Part shown: positions 1-43,235 of the stretch, one piece after another
Position numbering within the stretch: the stretch's first letter is position 1
Layout of the letters: every line of letters begins with the position of its first letter
Virus record (IMG/VR): IMGVR_UViG_3300034819_000012
Span: 1-43,235 of that record
Length of the DNA stretch: 43,235 nt
Origin: a virus
Direction: 5' to 3' (one strand)
Program-made: the position numbers and the translations under genes
The notes under the pieces: generated by a model
Databases searched by the model: none
Told to the model about the DNA's origin: nothing
The model's input: the letters and a program-made list of their open reading frames with translations, nothing else

Positions 1-127
1 GGAAGTTGCGGGAGCCGACGCCATCCAGCCATGGTCCGTAGACCACGCCCGAATCGTGGATGACGTGCTGGCTGCCCATGTCCTGATTGACGATGTGCCG
101 CCCGTAATATCCGGTCGGCCGCTTGAA
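1..127. repeat. Terminal direct repeat, copy 1 (circular overlap)
   Basis: These 127 bases are identical to the last 127 bases of the window (43109-43235). The repeat lies inside a coding gene that reads correctly across the join. This fits a circular or circularly permuted genome whose ends overlap by an assembler k-mer length better than a biological terminal repeat. The unique genome would be about 43,108 bp. Confidence 0.95.
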
Positions 128-256
128 GTACTGCGCCTGCAGGATATGCACGCGCCGCTCCGTCTCGTTCGCGATGCGATCCTGGGCCTTGTGCAAGTAC
201 GCCCGGGTGACGTACGGCTCGCCTGGTGAGAAGAACGTGCCACGCAGTTCAGCCAT
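1..256 (-). CDS. Head-tail connector / tail-completion protein, N-terminal part (continues at 43108)
   Basis: This is the 5' part of a 124-aa gene that crosses the contig junction; its 3' part is at 42990-43235. The ATG at 256 begins MAELRGTFFSPGEPYV and the frame stays open into the shared 127-base overlap. The joined protein contains YGPWLDGVGSRN and TRFKGY, motifs I recognise from a small actinophage protein family encoded between connectors and the tail terminator. Position and size suggest the HK97 gp10-like role in joining head and tail. The start overlaps the end of the DUF3310 gene by 8 nt, so translation is probably coupled. The family assignment is from memory. Confidence 0.75.
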   Translation of the reverse strand, partial: MAELRGTFFSPGEPYVTRAYLHKAQDRIANETERRVHILQAQYFKRPTGYYGRHIVNQDMGSQHVIHDSGVVYGPWLDGVGSRNF

Positions 257-461
257 GGCGCGCCGTCCTGCGGTCGATCTCGCGGTTCAGGTACCAGACC
301 GCTTTCTCGAGGTCCTCGATCGCGGTGCCCTTCAGGTCGGCGCGCCAGATGTACTTGACGGCGTTGCCGAGATTGAAGCCCATGTGCTCGGTGATCTGGA
401 TGCATTCAATTCCGGACGGGTGCGCCGTGTAGTGCGCGGGATGGTTGACCGCATCAGCCAT
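249..461 (-). CDS. DUF3310 family protein
   Basis: A 70-aa protein spanning nearly the whole length of a DUF3310 domain. It shows VNHPAHY near the N-terminus, then IECI, a central KYIWR and a C-terminal WYLNREI. DUF3310 proteins are common in phages and their function is unknown; they usually sit with nucleotide-metabolism genes, so a place in the head-tail operon is unusual. I chose the ATG at 461, just upstream of ADAVNHP, because it overlaps the stop of the preceding membrane-peptide gene. An in-frame ATG at 488 would add nine residues and overlap that gene further. Confidence 0.85.
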   Translation of the reverse strand: MADAVNHPAHYTAHPSGIECIQITEHMGFNLGNAVKYIWRADLKGTAIEDLEKAVWYLNREIDRRTARHG

Positions 462-579
462 GGCTGGCCACCACTCCCCACCAGACATAGCCGATGATCA
501 CCATCAGCGCCAGGATGAACGGGGCAATCGCGATGGCGAACAGGATCAACAACGTCTTGACCACGCTGTCCCCGGTCAT
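454..579 (-). CDS. 41-aa single-pass membrane protein
   Basis: The start ATG (579) overlaps the stop of the connector gene by 4 nt (ATGA), and its stop overlaps the DUF3310 start, so it is a coupled link in the operon. After a short N-terminus (MTGDSVVK), one hydrophobic stretch (LLILFAIAIAPFILALMVII) fills most of the peptide and is followed by a tryptophan-rich end. This looks like a single transmembrane helix. The function is unknown. Confidence 0.65.
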   Translation of the reverse strand: MTGDSVVKTLLILFAIAIAPFILALMVIIGYVWWGVVASHG

Positions 580-1607
580 GCCGACCCCAGCCGCAGCCGG
601 CCGTGCGCATTGATCAGCTCGTCCACGATCTGCGCCAGGCCGCGGCCAGACGCCTCCCGCGCGTTGTCACCCGAGCCGACCACCCGGCCGTACGCCGCTC
701 TGCTCTGCTCCAAGTTCACCAGCGAGTAGGCCAGCGATGCTTCCTTGGCCAATGCGGGCGGATCGTTCGCGGTGATCGTCGCCGCGTCGGAGTGACTGGC
801 CGCGGTAGTGCCGGTGACGCCGCGGACCACGGTCAGCGTCCGCGCGGCGTGCACGGCGTCGGAGGTGGAATGCGTGGCAAGCTGGGAGCCGAGCTCCGCG
901 CGGCGCACGGTCAGCGTGTCGCCATTGATGCTCTCGATGAACATCCGCTCGCTGCCGATCCGGATCCGCTCGCCCTCGTGCAGCAAGGCGCCGGCATCCA
1001 CGGAGACAGTGCGCTCCCCGGCCGACGCGGTCAGGTTGCCGGCCAGCGCCACCCCCGTGCTGGAATAGGTCTGGCCGGTCACGTCCAGGCGCTCACTGCC
1101 CACGGTGAGCAAGTCGCCTACGCCGATCAGGGATGAGTCGGTGACCGCGACCGTGGTCACGCTCGAGCTGATCGAGCCGTTCAGCGCGCCCGCGACGCGC
1201 GTGGTGTTCGATGCGCCCTGCTCCCCGGTCAACGCCATGGCCCGGTCAAGGCTGGAGAAGGCGGCGTTGGACTGGTCGATCAGCTTCAGCGAGGTGTACG
1301 GCGGGCCGTCGTCCGGGCGGAGAAAGAAGTCCGTGCCCTCGGTGTAAGTGACGCCGTCCACCACGAACGAGGAAACGGAGATCATTTCCAGAAAGTCGGT
1401 GTCCAGCCAGAGGAGCGAGCCGGTGACGTCGCGGATGGTCGGGTACCGGGTGCACGTGGTGGGGTAGAAGCGCCGGTGGGTGGCGCTGTCGACCTGATCG
1501 CCTGCCGTCCGGATGGCCGCGTCGATGCGCGTGTTGCTGCGGAAGGTGTCCGCCTGCGCCAGGGCATCCTGAACCTGCTGGCGCGTGCAGTACGCGACGC
1601 GTGTCAT
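576..1607 (-). CDS. Head-tail connector protein with inserted beta-rich domain
   Basis: A 343-aa protein. The N-terminus (MTRVAYCTRQQVQDALAQ, then IDAAIRTAGDQVDS and RRFYP) has the helical pattern of HK97 gp6-like connectors. The ends are helical, with a C-terminal stretch ending in DELINAHGRLRLGS. Between about residues 130 and 265 lies a Ser/Thr/Gly/Val-rich region with recurring phrases such as VGDLLTVGSERLDV and EGERIRIGSERMFI, which looks like two related beta modules. The plain connector family is much shorter, so the middle is probably a surface-exposed insertion. It lies upstream of the 41-aa membrane gene (ATGA overlap) in the late operon. The function is inferred from fold pattern and position. 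Confidence 0.7.
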   Translation of the reverse strand: MTRVAYCTRQQVQDALAQADTFRSNTRIDAAIRTAGDQVDSATHRRFYPTTCTRYPTIRDVTGSLLWLDTDFLEMISVSSFVVDGVTYTEGTDFFLRPDDGPPYTSLKLIDQSNAAFSSLDRAMALTGEQGASNTTRVAGALNGSISSSVTTVAVTDSSLIGVGDLLTVGSERLDVTGQTYSSTGVALAGNLTASAGERTVSVDAGALLHEGERIRIGSERMFIESINGDTLTVRRAELGSQLATHSTSDAVHAARTLTVVRGVTGTTAASHSDAATITANDPPALAKEASLAYSLVNLEQSRAAYGRVVGSGDNAREASGRGLAQIVDELINAHGRLRLGSA

Positions 1608-1698
1608 CCTCGGCTGCTTTCTGCGAGGCAGTGCTATGGGTGGCTGGCGTGAGCGTACTAGATCAAGGCCGGATCGCTGAGGAACCCGCCGCAGATAC

Positions 1699-1728
1699 TT
1701 GCTGCTATCTAGGATGGTGATGTATCAT
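1699..1728 (+). promoter_or_regulatory. Leaderless promoter of the antisense two-gene cassette
   Basis: A -35-like TTGCTG (1699-1704), an 18-nt spacer and a -10 TATCAT (1723-1728) are followed by exactly 6 nt before the ATG at 1735. This is the same spacing as at nine other genes in the window. Transcription should start at or next to the A of the ATG. Confidence 0.6.
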
Positions 1729-1734
1729 CTAGGT

Positions 1735-1950
1735 ATGACAACGACGATCGCCAGGGCGAAGCTCACCGGGTGCGACACCGCAACCCTGATCGAGCAGTAC
1801 GAGTTGGCGATCAGCAGCTATGCCGGCCGGCTCACCAACTACTCACCGCGGCAGCAGCGGATCAACTTCATCGTTGACCTGCTCTCGGACCGCGCGGACG
1901 CGGACGACGCGGCAGCCCTGGCATGGTTCGAGCAAGCTAAGGAGAGGTAA
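1735..1950 (+). CDS. Hypothetical protein, first gene of antisense cassette
   Basis: A 71-aa protein of unknown family (MTTTIARAKLTGCDTATLIE). It is mostly helical and charged, with DLLSDRADADDAAALAWFEQ near the end. The start at 1735 is chosen because it sits 6 nt after a -10 element; in-frame ATGs upstream at 1699 and 1717 would lie inside the promoter. It is transcribed opposite to the surrounding late operon and overlaps the next gene by one base (TAATG). Together with that gene it has the look of a moron or toxin-antitoxin-like pair, but there is no sequence proof of this. Confidence 0.65.
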   Translation: MTTTIARAKLTGCDTATLIEQYELAISSYAGRLTNYSPRQQRINFIVDLLSDRADADDAAALAWFEQAKER

Positions 1951-2180
1951 TGGCCCGGCAGCCCGGTTACAAGCAAGTCAGCATCACGACTGAGGCGCAC
2001 CGCGCGTTGCGACAGATGAGCTACTTCATGGCGGCATCCGTGGCAGAAAAGGTGACCCTTTCTCAGGTCATCCTCATTGCACACAAGATGATGTATCGGC
2101 ACGACATGGAGATCGTCGGAATCGCGGGCGAAATCGGCATCGAGCCGGCCGAGCCAGAATCGTCGCCTAGCTTTACGTGA
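1950..2180 (+). CDS. Small ribbon-helix-helix-like protein
   Basis: A 76-aa protein. A strong ribosome-binding site (AAGGAGAGG) precedes the ATG, which overlaps the previous stop by one base. The segment KQVSITTEAHRALRQMSYFM followed by TLSQVILIAHKM has the strand-helix-helix pattern of ribbon-helix-helix regulators such as antitoxins: a short beta strand, a helix, then TLS plus a second helix. The C-terminus is acidic and proline-rich. The 3' end overlaps by 8 nt the end of the convergent LamG gene. It may regulate its own cassette; this is inferred from pattern only. Confidence 0.6.
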   Translation: MARQPGYKQVSITTEAHRALRQMSYFMAASVAEKVTLSQVILIAHKMMYRHDMEIVGIAGEIGIEPAEPESSPSFT

Positions 2181-3297
2181 ACGCGTAGTTCCCGTGCAGG
2201 TCGAACACCTCGCCACCGAACTTGCAGTGCAGCGTGCCCAGGGTGCGCCCGGCCTCGAGCGGCTCCCCGTGGTACGGGCAGACGGTGATCGGGTTGTCCA
2301 GGTAGGCCCGGGTGTCCGTGATGTTCTGCCGGTACACGGCCAGCAGACTGTTCCAGTTCCCGGTGTGCGCCGCCGGCGTCGGGGCGGGCTCGGGCGCGCC
2401 GGTGGCCGTGACCACGACGGACAGCGACCCGGCCGCGTTGTGCGTGACCGTGGCCGCGCCTGTCGTGGCCGTGGTGGCCGTGGCCGTGCCCTGTCCGCCC
2501 GGGTCGACCGTGGCCGCGCCCGTGACGGCGTCCGTGACCGTGGCCGTGCCGGACACCGCATGATCGACGGACGCGGCGCCGGTGATGGTGTCCGTGACCG
2601 CGCGGGTTCCGTCCGCATCGACGTCGTTGGTCAGCGAATAGTCGAACCCGGGCGGCTCGTCGGCGTCTACGGCCGTGCCGGAGATCGACGCCTGATTCCC
2701 GCCGCCGCCCGTGTCGTCCGTGACGGACGTGGCCGTGGACGCCTGATTCAGCCGGACCATCCAGCCCGGTGAGGCGGCCAGCAGATCCGCGGCGGACAGC
2801 GTGCACGCCGCCTCGACCTGGCCGTCGTTCAGCTCTGACGTCCAGGCCGCGGCCACGGCCACTGAGCCGCGCAGTGTCGAGCCGGCCCCGCCGCTGAACT
2901 GGCCACCAAGGATGATCTCGGTAGCGGTGGCGCCCACGTCCCCGACGTTGCTCGCCCCATCGGAGTGGCTCCACGCTCCGGATGTGGTGACGTTCTGCAG
3001 ATGCCAGCGTGGTTTGACCGAGCCGGTGGCCTTGGTGATGACCAGCCAGAACCATGCGGAGGTGGGGTATGCCGGCCCGCCGCCGAGATCCGTCTCGATG
3101 AACGTGTGGCCGCCGGACAGCAACAGGCCCCACTTGACGAAGCTGCCGTTGTCCGCGTCCAGGATCCACTGATCGGCGGCGCCGCTGCTGCTCTTGAGCA
3201 GCACGGCCATGGTGATCGGGCCCTGATCCGGCGGACCGTTACCGATCGAGAAGACGATCCGGTCGGCAGCGGTCCCGCCGTTGAACGAGCGGGACAC
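2173..3297 (-). CDS. LamG-like structural protein with C-terminal Cys/His motif
   Basis: A 374-aa protein. Residues about 1-190 look like a concanavalin A/LamG beta-sandwich (for example WILDADNGSFVKWGLLLSGG). Next comes a Thr/Ala/Val repeat region of the type VTDTITGAASVDHAVSGTAT, a series of short beta repeats. The last 60 residues are a compact domain with CPYHGEP and LHCKFGGEVFDL, a likely metal-binding Cys/His motif seen in other actinophage structural proteins. The GTG at 3297 is chosen because it follows the upstream stop (TAG, 3300-3302) by two bases; an upstream in-frame ATG would lie deep inside the previous gene. It is probably a virion surface or fibre protein that binds carbohydrate. 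Confidence 0.7.
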   Translation of the reverse strand: MSRSFNGGTAADRIVFSIGNGPPDQGPITMAVLLKSSSGAADQWILDADNGSFVKWGLLLSGGHTFIETDLGGGPAYPTSAWFWLVITKATGSVKPRWHLQNVTTSGAWSHSDGASNVGDVGATATEIILGGQFSGGAGSTLRGSVAVAAAWTSELNDGQVEAACTLSAADLLAASPGWMVRLNQASTATSVTDDTGGGGNQASISGTAVDADEPPGFDYSLTNDVDADGTRAVTDTITGAASVDHAVSGTATVTDAVTGAATVDPGGQGTATATTATTGAATVTHNAAGSLSVVVTATGAPEPAPTPAAHTGNWNSLLAVYRQNITDTRAYLDNPITVCPYHGEPLEAGRTLGTLHCKFGGEVFDLHGNYAFT

Positions 3298-3299
3298 GG

Positions 3300-3692
3300 C
3301 TACGCCGCCAGGGGCGTCTGGCTGATCGAGTGCGAGGTGATGTTGAACGTATCGCCGTTGCTGACCGCCTTGCTCGAGGACAGCGCGAACGAGTACAGGA
3401 AGTTGCCGGAGGAGGCCGCGTCCCACACGCTGACGTGCGAGATCGTCTCGCTACCTGCGGCCCAGGGCGTCCAGGACGGCAGCGTGGTGGTGATCGCCTT
3501 GCTGCCCGACGCCGCGGCGGACCACGTCAGCACCTTGCGCGTGGTCTCCGCGCTCGCGTTGGAGGTGCCGGCCGAGCCGGGATCTCCGGTGTGCAGCTTG
3601 ACGTACGTGTTGGCGGGCGCGGAGAACGCGGTCCCGCCCAGCATGTCCAGCCACTTGTTCGCGAGGTTGGCCGTGGACAGTCCGACAGTCAC
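3300..3692 (-). CDS. Virion fibre/minor structural protein (LHTGDPG family)
   Basis: A 130-aa protein starting at a GTG that overlaps the previous stop (GTGA). It carries YVKLHTGDPGSAGTSN, a phrase typical of a small beta-rich actinophage structural family often annotated as minor tail or head fibre. The rest is Ser/Thr/Ala-rich strands (TLPSWTPW, HVSVWDA). It is followed after two bases by the LamG gene, which suggests the two form one surface appendage. The exact virion location is unknown. Confidence 0.7.
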   Translation of the reverse strand: MTVGLSTANLANKWLDMLGGTAFSAPANTYVKLHTGDPGSAGTSNASAETTRKVLTWSAAASGSKAITTTLPSWTPWAAGSETISHVSVWDAASSGNFLYSFALSSSKAVSNGDTFNITSHSISQTPLAA

Positions 3693-3922
3693 TTGTCCGT
3701 GTCCCCGTTCCGGGCGCGTCCGTGCGCCGCCTTCTTGGCCGGGATGACCTCGGCCTCGCCGATGGCGACCAGTTCCAGCCCTTGCTCGCCTACCGGAGCC
3801 GGCCCGCCGGCCGGCTCGTCCTGGCCGGCATACAGCTCCACCAGGCGCCGATCGTCATCGTCGGCGGTGCCGTCGGCCACGCGGGCGCGGCGCTCCTCGA
3901 GGTCCTTCTTGCTGATCTTCAC
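3689..3922 (-). CDS. Small charged structural-operon protein
   Basis: A 77-aa protein beginning at GTG (3922) behind a strong AAGGAGC ribosome-binding site. It has the N-terminal signature KISKKDLEERRARVADGT and then DDRRLVELY. I recognise this as a small protein family found beside capsid genes in actinophages. The C-terminal half is Gly/Pro/Ala-rich and probably disordered. It lies directly downstream of a 17-bp hairpin and is coupled by GTGA to the fibre gene. Its role is unknown. Confidence 0.65.
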   Translation of the reverse strand: MKISKKDLEERRARVADGTADDDDRRLVELYAGQDEPAGGPAPVGEQGLELVAIGEAEVIPAKKAAHGRARNGDTDK

Positions 3923-3937
3923 AACTGCTCCTTGGGT

Positions 3938-3993
3938 TTCCGCGGGGATGGGGTGGTGGCGCTCCCCAGTGCCGATACCCCATCCCCGCGGAA
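3938..3993 (-). terminator. Long perfect hairpin (attenuator/terminator) in late operon
   Basis: A 17-bp perfect inverted repeat (3938-3954 and 3977-3993, arms rich in GGGGATGGGG/CCCCATCCCC) has a 22-nt loop. It sits between the decoration-protein gene (ends 3996) and the gene starting at 3922. On the minus strand the hairpin is followed by a short T-containing run (CAAGG follows soon after), so termination may be partial. It would lower expression of genes downstream of the abundant capsid proteins. Confidence 0.7.
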
Positions 3994-3995
3994 GA

Positions 3996-4484
3996 TCATG
4001 CAGCGACGACCGATGCGCCGAGCGAGATCGGCAGATACCTCAGGTACCAGTCGACCACGCCGTCCGCGCCGGTGGCGGTCACCTGCTCGATGACCCCGGT
4101 GTTGACGTACACGCCGACCGGTGCGCCCAGGAAGTCCGAGGACACCTTGCTGATCGGCCACGCCTGGACGGCGCCGATGCCCGTGACCATGCTTCCGGTC
4201 GGCGCGCCCGGCACCGTCAGCAGGTTGCCCGCCGGCGTGTCGGTGGTGCCGATGTCGGTGGCCGCGCACAGGTCCGACGACGTGCCGGTGGTGGGGTTGG
4301 CTTGCAGCTTGACCGTGTTGGCGACCGTGATCGCCGTGGTGACCACGCCCACGATCGAGGTCACCAGCACCAGGCCGGTCACCGTGAACAGGCTCTTGGT
4401 CTCGACCGCGAGCGTGTAGGACTTTTTGACGTACACGCCGAGCGCGCTCTTGGTGTACGCGTCCGCTTCGTTGACGACGGTCAT
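3996..4484 (-). CDS. Putative capsid decoration / structural protein
   Basis: A 162-aa protein, MTVVNEADAYTKSALGVYV onward. A hydrophobic beta/helix segment (LFTVTGLVLVTSIVGVVTTA) is followed by a beta-rich half (DLCAATDIGTTDTPAGNLLT) and a C-terminal VDWYLRYLPISLGA. The start ATG overlaps the previous stop by one base (TGATG). Two genes downstream of the major capsid protein is the usual place for decoration proteins, and the size fits, but I recognise no named family. The coding region ends next to the 17-bp hairpin. Confidence 0.6.
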   Translation of the reverse strand: MTVVNEADAYTKSALGVYVKKSYTLAVETKSLFTVTGLVLVTSIVGVVTTAITVANTVKLQANPTTGTSSDLCAATDIGTTDTPAGNLLTVPGAPTGSMVTGIGAVQAWPISKVSSDFLGAPVGVYVNTGVIEQVTATGADGVVDWYLRYLPISLGASVVAA

Positions 4485-5032
4485 CAGGCGTTCGCCGCCC
4501 CGGGCCGAAGCAGGTTGAACAGGCGGTCCGGGCGCCGCGGGTACCGCAGCGAGTGGACGATGTAGATCGCCGCGGCCAACTGCGCGTTGGCGACGGTGGC
4601 CGACGCGTCCAGCGAGATGTGCGTGTAGCCCTCGGTCAGCAAGCTGTCCTGGACGGGGATGACGACGATCTGCTGGCTCTCGGCCGACGTGCCGGCACCG
4701 CCGGCGTCCGGGATGGTTGCGGCCAGCGTCTGCGAGACGATCGACCACGATTCGTCATTGTCGAGCGCTGTCTCGCTTTTGAGATAGTAGTGGTCGATGC
4801 CGGTCAGGTTCCCCGACGTGCCGCCCGTGTAGGCCGTGTGCTGCTTCAGCGTGTACGTGAAATCGTCGGCTGCGGTGCCCGCGGCCTTGATGATCACGAT
4901 GCTGACACCGCGGCCTGGCATGACGGCAAGCCGCTTGCCGGTCGCTCCGTCGGCGGTATTGAGGTCCACCGGCGCCCAGCAGAGTCCGATGTCGTAGATC
5001 CTGCCGAGCCCTTCGGCGGTGATGCTGCCCAT
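4484..5032 (-). CDS. Putative head protein downstream of capsid gene
   Basis: A 182-aa protein with a good ribosome-binding site (GGGGAGAG) before the ATG at 5032. A longer open frame upstream runs into the capsid gene and is not used. The sequence looks beta-rich (VSIVIIKAAGTAADDFTYTL, HISLDASATVANAQLAAAIY) and ends in a basic tail (YPRRPDRLF). Its place immediately after the major capsid protein suggests a decoration or head-stabilising protein. No named family is recognised. Confidence 0.6.
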   Translation of the reverse strand: MGSITAEGLGRIYDIGLCWAPVDLNTADGATGKRLAVMPGRGVSIVIIKAAGTAADDFTYTLKQHTAYTGGTSGNLTGIDHYYLKSETALDNDESWSIVSQTLAATIPDAGGAGTSAESQQIVVIPVQDSLLTEGYTHISLDASATVANAQLAAAIYIVHSLRYPRRPDRLFNLLRPGAANA

Positions 5033-5063
5033 GCTCTCCCCTTCCAGGGGTTCGGACCATGAT

Positions 5064-5080
5064 CCCGGGCGTGCCCCGGG
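5064..5080 (-). terminator. Short GC hairpin after major capsid gene
   Basis: CCCGGG (5064-5069) and CCCGGG (5075-5080) form a 6-bp stem with a 5-nt loop in the 134-nt gap (5033-5166) between the capsid gene and the next gene. There is no T-run, so it may be a weak attenuator or an RNA-stabilising hairpin. I see nothing else convincing in this gap. Confidence 0.35.
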
Positions 5081-5166
5081 GTGGCCTAGAGAGGTGGTTC
5101 CACCGTTGCTTCGGAATGGCCGCAACGTTCGGACTCCACCAAAGGTCCAAAGGCCGGTCTCAGGTG

Positions 5167-6573
5167 TTACCGGGTGGCGAGCTGGATGAACGAGGACAGC
5201 GTCGGGCCGTTGTTCTCCGGGGTCAGCGGGGTGAGCTGAGCCGGCTGGCCGTCCACGTGCTCGAGGATGCGGAGCTGGGTCTTGTCCGAGGTGAACGCGG
5301 AGTGCTCGGACGTGTCCAGGGTGATGGCCTGCGCGTCCCCGATGACGTACTGCGTCCAGTCGTTGAGCGAGATGTCGCCCTGGGTGCCGAGCACGGCAAG
5401 GGCCTTGCGGGTGTAGCGGATCGGCAGGCCGAGAATCGACATGGGCAGCCGGGACGGGCCCTGACCCTCGCCGAACATGACAGCGGATCCACCGGTGCCG
5501 ACCGGCAGCGCCATGGTGTGGATCTCCGGGATGGCGTCCGGGGTGATGTCCCACTCCGCAGTGGCGTAGGAGTCGGGCAGCAGCCGGGCGTACATGGCCA
5601 GGATGTTGTTCCATGTGATCGTCGCGACCGGCTGGTTGGTCTCGCCGTTGACAGCGATCAGGGCCGGATTGCTGGCGTGCATGCCGCCCAGCGGCTTGTC
5701 GACACCATTCCCCTTCAGGAACGCCACATCCTCGGCGTGCCGCATGGCGTTGGGCATGTTGGTGCGCGCCCACGTCTCCAGCGCCGGAGCGAACCGGATG
5801 AGCTCGTTCGGGATGGAGGCCAGACCGCCCAGCTTGTGCGCCTCGAGCGAGAGCATGCCGAACGTGCCGGCGGTCTCGGCGAACGTCTCGCCGGCGTCCA
5901 GCCAGGCGAAGCTGATGCCGCCGTAGACCTCGCCGACCTCGGTGGTGAAGTCGTTGATCGGCCAGCGGAGCTTGCCGGTGGGCAGCGGGACGACGGTGGC
6001 CTGGGGTCGGACGACGGCGCCCTCGAGCGCACGGGTCATGATCTCCGAGCGGAACTGCTCCTCGATCAGGAAGCCGCCGTCAGCCGGGGTGTGCGGGCTG
6101 TACGCGTTGACCAGCGCTTCATACCGGTCGATGCGGGCGCGCGCTTCCTTGCTTTCCTGGCCGCGCTTCTTGAGGGCGAGGTCCTGGAACATCTGGCCGA
6201 CCGACGCCCAGACCTTCTCGGTCTTCTCGTAGATGGCGCCGGGCGCGTCCGCGTTGTACGCGGTGCCCGCGGCGAGCGCCTTCTGGTTGACCGGCCGCAG
6301 ATCGGGCCGGCCGTCGGCGGGGATGCCGTTGCGCTTGAACATCTCCAGCACGCTGGCCGAGACCTGCTCGGTCATCTGCTGCTTGAGGTCGGCCATGACC
6401 TTGTTCTGGCCTTCGGTGTACGCCTTGGCGTACGCGTCCAGCTTCTTGCGGAACACCGAGTCCTTGCCGCCGGACATGGCGGCCTGCGCCTTCTCGGGCG
6501 TGTCCATCTCGGTGTTGAGGAATTCCTCCCACTCGTTCGGGAGAGTGGGATTCGCCAGCGTCGGCGCGGTCAT
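5167..6573 (-). CDS. Major capsid protein, HK97 fold
   Basis: A 468-aa protein matching the HK97-type phage_capsid family in size and order. A charged helical N-terminal region (about residues 1-150) would act as the scaffolding delta domain. Next comes the mature capsid domain starting near PHTPADGGFLIEEQFRSEI, with the typical GGISFAWLDAGETFAET E-loop/strand region and the C-terminal ALAVLGTQGDISLNDW. The start ATG overlaps the protease stop by 4 nt (ATGA), so protease and capsid are co-translated. Cleavage by the upstream ClpP-like protease after the delta domain, near residue 150, is an inference from the family. Confidence 0.95.
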   Translation of the reverse strand: MTAPTLANPTLPNEWEEFLNTEMDTPEKAQAAMSGGKDSVFRKKLDAYAKAYTEGQNKVMADLKQQMTEQVSASVLEMFKRNGIPADGRPDLRPVNQKALAAGTAYNADAPGAIYEKTEKVWASVGQMFQDLALKKRGQESKEARARIDRYEALVNAYSPHTPADGGFLIEEQFRSEIMTRALEGAVVRPQATVVPLPTGKLRWPINDFTTEVGEVYGGISFAWLDAGETFAETAGTFGMLSLEAHKLGGLASIPNELIRFAPALETWARTNMPNAMRHAEDVAFLKGNGVDKPLGGMHASNPALIAVNGETNQPVATITWNNILAMYARLLPDSYATAEWDITPDAIPEIHTMALPVGTGGSAVMFGEGQGPSRLPMSILGLPIRYTRKALAVLGTQGDISLNDWTQYVIGDAQAITLDTSEHSAFTSDKTQLRILEHVDGQPAQLTPLTPENNGPTLSSFIQLATR

Positions 6574-7643
6574 GCAAACGCTCCCTTCAGAGCATCGAGA
6601 AACCCTCCATGATCGAAGGGAGGTTCAGTGCGTGCCACCGGCTGGAACAGGCTCAGCGTGTCCGTGGCCGGCTCGGGTTCGGGTTCGGGCTCGGGTTCGG
6701 GCTCGGGTTCGGGCGCCGCGGTCTGGCCGACGATGAGGTCGGCCAGCTTCGCGTCCAGCGCGGCCTGCGCGGAATACCACGTGTCACCATCGGTCATGAC
6801 CGATCGCCAGTCGTCCACGGTCCCACCGGTCCGGTTGGCGTAGATCTGCGCGATCGAGTCGGACAGCATGTCAAGAAGGTCGGCCATCTCGCGCATGTCG
6901 TCCGCGGTCCCCATGGCGAAGCCCATGCCGTCGTGGACCATGACGAAAGCGTTGTCGGCCATCCGGACGCCGCCCGTGTCGGCTGCCGCGTCGTAGGGGG
7001 AGGCGGCCAGCATGACGAACGATGCGGCGGACGCGGCGTAGCCGTCCACCCATGCGGTGACCGGCCCGCCGGCGTAGGCGCGGACCGCGTTGTAGATCGC
7101 GGCTCCTTCGAAGATGATCCCGCCGGGGCTGTTGATGTGCATGTCAACCGGGCCGGTCATGCTGGCCAGGGCCTGCGCCACGTCGATGGCGCGAGTGCCG
7201 TCCCATCCGCCGATCGCATCGTACAGATACAGCGTGTTGCCCTCGGCGCGCATGGGCTGCATGGCTGCGAACGTGGGCGCGCCGTCAGGTCGCAGAGGGA
7301 GCATGTTTCGGGCGGAGGCGCCCGCGGTCAGCGCTTGCGCCTTGGCGATCATCGAGGCGAGATCACGTTTCACGTCGTTACTGCTCCCGCCCTTGCGTCC
7401 GCGCTTAAGGATCTTACATCTGCACGTGTTGCCGTATTGTGCACCCACGCACTTGCGATAGCCACGACCGTTTGGGTAATCGGCGTACGCGTCGGCCCGG
7501 TTGCGGTAGGTCTTACCGTCGTTGTCCCGGCACGGTTCACACACATTGTCGTCTATGTGCGCTTTGACCACCCAGCGTTGCGCCATCTCCGGGGCGGTGC
7601 CCTGTCCGTAATCCCCGTTCTGCCGGGGTGCGCCGATGGTCAT
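6570..7643 (-). CDS. ClpP-like prohead protease with N-terminal zinc-binding domain
   Basis: A 357-aa fusion. Residues about 20-80 carry VCEPCRDNDGKTY (C35, C38) and C65, C74, C76 (GNTCRCKI), the cysteine pattern of the MuF C-terminal zinc domain. Residues about 130-310 are an S14/ClpP-like serine protease: INSPGG (171-175), nucleophile S205 in YAASAASF, catalytic H237 in VHDGMG. Residues 311-325 are a PEPEPE linker, and the last 20 residues are a hydrophobic/charged tail. It lies between portal and capsid genes, as expected for a maturation protease. The short MuF-like part is joined to the protease instead of a full MuF protein. It is coupled by ATGA overlaps on both sides. Confidence 0.9.
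   Translation of the reverse strand: MTIGAPRQNGDYGQGTAPEMAQRWVVKAHIDDNVCEPCRDNDGKTYRNRADAYADYPNGRGYRKCVGAQYGNTCRCKILKRGRKGGSSNDVKRDLASMIAKAQALTAGASARNMLPLRPDGAPTFAAMQPMRAEGNTLYLYDAIGGWDGTRAIDVAQALASMTGPVDMHINSPGGIIFEGAAIYNAVRAYAGGPVTAWVDGYAASAASFVMLAASPYDAAADTGGVRMADNAFVMVHDGMGFAMGTADDMREMADLLDMLSDSIAQIYANRTGGTVDDWRSVMTDGDTWYSAQAALDAKLADLIVGQTAAPEPEPEPEPEPEPEPATDTLSLFQPVARTEPPFDHGGFLDALKGAFA
6672..6716. repeat. Hexanucleotide repeat encoding Pro-Glu linker
   Basis: Tandem GGTTCG/GGCTCG units on the + strand encode, on the minus strand, the PEPEPE linker of the protease. It is a simple-sequence tract that may vary in length between relatives. Confidence 0.8.
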
Positions 7644-7786
7644 AGCCTTACTTCGATCTGTTCGCAGCGCACGGCCAGCGCATCACCGTTCACCTCGTGC
7701 AGCTGCATCACGTGAGCACGCGCGCCGCTCTCCGTTGCCCAGACGCTGTTCAACCGCCCGGCGACAGTCACCACCCAGACACTCAT
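7640..7786 (-). CDS. 48-aa protein between portal and protease
   Basis: A 48-aa protein (MSVWVVTVAGRLNSVWATES, ending RCEQIEVRL). Its start overlaps the portal stop and its stop overlaps the protease start, both by 4 nt (ATGA), so it is a coupled member of the morphogenesis operon. It is mostly short beta strands, has no known motif, and its function is unknown. Confidence 0.65.
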   Translation of the reverse strand: MSVWVVTVAGRLNSVWATESGARAHVMQLHEVNGDALAVRCEQIEVRL

Positions 7787-9084
7787 GACTCCTTCGGCTC
7801 CAGCGTGTTCGGATCTGGCTCCTTCACGGGCGCATCTCCACCTCCGGGTGTGAGCGAGGGCGGCGGCGCTTGCTTCGGCGCCATGACCATCTCCGGCAGG
7901 CCGGCCACCTCCGCTGCGTCCGCCGGCTCCACGCCGGCAGCGACCAGCGTCTGGAAGATCTGCACGGCGGCCAGATCGTCGGCGCGCTTCTCCGCGCGCT
8001 CACGCCGGACCGGGTTGGTGTAGACGAACCGGTAGCCGTCGGTGCCGGGGAACAGCGGGAGAAAGTCGTTGTTGAGCATGCCTTGCCAGCGATCCAGCCG
8101 CGGCACGGTCATCCGCTCCGCGAAGTCCGACGACGCCGCGGACGCGGACGCGCGGTTCACGTCCTCGAGCACGCCCACGTCGTACTTGCTGGCGCCGAAC
8201 GCCAGCAGGATCGTGTCCCGGTTGAGGTTGCTCGTCTCGACCAGCTGCATGTCGGCCACCGACATGGGCTTCGGGTCGACCCAATCGCCTTCCTCGAGAA
8301 ATGCGGTCCGCCCGGCGTTGGCCACGCCCTTGTGGTTGTAGTTCCAGCGCTCTACCAGTTTGTAAAACTCGCTGTCTTTCATGCGCCGGGACAGCTTGAC
8401 GATGCCGCCCGGGCGCGCGCCGTTGCGGTAGAAGTTGGCGTTCCATTCAGCGGACAGGGCGTTGCCGGAGATCTGCGCCATGATCGTCTGCACCGGGCCC
8501 ATGCCGCGGTACGGGTCCATCGGTGAGGGCATGCGCATGCTCAGCACGTCCTTTGGGCGCAACGGCCGTTCCGATCCGTCCGGACCGCGGTACAGGTAGC
8601 CGATCAGGAAGTCGGACGGGTCCATGACCACGATCATGCGGTCCGGGCGGGCCGGCCAGAGCTCACCGGGCACGCTGCCGAAGTAGCCGACGACCAGCCA
8701 ACCCTCGCCGGTCAGGTCGACGTGTTGCTGACCGGACTCGAACAGCTCCTGACGGGTGTAGAAGTTGTTCGGCCGGTTCAGCACCACCAGCGCAGGATGC
8801 CGGTCGACCAGCGCGACGTCGACGGCGCCGCATTCCTCCTCGGTGCCCTGGCCGTAGGCGCACACCTGGCCGGGTGCGGGCTTGTGCAGATGCCAGTCCT
8901 GCTTCGCCGTGGCCGTGCTGGTCCGGTTGATGATCGTGAACAGGGTGGCGGAAGCGCTCATCGCTTCCATCTGCGCCGCGCTGGAGCCGGCACCGAGCCA
9001 GCCGCTACCGCCGTAGTTCGGCATCTGCTGCGCCGTGTACGGGATGGGGGTGCGGTTCAGCAGTGGGCCGAGAAGGGAGCGCAT
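7783..9084 (-). CDS. Portal protein, HK97 family
   Basis: A 433-aa protein, typical of phage_portal (HK97 gp3) length. Recognisable segments are RPNNFYTRQELFES, GEGWLVVGYFGS, WPARPDRM, GMGPVQTIMAQI, GARPGGIVKL and LAFGASKYDVG, followed by NRASASAASSDFAERM and the C-terminal helical crown/tail (RRERAEKRADDLAAVQIF). The last 40 residues are Pro/Gly-rich. It forms the dodecameric DNA gate at one capsid vertex and docks terminase. It sits downstream of terL after four small genes, a common actinophage order. Confidence 0.93.
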   Translation of the reverse strand: MRSLLGPLLNRTPIPYTAQQMPNYGGSGWLGAGSSAAQMEAMSASATLFTIINRTSTATAKQDWHLHKPAPGQVCAYGQGTEEECGAVDVALVDRHPALVVLNRPNNFYTRQELFESGQQHVDLTGEGWLVVGYFGSVPGELWPARPDRMIVVMDPSDFLIGYLYRGPDGSERPLRPKDVLSMRMPSPMDPYRGMGPVQTIMAQISGNALSAEWNANFYRNGARPGGIVKLSRRMKDSEFYKLVERWNYNHKGVANAGRTAFLEEGDWVDPKPMSVADMQLVETSNLNRDTILLAFGASKYDVGVLEDVNRASASAASSDFAERMTVPRLDRWQGMLNNDFLPLFPGTDGYRFVYTNPVRRERAEKRADDLAAVQIFQTLVAAGVEPADAAEVAGLPEMVMAPKQAPPPSLTPGGGDAPVKEPDPNTLEPKES

Positions 9085-9269
9085 CAGTACGCCCCGATCC
9101 AGTCCGTGTTGATCTTTCGCGCATCGTCCTGGCTGAGGCGCTGCGTGATCAGCTCAGCCGCACCCGGATACATGATCAGACCGAGGCACACATCACGCTC
9201 GCTGTCCGGCTCGTCGCCTAGCTGGAGATACAGGTTGTGCTTGTTCTTGCGCCCCTGTCGGATCTTCAT
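9084..9269 (-). CDS. 61-aa conserved-type protein upstream of portal
   Basis: A small protein (MKIRQGRKNKHNLYLQLGDE, then LGLIMYPGAAELITQRL). Its stop overlaps the portal start by one base (TGATG). Small proteins of this kind precede the portal gene in other actinophages. No function is known. Confidence 0.65.
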   Translation of the reverse strand: MKIRQGRKNKHNLYLQLGDEPDSERDVCLGLIMYPGAAELITQRLSQDDARKINTDWIGAY

Positions 9270-9520
9270 CGCTCACCGCCGAGCGCCTCGAGGATGAGCA
9301 GGGACACGCCGATCCCGATGGCGCCGGCGATCCAGTGCCAGCCGAACAGGCCGGCATCGATCGCCCCGAATCCTGCCGTCTGCATGGCTGCAGTCCGCGC
9401 CCGCTTCCAGGACGGCAGCTTGCGACCGGCATACGCCACGGCGGCCAGCACCACAGAGCGTCGCGGACGCTTCGGGCGCGCGGCACGGGCTGCCGTCCAT
9501 GCCTGCGCGACGGTGGTCAT
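9266..9520 (-). CDS. 84-aa basic membrane protein
   Basis: The Arg/Lys/Ala-rich N-terminus (AARAARPKRPRRSVVLAAVA) would face the cytoplasm. A C-terminal hydrophobic segment (HWIAGAIGIGVSLLILEALG) is a likely transmembrane helix. It is coupled to the next gene by ATGA. Function unknown. Confidence 0.55.
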   Translation of the reverse strand: MTTVAQAWTAARAARPKRPRRSVVLAAVAYAGRKLPSWKRARTAAMQTAGFGAIDAGLFGWHWIAGAIGIGVSLLILEALGGER

Positions 9521-9699
9521 GAATGCTCCTGTCCGGGCGTGGTGGGCTGGGGCGTACGGACCGGGTTGACGGTGATCTTCCAGGTGTCGGTGACCTCGAG
9601 GGCGAGCAGGACCTCATCGCCATGGCCGCTGTCAGTGACGGCAGTGTTGATCACGTCAAGCCACTGCTCCGGCGTGAACGGCTCCATCGGCTGCGTCAT
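9517..9699 (-). CDS. 60-aa hypothetical protein
   Basis: It starts at the ATG (9699) that overlaps the preceding stop by one base (TGATG). MTQPMEPFTPEQWLDVINTA is followed by a strand-rich half (EVLLALEVTDTWKITVNPVR). No family is recognised. An upstream start would overlap the neighbouring gene. Confidence 0.6.
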   Translation of the reverse strand: MTQPMEPFTPEQWLDVINTAVTDSGHGDEVLLALEVTDTWKITVNPVRTPQPTTPGQEHS

Positions 9700-9938
9700 C
9701 ACACACGCTCCGGCCAGTGCCACGTGCCGCCGACGCGGCCCTCTCCCTGTTCACCCTCAGGGATGCCCTGGTCAAAAAACAGGCCTGTCGGGTTCAGCAC
9801 GGCGAGTCCAATCACGTGATCACCGGCATCCGGCGGTACGTCCGTGACGATCGCCGCGCGGCACGCGACCGGGAAGACGCCGTCCGCGCTGCCGCGCGCC
9901 ACGTAATGCACCACCCGGCCGACACTCGGCTGCGTCAT
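9699..9938 (-). CDS. 79-aa actinophage conserved protein
   Basis: It starts at the ATG (9938) two bases after the terL stop. The sequence VGRVVHYVARGSADGVFPVA, then CRAAIVTDV, LAVLNPTGLFF and the C-terminal GGTWHWPE match a small conserved protein I recognise from many actinophages beside terminase or portal genes. It looks like a compact beta barrel. No function is established. Confidence 0.75.
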   Translation of the reverse strand: MTQPSVGRVVHYVARGSADGVFPVACRAAIVTDVPPDAGDHVIGLAVLNPTGLFFDQGIPEGEQGEGRVGGTWHWPERV

Positions 9939-9940
9939 CC

Positions 9941-11251
9941 CTACCCCCACCTCACGCTGGTCACGCCGTGCAAATCCGTGTCGCAGACAAAGTACCTGGC
10001 CGCGTCGCATCCATGGTTATTCTTCTTGACAGGTTGTTCGCGTTTCCTGTCCGCGCTGGGCGGTTCGGGCGCCCAGATGTAGCCGGGGATCTCCTCGACC
10101 GTGCATGTCGGCAGCTTTTTCTCGACCAGCGACGGGTCCTTCTCGACCAGCGCGTTGCGGAAGAACTGCATGCGTGGCCGGCCGTCGCCGGCCGGCTTCA
10201 GGCGCGACGCCATGAGCTCGATGCCGGAGGTGACCGCCTTCTCCGCGGCGATCGTGCCCATGCCCAAGTGCCGTTCCAGGGTGGCTCGGTCTTCCGCGTC
10301 GTGGTCGCAGATGATCGCGGACGGTGGCCGCTGTCCCGCCGCGAGGCTTTCGATCTGTCTGGCGTGGTCTTCGACAAGCCGTCCGGTCATGTAGATCTCA
10401 CGCACGAGGAGGGCGCGACCATCCTCATCCAGCGCCCAGTCCTGCCAGACGAACGGATTGGTGTAGCCGAAGTCCACGGCCCAGACACGTTCCCAGGAGG
10501 CCGGCACGTCGAACGGGTCGATGACGTGGATGGCGGGGTCGAACGTGTCGTAGATGACGCCCTCGGCTGCGGCCCAGATGTTCTTGCGCAGCCGCAGGTA
10601 GCGCACGCCGGTCAGTGAGTCCAGGCGCGCGATGTAGTCCACGCCCTCCTGGGTGGGCGTGCCGTCGGTATAGAAATACCGCGGGTTGTCCTCGTGCCGG
10701 CTGACCAGGTGCTGCAGCTTGCCGGTGGCCGCGCGCTCGAGCAGCCAGTGGGTGGGGTGCGACGGGTTGCAGTCCCCGATGATCTGCTGGAAGGAGATGG
10801 CGCCGTTACGGAGCCGGATGTTGACGGACTCCCAGTCCTCCTCGTCGATCTCGGTGCATTCCTGGATGAACGCGAGATCGTATTCGGTGGACATGACTTT
10901 CATCGGGTCGTCCAGGCCACCGATCACGACGGAGCTGCCGTTGCTGTAGCGATACTGTGCCGGCTCCCTGGCCGACCCGCCGTAGAAGTGCACCGAGCCG
11001 TCGCGGATAGCTTCCTTGACCACGTCGCGCTCCCAGGTGCGCAGTGCAGAGGTGGCCAGCGAACGTGCGGTCCGGCGCAGGATGAGCGCCTTGGTGCCGG
11101 GGGTGAGCAGACAGACGAGGTTGATCTTTTCCAGGACGGCGCGGCTCTTACCGGTGCCGGCCGCGCCGGAGATGAGGATCTCCGAGGCGCGGCTGTTCAT
11201 CATCTCGAGGGATGCGCCACGGAGCTCGAGCGCGTGTTCCTGGACCTGCAT
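9941..11251 (-). CDS. terL: Terminase large subunit
   Basis: A 436-aa protein. The packaging ATPase domain shows Walker A GAAGTGKS (residues 29-36) and a Walker B-like DLAFIQE with glutamate 131. The nuclease domain shows AVDFGYTNP (D260), ICDHDAED (about 315-321) and a C-terminal HGCDAARY aspartate, giving the RNase H-like acidic triad. It cuts concatemers and drives DNA into the head. It heads the late operon: a CATACT -10 lies 6 nt before the ATG, giving a leaderless message. The TerS-like gene is 1.8 kb upstream, separated by a neprosin-like gene and small genes. Confidence 0.95.
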   Translation of the reverse strand: MQVQEHALELRGASLEMMNSRASEILISGAAGTGKSRAVLEKINLVCLLTPGTKALILRRTARSLATSALRTWERDVVKEAIRDGSVHFYGGSAREPAQYRYSNGSSVVIGGLDDPMKVMSTEYDLAFIQECTEIDEEDWESVNIRLRNGAISFQQIIGDCNPSHPTHWLLERAATGKLQHLVSRHEDNPRYFYTDGTPTQEGVDYIARLDSLTGVRYLRLRKNIWAAAEGVIYDTFDPAIHVIDPFDVPASWERVWAVDFGYTNPFVWQDWALDEDGRALLVREIYMTGRLVEDHARQIESLAAGQRPPSAIICDHDAEDRATLERHLGMGTIAAEKAVTSGIELMASRLKPAGDGRPRMQFFRNALVEKDPSLVEKKLPTCTVEEIPGYIWAPEPPSADRKREQPVKKNNHGCDAARYFVCDTDLHGVTSVRWG

Positions 11252-11257
11252 GAATCG

Positions 11258-11263
11258 AGTATG
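11258..11263 (-). promoter_or_regulatory. Leaderless -10 element of terL / late operon
   Basis: On the minus strand CATACT (extended as GGCATACT) is separated by exactly 6 nt from the terL ATG. It is the only promoter candidate seen for the long structural operon. Confidence 0.6.
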
Positions 11264-11273
11264 CCGAACTGGA

Positions 11274-11305
11274 GACGCCCCCGATCTTGTCCGATCGGGG
11301 GCGTC
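11274..11305 (-). terminator. Intrinsic-type terminator between 11314 gene and terL
   Basis: A 13-bp perfect stem (11274-11286 with 11293-11305, GACGCCCCCGATC) with a 6-nt loop follows the end of the 11314-11586 gene and precedes the terL promoter. It would insulate the late operon from upstream transcription. Confidence 0.75.
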
Positions 11306-11313
11306 TGCTGTGC

Positions 11314-11586
11314 CTACTCGGCCACCTTCACTGCGGGAACGAAGGTAGTTGCGTCACGATCGCTGGCGTTGCGCCAGTTGCCCGCAGGAGTTCGGTACTG
11401 AAGGTAACGACGACCAGTGAACTGACCGGTGCGCCATTCGGCAATGCGAGTGCCGCCATTGGCCATGGTAATGGTTCCGAGATTACTGACCGGCTCTGTC
11501 GTGACCGTGGCGCTGGTCTCGTCCTTGACCAGGCCGGCCCAGAAGGCGTCTGCGGGGGTTGCCTTGATCGTCACGTTGTCGCTCAT
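11314..11586 (-). CDS. 90-aa protein in its own transcription unit
   Basis: The start at 11586 (MSDNVTIKATPADAFWAGLV) is set by a TATACT -10 placed 6 nt upstream; the longer open frame crosses the promoter. The protein looks beta-rich with many aromatic and polar residues (GRRYLQYRTPAGNWRNAS). It has its own promoter and terminator, so it is an independent single-gene unit inserted before terL. Its domain feel and unit structure resemble the 97-aa protein at 28141-28434 (WAG and W/Y-rich, VEL-type strands), which could be a distant relative. Function unknown. Confidence 0.7.
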   Translation of the reverse strand: MSDNVTIKATPADAFWAGLVKDETSATVTTEPVSNLGTITMANGGTRIAEWRTGQFTGRRYLQYRTPAGNWRNASDRDATTFVPAVKVAE

Positions 11587-11592
11587 GAAATG

Positions 11593-11620
11593 AGTATAGC
11601 AAGTCCATAGCAAAGCGCAA
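11593..11620 (-). promoter_or_regulatory. Leaderless promoter (TTGCGC-16-TATACT)
   Basis: On the minus strand TTGCGC (11615-11620), a 16-nt spacer ending TTGC, and TATACT (11593-11598) lie 6 nt before the ATG at 11586. The -10 is extended (TTGCTATACT). Confidence 0.75.
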
Positions 11621-11632
11621 CCCCCAGGTACG

Positions 11633-11667
11633 GAGCAGCCCCGGCCAGGTGGGGTCCGGGGCTGCTC
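11633..11667 (-). terminator. Terminator after neprosin-like gene
   Basis: A 12-bp stem, GAGCAGCCCCGG (11633-11644) with CCGGGGCTGCTC (11656-11667), lies 35 nt beyond the neprosin-like stop. On the minus strand it is followed by GTACCTGGGGGTTG, so there is no long T-run, but the stem is very stable. Confidence 0.7.
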
Positions 11668-11701
11668 AAGGTGACGCGATCAAACGGAGGCAGACCTCAG
11701 G

Positions 11702-12616
11702 CTAACAGGATCCGATGTTGCCGGGCGTGGTCGCCACGCCGGACACGAACTTGTAGCCGGCCCCGCCGTAGTAGAACGTCCGGGTGCTGCCGGTGGCGAA
11801 CACCATGTCGTAGGCCGATGAGTCAGTCGAGGTGAACTTGGTGAAACTGGTGGTCAGCGTTCCGGGTGACGGGTTGACGATCGAGAGACTGCCGACGTAG
11901 GCCGCGCCCGAGCCCGAGCCGGCAGGCGTGTTGCCGTTGCCGTTGTCACCGCACGGCTTGTCGTCGCTCGTGCCGGGATTATTGGCGCCGTTGTAGTGGT
12001 ACTCACCGAACGCCTGGACGAACTTGTTCGTCGAGTAGCCGCCACTGAACGTGGACTGCTTGAAGCAGCCAACCGACGTGCCGGCGTAGGTGATGAACAC
12101 GCCGGACGCGTCCGCGCCGCACGCTGTGTTGGACCAGTACACCTGAAGCTGCTTGGCAAGCGGGCCGATGTCAGCGGTCAGGTCGGATCCGAGGTTGACC
12201 GCGTATCCCCCGTTGTCCACGAACGCGGTCCCGCCCGTCCAGCAGCCGTAGGCCACCGAGGCGGACCAGGCGCACCCGAACAAATGCGGGTTGAAGTCAC
12301 CCCAGACATTCGGGTTGACCGCGATGCCTGCTTCAACCGCATTGCCGGCGACCCCGGAGGTGGTCTCGGAGATGACCAGATCGATCAGGGAATGGTCGTA
12401 GACGCCGCCGCTGGTGACGTTGGGCACGAACGGCTTGGTGACGAGCACGTTGGCGGACAGGCCTCGCACGTAGTCCGTGCCGGTGAAGGTCTGGCTGCCG
12501 CCGGCGTAGTAGAAACCGGCTCCGTTGAATGGGGTGGCCTGCGCCGGGGATCCGAGCGCGAGCAGGGAGATCAGAACGACCAGGGTCAGTCCGATCCGTC
12601 CGAGTGCATTTTTCAT
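11702..12616 (-). CDS. Secreted neprosin-like protein (moron)
   Basis: A 304-aa protein with a clear Sec signal peptide: MKNALGR, hydrophobic IGLTLVVLISLLALGS, cleavage near AQA-TPF. The mature part has the plan of actinomycete neprosin-family (DUF239) secreted proteins: DLVISETTSG, GNAVEAGIAVNP, GDFNPHLFGCAW, KFVQAFGEYHY, CGDNGNGN. It has six or more cysteines, expected to form disulfides outside the cell. Known neprosins are glutamic peptidases; I cannot confirm the catalytic glutamates here. It has its own leaderless promoter and terminator, consistent with expression independent of the lytic programme. The upstream in-frame ATG (12730) is rejected because it crosses the promoter. Confidence 0.7.
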   Translation of the reverse strand: MKNALGRIGLTLVVLISLLALGSPAQATPFNGAGFYYAGGSQTFTGTDYVRGLSANVLVTKPFVPNVTSGGVYDHSLIDLVISETTSGVAGNAVEAGIAVNPNVWGDFNPHLFGCAWSASVAYGCWTGGTAFVDNGGYAVNLGSDLTADIGPLAKQLQVYWSNTACGADASGVFITYAGTSVGCFKQSTFSGGYSTNKFVQAFGEYHYNGANNPGTSDDKPCGDNGNGNTPAGSGSGAAYVGSLSIVNPSPGTLTTSFTKFTSTDSSAYDMVFATGSTRTFYYGGAGYKFVSGVATTPGNIGSC

Positions 12617-12622
12617 GGACAC

Positions 12623-12628
12623 AGTATA
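12623..12628 (-). promoter_or_regulatory. Leaderless -10 of neprosin-like gene
   Basis: TATACT on the minus strand sits exactly 6 nt before the ATG at 12616. The -35 region is not obvious. Confidence 0.65.
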
Positions 12629-12638
12629 TCTGTTTGAT

Positions 12639-12806
12639 CTATCCGCCGAAACCACCGTGCGCGGCAACCACGATCCCGACCAGCAACAGTACGCCGGCCA
12701 GCCAACACACCCCACGCCCTGCGCGCGCATAGGCGCCGTAGCGTTCGGCGCGACGCCGCCCGTACTCGTCCGCCGCGGCGTACCAGGCGCGCCGCTGGAA
12801 GCTCAC
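12639..12806 (-). CDS. 55-aa membrane protein (4th of membrane micro-gene series)
   Basis: It starts at a GTG (12806) that overlaps the previous stop by 4 nt (GTGA). The N-terminus is Arg/Tyr-rich (RRAWYAAADEYGRRRAERYG), followed by one transmembrane helix (GVCWLAGVLLLVGIVVAA). Last of four tandem coupled membrane peptides. Function unknown. Confidence 0.6.
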   Translation of the reverse strand: MSFQRRAWYAAADEYGRRRAERYGAYARAGRGVCWLAGVLLLVGIVVAAHGGFGG

Positions 12807-12916
12807 AACATCACCAGCGTGAGCACGCCGGCCAGGAAGAAACACGTCACCGCGACAGCGCCCAGCACCTTGATCGCCACATCGATCCCCTCGAGGATCG
12901 TCTCCCAGGGGTTCAT
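12803..12916 (-). CDS. 37-aa membrane protein
   Basis: MNPWETILEGIDVAIKVLGA leads into a hydrophobic helix (AVAVTCFFLAGVLTLVML). The ATG (12916) overlaps the previous stop as ATGA and the stop overlaps the next GTG. A longer upstream frame is not needed. Function unknown. Confidence 0.6.
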   Translation of the reverse strand: MNPWETILEGIDVAIKVLGAVAVTCFFLAGVLTLVML

Positions 12917-12999
12917 CGCGACACCATCGACAGTGCTATCAGCATCACGCCGGCGAAGATGCCGACAGACGCCAGGATCAGCACTCCAGCTATCTTCAT
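12913..12999 (-). CDS. 28-aa membrane peptide
   Basis: MKIAGVLILASVGIFAGVML plus a few residues, almost entirely one transmembrane helix. A good ribosome-binding site (GGGGAGGG) precedes the ATG at 12999, which supports real translation despite the size. It has ATGA overlaps with both neighbours. Confidence 0.6.
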   Translation of the reverse strand: MKIAGVLILASVGIFAGVMLIALSMVSR

Positions 13000-13094
13000 C
13001 GAAATATCCCTCCCCGGAAGTACCAGGCGAGCCATGCCGCGCACCCGGCAATCCCGAGCATGATGCCGCAGCCAATGGCAAGAAGAGTCCTCAC
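12996..13094 (-). CDS. 32-aa membrane peptide
   Basis: It starts at the GTG (13094) overlapping the TerS-like stop (GTGA). It contains one hydrophobic helix (LLAIGCGIMLGIAGCAAWLA) and a basic end (YFRGGIFR). First of four coupled membrane micro-genes. Function unknown. Confidence 0.55.
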   Translation of the reverse strand: MRTLLAIGCGIMLGIAGCAAWLAWYFRGGIFR

Positions 13095-13573
13095 TTCAGC
13101 GCCTCCGGATCCACCCCATTGATCGTGTAGTCGGTGCGGATCCCGATCCCGCCGTCCAGCGTCACCCGGTTCGGCAGGTGGCCCAGCTCCTCGGCCATGT
13201 TCCGCAGGATCTTCTGGGCCACGCCGGCGTCTATCTCCATGATCGGATGGCGCTCGCCGTGCTCGTCCGGGATCCCGTAGACGATCTCACCCTTACCGTT
13301 CGTCTTCGGCGTGGCCGACAGCGCCTTCTTCAGGATGTCCTGGTACGTGGCCAGCCTGTTCGCCTTCTCGGCCAGCGCGATGCCGGCAAACTCGTTCTCG
13401 GTGTCGGCCAGCACGGCGGCCACCTCGGTGGCGTGCTTCGCCTTGAACTGGCTGATAGCACCCTGGGTGACGCCGTACTTCTCGGCCAGCACCTCCTGCG
13501 TCTTGCCCGACAGCGCTAGATCGACGATGAGTTGACGCCGCGTCCAGGGGATTTCAAGAGGTCCATGAACCAT
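13091..13573 (-). CDS. Small terminase subunit-like HTH protein
   Basis: A 160-aa protein. Residues about 25-48 form a helix-turn-helix (EVLAEKYGVTQGAISQFKAK). This is followed by a long helical region and a C-terminal KILRNMAEELGHLPNRV, a phrase I associate with actinophage small terminase subunits. TerS recognises the packaging site and recruits TerL. The distance from terL (1.8 kb, with other genes between) is unusual, so a plain regulator remains possible. The start overlaps the previous gene by 20 nt. Confidence 0.6.
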   Translation of the reverse strand: MVHGPLEIPWTRRQLIVDLALSGKTQEVLAEKYGVTQGAISQFKAKHATEVAAVLADTENEFAGIALAEKANRLATYQDILKKALSATPKTNGKGEIVYGIPDEHGERHPIMEIDAGVAQKILRNMAEELGHLPNRVTLDGGIGIRTDYTINGVDPEALK

Positions 13574-13928
13574 TAGAAGCCTCAGTAGTATTCGGGACGC
13601 GTCCGCCCTGGTCAGATAGGTTATCCACAGAGTTATCCACAGGCGAGATGCCCCGGTCTGACACGGAATTGATGACCAGCCGCCGGCCGCACTGCGGGCA
13701 CTCGTCCAGTCCGATCACGTCATGATCACAGCGCTCGCAGCGCCATATCATCGCGACTGCAGGCGCGATTGCCCGCGGCACACCGACCCCAGCGATGACG
13801 TACCCGTTCCGCAGAAGATGTTGGATCACGCGTTGTCCGAGCATGGTCGGACCTACTAGCGAGGATGAGCCGGACTCCTCGAGCGCCTCGGAGAGAGCGC
13901 CGATCACGCCAAGATCGGGATAGGTCAT
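13554..13928 (-). CDS. Zinc-ribbon protein, 124 aa
   Basis: It starts at ATG 13928 behind a strong GGAGGCGCTGGT leader identical to that of the neighbouring gene. The middle holds a zinc ribbon (CERCDHDVIGLDECPQCGRR). The C-terminal 40 residues are Ser/Asn/Asp-rich and probably disordered. Function unknown; nucleic-acid binding is plausible. Confidence 0.6.
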   Translation of the reverse strand: MTYPDLGVIGALSEALEESGSSSLVGPTMLGQRVIQHLLRNGYVIAGVGVPRAIAPAVAMIWRCERCDHDVIGLDECPQCGRRLVINSVSDRGISPVDNSVDNLSDQGGRVPNTTEASNGSWTS

Positions 13929-14098
13929 ACCAGCGCCTCCTGCGCAGGAAGAATTTCGATCATCCCCATGCATGATCGAGAACTGTCCAAGTGTTCATGG
14001 TCAGGATGTCCGCATCGACATACCGTGTTGCCGTCTTCCTCATACCAGAGAACGAACTTCAGGCAAGCGCAGAGATCTTCAGTCGGAGCATCGCTCAT
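13925..14098 (-). CDS. Cys/His-rich 57-aa protein
   Basis: MSDAPTEDLCACLKFVLWYE is followed by VCRCGHPDHEHLDSSRSC, giving five cysteines and three histidines in 57 residues, a likely metal site. The start overlaps the previous stop (ATGA). It uses the same GGAGGCGCTGGT leader as the gene after it. I recognise the CxCGHP...H pattern from small actinobacterial and phage proteins. Function unknown. Confidence 0.6.
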   Translation of the reverse strand: MSDAPTEDLCACLKFVLWYEEDGNTVCRCGHPDHEHLDSSRSCMGMIEILPAQEALV

Positions 14099-14775
14099 AC
14101 CAGCGCCTCCCTGAACTGTGCCAACGTCGCATGCCGGGTGAAGAACTGACTTGTGCTCCACGTCCAGAGCGAGTCCCACGATCCGCCCATCCGGACCGCG
14201 ACCGCGCGCTGATCACCCCGGCTGAGCCGGAGCGCCTCGCTGAACTTCTCGATAGCGCCGGGCCGGCCGTGCGTGGCGTGCGGGACGTAGCCGCACGCGT
14301 AGGTGATGTCACCGGCCCAGTTGTTCCGGATGGCATGCATGATCAGATCGCTGGCCGGTTTGGACGCTACGCGCGGCGATGCCGTGTCGCTGGTCAGGGA
14401 CGGAGCCGGGTACGGCTCAAGCTCCGGTTCCGCGGGCCGGCTGAAGTCGACTGGGCCGGGCGGTCCGTCGCCTTCCCAGAACGCGGGCCGGTGCAAGTAC
14501 TTGATCTCCCGCTTTGCCTGCTTGCCCTCGGTACGCTCCGCGGACGGCATCGGGCGCCACGGCTTCGCGCCGATCCGCCACGCCTGGGTGTGCCAGTCCT
14601 CGGCATCGCTCAGGCCGAGAAACTCGATCCGCTTGCCGGGGAACTTGCCGGCCAGGAAACGCTCCGACTCGGCCCGGTCCTTGTCCTGCGCCGCGGTGAT
14701 GATCACGCCGCCGCGGTCCGGGACCTGCTGGTGGGTGCAGCCGGGCTCGCAGACGGGGTGCACGCGCTCGATCAT
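14095..14775 (-). CDS. 226-aa hypothetical protein
   Basis: It starts at ATG 14775 (MIERVHPVCEPGCTHQQVPD), coupled by ATGA to a membrane micro-gene. The first half contains VIITAAQDKDRAESERFLAG and GKRIEFLGLSD, which resembles a Rossmann-like alternation. The middle is Pro/Glu-rich. The end is a helical domain with DLIMHAIRNNWAGDITYACG. No named family is recognised. It is located among DNA-handling genes. Confidence 0.6.
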   Translation of the reverse strand: MIERVHPVCEPGCTHQQVPDRGGVIITAAQDKDRAESERFLAGKFPGKRIEFLGLSDAEDWHTQAWRIGAKPWRPMPSAERTEGKQAKREIKYLHRPAFWEGDGPPGPVDFSRPAEPELEPYPAPSLTSDTASPRVASKPASDLIMHAIRNNWAGDITYACGYVPHATHGRPGAIEKFSEALRLSRGDQRAVAVRMGGSWDSLWTWSTSQFFTRHATLAQFREALV

Positions 14776-14873
14776 CGCAGCGCCCTCCACACGCCATGCG
14801 CCAGGTCGATGACCAGCGGGCCGGCCAGCAGACCAGCCAGGAAGGCCACGACGGCACCGATGAGCCACCACAT
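14772..14873 (-). CDS. 33-aa membrane peptide
   Basis: MWWLIGAVVAFLAGLLAGPL followed by VIDLAHGVWRALR: one transmembrane helix and a short amphipathic end. It has a one-base overlap with the endonuclease stop and an ATGA overlap with the next gene. Same style as the cluster at 12639-13094. Confidence 0.55.
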   Translation of the reverse strand: MWWLIGAVVAFLAGLLAGPLVIDLAHGVWRALR

Positions 14874-15322
14874 CACATCACCGCTCCTATCAGCGCCTGA
14901 TCGGGGAGCTCACCGTTGATCGCGATCAGGCGCAGCAACTGCTGGGCCGGCGGCCTGCGCAGATAGGAGGCAGCCTGGTCGAGCTGATATGCGGTGTACC
15001 GCGCGATGAGCCGGTTGCAGGTGTTGGCCGAGAGACTGCCGGAGCAGAGCAGGCCACGGACGGCTTCGATCCGGTCACCGATGACGTGGTTGTGATCGAC
15101 GGCCAGCCGCCGCGTCCCGCCGCCTTTCGGGTCGTCCGGGTGAATGCCCTTGGCCTTCTGGCAGATGTAGCACCGTCCGCACTGGGCCAGGTACATCTGC
15201 CGGTAGAACTGCGGGGTGACCCCGTACTTGACCAGGACAGTCCGGTAGAAGGCGCGCCAGTCCTTGACGACGGGAGTGAGCATGCCGGCCGGCGGCACCC
15301 AGGCCTTCAGGTCCTCAGTCAT
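14873..15322 (-). CDS. Recombination endonuclease VII-type HNH nuclease
   Basis: A 149-aa protein. It shows the endonuclease VII signature: CGRCYICQ (zinc cysteines C51, C54), the catalytic LAVDHNHV (76-79), then VRGLLC (C93) and TCN (C102). The family resolves branched DNA and clears replication intermediates before packaging. The second cysteine pair, normally C-x2-C, is spaced by eight residues here, so the zinc site may be remodelled. The gene overlaps the previous one by 8 nt and sits in the operon leading towards TerS. Confidence 0.85.
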   Translation of the reverse strand: MTEDLKAWVPPAGMLTPVVKDWRAFYRTVLVKYGVTPQFYRQMYLAQCGRCYICQKAKGIHPDDPKGGGTRRLAVDHNHVIGDRIEAVRGLLCSGSLSANTCNRLIARYTAYQLDQAASYLRRPPAQQLLRLIAINGELPDQALIGAVM

Positions 15323-15683
15323 GGCTCGTGGCCTGATCAGTGCTCGCGATCCGGTAGTGCACCCGGTGCCGGTTGGCAGTGAATGTCCTGGCCTTCTGGA
15401 CGTACGTGGTGGGGATGGGCAGCATCTTCTGCTCGAGGGCGCCGGAGGCGCGCATACGGCTGAGCATCTCGATGATCGAGACGACTTTCAGGTCGAACTC
15501 GGTTGCGGCCTGTTCGGCGAGCTCGCGGGCATAGCGCCACTCCGTGCGGTCGAGGCGGTCCCAGATGTATTGCCACGCGAGCGCGGACTTGCCACCTTTC
15601 GCACCTATCTCGAACGTTCCGCCGCTGTTGCTCCCGACACTGCGGGTCGGCGCGATCCCGTTCGGGTGTGTGATGGCATTCAT
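15315..15683 (-). CDS. Winged-helix-like protein, 122 aa
   Basis: The start at 15683 (MNAITHPNGIAPTRSVGSNS) is set by an AATACT -10 6 nt upstream; the longer frame crosses this promoter. The central part (WRYARELAEQAATEFDLKVV, then SIIEMLSRMRASGALEQKML) looks like a winged helix with recognition helix and wing. It is probably a DNA-binding regulator. It overlaps the preceding stop by 4 nt, so it has both an internal promoter and coupling. Confidence 0.6.
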   Translation of the reverse strand: MNAITHPNGIAPTRSVGSNSGGTFEIGAKGGKSALAWQYIWDRLDRTEWRYARELAEQAATEFDLKVVSIIEMLSRMRASGALEQKMLPIPTTYVQKARTFTANRHRVHYRIASTDQATSHD

Positions 15684-16168
15684 GGGACCAGTATTGCTTG
15701 CCGGTCGGCCTCGAGGCAAGCGGGACAGTCGACCAGCCCGGGATCGTCAGACAGTCTCAGACGCCTTGTGCGCCGCTCTCCCGCCACCGGGCACACCGGA
15801 CCACCCCCCGGGGCCTGCTGATGGACAGGGGCGGCGCTCAGCCATACGCGCCACACGTCCGGGGAGATCTCCTGACTGACCCGGTCGACCAGGCCGAGCC
15901 GCAGGCACTCGTTCACGATCCGGGTCAGGTGCGGCATGCGCCTGCGCATCAGTCCGCCGCGGTCTACCCAGACCGCATCGCGCTGCACGACGATCGCGCC
16001 GCGCTCGATCCCGTGAATCAACCGCGCCACGTCCAGGTCCGTTATGCGGTTACACAGCCGCATCTGCTCCGGCAGCCGGCTCTCGTCGGCCACGTGCGCG
16101 ACGGACCGCAGGATCAGGGTCTGCTCACGCTCCGGAAGGTTGGCCACTTCGATGGCTAGATCAGTCAT
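15680..16168 (-). CDS. 162-aa protein with winged-helix and zinc-ribbon features
   Basis: MTDLAIEVANLPEREQTLIL begins a helical N-terminal domain (VARLIHGIERGAIVVQ, then MRRRMPHLTRIVNECLRLGL), a probable winged helix. The C-terminus has two cysteine pairs (PVCPVAG and VDCPACL) that may bind zinc. It is the first gene of the minus-strand operon, with a TATACT -10 6 nt before the ATG. Probably a DNA-binding protein; no family name is assigned. Confidence 0.6.
   Translation of the reverse strand: MTDLAIEVANLPEREQTLILRSVAHVADESRLPEQMRLCNRITDLDVARLIHGIERGAIVVQRDAVWVDRGGLMRRRMPHLTRIVNECLRLGLVDRVSQEISPDVWRVWLSAAPVHQQAPGGGPVCPVAGERRTRRLRLSDDPGLVDCPACLEADRQAILVP
15690..15695 (-). promoter_or_regulatory. 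Internal leaderless -10 element
   Basis: AATACT on the minus strand, 6 nt before the ATG at 15683, lies within the end of the upstream gene. It would boost the nuclease/TerS part of the operon. Confidence 0.5.
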
Positions 16169-16174
16169 GGATTT

Positions 16175-16180
16175 AGTATA
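16175..16180 (-). promoter_or_regulatory. Leaderless -10 of the 16168-12639 operon
   Basis: TATACT (extended as TCTGCTATACT) sits exactly 6 nt upstream of the ATG at 16168. Its upstream flank ATGAGTCTGCTATACT is identical to that of the 20594 promoter. Confidence 0.75.
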
Positions 16181-16478
16181 GCAGACTCATAACCGCCGTG
16201 TGCAGGCCGGCGTGCAGTCGGTTGCACACGGCCTTTTCGCAGGTCACGGCCAGGATTGGGGCGCACTCTGTGCGGGTGTGCAAGCGAAGTTCTAACTCAC
16301 CTAGAAAACGCACAGAGCGGCAGGAGCAGAGCACTTCTCTACTATCTATTATGTTTTACCTTGCACACCTTACACAAATAAAGATCATATAGAAGGTGAC
16401 CAGGTCAAATAGGGTTGTGCGGGGTGTCCGATTTATATCGGTTCCACCCCGCACAACGGTTGCACGGCGGCTGCACAG
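16181..16478. other. Repeat-rich noncoding region (candidate origin/control region)
   Basis: About 300 bases without a gene. It contains TTGCACAC at 16222-16229, its complement GTGTGCAA at 16276-16283, TTGCACAC at 16361-16368 and TTGCACGG at 16460-16467. There is also an inverted pair CTCTGTGCG (16266-16274) / CGCACAGAG (16309-16317), and the only clearly AT-rich stretch of the window (about 16330-16400). It lies beside the primase-helicase gene. Iterons plus an AT-rich stretch suggest a replication origin; a multi-operator control region is the alternative. Confidence 0.5.
16414..16457 (-). terminator. Large imperfect hairpin downstream of primase-helicase
   Basis: GTTGTGCGGGGTG (16414-16426) pairs with CACCCCGCACAAC (16445-16457), and an inner CCGAT/ATCGG adds 5 bp with a 4-nt loop. 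It lies 22 nt past the primase-helicase stop, so it may terminate that transcript. It could also be part of an origin. Confidence 0.55.
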
Positions 16479-18740
16479 TCACAGCGCAGAGCAGCCGATA
16501 CCCTTCAAAATGGTCACGAACTTCCCATTTTCTCGCGTACGCCGCGAAGTAAGACCATCCAGCTTCGACCGGAGATCTCGGGAAAAGATCTCCTTAGTGG
16601 TCGAATCCCGGTCACGACCTTCCGACTCGCACCAATTCCGGAACTTCAGGTACAAATGATCCAACACGATCTCACTGTCCGTGTCGATCACGCACCAGTC
16701 CTCGAGGAAGGCACCCACCGGGTCGGCCAACCGCCGCGTGGCCTCCTGCTCCCCCACGCCGGACTCCGGCTGAGTGAACCGCCCACGCCCGTTGAGCCGC
16801 TCGAGCCCGTCCAACGCCCAGTTGAAGATGCCCGGCAGCTCCCCGATCAACTTCTCGGTCAGGCCGGCATCCTCCCGGCCAAAAAACGACTGACGGAACG
16901 AGACGTAGATCATCCGGTCGACCAGGGCGCCGGATCGGTCGGAGAAAGTCGGAGTGTCGTTGGACATGAGCATGAACCGCACGCCCAGCTTCCCCTTCCA
17001 TGCCTTGCGGTTCTTGCGGCTGACCGTGGCCGCATCCTCGCCGGAGATCTCCAGCAGGATCTGCACGGCATCGCCGATGTTCCGCGATTTCCAGCGCACG
17101 TCCGACGCCACGGCCAGCGCGGCGCCGATGAACGGCTCGAGCCCGAACGTGCCGGACAGCGCGGACAGGTTCATGCCGGCCACGTTGTCCCTGCCGGCCA
17201 GTGCGCCCAGCACTCGTGCCACCGTGCCCTTGCCGGACCGCTTCTTGCCGATCAGCGCGGCGATCTTGTGCTGGTCGGTCCGGCCGGACAGCACGTAGCC
17301 GAACCACTCGCCCAGAAACTCCTGGGACTGCTTGTCGCCCGGCAGCACGTCGTCCAGGAACTCCTGCCACTTCGGCGCGGTGGCGCACGGGTCGTAGTCG
17401 AACGGCAACGAGAACAGGTTGAACCGGGCCGGCGAGTGCGGCACCACCTCCCGCGTGATCAGGTCCACCACGCCGTTGGCCGCGGCGATCACCCGATCCT
17501 CGTCGCCGTGCCGTTGCAGCAGGCCGACTCCCAGCGCGTGCGCAAGGTCCCCGATCTTCTTGCGGGTCGGCGCCCAGGGCGTGCTGACCGGCTCCTCGCC
17601 GTCCTTCTTGGCCGGCGTGAAGTACGTGGCGTCCGCGGTCTGCTCGTACAACCACTGATCAATGACCGCCTGCTCGGCAACGTCCCAGTGCGCGCCGGAC
17701 CAGCGGTAGAAGTCCTCACGCCACCATGCCCAGTGCGGCACACCGTCGCTGGCCGGCATGCCGCCGATCAGCTCGCGAGCCACCTTTACCGGCTGGCCGG
17801 GCGGGGGCAGTACGCTCGGGACGGCGCCGTCTTCATTGCCGGCCGCGGTGGGCGGCGCCACCACCTGCACCCCCACCCAGCTCTTGCCGGCCTCGGTGGC
17901 CGAGTAGGCGCTATTGATGGTGGCGATGTCGTCCCGATCCGGCGCGCTCCAGCCCTGCCGTTTGCCGAGCCAGCGGATCATCAGCTCCGCGCACTTGTCC
18001 CGATCGACCAGCCAGGGGAAGTGCGCGCAGGTCATGGCGAATTCGTTGATCACCCCGTTGAGACCGGTGTCGGCGCTCTTCAGCTTGATGCCCGCGTCGT
18101 TGATCCACTTACGCGCCTGGTCCCGGGTGAACTCCCTGGCCGCGTCTTCGAAAAGATCTTGTCCGGAGGGCGTGGGTTTTCCGGCCGGGGCGGACCTATA
18201 AGCCATGCGAGTTGTCACCACGTCCGGCACGAGGTGCCCGGGCGCGGACCAGTCCGGCTCCTTGATCCAGCGCCACGAGCCGGAGCCGTCGTGCGAGGGT
18301 GGCGCGAACACGAACCCGCCCAGGCCGCGGACGTCCACGTTCCGGGCGACCTTGCCGGACTGGTCGTTGCCGATCGGGTGGTCCGGGTGCGCCCGGTAGA
18401 AGTAGTGCCGGCCGCCGGACGGGGTGGCCGCGGCACCGAGAGCGTCACCAAGGGCGTCACCGATGAGCTCCAGCCAGTTGGCGACCCCCTCCTGGCCATC
18501 GCAGTCGACCACCACAAGATTGCTCTTGCCGCAGTCGATGAGCAGTTGCGCGTCCGGGTGCTCCTGCTCCCACGCGCCGATGTCGGCCAGGGAGCGCGAC
18601 GACGTGTTGCGCCACAATCCGACCGGGCGCACATCCTTCTTGCCGTCCGGTTTCCTGGTGACGTAGACGGGATTGACGTAGATGCCAGCTTTTGCATAGC
18701 TACGTGCGGCGGACCACAATATGTTGGTATCCTCTGGCAC
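16479..18740 (-). CDS. Primase-polymerase / SF3 helicase replication protein
   Basis: A 753-aa protein. Residues about 10-190 are a prim-pol domain: VVVDCDG (D79, D81), PSGGRHYFY (107-115) and DVRGLGGFVFAPPS. The C-terminal half is a D5/P4-type SF3 helicase: D5_N-like region about 330-470, Walker A GKKRSGKGT (498-506), Walker B near ALAVASD, and motif C LMSNDTP (about 591-597). It would start and unwind replication for this polymerase-less phage. I chose the GTG at 18740 because ACAGGAG lies 5 nt upstream; the earlier ATG (18803) begins inside a terminator hairpin. Confidence 0.9.
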   Translation of the reverse strand: MPEDTNILWSAARSYAKAGIYVNPVYVTRKPDGKKDVRPVGLWRNTSSRSLADIGAWEQEHPDAQLLIDCGKSNLVVVDCDGQEGVANWLELIGDALGDALGAAATPSGGRHYFYRAHPDHPIGNDQSGKVARNVDVRGLGGFVFAPPSHDGSGSWRWIKEPDWSAPGHLVPDVVTTRMAYRSAPAGKPTPSGQDLFEDAAREFTRDQARKWINDAGIKLKSADTGLNGVINEFAMTCAHFPWLVDRDKCAELMIRWLGKRQGWSAPDRDDIATINSAYSATEAGKSWVGVQVVAPPTAAGNEDGAVPSVLPPPGQPVKVARELIGGMPASDGVPHWAWWREDFYRWSGAHWDVAEQAVIDQWLYEQTADATYFTPAKKDGEEPVSTPWAPTRKKIGDLAHALGVGLLQRHGDEDRVIAAANGVVDLITREVVPHSPARFNLFSLPFDYDPCATAPKWQEFLDDVLPGDKQSQEFLGEWFGYVLSGRTDQHKIAALIGKKRSGKGTVARVLGALAGRDNVAGMNLSALSGTFGLEPFIGAALAVASDVRWKSRNIGDAVQILLEISGEDAATVSRKNRKAWKGKLGVRFMLMSNDTPTFSDRSGALVDRMIYVSFRQSFFGREDAGLTEKLIGELPGIFNWALDGLERLNGRGRFTQPESGVGEQEATRRLADPVGAFLEDWCVIDTDSEIVLDHLYLKFRNWCESEGRDRDSTTKEIFSRDLRSKLDGLTSRRTRENGKFVTILKGIGCSAL

Positions 18741-18771
18741 AGACACTCCTGTATGTAGTTGAAAGCGCAAG

Positions 18772-18801
18772 GAAAGCCCTGGGTTGCCGTCCAGGGCTTT
18801 C
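18772..18801 (-). terminator. Terminator between helicase genes
   Basis: An 11-bp stem GAAAGCCCTGG (18772-18782) / CCAGGGCTTTC (18791-18801) with an 8-nt loop. It lies between the end of the RecD-like gene and the ribosome-binding site of the primase-helicase. The region 18802-18865 holds nothing else I can identify. Confidence 0.65.
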
Positions 18802-18865
18802 ACCTTTTATGGGCTTGTCAGGGTACGCGCGCGGCGCTCAGGAGCAGGTCACCCGATCGGCCGTG

Positions 18866-20119
18866 TCATCCACTCTTCAATCTCGCGAGCGTCACGCTGT
18901 CCTTGGCGCGCGTGACCGCCGTGTACAGCCAGCGCCGGGCCTGCTCGTGCGCGAACGTGGACCCCTCGCGGCGCGCCTCCTGGGCGATCATCGGGCGCGT
19001 CTCGTCCACGACGTACACGCTGTCCCACTCCGAGCCCTGCGCCTTGTGCACCGTGACCACGTCGGCGAACGTGAACGCGCCGACGCCGCCGCGGAACAGC
19101 CGGTGGCCTTTCAGCTTCGGCTCCCCCTCCTGGCTGAATCCGTCCGGGTGCGCCTGGATCCAGCGCTCATTCGCTGTCCCGCACTCGCGTAGCAGCAGCG
19201 CCTCGCCCTTGACTTCCAGCACGTCGAACTGCTGGCCGTTGAGGATGCCGAGATCCTTTTTGTTGTTGACCAGGCACATCACCCGATCACCCACCACCGG
19301 CCGACCGACGGGCCAGCCCACCTTGCTCCGGATCGCCTCGGTGAGCTTCCAGCGGGTCGCGTTGCGCCAGCACAGTACCTGTTCGTGCTGCATGGCCGCG
19401 CTGATCGAGACGATCGGCATGTCGTCCGGGCGCCGGTATGCCCCGGTCCGGATGTCGGTGGCCAGTCGCAGCACGGGCGATTCGAGTGCCTGTCGGTGGA
19501 TGGTCTCCAGCAGCACGTCGGGGACGGCGTCGGTGTAGTGCCCGGTGCCGAACACGGGCGGCAGCTGGAACGGATCGCCCAGCACGAGCACGGGCACACC
19601 AAAGCTCTCGATGTCCGCGGCCATCTCCTTGTTCACCATCGACACCTCGTCCAGGACGATGAGGTCGGCGTACGCCCATTCGGAGTCCGGGTTGAGCGTG
19701 AACGCCGGCTGGCGAAGGATCTCCTCGAGGTTCTCCGCCTCCTGCTCCAGTTGTTCGATTCGCTTACGCGCACCTGGCTCGGTGTCGAGGACATCGGACA
19801 TCTTGATATCGGCGATCTCACCCAGGACGGCGGACAGTTCAAGGCGCACCTCCGCGCTGCCGGTGGGCCGGTAGATGGCGGAGTGGATGGTGGTGGCCGG
19901 CACGCCGCGGCGGGCAAGCACGCTGGCCGCCTTGCCCGTGTAGGCGCCGAACACGATGTTGCGCACGCCCAGCTTCTCGGCCAGGTGGCGCGCCAGCATC
20001 GTCTTACCTGTTCCGGCCGGGCCGAACAGATGGAAGGGGTCTTGCCGGGCGCTGCCGTGCAAGTACCAGCCCTGGATCGCCTCGAGCGCGCGCTCCTGCT
20101 CTTCCGTGAGAGTGATCAT
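18866..20119 (-). CDS. RecD/Dda-like SF1 helicase
   Basis: A 417-aa protein. Motif I GPAGTGKT (33-40), Ia-like FGAYTGKAASVLA, motif II LDEVS (D157, E158), motif III GDPFQLPPV (181-189), motif V TVHKAQGSEWD and motif VI WLYTAVTRA match the UvrD_C_2-containing RecD/Dda group. A short helical insertion with acidic residues (about 115-140) lies between Ia and II. It probably works with the primase-helicase or in recombination-dependent replication. It ends the operon starting at 20594 and is coupled to the upstream gene by ATGA. Confidence 0.9.
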   Translation of the reverse strand: MITLTEEQERALEAIQGWYLHGSARQDPFHLFGPAGTGKTMLARHLAEKLGVRNIVFGAYTGKAASVLARRGVPATTIHSAIYRPTGSAEVRLELSAVLGEIADIKMSDVLDTEPGARKRIEQLEQEAENLEEILRQPAFTLNPDSEWAYADLIVLDEVSMVNKEMAADIESFGVPVLVLGDPFQLPPVFGTGHYTDAVPDVLLETIHRQALESPVLRLATDIRTGAYRRPDDMPIVSISAAMQHEQVLCWRNATRWKLTEAIRSKVGWPVGRPVVGDRVMCLVNNKKDLGILNGQQFDVLEVKGEALLLRECGTANERWIQAHPDGFSQEGEPKLKGHRLFRGGVGAFTFADVVTVHKAQGSEWDSVYVVDETRPMIAQEARREGSTFAHEQARRWLYTAVTRAKDSVTLARLKSG

Positions 20120-20418
20120 GCGACGTTCATCCTTCCGCGGCCCGCCGCGTTGATCACGGCCGTGTGCTTGGCCTCGCGTAGCGAGCCCGTGAACGACAGT
20201 TCCAGCTCCACACCGTCCCGATAGACCGTGTAGGTGCGTCGCGCCCTGCCGTACGGCCGTCCGATGATCTCGTAGGAACCGCTGCTGTAGATCAGGTCAG
20301 GACCGACCCGTACGCGCTTCCACGGGCCGGGTCTCTCGGTGGGGACCGAGGTGAACAGATAACCGTCGACGGTCGTCCAGTGCTTTTCGTTGTCGTACGG
20401 AGGCGGTGGGGTTCTCAC
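20116..20418 (-). CDS. 100-aa hypothetical protein
   Basis: It starts at the GTG (20418) overlapping the previous stop (GTGA): RTPPPPYDNEKHWTTVDGYL. It appears beta-rich (GPDLIYSSGSYEIIG, RRTYTVYRDGVELELSF), with a final helix. Longer upstream starts overlap the 59-aa gene. No family is recognised. Confidence 0.6.
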   Translation of the reverse strand: MRTPPPPYDNEKHWTTVDGYLFTSVPTERPGPWKRVRVGPDLIYSSGSYEIIGRPYGRARRTYTVYRDGVELELSFTGSLREAKHTAVINAAGRGRMNVA

Positions 20419-20594
20419 GCGTTGGCCGCCTTCCACGTCCGGCAACCTTCCGCCGGAACGCTTTCTCGACACTCGGCGCAGCGCTGCCCGAATTTGGCCG
20501 ATACGGACTGAGGGTCACTGGTGACGTTGCCCCATCGGTCGTACAGCACGGGCCGATGGAGTTCGATCGCTGCCTTCATGCTCTCTTCATTCAT
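20415..20594 (-). CDS. 59-aa Cys-containing protein
   Basis: First gene of the RecD-like operon, starting at ATG 20594 with a TATACT -10 6 nt upstream. MNEESMKAAIELHRPVLYDR is followed by CAECRESVPAEGC, a probable small metal site. Function unknown. Confidence 0.6.
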   Translation of the reverse strand: MNEESMKAAIELHRPVLYDRWGNVTSDPQSVSAKFGQRCAECRESVPAEGCRTWKAANA

Positions 20595-20600
20595 GAACTC

Positions 20601-20606
20601 AGTATA
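20601..20606 (-). promoter_or_regulatory. Divergent leaderless promoter, minus side
   Basis: TATACT (extended ATGAGTCTGCTATACT), 6 nt before the ATG at 20594. It shares the 74-nt gap with the plus-strand promoter at 20634-20662, so both replication operons start from one divergent control region. Confidence 0.75.
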
Positions 20607-20633
20607 GCAGACTCATCCCGCGGGCGCACGGGC

Positions 20634-20662
20634 TTGCTTGCCAGTCATGGCCTTGCTATACT
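20634..20662 (+). promoter_or_regulatory. Divergent leaderless promoter, plus side (TTGCTT-17-TATACT)
   Basis: TTGCTT (20634-20639), a 17-nt spacer ending CCTTGC, and TATACT (20657-20662) lie 6 nt before the ATG at 20669. Confidence 0.8.
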
Positions 20663-20668
20663 TCTCTC

Positions 20669-20965
20669 ATGCTGAACGTCAAGAGCAGGGCCCGCAAGCA
20701 GAACCTCGGACTGACCGTCGCCCAGGCCACCGCGCAGGCGCGCCGGATCGCCGACCGGGTCATGCCGAACGCCGGCGTCACGGTCGAGAGCCGGCTCTCG
20801 CACGATCTGGCCACCGACACGGCGATCGTGATCACCGAGATCACCTTCCCCGCGAACACCGACCTTGCGGGCAAGGTCGGTCTCGGGGTTGCGCTGCACA
20901 CGCTGACCGGCGTGGCCGGCCAGACGAGCGCCGACTCTCGGATCACCATCACCCGTAAGCGCTAA
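20669..20965 (+). CDS. 98-aa hypothetical protein, first gene of early operon
   Basis: MLNVKSRARKQNLGLTVAQA begins a basic helical N-terminus; the rest is strand-rich (AGVTVESRLSHD, TAIVITEITFPAN, SRITITRKR). It is translated from a leaderless mRNA. No family is recognised; the basic ends suggest nucleic-acid contact. It is followed by a very strong ribosome-binding site for the Ala-rich gene. Confidence 0.65.
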   Translation: MLNVKSRARKQNLGLTVAQATAQARRIADRVMPNAGVTVESRLSHDLATDTAIVITEITFPANTDLAGKVGLGVALHTLTGVAGQTSADSRITITRKR

Positions 20966-20976
20966 GGAGATATCCC

Positions 20977-21654
20977 ATGCAGATCGACATCGAAGCCGTC
21001 CGGACTGCACTGCTGTCCTCCGACCTGACCATCTGTTCCGGAGTCGGCACGGCCCGCAAACCGGGCACGGGCGAGGCATGCACGATCGCCGAGATCAACC
21101 TTGTACTGACCGGTCAGTTAGACGACGGCCCGCACCCTTGCATCTCCGAGGTGATCCGTCGCTGGGTCATCCGGATTCAGGACGCCATCCCCGACGAGAT
21201 GCGCAACAGCACGGCCTGGCGAGAGGCAGCTGTCGGCATCGCCGGATCGGCAGCCTCGGAGGATGTCGAGAAGGCGCGTGCCGACATCGTTCTCAACTGG
21301 ATGTGGGAAGCGCTCGCCGATGATTCGGTACGCGTGGCGATTCCGGAAAATGTCATGCCGGCATGGGAAAGGATGCTGAATGAGCGGACCGACGCCGCCG
21401 ACGCCGCCGCTGCCGCCGACGCCGCCGCTGCCGCCTCCGCCTACGCCTACGCCGCCGCCTCCGCCGCCGCCGACGCCTACGCCGCCGCCTCCGCCGCCGC
21501 CTACGCCGCCGCCTCCGCCGCCGCCTACGCCGCCGCCTACGCCTACGCCGCCGCCTCCGCCGCCGCCTACGCCGACGACGCCGACGACGCCGATTATTGG
21601 CAACGTCGCGACCCGGCGGTCCTTCTTGCGCGCCTGATCGAGGTAGGTCGATGA
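20977..21654 (+). CDS. Protein with long Ala/Tyr/Asp/Ser-rich helical repeat
   Basis: A 225-aa protein with a ribosome-binding site AAGGAGATAT 7 nt upstream. Residues about 1-135 are an ordinary folded region (RRWVIRIQDAIPDEM, DIVLNWMWEALADD). Residues about 138-206 are a low-complexity run of Ala with Asp, Ser and Tyr (for example AYAYAAASAAADAYAAAS). It should form a long, continuous alanine helix, with Asp-rich ends (ADDADDAD). The last 20 residues (RRDPAVLLARLIEVG) are ordinary. Ala-rich runs like this occur in actinobacterial and phage proteins of unknown role. The gene is coupled to the next one by ATGA. Confidence 0.75.
   Translation: MQIDIEAVRTALLSSDLTICSGVGTARKPGTGEACTIAEINLVLTGQLDDGPHPCISEVIRRWVIRIQDAIPDEMRNSTAWREAAVGIAGSAASEDVEKARADIVLNWMWEALADDSVRVAIPENVMPAWERMLNERTDAADAAAAADAAAAASAYAYAAASAAADAYAAASAAAYAAASAAAYAAAYAYAAASAAAYADDADDADYWQRRDPAVLLARLIEVGR
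21391..21594. repeat. GCC-based trinucleotide repeat tract inside CDS
   Basis: About 200 bases made almost only of GCC, GAC, TAC and TCC triplets, with a higher-order 'TACGCCGCCGCCTCCGCC' unit repeated several times. All six frames stay open through it, which explains spurious ORFs. Slippage would change length in multiples of three and keep the frame. Confidence 0.9.
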
Positions 21655-22049
21655 ACAACTACCAGCGCGCCGTCATCGGAGCGGCGCGCTCATGGTGCAG
21701 AAACGCGCCGGAGCACATGCTCCATCCGATCGACATCGTGCTTCGGGATGCCGTCAAGGCGCTGGAAGCGCACGAGAAGGCGCAGTCCGAGGCCGGCATC
21801 ATTGAAGTGGGCTGGCACGAGGTGGCCGCCGGCGACGAACTCCGCGGCAAGTCCGGCACTCTCTACCCGGTGGTCGGTGTCCAGGCCATCACGGGCAGCA
21901 AGTGGCAGATCCGGATCAAGATGCCCAACGGCGAGCACTCCATCACTCGGCCGACCGAGAAGGAGCCGCGCGCCGCGGTGCGCCGCGGGCCGGACGGCGC
22001 GGCGGTGGACATGTTCGTGAACGTCTTCACAAGCGGAGGTGAGATGTGA
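21651..22049 (+). CDS. 132-aa hypothetical protein
   Basis: The ATG overlaps the stop of the Ala-rich gene (ATGA). The N-terminal helix (MNNYQRAVIGAARSWCRNAP) is followed by DAVKALEAHEKAQSE and a beta-rich part (WHEVAAGDELRGKSGTLYPV, then KWQIRIKMPNGEHSI) that resembles a small barrel. Function unknown. Confidence 0.65.
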   Translation: MNNYQRAVIGAARSWCRNAPEHMLHPIDIVLRDAVKALEAHEKAQSEAGIIEVGWHEVAAGDELRGKSGTLYPVVGVQAITGSKWQIRIKMPNGEHSITRPTEKEPRAAVRRGPDGAAVDMFVNVFTSGGEM

Positions 22050-22225
22050 AGCTCGGAATCCAGCGCGATGGCGTGCGGCACTTCGGGTACATCTGGCCAA
22101 ATACTCAGGGGCACTTCGGTCGGGACTGGCATCACCACGAACTGACTCAAGGCAAACCGGGCGCTCGGATGTGCGGCATCTGCGGCCGGTGGGTCGTTCG
22201 CGGCATGGGCCGGTGGTGGGAGTGA
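22046..22225 (+). CDS. 59-aa His/Cys protein
   Basis: It starts at GTG 22046, which overlaps the previous stop, and ends overlapping the helicase GTG, all in a coupled chain. It contains GRDWHHHELTQG and RMCGICGRWVV, a probable metal-binding pair of Cys plus His residues. Function unknown; it may assist the helicase that follows. Confidence 0.55.
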   Translation: MKLGIQRDGVRHFGYIWPNTQGHFGRDWHHHELTQGKPGARMCGICGRWVVRGMGRWWE

Positions 22226-24030
22226 CCTTCCGGCTGTACGACTTCCAGGAACAGGCCCTCGAGGCGGAGGCCCGGCACCGCGCCGAACACCCCGACGAGA
22301 CGCGGCTGGCGATCGTGCTGCCCACCGGCACCGGTAAGAGCATGGTGCTCGCCGAACGGGCGCGACGATTCGTCGAGTCCTTCGACGGCGCAGGCAACCG
22401 CGTACTGATCATCGCGCACACTGACGAACTGGTGGACCAGCTCGAGACGACCGTGAGGTATGTGGCCGGCCAATCCGAGTTCCCGATCACCGTCGGCGTG
22501 GTCAAGGCGGACCGCAACGAGACGGATGCGGACATTGTCATCGGGTGCCGGCAGACGCTGGAGATCCCCGGGCGCCGGGCCCGGATCAGCAACGTCGGGT
22601 TGGTCGTCGTCGACGAGTGCCATATCGGTCACACCGCATACATGCCGATCATGCAACATTTCGGGTGCATGGGTGGCCTGAACTGGACATGTGCCCGATG
22701 CGGGACCGATCTGATCGGGAACCCGGTCATGTGCCCATCGTGCATGCACACGGTCTACCACCCCCGATACAGAGAATCCATTCCCGCACTTGGCTTCACC
22801 GCCACCCTGGAGCGCTCCGACGGAGCCGGCCTGGGCGCCGTCTGGCAGGACGTGGCGTTCACGCGGGACATCTCGTGGGCGGTCCGCAAGGGCTATCTCG
22901 TGCAGCCGATCGGCTACCGGCTGGAGATCGATCTCTCCGACGGCAAGGCGAGATTCGAGAACACCGACCGGGCACTGGACACCCAGCTCTGCGAAGGGCT
23001 CGCGCCGGAGCGCGTGGTCGAGAAGTGGCAGGAGATCAAGAAGGAGCGCGGCGCCGAATTCATGCCGACCATCCTGTTCGCTCCGCTGGTGCGCTCCGCA
23101 CGGCTGTTCGCGGACACGTTCGCCGCCGAGGCGCTCACCATCACCGTGGGCGTGGTGCACGGTGACATGCCGAAGGCGGAACGCCGGCAGGTGATCGCGG
23201 ACTTCAAGGCCGGCCGGATCGAGGTGCTCTGTAACGCCATGGTGCTGACCGCGGGATTCGACCACCCCGACATCGAGTGCGTGGTGATCGCACGGCCCAC
23301 CAAGAGCCGCACGCTCGCCGTGCAGATGGCAGGCCGCGGCCTGCGCCGCAAGCCCGGCGTGCCGGTTGAAGAGCAGTCCTGCGCGCTGGTCTTCCTGGCC
23401 GACGCCACCACCGATCTGTGCTCGATCGCGGACCTGTCGGATCGGCCGATCGACCGCAAGGCGCAGGGCCCGCTGACCGAGATGGAGGACGCGTGGGACA
23501 TCGGCGCGGACCTCGAGGAGGCGGCGCGGCACTGGACGGGCAAGGTGGACGCCACCAAGTTCGACCCGATCGTTGCCACGCGCAGCAAGGTCTGGACGCG
23601 CACCAAGGCCGGCCATTGGTTCCTGCCGCTCAGCAAGGACCGGGAATACGTGTTCCTGCTGGGAGATCCGGACGGGAACACGGACATCTACGTATTGACA
23701 CGGGACGGCAGTCATGCCGCAGGCCGGCGAGTCGGCCAGGTGGCAGACAGCGAACTGGCGTTTTCACTCGCGGAGGATGAGGCGGCAGAGCGCGGCGGGG
23801 ATGTCGGCGCGCTGCTGGCCGATCGCACCCGGGCATGGCGTAAGCAGAAGCCCGGCCAGAAGATGCTGGACTACGCGGAGCGCCTCGGTCTGGCCGGCGA
23901 GGTGCAGCGGATCATGTCGGCAACCGCAGGGGGCAAGGCGGGGAAGGTGTCAGACCTGATCCGCAGGGTCGAGGCGTCGCGGACCATCGACAAGATGGTG
24001 GAGAAGATCAAGGGGAAGGTGGAGGCATGA
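22222..24030 (+). CDS. SF2 DEAD/DEAH-type helicase with internal zinc ribbon
   Basis: A 602-aa protein. Motifs: Q-like RLYDFQEQAL, I PTGTGKS (34-40), Ia IIAHTDEL, II DECH (131-134), III TATLER (193-198), IV/V AGFDHPD and VI QMAGRGLRR. Between motifs II and III there is a four-cysteine zinc ribbon, CARCGTDL...CPSC (C157, C160, C171, C174), which is not part of the usual helicase core and probably contacts DNA. The C-terminal 200 residues contain a WFLPLSKDREYVFLLGDPDG region and a basic helical tail. The GTG at 22222 overlaps the previous stop; upstream ATGs belong to other genes. Probably remodels DNA in replication or recombination. Confidence 0.9.
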   Translation: MTFRLYDFQEQALEAEARHRAEHPDETRLAIVLPTGTGKSMVLAERARRFVESFDGAGNRVLIIAHTDELVDQLETTVRYVAGQSEFPITVGVVKADRNETDADIVIGCRQTLEIPGRRARISNVGLVVVDECHIGHTAYMPIMQHFGCMGGLNWTCARCGTDLIGNPVMCPSCMHTVYHPRYRESIPALGFTATLERSDGAGLGAVWQDVAFTRDISWAVRKGYLVQPIGYRLEIDLSDGKARFENTDRALDTQLCEGLAPERVVEKWQEIKKERGAEFMPTILFAPLVRSARLFADTFAAEALTITVGVVHGDMPKAERRQVIADFKAGRIEVLCNAMVLTAGFDHPDIECVVIARPTKSRTLAVQMAGRGLRRKPGVPVEEQSCALVFLADATTDLCSIADLSDRPIDRKAQGPLTEMEDAWDIGADLEEAARHWTGKVDATKFDPIVATRSKVWTRTKAGHWFLPLSKDREYVFLLGDPDGNTDIYVLTRDGSHAAGRRVGQVADSELAFSLAEDEAAERGGDVGALLADRTRAWRKQKPGQKMLDYAERLGLAGEVQRIMSATAGGKAGKVSDLIRRVEASRTIDKMVEKIKGKVEA

Positions 24031-24329
24031 GGCGGTGTTGGACGTGCAACACCGAACATGATCTTGACGCGGCGTGCCCGTCGTCCATGACCGTGCGGTC
24101 GGTGCGGTCCGCGGGGAGTCCCGGCAACACGATCGCGGACCACACCTCTCCGGACCTATTCGACGATGCCGAGGACACCGCGCAGTTCGGGCCGGTATTC
24201 ACGTCCCGATTCGACGGCGAGTGCGACGCCTGCGACGGCGCCATCTACGCCGGCCAGCCGATCCGCGCCTGGTCCGGTGTCGGCTACATCCATGCAGAAC
24301 GTGAATGCGAGAGGCTGGCAAGTCAGTGA
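24027..24329 (+). CDS. 100-aa zinc-binding protein with DLFDDAED motif
   Basis: The ATG overlaps the helicase stop. The N-terminus has CWTCNTEHDLDAAC and the C-terminal half ECDACDGAIYAGQ...H..C, giving two probable zinc sites. Between them is DLFDDAED, which also starts the next protein. The C-terminal fold resembles the small zinc modules that follow helicases or nucleases in phages. Probably a DNA-associated accessory protein. Confidence 0.65.
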   Translation: MRRCWTCNTEHDLDAACPSSMTVRSVRSAGSPGNTIADHTSPDLFDDAEDTAQFGPVFTSRFDGECDACDGAIYAGQPIRAWSGVGYIHAERECERLASQ

Positions 24330-25225
24330 CCGACGATCTTTTCGATGATGCCGAGGACTACCCGTACGGGCTGGATCAGTCGATCCACCGGTATCGGTTC
24401 CCGTCCCCGCCCGGCGAGCCGGCACCGTACCGCGGTAGCTGGCGCCGGACGACCAACTTGGTCAAGGCGTTCAGCGATCAGTACCGACTGCAGCAATGGC
24501 TTGAGCGGATGACGCTGTTGGGCTTGCTGGCCAATGAGGGTCTGATCTTCGATGAGATGGCTGCTTCCGGGCTGGAGTATCTCCCGTCCGACGTACAAGG
24601 GAAGGTGCTGCACGAGAAGGCGGAGATGGCCCGATCAGCGGTTGGCGCGGACAAAGGCTCCCGCAAGGGCACGGCCCGGCATGACGTGCTCGAGCACTAC
24701 ATCTTTGCGGGCGAGGTGATCGGCCACCGGCGCATGCGCCTACAGATGCACGAGCTGATCGACCTCATGGACCAGCGGGACTTCGAATTCATTCCCGGCA
24801 CGGCGGAGGACTACATCTGGCATCCCGCGGCCGGTGGCGTGGTGGGCCGGCGTGACGTGCGCTTCCTGTGCCGGCGCACCGGGGCCATCGGCACGGCCGA
24901 CCTGAAGACGCAGCAAAAGTTCTGGACGTACCAGGAACATGCCGGCCAGCAGTACATCTATGACACAGCGCCATGGGTGTGGGACGGCCCGCTGAATGAC
25001 AACGGCATGTGGGTGCCGCAGGCTCGCGGTACGTACGTGGGCCGGGACGGCGGTGTCTGCCCGGGCAAGCCCGCGGCGCTGCTAATCCACATGCCGTCTG
25101 CCGGCGGGCCGGTGGAGCTGCACGAGCTCGATCTGGAGTACGGCGCCCGGGTCGTCGAGGAGGCGGAGCGGATCACGACGCTGCGTACCGAGGGGACGCG
25201 GGTCGGCGGAATCTGCCCGGACTGA
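24326..25225 (+). CDS. PD-(D/E)XK exonuclease (Cas4/RecB-like)
   Basis: A 299-aa protein starting at the GTG overlapping the previous stop (GTGA); the in-frame ATG at 24305 is inside that gene. Conserved features: GTARHDVLEHY (residues 115-125), GVVGRRDVRF with D177, TADLKT with D192-L-K194, and the QQY motif at 208-210. This is the RecB/Cas4-type nuclease order. There is no four-cysteine Fe-S cluster as in Cas4 (I see only two cysteines). With the adjacent SF2 helicase and zinc protein it forms a likely end-processing unit for recombination. Confidence 0.8.
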   Translation: MTDDLFDDAEDYPYGLDQSIHRYRFPSPPGEPAPYRGSWRRTTNLVKAFSDQYRLQQWLERMTLLGLLANEGLIFDEMAASGLEYLPSDVQGKVLHEKAEMARSAVGADKGSRKGTARHDVLEHYIFAGEVIGHRRMRLQMHELIDLMDQRDFEFIPGTAEDYIWHPAAGGVVGRRDVRFLCRRTGAIGTADLKTQQKFWTYQEHAGQQYIYDTAPWVWDGPLNDNGMWVPQARGTYVGRDGGVCPGKPAALLIHMPSAGGPVELHELDLEYGARVVEEAERITTLRTEGTRVGGICPD

Positions 25226-25229
25226 GGGG

Positions 25230-25257
25230 TTGACACCTCCCATGGGCGTGCTATAGT
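25230..25257 (+). promoter_or_regulatory. Consensus promoter of the noncoding RNA
   Basis: TTGACA (25230-25235), a 16-nt spacer ending GTGC, and TATAGT (25252-25257). It is the best -35 in the window. By the spacing of the other promoters the start should be A25264; here ATAGCACG follows instead of an ATG, so a non-translated RNA is made. Confidence 0.8.
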
Positions 25258-25499
25258 TGACTCATAGCACGAGGTAACCGGAAGCCAAAGGCCACGGCTT
25301 CCCGATCCCGATATACAAGTGAAAGGCCTCAGGCCAGCCGGGAGCGTTACCCGGCGGGATCACGAGACATAGGGTTTCCGGTGAACAACGTCTTTAAAGG
25401 TGGAAACCGGGACAACTGAATCGAGGACCCATGTCGGGGCTCCCCGCGGAGAAGGCGATCAAGTCGCGCCCGGGGCTCGATCCTGAGGAGTCCTCACCT

Positions 25500-25570
25500 T
25501 CCCCGCAAGGCCGGAACTGTCCGGGCGAGCGCACGCTTGGGATTGCCAGGTTCGAATCCTGGGCGGGGAG
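25500..25570 (+). other. tRNA-like element 1 (acceptor and T arm intact)
   Basis: A 7-bp acceptor (TCCCCGC 25500-25506 with GCGGGGA 25563-25569) and a textbook T arm (CCAGG-TTCGAAT-CCTGG, 25546-25562) with a 71-nt total. The D region folds only as CCGG-AACTGT-CCGG. The anticodon region gives a 6-bp hairpin (CGAGCG/CGCTTG) with no 7-nt loop, so it cannot decode normally. The acceptor 3' strand can alternatively pair with CTCCCCGC at 25440-25447. It is probably a tRNA-like domain of the large RNA; a decayed tRNA gene is the alternative. Confidence 0.55.
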
Positions 25571-25693
25571 CAATAGCAACCGCCGGCAGTGCACGGCCGT
25601 GATGTTCAGGTAGACCCGGATCGAGCGGTTGCGATCCGAACCCCGGCCCGCGGAGCCTCTCCGGGAACGCGGCGGACAGCAAGCGGAGAGGGG

Positions 25694-25764
25694 CGCGCTG
25701 GGCCGGTAGGTATCGGAGCAGGTTGGTTGACCTGCGAAAGCGGGTTCAATACCCGTCAGTGCAC
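25694..25764 (+). other. tRNA-like element 2 (8-nt anticodon loop)
   Basis: GCGCTG/CAGTGC acceptor (25695-25700/25757-25762), a D arm CCGG-TAGGTA-TCGG, an anticodon arm GCAGG-TTGGTTGA-CCTGC with an 8-nt loop, variable GAAA, and a T arm GCGGG-TTCAATA-CCCGT. The first acceptor pair is C-A and position 8 is G, both odd for a tRNA. A competing fold, CCTGC-GAAA-GCGGG (GNRA tetraloop, 25731-25744), exists, so the tRNA reading is uncertain. Confidence 0.4.
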
Positions 25765-26000
25765 GAAATACGGCGCAGAAGCCTAACCAGCCCAAAGCGT
25801 CGGGCAACAGACCGGCTCACCAGGTGGTGCCTGAGCAAACTAGCTCTTTGGTCGGAGCGAAGTGCGAGGGGCATGTACGGGGATCGTTACCCCGTCCGGT
25901 CGCGAGGGGCGGAGGTCTCCAGTGCTTGTGGCCTGTACTCCACGAGCGGCGCAGTAATCCGCCCCTCACCCCAACCGCACCGAACAGAAGAGAGCAGAAC

Positions 26001-26474
26001 GTGACCGAATCGACCGAAACCGTCGTTATCGAGGATGCGCAGTCAGAGTTCGTCCGGATCGAGGACATCGACAAGCGAGACGTCGTGGTCTTCCCGATCA
26101 AGATCACCAAAGAAAAGGGTGATGGTGACGAGTTCCAGGCACTCTGGGCCGACGTGATCATTCTGTCCGGCAAGGACACTGAGAAGATCGAGTCCGTTCC
26201 CATGGTCGTCCGCAAGATGATGCTGACCAGCTCCCCGCTGGTCCGCAACGGAGAGCGGATGATCGAAAAGGCCAACCGGGCGAATGCCGCGCACGCCGGC
26301 CCGTTCTCTGGCCGGATCAACTCCCGGCCCGGCAAGTTCGGCAAGAAGGCGTTCGGTGTCGAAGCGTGGGATGCGGACGCTCCGATCCGTGCGCTGGCCA
26401 ACGCCGAGGCCGGCAAGTACATCCACGAACGTAACAACGTCGTGGCGGACGCCGACAACGACTTCGACGAGTAA
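26001..26474 (+). CDS. Putative single-stranded DNA-binding-like protein
   Basis: A 157-aa protein starting at GTG 26001 with GAAGAGAG upstream. Upstream in-frame starts lie in the structured RNA. The N-terminal half is strand-rich (RDVVVFPIKITKEKG, FQALWADVIILSG), as in an OB-fold. The middle has an FSGRINSRPGKFGKKAFGVE segment. The end is strongly acidic (DADNDFDE), like the C-terminal tail of SSB proteins that recruits partners. I recognise similar OB-fold-like proteins in actinophage replication regions, but no specific family is assigned. It follows the noncoding RNA and ends with a strong terminator. Confidence 0.55.
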   Translation: MTESTETVVIEDAQSEFVRIEDIDKRDVVVFPIKITKEKGDGDEFQALWADVIILSGKDTEKIESVPMVVRKMMLTSSPLVRNGERMIEKANRANAAHAGPFSGRINSRPGKFGKKAFGVEAWDADAPIRALANAEAGKYIHERNNVVADADNDFDE

Positions 26475-26495
26475 CGTCAACATCCCCCCAGGGAT

Positions 26496-26533
26496 ACGAC
26501 CCGGACATCTGCCCCCGTTGATGTCCGGGTCGT
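26496..26533 (+). terminator. Strong terminator after SSB-like gene
   Basis: A 14-bp perfect stem ACGACCCGGACATC (26496-26509) / GATGTCCGGGTCGT (26520-26533) with a 10-nt loop. The next gene starts 22 nt later with its own ribosome-binding site, so read-through or an unseen promoter is needed for it. Confidence 0.8.
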
Positions 26534-26555
26534 TCTGCATCTACAGGATGTGCGC

Positions 26556-26765
26556 ATGATCGGATTCAGCCCGTGCGGGGCGTGCGGTGAATACGTGCCC
26601 TCCGCCTTCGGGTGCGGGCACTGGACGCCGGGCCTGAAGCTCGAGGGCCCGCGAACCGCGAGGAAGAGCCGTGAGGCGATAGCCGAGAAGTCCCGAAAGT
26701 ACCGGGCGAAAAAGAAGGCCGAAGCCGAAGAGGTCCGGGCGCGACGACACAGGGAGGAACTGTGA
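26556..26765 (+). CDS. 69-aa zinc-ribbon/basic-helix protein
   Basis: It starts at ATG 26556 behind CAGGATG. CGACGEYVPSAFGCGHW gives a Cys/His metal site. The rest is a strongly basic, charged helix (ESREAIAEKSRKYRAKKK-like), suggesting nucleic-acid binding. Its stop overlaps the next start. Confidence 0.6.
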   Translation: MIGFSPCGACGEYVPSAFGCGHWTPGLKLEGPRTARKSREAIAEKSRKYRAKKKAEAEEVRARRHREEL

Positions 26766-27028
26766 TGGCAACGAATGAGATCAAGGTGGCGGTGGACCTG
26801 GACGAAGTGGCGAAGGCCTGCGCCATGATCCGAGAGGCCGGCCGGCAACTGGCCGAGTCGCTGAAGTGCGTGGAGTCGGCCAACACTGAGCCATGGGTGA
26901 TCTACAGCCCGCTGGGCAGGCATCATCTGGTCACGTACGTCGATGATCGGAATCAGATCCGGCACTGCACGGAAGATCTTTCCGTGCCGGAGTCGTGGCG
27001 CAAGCTCTATGTGGAGAAGCGAGCATGA
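26765..27028 (+). CDS. 87-aa hypothetical protein
   Basis: MATNEIKVAVDLDEVAKACA starts a helix; then WVIYSPLGRHHLVTYVDD and DLSVPESWRKLYVEK. It is coupled by one base to the previous gene and by ATGA to the next. No family is recognised. Confidence 0.6.
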   Translation: MATNEIKVAVDLDEVAKACAMIREAGRQLAESLKCVESANTEPWVIYSPLGRHHLVTYVDDRNQIRHCTEDLSVPESWRKLYVEKRA

Positions 27029-27219
27029 AGAACAGGATGCAAACCCGCTGGGAGGAAGCTCAGCGGGACTGGCCAAACGGCGTGCTGCTGGAAGCGCCCG
27101 AGTCCTGGGGTGGCGAGGAGTCCGCCGAGTCGATCGCGCTGGAGTACGTGGCTGCGCTCGAGGCGCGCTGCGACGCCGCCGGCATCTCCCGGGAGAAGTA
27201 CGTCGAGGAGCCGGCATGA
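27025..27219 (+). CDS. 64-aa acidic hypothetical protein
   Basis: A short helical protein (MKNRMQTRWEEAQRDWPNGV; ESIALEYVAALEARCDAAGI) with ATGA overlaps at both ends. Function unknown; the coupling suggests it works with the papain-fold protein that follows. Confidence 0.55.
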   Translation: MKNRMQTRWEEAQRDWPNGVLLEAPESWGGEESAESIALEYVAALEARCDAAGISREKYVEEPA

Positions 27220-27869
27220 AGCTCCGGACGATCACGGACCTGCGCCCGGGCGACATCGGTTTCGGGCCGATCAAGGGCGGCGCCGGACTGCTGGTGGGGA
27301 TCGGCCAAATGATGCTGCTCGAGGGGTTTCATGTCGGACCGCTGTCGATCCGGCACGTGTTCGTGGTGACCGGCAATCCCGGTGAAGGAACGGTGCAGAT
27401 CGCCGAGGCAATGCCGGACGGTGCGCGTGCTGTCTGGATGGAGATCGGCGGCAATGGCCTGAACGCGGACCGCTGGACGAACGAGTACGCCTACGTCCGG
27501 CTCCCTGAGGACTACCCCGGCCAGGCAGGGGACGCCGCGGCGATCGCACGGGCGATGATCGGCACGCCGTACTCATTCGCGAGCTACGCCGCACTGGCCG
27601 CGTGGCGCTTGGGGATCAAGACGCGCCGGCTCGAGGCGTGGATCGATCGGCGCAAGCCGACGATCACCATGGGGTTGCGGAGGTCATCGCAGGCACAGAT
27701 CGCGCTCCCCGCCGAAGCCATCTGTTCCGTGCTCGCGGATCAGGCCTGGTCGCTGACCGGCAAGAAGATCATGCAGGGGGTGGCGCACCAGTGCGTGACC
27801 CCGGGCGCGCTGGCACGCCGGTTGCTGACCTATCCGGGCGCGGAATGGATCTGGCCGGGGATCTCGTGA
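27216..27869 (+). CDS. Permuted papain-fold (NlpC/P60, YiiX-like) protein
   Basis: A 217-aa protein. LRPGDIGFGPI (residues 9-19), IRHVFVVTG with H47, then ANAMIGTPYS-like ARAMIGTPYSFASY and AICSVLADQAW with C170, followed by VTPGALARRL near the end. The order His before Cys and the RPGD opening match circularly permuted NlpC/P60-like proteins, which hydrolyse amide bonds in cell wall or lipid. It is not in the lysis module but in the early-type region, so a role at entry, in superinfection control or in host takeover is possible. No signal peptide is seen. Confidence 0.6.
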   Translation: MKLRTITDLRPGDIGFGPIKGGAGLLVGIGQMMLLEGFHVGPLSIRHVFVVTGNPGEGTVQIAEAMPDGARAVWMEIGGNGLNADRWTNEYAYVRLPEDYPGQAGDAAAIARAMIGTPYSFASYAALAAWRLGIKTRRLEAWIDRRKPTITMGLRRSSQAQIALPAEAICSVLADQAWSLTGKKIMQGVAHQCVTPGALARRLLTYPGAEWIWPGIS

Positions 27870-28060
27870 GTCCGGCCACGTATCTGCTGCTCGCGCTGGC
27901 GCTATGCACGTCATTCGGGATCGTGGCGCTCCTGATCCCGCGGGAGCCGCCCGGCGCGGTGATGCCGCCGGCGGACCATCATGGCCGGCATCGGACGGAT
28001 GACGAGGACGGGGATACCGTCCGGTTGGCCGAGTCGCGGTTGCGGCACATCGAGCGATGA
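27866..28060 (+). CDS. 64-aa membrane protein
   Basis: It starts at the GTG overlapping the previous stop (GTGA). One N-terminal transmembrane helix (ATYLLLALALCTSFGIVALL), then a charged tail with DHHGRHRTDDEDGD. Coupling to the papain-fold gene suggests it anchors or assists that protein. Confidence 0.55.
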   Translation: MSPATYLLLALALCTSFGIVALLIPREPPGAVMPPADHHGRHRTDDEDGDTVRLAESRLRHIER

Positions 28061-28065
28061 TCACA

Positions 28066-28108
28066 GCAAGCGGCACCTGAGCCCTTCTCCTGCTCAGGTG
28101 CCGCTTGC
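28066..28108 (+). terminator. Terminator A (17-bp stem)
   Basis: GCAAGCGGCACCTGAGC (28066-28082) pairs with GCTCAGGTGCCGCTTGC (28092-28108) around the loop CCTTCTCCT, followed by TTTACC. Its 3' arm overlaps the -35 (TTGCTT) of the next promoter. Confidence 0.85.
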
Positions 28109-28134
28109 TTTACCCTGCATGGACTTGCTATACT
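28105..28134 (+). promoter_or_regulatory. Leaderless promoter of the 28141 gene
   Basis: TTGCTT (28105-28110), an 18-nt spacer ending GACTTGC, TATACT (28129-28134), 6 nt, ATG at 28141. The upstream block GGACTTGCTATACT is identical to that of the 11586 promoter. Confidence 0.8.
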
Positions 28135-28140
28135 ATTTTC

Positions 28141-28434
28141 ATGCAGATGACAAACGCGACCCACCTGAACCTCATCAACCGCATCGACGACAAGACTGGC
28201 GCAAGCGTCGGCATGTATCGCAACGTCAATGTGGCGCCGATCGAGTGGGGAAACTTCTTCAAGGTGAGTGACGACAAGATGCCGATGACCGGCGTGTGGT
28301 ACCGCAACACGGACGCCACATGGTGCCTGGCCAAGGTCGTCAAGATCGGAGATCGTACGGTCGAGCTGGCCACCTCTGTCGGTGACTGGGCCGGCTCGTT
28401 CGCCGAGTTCGCCGCAAATTGGGAACTTAACTGA
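28141..28434 (+). CDS. 97-aa protein in a terminator-flanked cassette
   Basis: MQMTNATHLNLINRIDDKTG, then beta-rich, Trp-rich segments (EWGNFFKVSDDKMPMTGVWY, ATWCLAKVVKIGDRTVELAT) and a helix (WAGSFAEFAANWEL). The start is fixed by the leaderless promoter. It forms an independent unit between two near-identical terminators. No family is recognised. Confidence 0.7.
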   Translation: MQMTNATHLNLINRIDDKTGASVGMYRNVNVAPIEWGNFFKVSDDKMPMTGVWYRNTDATWCLAKVVKIGDRTVELATSVGDWAGSFAEFAANWELN

Positions 28435-28444
28435 TAACCATGAC

Positions 28445-28483
28445 GAGCGGCACCTGAGCCCTTCTCCTGCTCAGGTGCCGCTC
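28445..28483 (+). terminator. Terminator B (near copy of terminator A)
   Basis: GAGCGGCACCTGAGC (28445-28459) and GCTCAGGTGCCGCTC (28469-28483) with the same CCTTCTCCT loop as terminator A. The shared block covers about 35 bases. Confidence 0.85.
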
Positions 28484-28497
28484 TCGCATTCTAGGGG

Positions 28498-28527
28498 TTG
28501 TGCCTGATCTTATGGGCTTGCTATACT
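28498..28527 (+). promoter_or_regulatory. Leaderless promoter (TTGTGC-18-TATACT)
   Basis: TTGTGC (28498-28503), an 18-nt spacer ending GGCTTGC and TATACT (28522-28527) lie 6 nt before the ATG at 28534. Confidence 0.75.
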
Positions 28528-28533
28528 GATGTC

Positions 28534-28593
28534 ATGGGATACAGCATCAGTGTCAAGGCCGAGATCGTCTGGCCCGAGCCGGAGGTGTGCTGA
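28534..28593 (+). CDS. 19-aa leader peptide
   Basis: A short frame (MGYSISVKAEIVWPEPEVC) starting at the predicted transcription start. Its last codons contain the GGAGG ribosome-binding site of the next gene, one base downstream of its stop. It may simply bring ribosomes to the operon, or act as an attenuating leader peptide. Confidence 0.5.
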   Translation: MGYSISVKAEIVWPEPEVC

Positions 28594-28594
28594 C

Positions 28595-28795
28595 ATGGCC
28601 ATCATGATCATGAAAGGTGTCGCCGCACAGGTCGAGTTCACCGTCGACCCGGTGTTCAGAAGCACCATCATCACCTGCGTCGCGCACAGGGACGCGGACA
28701 GCTCGCACCTCCCGGGCGGCTGGGAGCAGAAATGCAGCACGCTGGATGAGGCGATCGAGTATGCCGCCAAGCATGCGGACGGGGATCCGTCGTGA
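28595..28795 (+). CDS. 66-aa hypothetical protein
   Basis: MAIMIMKGVAAQVEFTVDPV, then STIITCVAHRDADSSHLPGG and a C-terminal helix (TLDEAIEYAAKHADGD). It has a short alpha/beta pattern and GGAGG ten bases upstream, inside the leader peptide. Function unknown. Confidence 0.6.
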   Translation: MAIMIMKGVAAQVEFTVDPVFRSTIITCVAHRDADSSHLPGGWEQKCSTLDEAIEYAAKHADGDPS

Positions 28796-28887
28796 CCAGG
28801 ATCAGCCCTCTCGCCGTTGCGGAAGTCCTTGTCCTGATCGAGCTGTTCACCGTTGCCCTCGTTCACATGATCGGAGCTCTGCTATGA
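28792..28887 (+). CDS. 31-aa membrane peptide
   Basis: It starts at the GTG (28792) overlapping the previous stop (GTGA) and ends overlapping the DUF2637 start (ATGA). It is one hydrophobic helix (VAEVLVLIELFTVALVHMIG). Probably a partner of the membrane protein that follows. Confidence 0.5.
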   Translation: MTRISPLAVAEVLVLIELFTVALVHMIGALL

Positions 28888-29780
28888 CCAGGATCGGCAA
28901 GTTCTGGACAGGCGCAGTCGCCTACGTCTCCCTCCTGGTCGGCGCAGGCCTGTCCGTGGCCGGCAACCTCGCCGACACCTACCGCACCCGGGGCGCCGAC
29001 GTCGACGGGCTGGACAAGGTGATGGCCGCAGGCTGGCCAATCCTGGTCCTGCTGGCCATCGAGATGTTCGTGTCGCCACGCTGGTCGCCCGCGCGGATGT
29101 TCCAGGTGTGGCGCTGGATCGGCTGCCTGGCCGTCGGCGGGATGGCCATGGTCGTCTCCTGGACACACCTGCACGATCTGATGGCCAGCCGCGGACAGCT
29201 CTACGTGGTCACGGTCCTCGGACCGCTGGCCATCGACGGCATGGCCATCATGGCCACCGGCCTGATCCTGTCCACCCGTGTCCGCGGACACATGGCCACG
29301 GCCATGCCTTCCCCGGTCATGACCGCCGGCCACTACTACGCCGGGGGGAGTCAGGCCGTGGCCATGGACATGACCGCGGACACGGACAAGTTCGTCCGGG
29401 GAATGGCCGCGGCCACTGATGGCCATGACCGCTGGGCCGATCTGGTCACGCCGGACATGCCGGCCATGGACACGCGCCTCATGGACTGGGTGGACGGCCA
29501 CGAGCGCGCGGCCACGGACATCGGTGAGAGCCTGGCCGCGGAGGCGGAGCGATACATGTGGAACTCGCCCGCGGACACGGACACGCTGCCGCGACGGGTG
29601 ACCGGCCTCTCATGTCCGCAGGAGTTCACGGACATGGCCGCCGCGTGGGATCCCGGGCAGCTAGCACGCGCGGACATGGTCAAGCTGTCCGCGGCGCACT
29701 TCGGCGTGTCCACGCGCACCGTCCGCCGCTGGCTGGCCGCGTGCCTGAACGAGCCGATCTCCGGCCAGCCGCAACAGTGA
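28884..29780 (+). CDS. DUF2637-type membrane protein with C-terminal HTH (Spd-like)
   Basis: A 298-aa protein. Four probable transmembrane helices fall in residues about 8-130 (AYVSLLVGAGLSVAGNLA; WPILVLLAIEMFV; IGCLAVGGMAMVVSW; VLGPLAIDGMAIMATGLIL). The THLHDLMASRGQ...PLAIDG arrangement matches DUF2637, common in actinobacterial plasmids, integrative elements and some phages. A Met/Asp-rich cytoplasmic region follows. Near the C-terminus is a helix-turn-helix (VKLSAAHFGVSTRTVRRWL). In conjugative elements such proteins lie beside the TraB/FtsK translocase, as one does here (30055-31623). A membrane anchor plus DNA binding suits DNA tethering or transfer; this is inference. Confidence 0.7.
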   Translation: MTRIGKFWTGAVAYVSLLVGAGLSVAGNLADTYRTRGADVDGLDKVMAAGWPILVLLAIEMFVSPRWSPARMFQVWRWIGCLAVGGMAMVVSWTHLHDLMASRGQLYVVTVLGPLAIDGMAIMATGLILSTRVRGHMATAMPSPVMTAGHYYAGGSQAVAMDMTADTDKFVRGMAAATDGHDRWADLVTPDMPAMDTRLMDWVDGHERAATDIGESLAAEAERYMWNSPADTDTLPRRVTGLSCPQEFTDMAAAWDPGQLARADMVKLSAAHFGVSTRTVRRWLAACLNEPISGQPQQ

Positions 29781-29794
29781 AGGAAGGGGACATC

Positions 29795-29986
29795 ATGCCG
29801 AAAATCTCGGAGTCCCGGAAAGCCACGTGCCGAATCAGGAGCGGGGACCTCGTCGTCTCCATCGTCGGAGACGTCGTGCACCATGCCGTGCAGGGGACCG
29901 CGCTGATCCTGGAGTGCAGCGACGGAGCCTGTGTGATCATCAATCTGGCTCCCGGATGGATAGCGTCGATCATCCTGGACGCCTGA
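29795..29986 (+). CDS. 63-aa hypothetical protein
   Basis: A strong ribosome-binding site (AAGGAAGGGG) precedes the ATG at 29795. A small beta-rich protein (KATCRIRSGDLVVSIVGD, ALILECSDGACVIINLAPGW), like a compact barrel. Last gene before the bidirectional terminator. Function unknown. Confidence 0.65.
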   Translation: MPKISESRKATCRIRSGDLVVSIVGDVVHHAVQGTALILECSDGACVIINLAPGWIASIILDA

Positions 29987-29997
29987 CCACAGACACA

Positions 29998-30036
29998 GAA
30001 CCGCCCCGGACCGCAAGGACAGGTCCGGGGCGGTTC
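29998..30036. terminator. Bidirectional terminator between convergent operons
   Basis: A 15-bp perfect stem GAACCGCCCCGGACC (29998-30012) / GGTCCGGGGCGGTTC (30022-30036) lies between the plus-strand gene ending at 29986 and the minus-strand translocase ending at 30055. Confidence 0.85.
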
Positions 30037-30054
30037 CTTGTGGCCATCTGATGC

Positions 30055-31623
30055 CTAGCCGGCCCGGGCCAGGACGAACATGTCCAGGTCCTGCCGGTCG
30101 TACAGCTTCACGCCGCGCTCGCCCGAACCGACCGGATCAGGAAAGTCCGAACGGCGCTCCCGCCACCTGATCAGTGTAGTCAGTTCCAGCTCCGGGTGAT
30201 ACAGCTCCGTGTACTCCCGCAGCCCGATCCCGCGGGGGGTGGGTGATGCTGAGCTGGGCGTACGCGCGAAACCACCACCACCCCCACCCCCCATCACCAT
30301 GGCCGGCACATCCGGGATCGGCGCCCCTGAAGTAGCCCATCCGATCAGAGCGGCCACCTCGTTCTTGATATCGCAGAACGGGGCCTGGAACTCCTTCAGC
30401 GTGTCGCCCACCACCAGATGCCACCGGCCCGGCCCGCCACGCTGCTTCGGGATCGGCCGGATCTGCGAGGCCAGCATGCGCCACGCGTTCGCGGTCGCCC
30501 GGCCCATCACGCGCCCGCCGAACGACTCCCTGCCCTCCGGCCCGCCTGTGCTCCTGGCCGTCACCGACTGGCCGGCCAGCAGGATGTGCACGCGCAACTC
30601 GCGGCCCATGTTGGCCAGATTGCCCAGCGCCGTCAGCGCAGGACTCTGCCCCTTGCCCTCGAGCTCGTGCTTCCAATAGTTGCGCAGCCGGTTACTGGCA
30701 CCGTTCATCTCCTCGAGGATGGCGACCAGCGGGACCAGCGTGCCCGGATCCCCGCCGGACGCCACGAACCGCGCCCGGCGCAGCAGCTCCGCATCCAGCC
30801 AGATGAGCCCGTCATGCATCTCCGCGCTCTCCGCGGCGTAGAAGACCCCCGGCACCCGGCGCAGCCACATATGACTGACGAACTTGGCGTCGAACACCAG
30901 CACGCCGTAGCCGCGCCGCATGAACTGGCCGGCCAGCCAGGCCAGCAACTCGCTCTTGCCGGCCATCGACTGCGCGTTGATCAGCATGTGCGGACTGTCC
31001 AAGGTCAGGTCGAACGTGACCACCTGTCCGCGCGTACCGGCGCCCATGATCAGATCCGTGTCCTTGGCCGCGTCCACGGCGGCCAGCATGTCCGCCATGG
31101 CCACCTTGCCGGGCGGCTTGGCCGGCAAGGTGAAACGGCCATAAGGCTTGCGTCCGGTCAGTGTCCACGTGGCCGTGAGCGTGTCCGTGGCTAGCCGTTG
31201 CTCGAGCAGCCGCGTGACCGCGGTCATGTCCTCTTTCGTGGCCGGCCACTGCATGGGGACGTGGACACGAATGTCCGCGTCCGGGTTGTCCCGGAAGTCG
31301 CGGGGGATGGCCACGTGGACAAGCCCGTGTCCGCCCGGTGTCCGTGGCCGGATCGCATTGTCCAGGACGGTGGCCACCGGCTCGTGGACATGGCGCCGGA
31401 ACGACCAGGTGACCACGTACTCCACGGCCCGATGTCCGGCCATGGCCATGACCACGGCCAGGTAGGTGATGTCCGGCCACCAGCCGGCCACCGGCCAGGA
31501 GGAGGCCAGCATGGTCAGGATGCCCGCGTTGCGCCAGAGCATCGTGCGGACACGGGTGTCCATGCCGCGGTGTCCGGCCACCAGGGCGCGCCAGAGCGGA
31601 TCAAGAAAGCGGTGCCTGTTCAC
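30055..31623 (-). CDS. FtsK/TraB-like DNA translocase
   Basis: A 522-aa protein starting at GTG 31623. Two N-terminal membrane helices (about residues 30-70, with WWPDITYLAVVMAMAGH). ATPase domain: Walker A NAQSMAGKSE (216-225, K223), an LVFDAKF segment after it, Walker B LVAILEEMN (299-307), and a LLAGQSVTARS stretch. The C-terminal 55 residues look like a MerR/excisionase-type helix (LTTLIRWRERRSDFPDPVG, KLYDRQDLD). One motor domain plus membrane anchor and terminal DNA-binding module resembles the TraB translocases of actinomycete plasmids, which move double-stranded DNA between cells. A partition or injection role is also possible. Confidence 0.75.
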   Translation of the reverse strand: MNRHRFLDPLWRALVAGHRGMDTRVRTMLWRNAGILTMLASSWPVAGWWPDITYLAVVMAMAGHRAVEYVVTWSFRRHVHEPVATVLDNAIRPRTPGGHGLVHVAIPRDFRDNPDADIRVHVPMQWPATKEDMTAVTRLLEQRLATDTLTATWTLTGRKPYGRFTLPAKPPGKVAMADMLAAVDAAKDTDLIMGAGTRGQVVTFDLTLDSPHMLINAQSMAGKSELLAWLAGQFMRRGYGVLVFDAKFVSHMWLRRVPGVFYAAESAEMHDGLIWLDAELLRRARFVASGGDPGTLVPLVAILEEMNGASNRLRNYWKHELEGKGQSPALTALGNLANMGRELRVHILLAGQSVTARSTGGPEGRESFGGRVMGRATANAWRMLASQIRPIPKQRGGPGRWHLVVGDTLKEFQAPFCDIKNEVAALIGWATSGAPIPDVPAMVMGGGGGGGFARTPSSASPTPRGIGLREYTELYHPELELTTLIRWRERRSDFPDPVGSGERGVKLYDRQDLDMFVLARAG

Positions 31624-31722
31624 AGGATTGACACTAGCTTACGTATGACCAGTACGTTGCACGTCGGATAGGATGCCCGGAAAGCGTGCAAGTTGCACGA
31701 CATGTAGGGATGTGAGCACGTC
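31624..31722. promoter_or_regulatory. Divergent control region with TTGCAC operators
   Basis: The 99-bp gap between the translocase and the GIY-YIG operon. It holds the perfect palindrome CGTGCAA-G-TTGCACG (31685-31699) and a further TTGCACG (31657-31663). A plus-strand -10-like TAGGAT (31669-31674) with TGACCA 17 nt upstream flanks the single site, so binding there would block that promoter. No clear leaderless -10 is seen for either gene. Confidence 0.55.
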
Positions 31723-31914
31723 ATGACGTCACGACGGGACATGCGACCGGCGAACTGGAAACGCACGGTCACAAGGTTGCGCCGCTACATGGCGGAGCTG
31801 GAGACGTACGGGGTGAAGGTGATCGAGCCGTTCGATTTCGACACCCCGCCCGAGCGACGTATTGCCAATACGTCAAACGTTGGGCACACTGAGCCCACAG
31901 CGGTCGGGTTGTGA
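31723..31914 (+). CDS. 63-aa basic protein, first gene of GIY-YIG operon
   Basis: MTSRRDMRPANWKRTVTRLR is an Arg-rich helix, followed by YMAELETYGVKVIEPFDFD and a polar tail. It may bind DNA, possibly the TTGCAC operators just upstream. The stop overlaps a 20-aa frame by GTGA. Confidence 0.55.
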   Translation: MTSRRDMRPANWKRTVTRLRRYMAELETYGVKVIEPFDFDTPPERRIANTSNVGHTEPTAVGL

Positions 31915-31973
31915 GTGGCAGAGATCCCCGCGGTCCGGCCGCTGAAATCTCCGGAAAGGGTGCGCTTCGATGA
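31911..31973 (+). CDS. 20-aa micro-ORF bridging two genes
   Basis: GTG 31911 overlaps the previous stop (GTGA) and its TGA overlaps the ATG of the GIY-YIG gene (ATGA): VSGRDPRGPAAEISGKGALR. Exact coupling on both sides suggests it serves to carry ribosomes to the next gene. There is no independent evidence for a functional peptide. Confidence 0.4.
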   Translation: MSGRDPRGPAAEISGKGALR

Positions 31974-32449
31974 TCCTGTTCCGCAAGGCGCGGCGCCGCC
32001 GCCCCGGCGTCTACTGGTACCGCACCCGCAAGCATCTGCGCCGCGGCACCGAGATCGGCTACGTCGGCAAGAGCAACCACCTCGAGCTCCGCGCCGACTG
32101 CCACGAGGGACGGTGCACCCGGCACCAGGGGTGCGCGGGCGGCAAACCCTGGGCGGATCTGATCGTCCGGCGCCGGCAACTTCTGCTGCCCTGGTGGCTG
32201 GGCTGGCAACCGGTCACGCTCTCGCTGGAGACGTTGTTCATCCTGATGTTGCGCCCGCGGTACAACTGGCAGAAAAATCCGCGCCGCGGCAAGGTGCCGG
32301 CCCGCATTCAGCTCATGCAGCGTGCGGCCAGAGAGCGCGCCCGGGCCTGGATCGAACCGGCGCCGCTGCCCGCGTCGGGCCGGATCATTCCCTGGCTCGG
32401 TGCCGTCATGATCCTGGCCGGCGTGGCCGGCTGGTGGCTCACCCGATAA
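31970..32449 (+). CDS. GIY-YIG nuclease-like protein with C-terminal membrane helix
   Basis: A 159-aa protein. GVYWYR (13-18) and GYVGKS (30-35) are the paired GIY/YIG-type strands, followed by R41, WADLIV, and the catalytic-type glutamate in TLSLETLFI (E87) with RPRYN (95-99). After a basic segment, the C-terminus is one transmembrane helix (IIPWLGAVMILAGVAGWWLT), unusual for a homing nuclease. Such membrane-anchored GIY-YIG proteins occur with transfer genes in actinomycete plasmids, to my knowledge. It may nick or process DNA at the membrane near the translocase; inferred. Confidence 0.7.
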   Translation: MILFRKARRRRPGVYWYRTRKHLRRGTEIGYVGKSNHLELRADCHEGRCTRHQGCAGGKPWADLIVRRRQLLLPWWLGWQPVTLSLETLFILMLRPRYNWQKNPRRGKVPARIQLMQRAARERARAWIEPAPLPASGRIIPWLGAVMILAGVAGWWLTR

Positions 32450-32463
32450 ATGAAAGAACTGTC

Positions 32464-32883
32464 ATGTACGAGATCGAATACAGGACAAAGCGTCCCGCAA
32501 CCGTCATCGACACGCGCCCGGTGGAAACCATGACGGCGCCCTACCATGCAAAAGCGGATCTCGTCGCTGCAGTGACTCGCGGAGCTCGCCGCGGCGAGAT
32601 CCGACCACTGACCGCACGGCCCCGCTACAACGACCAGACCGGCCGGTGGGAGCAGCAGGTCACCCGGCTGCGCCCGGAGAACCCCGCCTGGATCCGGCCC
32701 ACCATGATCCTGGGCGCCGCACTGCTGGTCGTCGCCCTGCTGGCCGGCCTGCTCTGGTGGGTGCTGTCCACGCTGACCGCGGCGTCGCTGGGCCTGTTCC
32801 TCATCGCCGCGCTGGTCGTCCTGGCCGGCATCGCCCGGGCCGGCAAGCAGCAGACCGTCAGTATCGTGGTGAATCAGCGATGA
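32464..32883 (+). CDS. 139-aa membrane protein
   Basis: It starts at ATG 32464 (MYEIEYRTKRPATVIDTRPV), 14 nt after the previous stop. A polar N-terminal 80 residues is followed by two hydrophobic helices (MILGAALLVVALLAGLLWWV and LGLFLIAALVVLAGIA) and a short tail. A longer frame beginning at 31915 overlaps the GIY-YIG gene and is rejected. Its position suggests a partner of the translocase module. Confidence 0.65.
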   Translation: MYEIEYRTKRPATVIDTRPVETMTAPYHAKADLVAAVTRGARRGEIRPLTARPRYNDQTGRWEQQVTRLRPENPAWIRPTMILGAALLVVALLAGLLWWVLSTLTAASLGLFLIAALVVLAGIARAGKQQTVSIVVNQR

Positions 32884-33056
32884 TCAGCCATGAGGCCGCC
32901 GAGATCGTGGCACGTCGCAGGCGAGCCATGCGGCTGACCGAATGGGGATGGACCGCGCGGCAGATCGCCTACGATCTCGGTGTCGATCAGCGCACCGTGC
33001 AGCGCTACCAGCACGCGGAGCGCCGTGGCATCCCGACAGGATGGCCGCCCCGATAG
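32880..33056 (+). CDS. 58-aa helix-turn-helix protein
   Basis: ATGA overlap with the membrane-protein gene. A basic N-terminal helix (AAEIVARRRRAMRLTEWG) and a helix-turn-helix (TARQIAYDLGVDQRTVQRY). Candidate regulator of the module, possibly binding the TTGCAC sites. It ends before the bidirectional terminator. Confidence 0.7.
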   Translation: MISHEAAEIVARRRRAMRLTEWGWTARQIAYDLGVDQRTVQRYQHAERRGIPTGWPPR

Positions 33057-33076
33057 CCGACTCGGAAGGTCAGCAA

Positions 33077-33111
33077 AAACCCCCGGACTCCTGTAGGAGA
33101 GCCGGGGGTTT
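33077..33111. terminator. Bidirectional terminator ending the late operon
   Basis: AAACCCCCGG (33077-33086) pairs with CCGGGGGTTT (33102-33111), with further pairing inside (CTCCTGTAGGAG). On the minus strand it is followed by TTTTTGCTG, a good T-run for the end of the lysis genes. On the plus strand it closes the HTH gene. Confidence 0.85.
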
Positions 33112-33138
33112 CTGTTGCAGTCGACAAGCACGCCGATG

Positions 33139-33372
33139 CTACCGGTTGCGCTTCAGCCATGCGGCCAGCAGACCGACGACGGCGCTCACGCCGGTCACCG
33201 CGGTCGCGGCCCACCAGCCGGACCACTGCGACGTGTCCAGGTTGGTCAGCCAGCCGAGCAGGCCGGTGGCGGCAACGGTCAGCACGAACTGCACGGCGAT
33301 GCCGGTTTTGCTCTCCTTGGCCAGGCTCCGGGATCCGTCGCCCGCGGCGCCCGCATTGATCGGATTGGGCAT
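33139..33372 (-). CDS. Holin-like two-helix membrane protein
   Basis: A 77-aa protein starting at ATG 33372 with AAGGAG 6 nt upstream. A polar N-terminus (MPNPINAGAAGDGSRSLAKE), then two helices (AVQFVLTVAATGLLGWL and AATAVTGVSAVVGLLAAWL) and a basic tail (KRNR). Typical small class II-like holin next to an endolysin; last gene of the late operon. Confidence 0.7.
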   Translation of the reverse strand: MPNPINAGAAGDGSRSLAKESKTGIAVQFVLTVAATGLLGWLTNLDTSQWSGWWAATAVTGVSAVVGLLAAWLKRNR

Positions 33373-33374
33373 GA

Positions 33375-33659
33375 TCACTCCTTGTAGCATCGATACAGCA
33401 TGCCAAGATCATGCCATGCCTCTGCCGCATCCTGGCCGGCCTGCGTGCCGTCATCGCGCAGTTTCTTCTCCTGTTTGACGATCACATCGCACAGTTTGCC
33501 CAGGTTCGCCTGGACTGCGGCCAGCTGAGCGCGTCGATCGGCATCGATCGTGCGCCGGGTCAGTGCGGTGGCCAGCACGGCGGTCAGCACGATGTTGGCC
33601 ACCATCAGGCCGACCATCAGTAGCGGGTACCAGCGCCGAATCAATCGACGTTCGGTCAT
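33375..33659 (-). CDS. Membrane-anchored coiled-coil lysis protein (LysZ/Rz-like)
   Basis: A 94-aa protein. One N-terminal transmembrane helix (YPLLMVGLMVANIVLTAVLA) is followed by a long charged helix (DADRRAQLAAVQANLGKLCD, VKQEKKLRDD). This anchor-plus-coil layout is seen in spanin/LysZ-type or holin-accessory proteins. It lies between two holin candidates. Confidence 0.6.
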   Translation of the reverse strand: MTERRLIRRWYPLLMVGLMVANIVLTAVLATALTRRTIDADRRAQLAAVQANLGKLCDVIVKQEKKLRDDGTQAGQDAAEAWHDLGMLYRCYKE

Positions 33660-33670
33660 GACTCAGGAGC

Positions 33671-33934
33671 CTAGGGCGCGCCAGGCGACGACTGCGAGGA
33701 CTCCGGCTGTTGAGGCTGCGATCCGGATTTTTCCGTAGTGACGCCATAGCGTGCCTGCCAGATCTGCATGACCCCAGGCACGCCGATCAGCGCGGCGGCT
33801 GCCCAGATGATCGTTTCGTTGACCTGGGCCGGCGGGTCGAAGAACACGCCGGCCTGCTTGAACATCAGAATCCAGCCGCCGATCCACGCCGCCGCGTCGC
33901 GGATGAGGGTGGGAAGTCCAGGCCGCATGATCAC
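33671..33934 (-). CDS. Holin-like protein next to endolysin
   Basis: An 87-aa protein (GTG 33934, or ATG 33928 two codons later). Two hydrophobic segments (AAWIGGWILMFKQAGVFF and ETIIWAAAALIGVPGVM) and a Gln/Ser/Pro-rich C-terminal tail. Size and position directly after the amidase gene fit an actinophage holin. The start is uncertain because no strong ribosome-binding site is seen. Confidence 0.65.
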   Translation of the reverse strand: MIMRPGLPTLIRDAAAWIGGWILMFKQAGVFFDPPAQVNETIIWAAAALIGVPGVMQIWQARYGVTTEKSGSQPQQPESSQSSPGAP

Positions 33935-33981
33935 TCATGATCCGCCCTACGATTGAAGCGACAAGTATCCACGCGGCCAGA

Positions 33982-34950
33982 TCAAGCAGGATCCTCCGCA
34001 GCGTCCACCATGGCCTGCCCCTGCTTGGCAAGGATTTCGTTGGCGATCTGCGTGGCCAGGTCCGCGGGCAGGGCCGCGATGAAGATATCGGCGATCTCCT
34101 CGACGCTGGCGGAGTCGGCCAGCCCGGCCAGCACGCCCTGGACGATCGCGGCCTCATCGGTGAAGTCCTTGCCGGCCAGCTCAGCAAGATCCTTCTTGAC
34201 CAGCATGATCTGCGTGGCGAGGTCCCCGAGCAGGCGGTAACCCTGGGTCTTCCCGCCGGAGATCGGGTTGGGCATGTACTGGTTGTCCCAGACGGCCACA
34301 CCCGTGTTGTTGCCGTACCAGGACACGCCCTCCGGACTGTCCCCCTGCCGGTACTTCGCGTCATAATCCTTGTTGCCCTGAACCACATCTGCGCTGCTCA
34401 CGTCGTCTCCCTCGTCTTCGACCATGGCCAGGAACTGCGACCATGGGAAATTCGATCCCGGATCAGTGTGCGTCCCGTTGTCCTCGGGGAACGCGTAGGT
34501 GATGTCCGCGTGCCCACAGAAGCCCTTGTTGCCCGCGGACACCTGCGCAGGGGACAGTTTCTTGATCGGGATGCCCCACTTCTTCGCATCCCGGGCAGCT
34601 TGCTTCGCGGCACGGCGCAGCACGGCCTGATGGTAGGAGTCGTTCCAGGTGTCAGCCGCGTCCGCGCACAACTCGTGCTGGATACCGCGCTTGTTGCCCT
34701 GCGTCCGGGCGGCGTGCGCCTGGTCCTCCGTGCGCACACACTGCACCGTCGAATCGGAGTCATGGAAGTAATGCGTGCTGGTGCCGTCGGTGCGCTCCTG
34801 GTCGTAGCTCGCGCCGTCCTCCGCCGACTGAGCGTGCTCCGACCCCTCGGTGGCGTGGATGACCACCAACTGAACTTGGGTCCGGTTGGCGTCGGTCCAA
34901 CTCTTCGGGGGCATCCATTGGAGGTCCGGGTACTCCGGTGACATGGCCAT
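33982..34950 (-). CDS. Endolysin, N-acetylmuramoyl-L-alanine amidase (Amidase_2)
   Basis: A 322-aa protein. The N-terminal Amidase_2 domain (about 1-170) has VVIHATEG (H32), STHYFHDSD (H60, H63), then CGHADITYAF (H147) and GTHTDPGSNFPW (H161, D163), giving the zinc ligands. Residues about 190-240 (KDYDAKYRQGDSPEG, YGNNTGVAVWD) form a linker. A helical C-terminal region (LATQIMLVKKDLAELAGKDF) may target or oligomerise the enzyme. It cleaves the bond between MurNAc and the stem peptide at the end of infection. No signal peptide, so release depends on a holin. Confidence 0.9.
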   Translation of the reverse strand: MAMSPEYPDLQWMPPKSWTDANRTQVQLVVIHATEGSEHAQSAEDGASYDQERTDGTSTHYFHDSDSTVQCVRTEDQAHAARTQGNKRGIQHELCADAADTWNDSYHQAVLRRAAKQAARDAKKWGIPIKKLSPAQVSAGNKGFCGHADITYAFPEDNGTHTDPGSNFPWSQFLAMVEDEGDDVSSADVVQGNKDYDAKYRQGDSPEGVSWYGNNTGVAVWDNQYMPNPISGGKTQGYRLLGDLATQIMLVKKDLAELAGKDFTDEAAIVQGVLAGLADSASVEEIADIFIAALPADLATQIANEILAKQGQAMVDAAEDPA

Positions 34951-34961
34951 ACTGCATCCTC

Positions 34962-35483
34962 CTACGCGTACCGAGTCAGGATGATGCGGCTTGCGGAGAT
35001 CATCGTTACCGCATCGGCGGACGAGGTCACCTGGCCGAACTTCACCTGGAAGGTGCCGGACGTCGAACCGACGACCAGATCCCCCCGCGTGTAGATCGAT
35101 CGCGGGCTCGCGTCACCACCACGAGAGCTGTCACCTGTCGACTGCACTGTCGTATCGATGGTGTCGGCCGTGGCTGCGGTTGTCGTCGGCGCGCCCCAGT
35201 CCGTGCGCGTGAACGTCGCGCCCGCCGGATACGAGTAGTTCAGCCGCAGATCGGGGGTGCTGCTGGCCGCGGAGTACCGGAACCATCCGTCCACGAAATA
35301 GGAGGCGTTGGCCTCCACCGACACGAACAGCTCGTCATCGTTCTGGGTGGTGGCGCTCGAGGTGGGCGCCGCCTCACTGGCAGCCTTGCGTGCGTACCGC
35401 GGCAGCATGGAGGCCAGCAAGTCAGCTGTGACCAGGGTGCCCACCAGCAGATTCGCACTCGGGTAGATAACTCCGGTGGTCAT
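34962..35483 (-). CDS. 173-aa tail/fibre-associated protein
   Basis: MTTGVIYPSANLLVGTLVTA, then a beta-rich body (DELFVSVEANASYFVDGWFR, RLNYSYPAGATFTR, TFQVKFGQVTS) with a C-terminal strand. It starts overlapping the large tail protein stop (ATGA) and precedes the endolysin. Proteins with NDDELFVSVEANA in this place are known actinophage minor tail components. Probably a receptor-binding accessory. Confidence 0.65.
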   Translation of the reverse strand: MTTGVIYPSANLLVGTLVTADLLASMLPRYARKAASEAAPTSSATTQNDDELFVSVEANASYFVDGWFRYSAASSTPDLRLNYSYPAGATFTRTDWGAPTTTAATADTIDTTVQSTGDSSRGGDASPRSIYTRGDLVVGSTSGTFQVKFGQVTSSADAVTMISASRIILTRYA

Positions 35484-38419
35484 CCCTTGTCCCTTCCGAG
35501 GTAGAAAGCGTCACGCACCTGGATCTCGGCGCCGGACGCGTGCGAGAGCACCTGCCCGTTCACGGATCTTGTCACGGACGAGAACGTCTGAGGTGACGAC
35601 GATCCGGAGATCGACCCCACCGAGATCTCCTCCCCGCCCACCATGCACTCCATGGGGAACGTCGGCGCCGACGATCCGGTCACCCACAACGGCCCGGACG
35701 CGGTGGCCACCGAGAAAGAATTGTCAGTGGTGTTGATCGACCCGGACAGCGTCGAGCTCGTGCCGGCCAGTCGCGCCCGGGCGAGCGTGGACGCGGACAG
35801 GTCGTTCAGGTAGCGGTACGGGCCGTACGGCTCGGTGTTCCAGGTGATCGGGTGCGCCCGATTCTGCAAGCTCTCCGCATAGCCAAGAACCAGCATCTCC
35901 ACGTCGTCCGGCGGCATCTGCGCAGGCAAGTTGGTCAGCCGGAGCGCGTCCCCGAGATCCAGATCCAGCAGATCGGCATCGAGCAGGGCGCTACTGGTGA
36001 ACACGGACCGGGCGCGCTCGATCGACACGTTCGGATAGCGGACCTCGTCCCACGTTCCGTGGAACACCTCCTCCTGCGCGAGCACGGGCAACCGGTCGTC
36101 ATCCTCGGCGATCCGTGTTATCGGTCCCGGATCGTAGGTGCCGATCCCGTCCGGATCTTCCGCCGGCTCGCTCGTGTTCAGCTTCCCCGTGGTCTTGACC
36201 TGCCGCGCGGACCCGCCGGTGGCGTTGGTCACCGTCACATCGTTGCGGGCGAAGAACAGATCATCACGGGGGATGAACGGCGGGGACAGGTGCTTCTGGC
36301 CGTAGTCCAGTTCCACGCAGTCCCGCAGGATCAGGGAATTGTGCAGCCGCAGCGTGAGCCCGAATTTGTCCCGTGGGCCGTAGAGCAACCCGCGGTCGAG
36401 GGTGGCGCATTCGGTGATCAGCGCCATGAACGCCTGGGCGGTCTGCGGGCCCATCGTCTCGCCCACGTCCGGCTCGAGGTCGGAGTACCAGACCCGGCCG
36501 ATGATCCAGTACGGGACGGACTCCTCCCGACACAGCCGCCCGAACCGGATCTCCGGCCGCTCCCCCACGTACGCGTTGGTGCTGCCGATGAACGCGGAGC
36601 CTTCCCAGTCCACGTCCTCACGCATGACGGCCACCTGCGCGATCCACCAGCCGGACTTGTTCGTCGCCGGCGGCGCGTACCACGTTTTCGACGCGCCGCC
36701 CTGCGGGCGTCCGATCGTGCCGGCGTAGCTGCCGGACACGCCGAACAAAGTGGCCGCGCCGATCGGGTACCACGCCCATTCGTAATCGACGTTGGCGCCG
36801 TTCTGGGTGAGCATCAGCCGCATGGCCAGCGGCTGATTCGGCTCCCCGCCCGTGCCGAAGCCCGCCGTGGTGGACAGCAGTGACGTGCCGGACCCGTCGG
36901 TGATGTTCAGTTTGTACGTGGCCGTGCCGACGGTGAAGTTGACCTGATAGGTGTTGCCGCCGATCAGGTAGTAGGAGATCAGGTTGACGTCGGCAGCCGG
37001 CACGGTCGGCGCCCGGAAGTACAGCAGCAGCGTGACCACGCCGGTGGCGGAGGTGCCGGCCGGGTAGACGCCTCCGCCGCTGGCCTTGCCCGAGTCGGAC
37101 GACCAGGTGAGCACGCCGGTGGTGCCGGGGAACTCGTCGTCGGTGGAGAAGACGCAGTTGCTCATGGTGCCGAACGTGCCGACGGCAGGGGACGGGACGG
37201 TGGCTTGGCTGCCGTTCTCCATCGGCCAATAGCCGTCCATGGTTCCGGACGTGCCGGAGCCGGTGGTGGTGAAGCGGATCAGGTTCCGGTAGACCGCGGA
37301 CCGCAGCGACTTCGATCCCTGCTGCTTGCGGCTGATCAGGTCGAACGCCTGGGCGCGCCCGAAGATGTCCCGTCCCGATACGTCCCATTCTTGGGGGAAG
37401 GATGGCAGCTCTCCCCAGAAACGGTAATTCTGTTTGGTGATCTCCGCGCTGGCAGCCAGCGCCCACGTGTTCGCCGTGCTGAGCCCGTCCGACCATGAGG
37501 TGGTCCCCGCGGCCTGGCTGGTGGCGTCCATGTCGGCCACCAGCGTCCCGGCGATGCCGTTGTACACCTGCGCCCGGTAGACGCGCCCGCAGAACGGATT
37601 GACCACGTGCGGGTCGGCGAAGAACACGCCGCGCCCCTGGGTTCCGGTCGATGCCGTGCTCAGGTGGATGGTGCCGACATGCAGATCCGCAGTGCTCGCG
37701 TAGATCGACGTGGTGCCGGCCGTAGTCACCGCGCTGCCCAGCGCCGTCCAGGAGCCTGCGATGGTGTCGGAGGTGTAGAAGGTCGCCGTCCAGCCGGCGG
37801 CGCCGTTGTTCACGTCCAGGGTGACCCGCAGCGCCTGCCGCCGCAACGCGCTGACCACCGCGGTCGAGGTGGCTTCCAGCACGGTCGCCAGCGTCCCGTC
37901 GGTGGACCACCGGAAGTGCAAGTAGCCTTCCCTGTCCAGCCAGAACAGCCACGACCGGTTGTTCGTTCCTGTGTTGTACTTGCTGACCAGCGCCATCCCG
38001 TGGCCGCCGCGCCAGTCGTCCGGGCGGCAGTCGACCCGAACGTCGATGTCGCCGGTCACGTCCAGGACAGCCTTGTCCGCGGTCGAGGCCCGGGCGCCGT
38101 CATAGGTGCCGGTGGTGTCGGAGTAGTCGGCCAGGAACAGCCACGCCGTGCTTTCGGTGATCGAGGCCCGGTACTGGGTGTTCCGGCCGATCAGCCCGTA
38201 GTTGGCCGACGACGGGGACCGGTTGGAGAAGAAGTAGTCCCGGTTGTTCAGGGTGAACGCGCTGCTGCCCGGAGAGATCGAGGTGCGGGTCTGCTCGCCG
38301 GAGTAGCCGCGGGTGATGTCCACGTTGTCGCTGTTGCGGGTACGGGTGGTGATGTCCGTCCATGTCCCGTCGATCAGCATCTCCTGCTTGATCGGCAGCA
38401 CGCTCTGCGGGAAGGCCAC
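35480..38419 (-). CDS. Large minor tail protein with LamG domain
   Basis: A 979-aa protein starting at GTG 38419, three bases after the tape-measure stop. N-terminus: SVLPIKQEMLIDGTWTDIT, ITRGYSGEQTRTSISPGSSA, the typical opening of actinophage tail-tip proteins. A concanavalin A/LamG-like domain spans about 100-310 and another beta-sandwich region about 390-620. The C-terminal third carries tail-hub-like segments (PFIPRDDLFFARNDVTVTNA, RARSVFTSSALLDADLLDLD) and ends with GSSAPTFPMECMVGGEEISV. It is probably the main distal tail/baseplate protein that binds the host surface. Confidence 0.8.
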   Translation of the reverse strand: MAFPQSVLPIKQEMLIDGTWTDITTRTRNSDNVDITRGYSGEQTRTSISPGSSAFTLNNRDYFFSNRSPSSANYGLIGRNTQYRASITESTAWLFLADYSDTTGTYDGARASTADKAVLDVTGDIDVRVDCRPDDWRGGHGMALVSKYNTGTNNRSWLFWLDREGYLHFRWSTDGTLATVLEATSTAVVSALRRQALRVTLDVNNGAAGWTATFYTSDTIAGSWTALGSAVTTAGTTSIYASTADLHVGTIHLSTASTGTQGRGVFFADPHVVNPFCGRVYRAQVYNGIAGTLVADMDATSQAAGTTSWSDGLSTANTWALAASAEITKQNYRFWGELPSFPQEWDVSGRDIFGRAQAFDLISRKQQGSKSLRSAVYRNLIRFTTTGSGTSGTMDGYWPMENGSQATVPSPAVGTFGTMSNCVFSTDDEFPGTTGVLTWSSDSGKASGGGVYPAGTSATGVVTLLLYFRAPTVPAADVNLISYYLIGGNTYQVNFTVGTATYKLNITDGSGTSLLSTTAGFGTGGEPNQPLAMRLMLTQNGANVDYEWAWYPIGAATLFGVSGSYAGTIGRPQGGASKTWYAPPATNKSGWWIAQVAVMREDVDWEGSAFIGSTNAYVGERPEIRFGRLCREESVPYWIIGRVWYSDLEPDVGETMGPQTAQAFMALITECATLDRGLLYGPRDKFGLTLRLHNSLILRDCVELDYGQKHLSPPFIPRDDLFFARNDVTVTNATGGSARQVKTTGKLNTSEPAEDPDGIGTYDPGPITRIAEDDDRLPVLAQEEVFHGTWDEVRYPNVSIERARSVFTSSALLDADLLDLDLGDALRLTNLPAQMPPDDVEMLVLGYAESLQNRAHPITWNTEPYGPYRYLNDLSASTLARARLAGTSSTLSGSINTTDNSFSVATASGPLWVTGSSAPTFPMECMVGGEEISVGSISGSSSPQTFSSVTRSVNGQVLSHASGAEIQVRDAFYLGRDKG

Positions 38420-38422
38420 GGC

Positions 38423-40102
38423 TCAGCTCCCGTATGCGGCTTGCACGCTGCCGCCATGACTGTTGCGGATGAACGAGCGCATCGGATCGGCCAGCACCCG
38501 GGCCAGCAACTTGCCGTCCACCAGCAGGTTGATGACGGTGACGCCGCCCCCGCCTCCACCGGACATGCCGGCCATCCGCAGCGAGTCCGCGTTGGAGTAC
38601 ACGCTCGAGCCCGGCGCCAGGTCGGCCAGCTCCGGGCCCTGCTCGCCGACCAGGGTCAGGCCGTTACGGGATCCGCCGCTGGCCGCGGTCCCCACGACGC
38701 CACCGTGCGCGTGGCCGGCGGCGCCGATGCCTCGCAGTTGCCGGGTGATCGAGCCGACTGTCTGGCCGACCCCGTTGAAGATCGTGCGGAGATGGATGTC
38801 GATGTACTTGTGGTCCGGGACCTCGCTCAGTTTCTTGATCACGTTGGCTGAGAACTTGTCGAAATCCGCCGACGCTTTCTTCAGCTTCGGGCCCAGGCCC
38901 GGGATCCAGCCGAACGCGTCGGCGAGGGATCGGATGGTCACCCCCACGAAATTGAGGATGGTGGCGGTCAGGGCCACGAACAGGCCGCGCACCACTTTGT
39001 ACATGTCCAGGAAGGTGGCGACCAGGAAGGAGACCGCCCGGATCGTGAACTCGATGGCGTGCAGGAAGTCGTTGAAGAACATGTCGGCTTCATCGGCATG
39101 GTTACTGATGGTGTTGAACAGATCACCCAGCGCGTCACCGATCCCGGGCAGCCGATCGGCCAGCGTCTCGATCAGCGGCCCGCCGGCCTCCATGCCCGTG
39201 ATGACCGAGGGCAGTACGTTCTGCAGGAAGCCGATGATGCCGTTGCCCAGCTTGTCGGCCACCGGACCCAGCGCCTTGCCCAGCTGGTCGACCAGCGGGG
39301 TGATCTGCCGGATCAGGCCGACCACGCCGCCTCCTCCGCCGTTGCCGGGCGCAAGGAAGTTCTCCAGCGGGCCCTTGAAGTTCTCCGAGAACGAATCGAA
39401 CAGGCCATGCATGGGCTCGTTCTTCTTGTCCTTGGGCGTCTTGGCCGTGCTGAAGCCCAGCGCCTCCTTGACCGAGTCGAACGCCTTGGAGATCCGCGGG
39501 TCTTTCATCGCGCCCAGGATGCCGACGGCGATCGCGCCGCCGGACAGCGTGGTGAGCACTGCGGCGCCGATCGCGCCGCCCAGTGCGGGAGCCAGCACGC
39601 TCGCGCCCAGCGCGACCAGCGAGCCTTTGAGAATGGTGGACAGGAAGTCGCCGGAGAACACCGATGTGATCCCGGTGGAGATGCCGCCTTCGAACCATCC
39701 GGAGATCTTGTCCTGCATGTTGCCGCCGAACGCGGCGAGACGTTCGGTCAGCGTCTTCTGATCGACATCCACCTCGACGTGGACCGTCTCCTTGCCACCG
39801 TTGGCGGACAGGAAACGGCCGCGGGAGTCGCGCAGGCGTTCCGACACATCGACCTTGATCCGTTCGGTGATGCGCTCCGACACGCGCTTGCCGATCGTCT
39901 CGCCGATCGTGTCGCCCGCGCGGGAGAACCCGCCACCGCTGCCGGCCGACGCGTCCGCCTCGCGCTGCAATCGTTCGGTGACGTGCTTGTTGATGTCGAT
40001 GGCGATCGTGTCACCAAGATCGCGGGCGTCGGCGCGGACCCGGTCGAAGACAGCCTTGGTGTCGTTGACCGCCTTGACATGGATGATGATCTCATTCGGC
40101 AT
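38423..40102 (-). CDS. Tape measure protein
   Basis: A 559-aa protein. MPNEIIIHVKAVNDTKAVFD opens a helical N-terminal region (RVSERITERIKVDVSERLRD). Hydrophobic segments follow (SLVALGASVLAPALGGAIGA, LTTLSGGAIAVGILGAM, FTIRAVSFLVATFLD). Near the end is TLVGEQGPELADLAPGSSVY, the common tape-measure C-terminal motif. At the usual ~1.5 angstrom per residue it predicts a short tail of roughly 80 nm. The start overlaps the frameshifted chaperone by 11 nt. Confidence 0.93.
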   Translation of the reverse strand: MPNEIIIHVKAVNDTKAVFDRVRADARDLGDTIAIDINKHVTERLQREADASAGSGGGFSRAGDTIGETIGKRVSERITERIKVDVSERLRDSRGRFLSANGGKETVHVEVDVDQKTLTERLAAFGGNMQDKISGWFEGGISTGITSVFSGDFLSTILKGSLVALGASVLAPALGGAIGAAVLTTLSGGAIAVGILGAMKDPRISKAFDSVKEALGFSTAKTPKDKKNEPMHGLFDSFSENFKGPLENFLAPGNGGGGGVVGLIRQITPLVDQLGKALGPVADKLGNGIIGFLQNVLPSVITGMEAGGPLIETLADRLPGIGDALGDLFNTISNHADEADMFFNDFLHAIEFTIRAVSFLVATFLDMYKVVRGLFVALTATILNFVGVTIRSLADAFGWIPGLGPKLKKASADFDKFSANVIKKLSEVPDHKYIDIHLRTIFNGVGQTVGSITRQLRGIGAAGHAHGGVVGTAASGGSRNGLTLVGEQGPELADLAPGSSVYSNADSLRMAGMSGGGGGGVTVINLLVDGKLLARVLADPMRSFIRNSHGGSVQAAYGS

Positions 40103-40642
40103 CGGGTTCCGGCCTCCTTCCGCGTCTCACGATTTCCAGGGTCCGAACGGTCGAGGCGTCCATGTCCTCGATCTCCTCGGGCAGCTTGTGCCACCGGTCG
40201 GCCAGGGCGAGGGTCAGTTCCGCCCGAGCGAGCTCGTCCGGTTTGCTCAGAGTGCTTCCATCGGGAAGTCGGGCGGGTCCGACATCGGCCCAGAGGTCGA
40301 GGCTTTTCCCAGGCTCGTGGACACCGTTGTCATGGCGTCCATCCAGGCCAGGATCGCCGACGTGGCCAGATCGACCTCCTGGTCGAGGAGACCTTCCAGG
40401 CTGATCGGCACGTCCTGGCCGTCCTCTGTTTGCAAGTTCCAGGACATGAGCTGTTCGGCAAACGTGGCTACGAGATCGCGTACCGCGGCCAGGCCGGCCC
40501 CGGCGCGCAATCGGTCCATCTGGTCACCCAGGTCGAGCATGGCGCCGAACGAGATGGACCGCGCCTTGATCTCCAGTCCTTCGAACTCGCCGGAGAACCG
40601 GAGATCAAGGATCTTGCGCTGCGCCCTGTATCCCATGCTCAC
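40092..40642 (-). CDS. Tail assembly chaperone, frameshift product (G-T type)
   Basis: Slipping back one base at GGGAAAA (40304-40310) replaces the last part of the short chaperone with a new C-terminus. The new frame reads SLDLWADVGPARLPDGSTLS, then KPDELARAELTLALADRWHK and ends at 40092, giving 183 aa. The reading stays open through the junction, and the new tail contains the LADRWHKLP phrase seen in other actinophage T extensions. The long form binds the tape measure while tube subunits assemble around it. It overlaps the tape-measure start by 11 nt. Confidence 0.8.
40247..40642 (-). CDS. Tail assembly chaperone, short form (G type)
   Basis: A 131-aa product starting at the GTG (40642) overlapping the previous stop (GTGA); an ATG at 40636 is an alternative. 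SMGYRAQRKILDLRFSGEFE, IKARSISFGAMLDLGDQMDR and AEQLMSWNLQTEDGQDVPIS match actinophage tail chaperones. It stops at 40247 unless the ribosome shifts. The position between tube protein and tape measure is diagnostic. Confidence 0.85.
   Translation of the reverse strand: MSMGYRAQRKILDLRFSGEFEGLEIKARSISFGAMLDLGDQMDRLRAGAGLAAVRDLVATFAEQLMSWNLQTEDGQDVPISLEGLLDQEVDLATSAILAWMDAMTTVSTSLGKASTSGPMSDPPDFPMEAL
40304..40310 (-). promoter_or_regulatory. Programmed -1 frameshift slippery site GGGAAAA
   Basis: In frame the codons are CTG GGA AAA GCC, so the heptamer G-GGA-AAA has the canonical XXXYYYZ form. The -1 frame is open for the next 71 codons and encodes the T extension. Confidence 0.85.
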
Positions 40643-41046
40643 GACCACGTAGGAACGGTGCCATCGGCCAGCACGCCCGGCGCCGTCCAGGTGAGCTCGC
40701 CCGACTGGGCGCGAGTGAGCTGATAGTCGGTGAACAGCATCTCCATGGCCAGCGTCTGGCCGGACACGCCGAGACTGACCGTGCGCGCCACGCTGGTGGA
40801 CGGGACCGTCTTGAACACCACGTGGCTCTTGCTGGCCGCATCGTTGAACACGCCCTGCGGGTTGACCGTGCCGTCGGCCAGCAGCAGGAGCCGCTCGAAG
40901 GCGCTCTTGTCCAGGCCGGTCACGTCCTGCACGGCCCGCGGCGTGGTGACCGCAAGCTGGGTGGTGTCGTTCTTGATGTCACAGACGCTGCCCGCGGAGT
41001 CGTCCACGCTGAACGTGGACCACCCCAGGCCGTTTTCCTTGGCCAT
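40639..41046 (-). CDS. Tail tube-like protein (short paralogue)
   Basis: A 135-aa protein, MAKENGLGWSTFSVDDSAGS..., with DVTGLDKSAFERLLLLADG, FNDAASKSHVVFKT, TVSLGVSGQTLAMEMLF and DYQLTRAQSGELTWTAPG, the alternating strand pattern of tail tube proteins. Its first 60 residues parallel the protein at 41773-42507 (MAK..GLG..FSV, DVT, FERL). It lies directly before the chaperones, the normal place of the major tail protein. Which paralogue is the main tube subunit cannot be told from sequence alone. Confidence 0.75.
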   Translation of the reverse strand: MAKENGLGWSTFSVDDSAGSVCDIKNDTTQLAVTTPRAVQDVTGLDKSAFERLLLLADGTVNPQGVFNDAASKSHVVFKTVPSTSVARTVSLGVSGQTLAMEMLFTDYQLTRAQSGELTWTAPGVLADGTVPTWS

Positions 41047-41049
41047 CTC

Positions 41050-41310
41050 TTAACCTTCTTTCACGATGTTCGGGTTGTCCGCGGTCACGATGGGCAGATG
41101 CTCCGGCGTCGCCTGGTCGAGCCCGGTCGTCTCGGCCTGAGCCGGCTCGTCGTCGAAGTGCATGAGAACTTCGATGGCCGTCGGACCGTGCACGTCCCGG
41201 ACCAGCCGGTAAGTCCTCACATACCGATGATCAACGCCGACCTTATCGAAGAATCGTTGGACCAGCCGATCCAGTTCCGAGTCGGGCCATGGCACATACT
41301 GCTTACCCAT
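41050..41310 (-). CDS. 86-aa tail-region protein
   Basis: It starts at ATG 41310 (MGKQYVPWPDSELDRLVQRF), overlapping the previous gene by 8 nt; a longer upstream frame overlaps it more. An alpha/beta N-terminal half (RYVRTYRLVRDVHGPTAIEV) and an acidic end. Probably a tail accessory protein; no family is named. Confidence 0.6.
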   Translation of the reverse strand: MGKQYVPWPDSELDRLVQRFFDKVGVDHRYVRTYRLVRDVHGPTAIEVLMHFDDEPAQAETTGLDQATPEHLPIVTADNPNIVKEG

Positions 41311-41773
41311 CCGCCTCTGCACCTCTCTGCCAGTCCTCGTGCTTGCGCTCGAGGTGCTCGCCGAAGTCGTCGCGCCAGTCCTCCGCCTTGCTGAACAGAC
41401 GCGAGACGCTGTCCGGATTGCCGCGGTGATCACCGTGCCGCATGAGCATGATCGGCTCACGTTCGAGCGGAAGCCGATGCCGGCCCGATCGGGCGCATAG
41501 CTGACCGGCCGGGAACAGGAACGTGACCTGATGCGGGCCGGTCACGCTCTCGGTGAAGCGCAGGCCGGACATGTGCCGGATCCACGCCGCGGCGTTCTGT
41601 CCGTCCTGGCCGGACAGGTCGAGCACGGACTTCCAGCCGCGCAGGTATCGCGGGCACTCGACCTCCGCGCAGGTGGCGCGGCGCCAATGCGTAGTGAGCG
41701 GACGCCTGATCATGTACGTCTTGTACATCTGCGGCGGCATGGGCATCGGCGCCCGGTTCGGCTGGATCAGCAT
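41303..41773 (-). CDS. 156-aa conserved actinophage tail-region protein
   Basis: MLIQPNRAPMPMPPQMYKTY, HWRRATCAEVECPRYLRGWK, AAAWIRHMSGLRFTE, GQLCARSGRHRLPLEREPIM and HGDHRGNP are all phrases I recognise from a conserved small protein of Streptomyces and related phages, located between tube and tape-measure genes. It has conserved cysteines (TCAEVEC) and basic residues. The role is unknown. One-base overlap (TGATG) with the preceding gene. Confidence 0.75.
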   Translation of the reverse strand: MLIQPNRAPMPMPPQMYKTYMIRRPLTTHWRRATCAEVECPRYLRGWKSVLDLSGQDGQNAAAWIRHMSGLRFTESVTGPHQVTFLFPAGQLCARSGRHRLPLEREPIMLMRHGDHRGNPDSVSRLFSKAEDWRDDFGEHLERKHEDWQRGAEADG

Positions 41774-42507
41774 CAGAAGACCGTCGCAGTCGCATTGCGT
41801 ACGGCCAGCACGGCGAACGTGGCCGTGGAGAACGTGCCGGACGAGACAGCGCGTAGGTAGCGGCGCACGGTGCCGGTGACCGCGATGCGCTGACCGCTGA
41901 CCGTGCCGGCGGCCACCGCGGTGAACGCGGCGCCGGACAGGTCCGCCCAGGAGCTGTTGTCCGCGCTGTCCTGGATCTTCACGGTGACACTCGTGCCGGC
42001 CACGGTGTTCGCGGCCAGGTAGAACTGCGCGCCGTTGCTACTGGACGCGGTCCCGTCCAGGCTCGATCCGTTGGTAGCCGACGTGTCGGTGCGCATCCAC
42101 GCGGTGAGCTGGTCTCCCCATTCCAGGCCGTACCCGTCGGACTGGACGGTGGTGGTGAAGGCGAGCACGCCGGCACTGTCGCGGTTGAGGTTGTAGTCCA
42201 CCTGGACGGACAGGCATGCCGCGCCGGGCGAGCCGATGGACGATCCGCGCCCGTACAGCGTCACGATGTCGGTGCGTGGCAGCGCGGACAGCACGGGGTG
42301 GGAACGGCCCGCCGCCTTGTTGAACCACGATGCAAATTGCATCCCGCCGTTGCGTTCCCCGCCGAGCCGCTCGAAACCGCTCTCCGTGATGTCGGTGACG
42401 TCCGACGCCGCGGGCCCGCCGTTGATCTGCTGGAGTGAGCCGATGTCTCCGCCGATGTCGTATCCGCCGACGGAGAAGCGGTCACCGAGGCCGGTCTGTT
42501 TTGCCAT
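41773..42507 (-). CDS. Tail tube-like protein with C-terminal domain (long paralogue)
   Basis: A 244-aa protein, MAKQTGLGDRFSVGGYDIGG, then SLQQINGGPAASDVTDITES, GGMQFASWFNKAAGRSHPVL and LPRTDIVTLYGRGSSIGSPG. The C-terminal ~90 residues are an Ig-like beta module (TVKIQDSADNSSWADLSGAA, QRIAVTGTVRRYLRAV) that could decorate the tail surface. It resembles a major tail protein; the 135-aa gene at 40639 has the same opening. It begins one base after the preceding stop. Confidence 0.75.
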   Translation of the reverse strand: MAKQTGLGDRFSVGGYDIGGDIGSLQQINGGPAASDVTDITESGFERLGGERNGGMQFASWFNKAAGRSHPVLSALPRTDIVTLYGRGSSIGSPGAACLSVQVDYNLNRDSAGVLAFTTTVQSDGYGLEWGDQLTAWMRTDTSATNGSSLDGTASSSNGAQFYLAANTVAGTSVTVKIQDSADNSSWADLSGAAFTAVAAGTVSGQRIAVTGTVRRYLRAVSSGTFSTATFAVLAVRNATATVF

Positions 42508-42993
42508 CTATGCCACCTGTGTCCACATGTCAGCGATGATCATCGGAATGGTGATGGTCATGATCCGGTACATGCCGGAGCCCTGGCCGCCGATCTGCAC
42601 GTAGCCGGCCTCCCCGCGCAGCGTCTCCCCGCCGATCCCGAGAAGATCGATCGACGTGACCAGACCGGCCAGCGTGAACTCCCCCGTGTAGGAGTCGATC
42701 AGCTCACTGGCCGCGGCCAGCATCCGCGGATCGATCTGGTCCGCCTCATCCGGGGCCAGCCGCATCACGTTGTCGTAGATCCGGGCCTGCATGACCAGAT
42801 AGCCCGTGGTCACCGACAGGCCGGACTCCGCGGACAGCGAGGAGAGCGCCTGCGCCCAGATCGAGCACGTCATGCCGTTGGCCGGCGGCGTGGTCGGCTC
42901 GGCCGAATTGACCTTGTCGAACCGGCCGATCAACTGCGCGTGCGACACCAGCGCATCGGTGATCCGCTGCATGAGAACGGACTGATCGGTCAT
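42508..42993 (-). CDS. Tail terminator / tail-completion-like protein
   Basis: A 161-aa protein from ATG 42993 (MTDQSVLMQRITDALVSHAQ), overlapping the connector stop (ATGA). It contains SAEPTTPPANGMTCSIWAQA, GYLVMQARIYDNVM, SYTGEFTLAGLVTSIDLLG and YVQIGGQGSGMYRIMTITIP, a pattern found in actinophage tail terminator-like proteins. The position between connector and tube protein supports this. Confidence 0.7.
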   Translation of the reverse strand: MTDQSVLMQRITDALVSHAQLIGRFDKVNSAEPTTPPANGMTCSIWAQALSSLSAESGLSVTTGYLVMQARIYDNVMRLAPDEADQIDPRMLAAASELIDSYTGEFTLAGLVTSIDLLGIGGETLRGEAGYVQIGGQGSGMYRIMTITIPMIIADMWTQVA

Positions 42994-43235
42994 GCGTTCA
43001 TCGCCTCGCACATCTCCACGATCACCGGCAGGGCCAATTGCTTGGCCCGATCCTGCATGGCACGCGTGGTTTTCCGCATGATCGAGTAGCCCTTGAACCG
43101 GGTGTGCGGGAAGTTGCGGGAGCCGACGCCATCCAGCCATGGTCCGTAGACCACGCCCGAATCGTGGATGACGTGCTGGCTGCCCATGTCCTGATTGACG
43201 ATGTGCCGCCCGTAATATCCGGTCGGCCGCTTGAA
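42990..43235 (-). CDS. Head-tail connector / tail-completion protein, C-terminal part
   Basis: The 3' part of the gene whose start is at 256. It includes GSQHVIHDSGVVYGPWLDG, GSRNFPHTRFKGY and a helical end (QDRAKQLALPVIVEMCEAMN). The portion 43109-43235 is the duplicated overlap. It is coupled to the tail terminator by ATGA. Confidence 0.75.
   Translation of the reverse strand, partial: FKRPTGYYGRHIVNQDMGSQHVIHDSGVVYGPWLDGVGSRNFPHTRFKGYSIMRKTTRAMQDRAKQLALPVIVEMCEAMNA
43109..43235. repeat. Terminal direct repeat, copy 2 (circular overlap)
   Basis: Identical to bases 1-127, so the two ends join in a single reading frame of the connector gene. Confidence 0.95.

What the first reader, a model, noticed from the sequence alone, without database searches (positions are those of the whole stretch)
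25264..25970. A ~700-nt ornate noncoding RNA with its own consensus promoter
A gene-free stretch in an otherwise gapless phage genome carries the best promoter of the window. It contains at least nine helices, including a 10-bp closing helix at the 3' end, tRNA-like parts and a pseudoknot. Size, phage location and tRNA association resemble the GOLLD and ROOL classes, whose cage-like assemblies have no known function. I could not match specific conserved blocks of either class, so this may be a divergent member or a new class.
Basis: partly seen in the sequence, partly recalled or inferred. Interest (0 to 1): 0.92.

Follow-up and report, generated by a model that had tools for sequence, protein, structure and literature searches.

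The report
Phage RNA of anticodon-less tRNA mimics
This virus of bacteria makes a ~700-letter RNA built like a chain of transfer RNAs whose code-reading ends have been replaced by other structures; the same swappable building blocks recur in at least eleven other viral sequences, so it looks like a new class of viral RNA whose job is not yet known.

Summary
Window 25264-25970 is a gene-free, structured, promoter-driven RNA. Its promoter (TTGACA-16-TGcTATAGT) is the best sigma-70-type match in the window and recurs at the same place in relatives. It is not GOLLD or ROOL: both models give nothing here or in 11 related contigs. But it belongs to a wider, apparently undescribed class.

Viral contigs of at least two phage types (about 43 kb and 57 kb) carry chains of tRNA-like structures (TLS) alternating with structured linkers shared between phages in different orders. 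The TLS keep acceptor stem, T-arm and C74. Their anticodon arms are replaced: 1 of 28 is canonical, against 25 of 26 in control tRNA arrays. Compensatory changes support several modules, including module X of this window (13 pairs; a held-out sequence agrees), where the 'anticodon' loop probably kisses an upstream hairpin.

The tRNA-like tops suggest cutting by RNase P/Z into stable non-decoding TLS-linker units that occupy tRNA-handling or tRNA-attacking proteins. That function is inferred. An intact architectural RNA working like GOLLD or ROOL is the main rival. No isolate, Rfam family or paper that I found describes the class.

The parts
25230..25257 (+). sigma-70-type promoter TTGACA-16-TGcTATAGT, just after the stop codon of the exonuclease gene
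   Evidence: 11/12, best in the window; conserved in L002-L005 and more weakly in L007
25264..25970 (+). the non-coding RNA as a whole (5' end inferred from the promoter, 3' end from the terminal hairpin)
   Evidence: homologous gene-free stretches at the same place in L002, L003, L004, L005, L007
25280..25302 (+). 5' hairpin GGAAGCC/GGCTTCC; preceded by GAGGTAACCGGAA, resembling the start of module W (GGTAACAGGAA) of other phages
25304..25361 (+). TLS-A: 7-bp acceptor GATCCCG/CGGGATC, 5-bp T-arm with loop AGCGTTA, only a 4-bp mini hairpin where D and anticodon arms should be; followed by ACG
25366..25435 (+). hairpin domain GACAT-GGG/CCC-ATGTC
   Evidence: fold only, no covariation data
25500..25570 (+). 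TLS-C: acceptor TCCCCGC/GCGGGGA, T-arm CCAGG-TTCGAAT-CCTGG, anticodon arm without a 7-nt loop; homologous to L002 4055-4126
25573..25694 (+). linker D; large helices in the MFE fold but not more stable than shuffles and without homologues
25695..25762 (+). TLS-D: acceptor GCGCTG/CAGTGC, T-arm with TTCAATA loop, anticodon arm GCAGG/CCTGC with an 8-nt loop TTGGTTGA (25723-25730); followed by ACG
   Evidence: (tRNA-Sec model 24.2 bits, below cut-off)
25771..25802 (+). module X hairpin 1, loop CTAACCA (25783-25789)
25810..25901 (+). module X TLS: acceptor GACCGG/CCGGTC, D-arm CACC/GGTG, anticodon-like arm GCTC/GAGC with loop TTTGGTCG (25847-25854), variable arm, T-arm CGGGG-ATCGTTA-CCCCG; the anticodon-like loop can kiss 25783-25789
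25904..25967 (+). 3' terminal hairpin, 10-bp closing helix GAGGGGCGGA/TCCGCCCCTC; present at the 3' end in all six loci of this phage type; possible terminator or 3' barrier without a U-run
24305..25225 (+). flanking gene: exonuclease (phrog_466), used as anchor to find relatives
26001..26474 (+). flanking gene downstream, no Pfam or PHROG match

Best explanation
A phage-encoded non-coding RNA of a new modular class. Shown by sequence comparison: it is a chain of non-decoding tRNA-like structures (TLS) alternating with separately folding linker domains, and the modules are swapped between phages. The TLS keep the tRNA top half (acceptor plus T-arm plus C74); the anticodon end is removed or turned into what looks like a tertiary-contact element, a kissing loop in module X and GNRA-type tetraloops or other loops elsewhere. 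Inferred: one promoter makes the precursor; host RNase P and RNase Z recognise the tRNA-like tops and cut it into stable TLS-linker units; these do not decode but occupy proteins that handle or attack tRNAs during infection (tRNA-maturation enzymes, EF-Tu, or tRNA-cleaving defence nucleases). I put identity and structure at about 0.9, RNase P/Z processing at about 0.5 and the decoy/occupancy role at about 0.3.
For: Same-locus homologues in five ~43-kb contigs. Module X in window, L002, L004, L005, L008 and held-out L013: 94% of cells paired, 10 pairs with double changes in 5 sequences, 0/500 shuffles as high, slid controls at most 44% paired; with L013, 13 pairs, including new compensatory changes in the D-arm, hairpin 1 and anticodon-like arm. 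TLS 'UCAC' family in five phages: 100% paired, 5 pairs with double changes. Module W in six contigs. 3' hairpin of the ~57-kb arrays: 98.6% paired, 8 of 14 pairs with double changes. TLS anticodon arms canonical in 1/28 against 25/26 control tRNAs, Fisher p 6e-13. C74 after the discriminator in 28/29 TLS, as in real tRNA genes. TLS-masked linkers match between phages in shuffled order.
Against: No transcript, processing or binding data. The -1 base at TLS 5' ends is not conserved. Some TLS (25304-25361) are so reduced that RNase P recognition is doubtful. Contacts between linkers and TLS tips could instead mean an intact folded RNA. Covariation rests on 5-6 sequences per module. Kissing in the window itself is only 4 contiguous pairs.
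Confidence: 0.45

Rival explanations
1. One intact architectural RNA, working like GOLLD or ROOL: the TLS are structural elbows inside a large folded RNA (possibly a multimer) held together by kissing loops and tetraloop contacts, and it is not cut.
For: Phage location, size and complexity; kissing-loop covariation in module X; GNRA-type tips on several TLS that follow module W; terminal hairpins at the 3' ends. GOLLD and ROOL are phage RNAs near tRNA islands that assemble through kissing loops (PMC12286853).
Against: Length and module order vary freely between phages (about 500-1730 nt; shuffled order), which is odd for one fixed architecture; TLS tops keep tRNA processing signals (C74).
Confidence: 0.27
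2. Decaying tRNA gene cluster: ordinary phage tRNA genes that lost their anticodons and drift.
For: TLS clearly derive from tRNAs (RF00005 hits; the UCAC family resembles a tRNA-Arg gene).
Against: Acceptor and T-stems are intact and covary; the aberrant UCAC arm is nearly identical in five phages; linkers are conserved; 27 of 28 are aberrant at the anticodon end, not at random places.
Confidence: 0.06
3. Long 5' leader that regulates the downstream replication genes in cis.
For: No promoter between the RNA and the gene at 26001; the terminal hairpin has no U-run, so read-through is likely.
Against: The downstream gene is not conserved across the set (no viral relative found for 26001-26474), and in ~57-kb phages the arrays lie in a quite different context, between terminase and portal genes.
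Confidence: 0.12
4. Working but unusual tRNAs: frameshift suppressors with altered loops, or tRNAs with introns.
For: TLS-D has an 8-nt anticodon loop (25723-25730); L003 4259-4353 has a 29-nt insertion in the loop; some TLS have 60-110 nt between acceptor and T-arm.
Against: Many have no more, or less, sequence than a normal tRNA between acceptor and T-arm (27-40 nt), tetraloops instead of anticodon loops, or no anticodon arm, so no intron removal could restore decoding.
Confidence: 0.06
5. A strongly diverged GOLLD or ROOL RNA.
For: Size, phage home, tRNA neighbourhood.
Against: No match of either model in 12 records and none in permissive cmscan; the modular TLS-linker plan differs.
Confidence: 0.02

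Closest known systems
ROOL RNA (RF03087)
   Same: Large structured phage/prophage RNA, often near tRNA islands, kissing loops, unknown function (PMC12286853)
   Different: No sequence or model match; the RNA here is a variable chain of tRNA-like structures and swappable linkers rather than one fixed fold
GOLLD RNA (RF02032)
   Same: Phage home, large size, tRNAs sometimes inside its variable linker (PMC12286853)
   Different: No match; here the units are tRNA-like but non-decoding, and no conserved GOLLD 3' domain was found
Phage and plasmid tRNA gene arrays (for example Streptomyces phage Gilson, L022; Mycobacterium intracellulare plasmid, L024)
   Same: Rows of acceptor/D/T-arm structures, C74 after the discriminator
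   Different: Control arrays have canonical anticodon arms in 25/26; the arrays here in 1/28, and their linkers are conserved structured domains
tRNA-like structures used as processing signals (mascRNA/MEN beta RNA RF01684; tmRNA and plant-virus 3' TLS from memory)
   Same: tRNA top half kept, anticodon dispensable; one TLS even gives a weak RF01684 match (21.6 bits, below the cut-off of 42.5)
   Different: Different organisms; here several per transcript, alternating with conserved linkers, in bacterial viruses
Stable RNAs C and D of the T4 tRNA operon (from memory, not tested)
   Same: Non-tRNA stable RNAs of unknown function made with phage tRNAs
   Different: No sequence relation tested; not a chain of TLS modules as far as I recall

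Membership tests
GOLLD | match to the covariance model RF02032 (conserved 3' domain) | tested here: not met
   no match at E<=10 in the window or in 11 related records
GOLLD | large phage RNA near or containing tRNAs | tested here: met
   about 707-nt non-coding stretch in a phage contig, four tRNA-like parts
GOLLD | multimeric RNA cage | not testable with these tools
   needs native gel or cryo-EM
ROOL | match to the covariance model RF03087 | tested here: not met
   no control genome rang, so the negative leans on the permissive cmscan
ROOL | conserved kissing-loop interaction | tested here: inconclusive
   a kissing loop is supported in module X, but it is not shown to be the ROOL one
decoding tRNA | 5-bp anticodon stem with 7-nt loop and U33 | tested here: not met
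   absent in all four TLS of the window; ARAGORN finds 0 tRNAs
decoding tRNA | acceptor stem plus T-arm with T-loop | tested here: met
   25500-25570 and 25695-25762 have TTCGAAT and TTCAATA loops; TLS-A and TLS-X have variant loops ANCGTTA
phage TLS-linker array (class proposed here) | module X covariance model R1 | tested here: met
   window 25761-25906 at 156 bits; held-out L013 at 154 bits; the window was in the training set
phage TLS-linker array (class proposed here) | processing into units by RNase P/Z | not testable with these tools
   needs RNA-seq or an in vitro cleavage assay

The most novel reading that the evidence does not exclude
A previously unknown viral strategy: phages make RNase P-processed arrays of tRNA mimics stripped of their anticodons, each docked on a structured partner RNA, as an RNA-based shield or decoy against host proteins that recognise tRNAs, such as tRNA-cleaving defence nucleases, with modules exchanged between phages like anti-defence cassettes.
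Probability: 0.2. Interest if true: 0.93.

Novelty: categorically new. Interest (0 to 1): 0.8.

Why it matters
Large phage RNAs without known function (GOLLD, ROOL) are an open question. This adds a separate class with a readable building principle, tRNA tops with re-purposed tips plus swappable linkers, so its parts can be deleted or exchanged one by one. Phage tRNA arrays are usually explained by codon supply or by replacing tRNAs cut by host defences. Arrays that cannot decode at all separate those ideas from a protein-occupancy role. It also warns that 'undetermined' tRNA calls in actinophage genomes may be a different kind of RNA.

Tried and rejected
GOLLD/ROOL membership: rejected. Group I intron, riboswitch, ribozyme, tmRNA: no Rfam match at E<=10 in the window. 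Protein coding: rejected. Finding isolates: whole-region blastn only hits an ordinary tRNA-Gln T-arm; modules W and X have no match in 50,697 phage records; the exonuclease leads only to Corynebacterium phage BFK20 at 27.5%, which has only a ~220-nt gap there; the nearest isolate of the ~57-kb type, phiAsp2 (portal 38%), has no array. Prophages: the module X pattern and the exonuclease alignment find nothing in 84,980 species genomes. Downstream protein 26001-26474: no relatives by pattern search. L014, found by a loose DNA pattern, is an AT-rich chance match without a model hit. Plasmid hits to the UCAC TLS turned out to be ordinary tRNA-Arg genes and served as controls. Folding energy as evidence: weak, not relied on. 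Spurious TLS call L013 6439-6599 excluded from the counts. Relatives of a virus record among whole genomes cannot be drawn. Literature searches for phage TLS or anticodon-less tRNA arrays found no description.

Full report
OBSERVATION. The stretch 25264-25970 lies between an exonuclease gene (24305-25225, phrog_466) and a gene of unknown function at 26001. It has no credible ORF: five candidate ORFs have no Pfam match and the codon-position GC bias of both neighbours is gone. Just after the exonuclease stop codon is TTGACA-16-TGcTATAGT, 11/12 to consensus; the next best site in the whole window scores 9. ARAGORN sees no tRNA and Rfam nothing at its curated cut-offs; with permissive filters the best is a sub-threshold tRNA-Sec match at 25693-25764. 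The region folds better than its shuffles (z -3.3, 20 shuffles), but segment by segment only the 3' hairpin stands out (z -4.3), so energy is not the argument.

RELATIVES AT THE SAME LOCUS. The exonuclease finds five viral contigs of 42-44 kb (L002, L003, L004, L005, L007; 54-79% identity). All have a gene-free stretch of roughly 500-900 nt after that gene. The promoter is kept in L002-L005 (TTGAC[AG], spacer 18-19, TATAGT) and in weaker form in L007 (TTGCGC-17-TATAGT), and all six end in a GAGGGGC.../...GCCCCTC hairpin directly before the next gene. Between promoter and hairpin the content is a mosaic: some blocks are shared, others replaced.

MODULE X. A block of about 145 nt in the window (25761-25906) recurs in L002, L004 and L005, in a 14-kb contig (L008, found through this block) and in a 56.5-kb contig (L013). 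With a structure of eight helices, 94.3% of cells pair, 10 pairs have changes on both sides and none of 500 shuffles reaches this; sliding the partners by 1-3 columns drops pairing to 27-44%. L013 was not in that alignment. The model built without it finds it at 153.7 bits, and it brings new compensatory changes in hairpin 1, the D-arm and the anticodon-like arm (the gap in the anticodon-like stem was moved by hand). The fold is a cloverleaf: 6-bp acceptor (GACCGG/CCGGTC, GATCGG/CCGATC or GACCGG/CCGGTT), D-arm, anticodon-like arm, variable arm and T-arm, with a hairpin in front. The anticodon-like loop complements the loop of that hairpin. In L005 three positions are changed on both sides so that pairing is kept (GGUCA with UGACC), while L004 and L008 have six contiguous pairs. 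In the window, L002 and L013 only four or five pairs remain. In the window a neighbouring TLS (loop UUGGUUGA, 25723-25730) complements the same hairpin loop with six pairs, so the partner may have changed. I call the kissing loop probable, not proven.

THE WIDER CLASS. A pattern from module W of L007 and L008 found L015, L016, L018 and L019, contigs or fragments of a ~57-kb phage type. In these phages the array is longer. In L015 it lies between terminase and portal genes, so the position next to an exonuclease is not essential. Each array is a row of TLS separated by linkers of roughly 100 nt. With the TLS masked, linkers still match between phages, mostly over 40-300 nt at 65-93% identity, and their order differs (for example L008 against L015). 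Module W keeps its fold in six contigs, and its two most divergent members differ by 13 compensated pairs, some of them in the following TLS. The 3' terminal hairpin of the ~57-kb arrays has 8 of 14 pairs with double changes, 98.6% paired. A TLS family with the arm CCTGCC-UCAC-GGCAGG is nearly identical in five phages, with covarying acceptor stems.

WHAT IS MISSING FROM THESE tRNAs. I defined a TLS by a 7-bp acceptor plus a 5-bp T-arm with T-loop, blind to the middle, and then asked for a canonical anticodon arm. In the phage arrays 1 of 28 has one (a tRNA-Cys in L008 that lies outside the array proper); in control arrays, Streptomyces phage Gilson (6/7) and a Mycobacterium intracellulare plasmid (19/19), 25 of 26 do (Fisher p 6e-13; the variable-loop limit was widened by two bases). 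The background rate of the TLS pattern is 0.015 per kb. Tips are tetraloops (UCAC; GAGA and GCGA of GNRA type after module W), enlarged loops or inserts. Others have no arm at all, with 27-40 nt between acceptor and T-arm, so removal of an intron cannot restore them. C74 follows the discriminator in 28 of 29 TLS and G75 in 27 of 29 (my reading of the listed flanks); C74 is also kept in the control tRNA genes of Gilson. The top half is kept and the decoding end is not.

HOW IT PROBABLY WORKS. Step 1, shown by comparison: one promoter, one structured non-coding stretch, a 3' hairpin. Step 2, inferred: RNase P and RNase Z recognise the tRNA-like tops (general knowledge: the acceptor/T-arm stack and the nucleotides around C74 are their main recognition elements) and release TLS and linkers. 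Step 3, partly shown: TLS tips dock on linkers, as in module X. Step 4, inferred: the stable non-decoding units occupy tRNA-binding proteins. Phage tRNAs acting as supplement or decoy against tRNA-cleaving defences is an established idea (Septu and tRNA-Tyr in T6, PMC13096335); an array that cannot decode could only serve as decoy, not as supplement. The main rival is that the RNA stays whole and works by architecture, as GOLLD and ROOL may do (PMC12286853).

WHAT IT IS NOT. GOLLD and ROOL models give nothing in 12 records or in permissive cmscan of the region. A decayed tRNA cluster is contradicted by intact covarying tops and by nearly identical aberrant arms in different phages. A cis-regulatory leader is possible for the ~43-kb type but does not explain the ~57-kb arrays.

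LIMITS. There are 5-6 sequences per module, all from metagenomic viral contigs. The host is unknown, probably actinobacterial from the nearest isolates and high GC. No isolate carries modules W or X. No expression data exist. Metagenome contigs could not be scanned, so the true spread is unknown. The literature check covers only the open-licence library.

Noticed in passing
window 25723-25730 against 25783-25789: The loop of TLS-D (TTGGTTGA) complements hairpin-1 loop CTAACCA with six pairs, better than the module X TLS loop (four); possible partner switch or competition.
   Followed up: partly
L008 8613-9218 (-), L015 5174-5752 (-): A Macro domain protein (PF01661) is encoded close to the TLS arrays in both contigs; macro domains act on ADP-ribosylated products, including nucleic acids, so a link to RNA modification is conceivable.
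   Followed up: no
L007 4340-4660: Inside this relative's non-coding stretch lie a small ORF, a second promoter-like site (TTGCAG...TATACT) and a second hairpin resembling part of module Y.
   Followed up: no
L018 6659-6766: A UCAC-family TLS carries a hairpin of about 36 nt inserted in its D-loop while its other arms are unchanged.
   Followed up: no
window 25343-25349 and 25883-25889; L002, L005, L008, L013: Some TLS have a T-loop ANCGTTA instead of TTCRANN; at the loop positions equivalent to T54 and A58 the bases are swapped (A and T).
   Followed up: no
L024 (NZ_LT703506 237256-240325): A mycobacterial plasmid carries a row of 18-19 canonical tRNA genes that the PLSDB gene table (no RNA genes) leaves blank; used here as control.
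   Followed up: partly
L003 4134-4212: The anticodon position of this TLS is occupied by a second T-arm-like hairpin (GACGG-TTCGATT-CCGTC).
   Followed up: no
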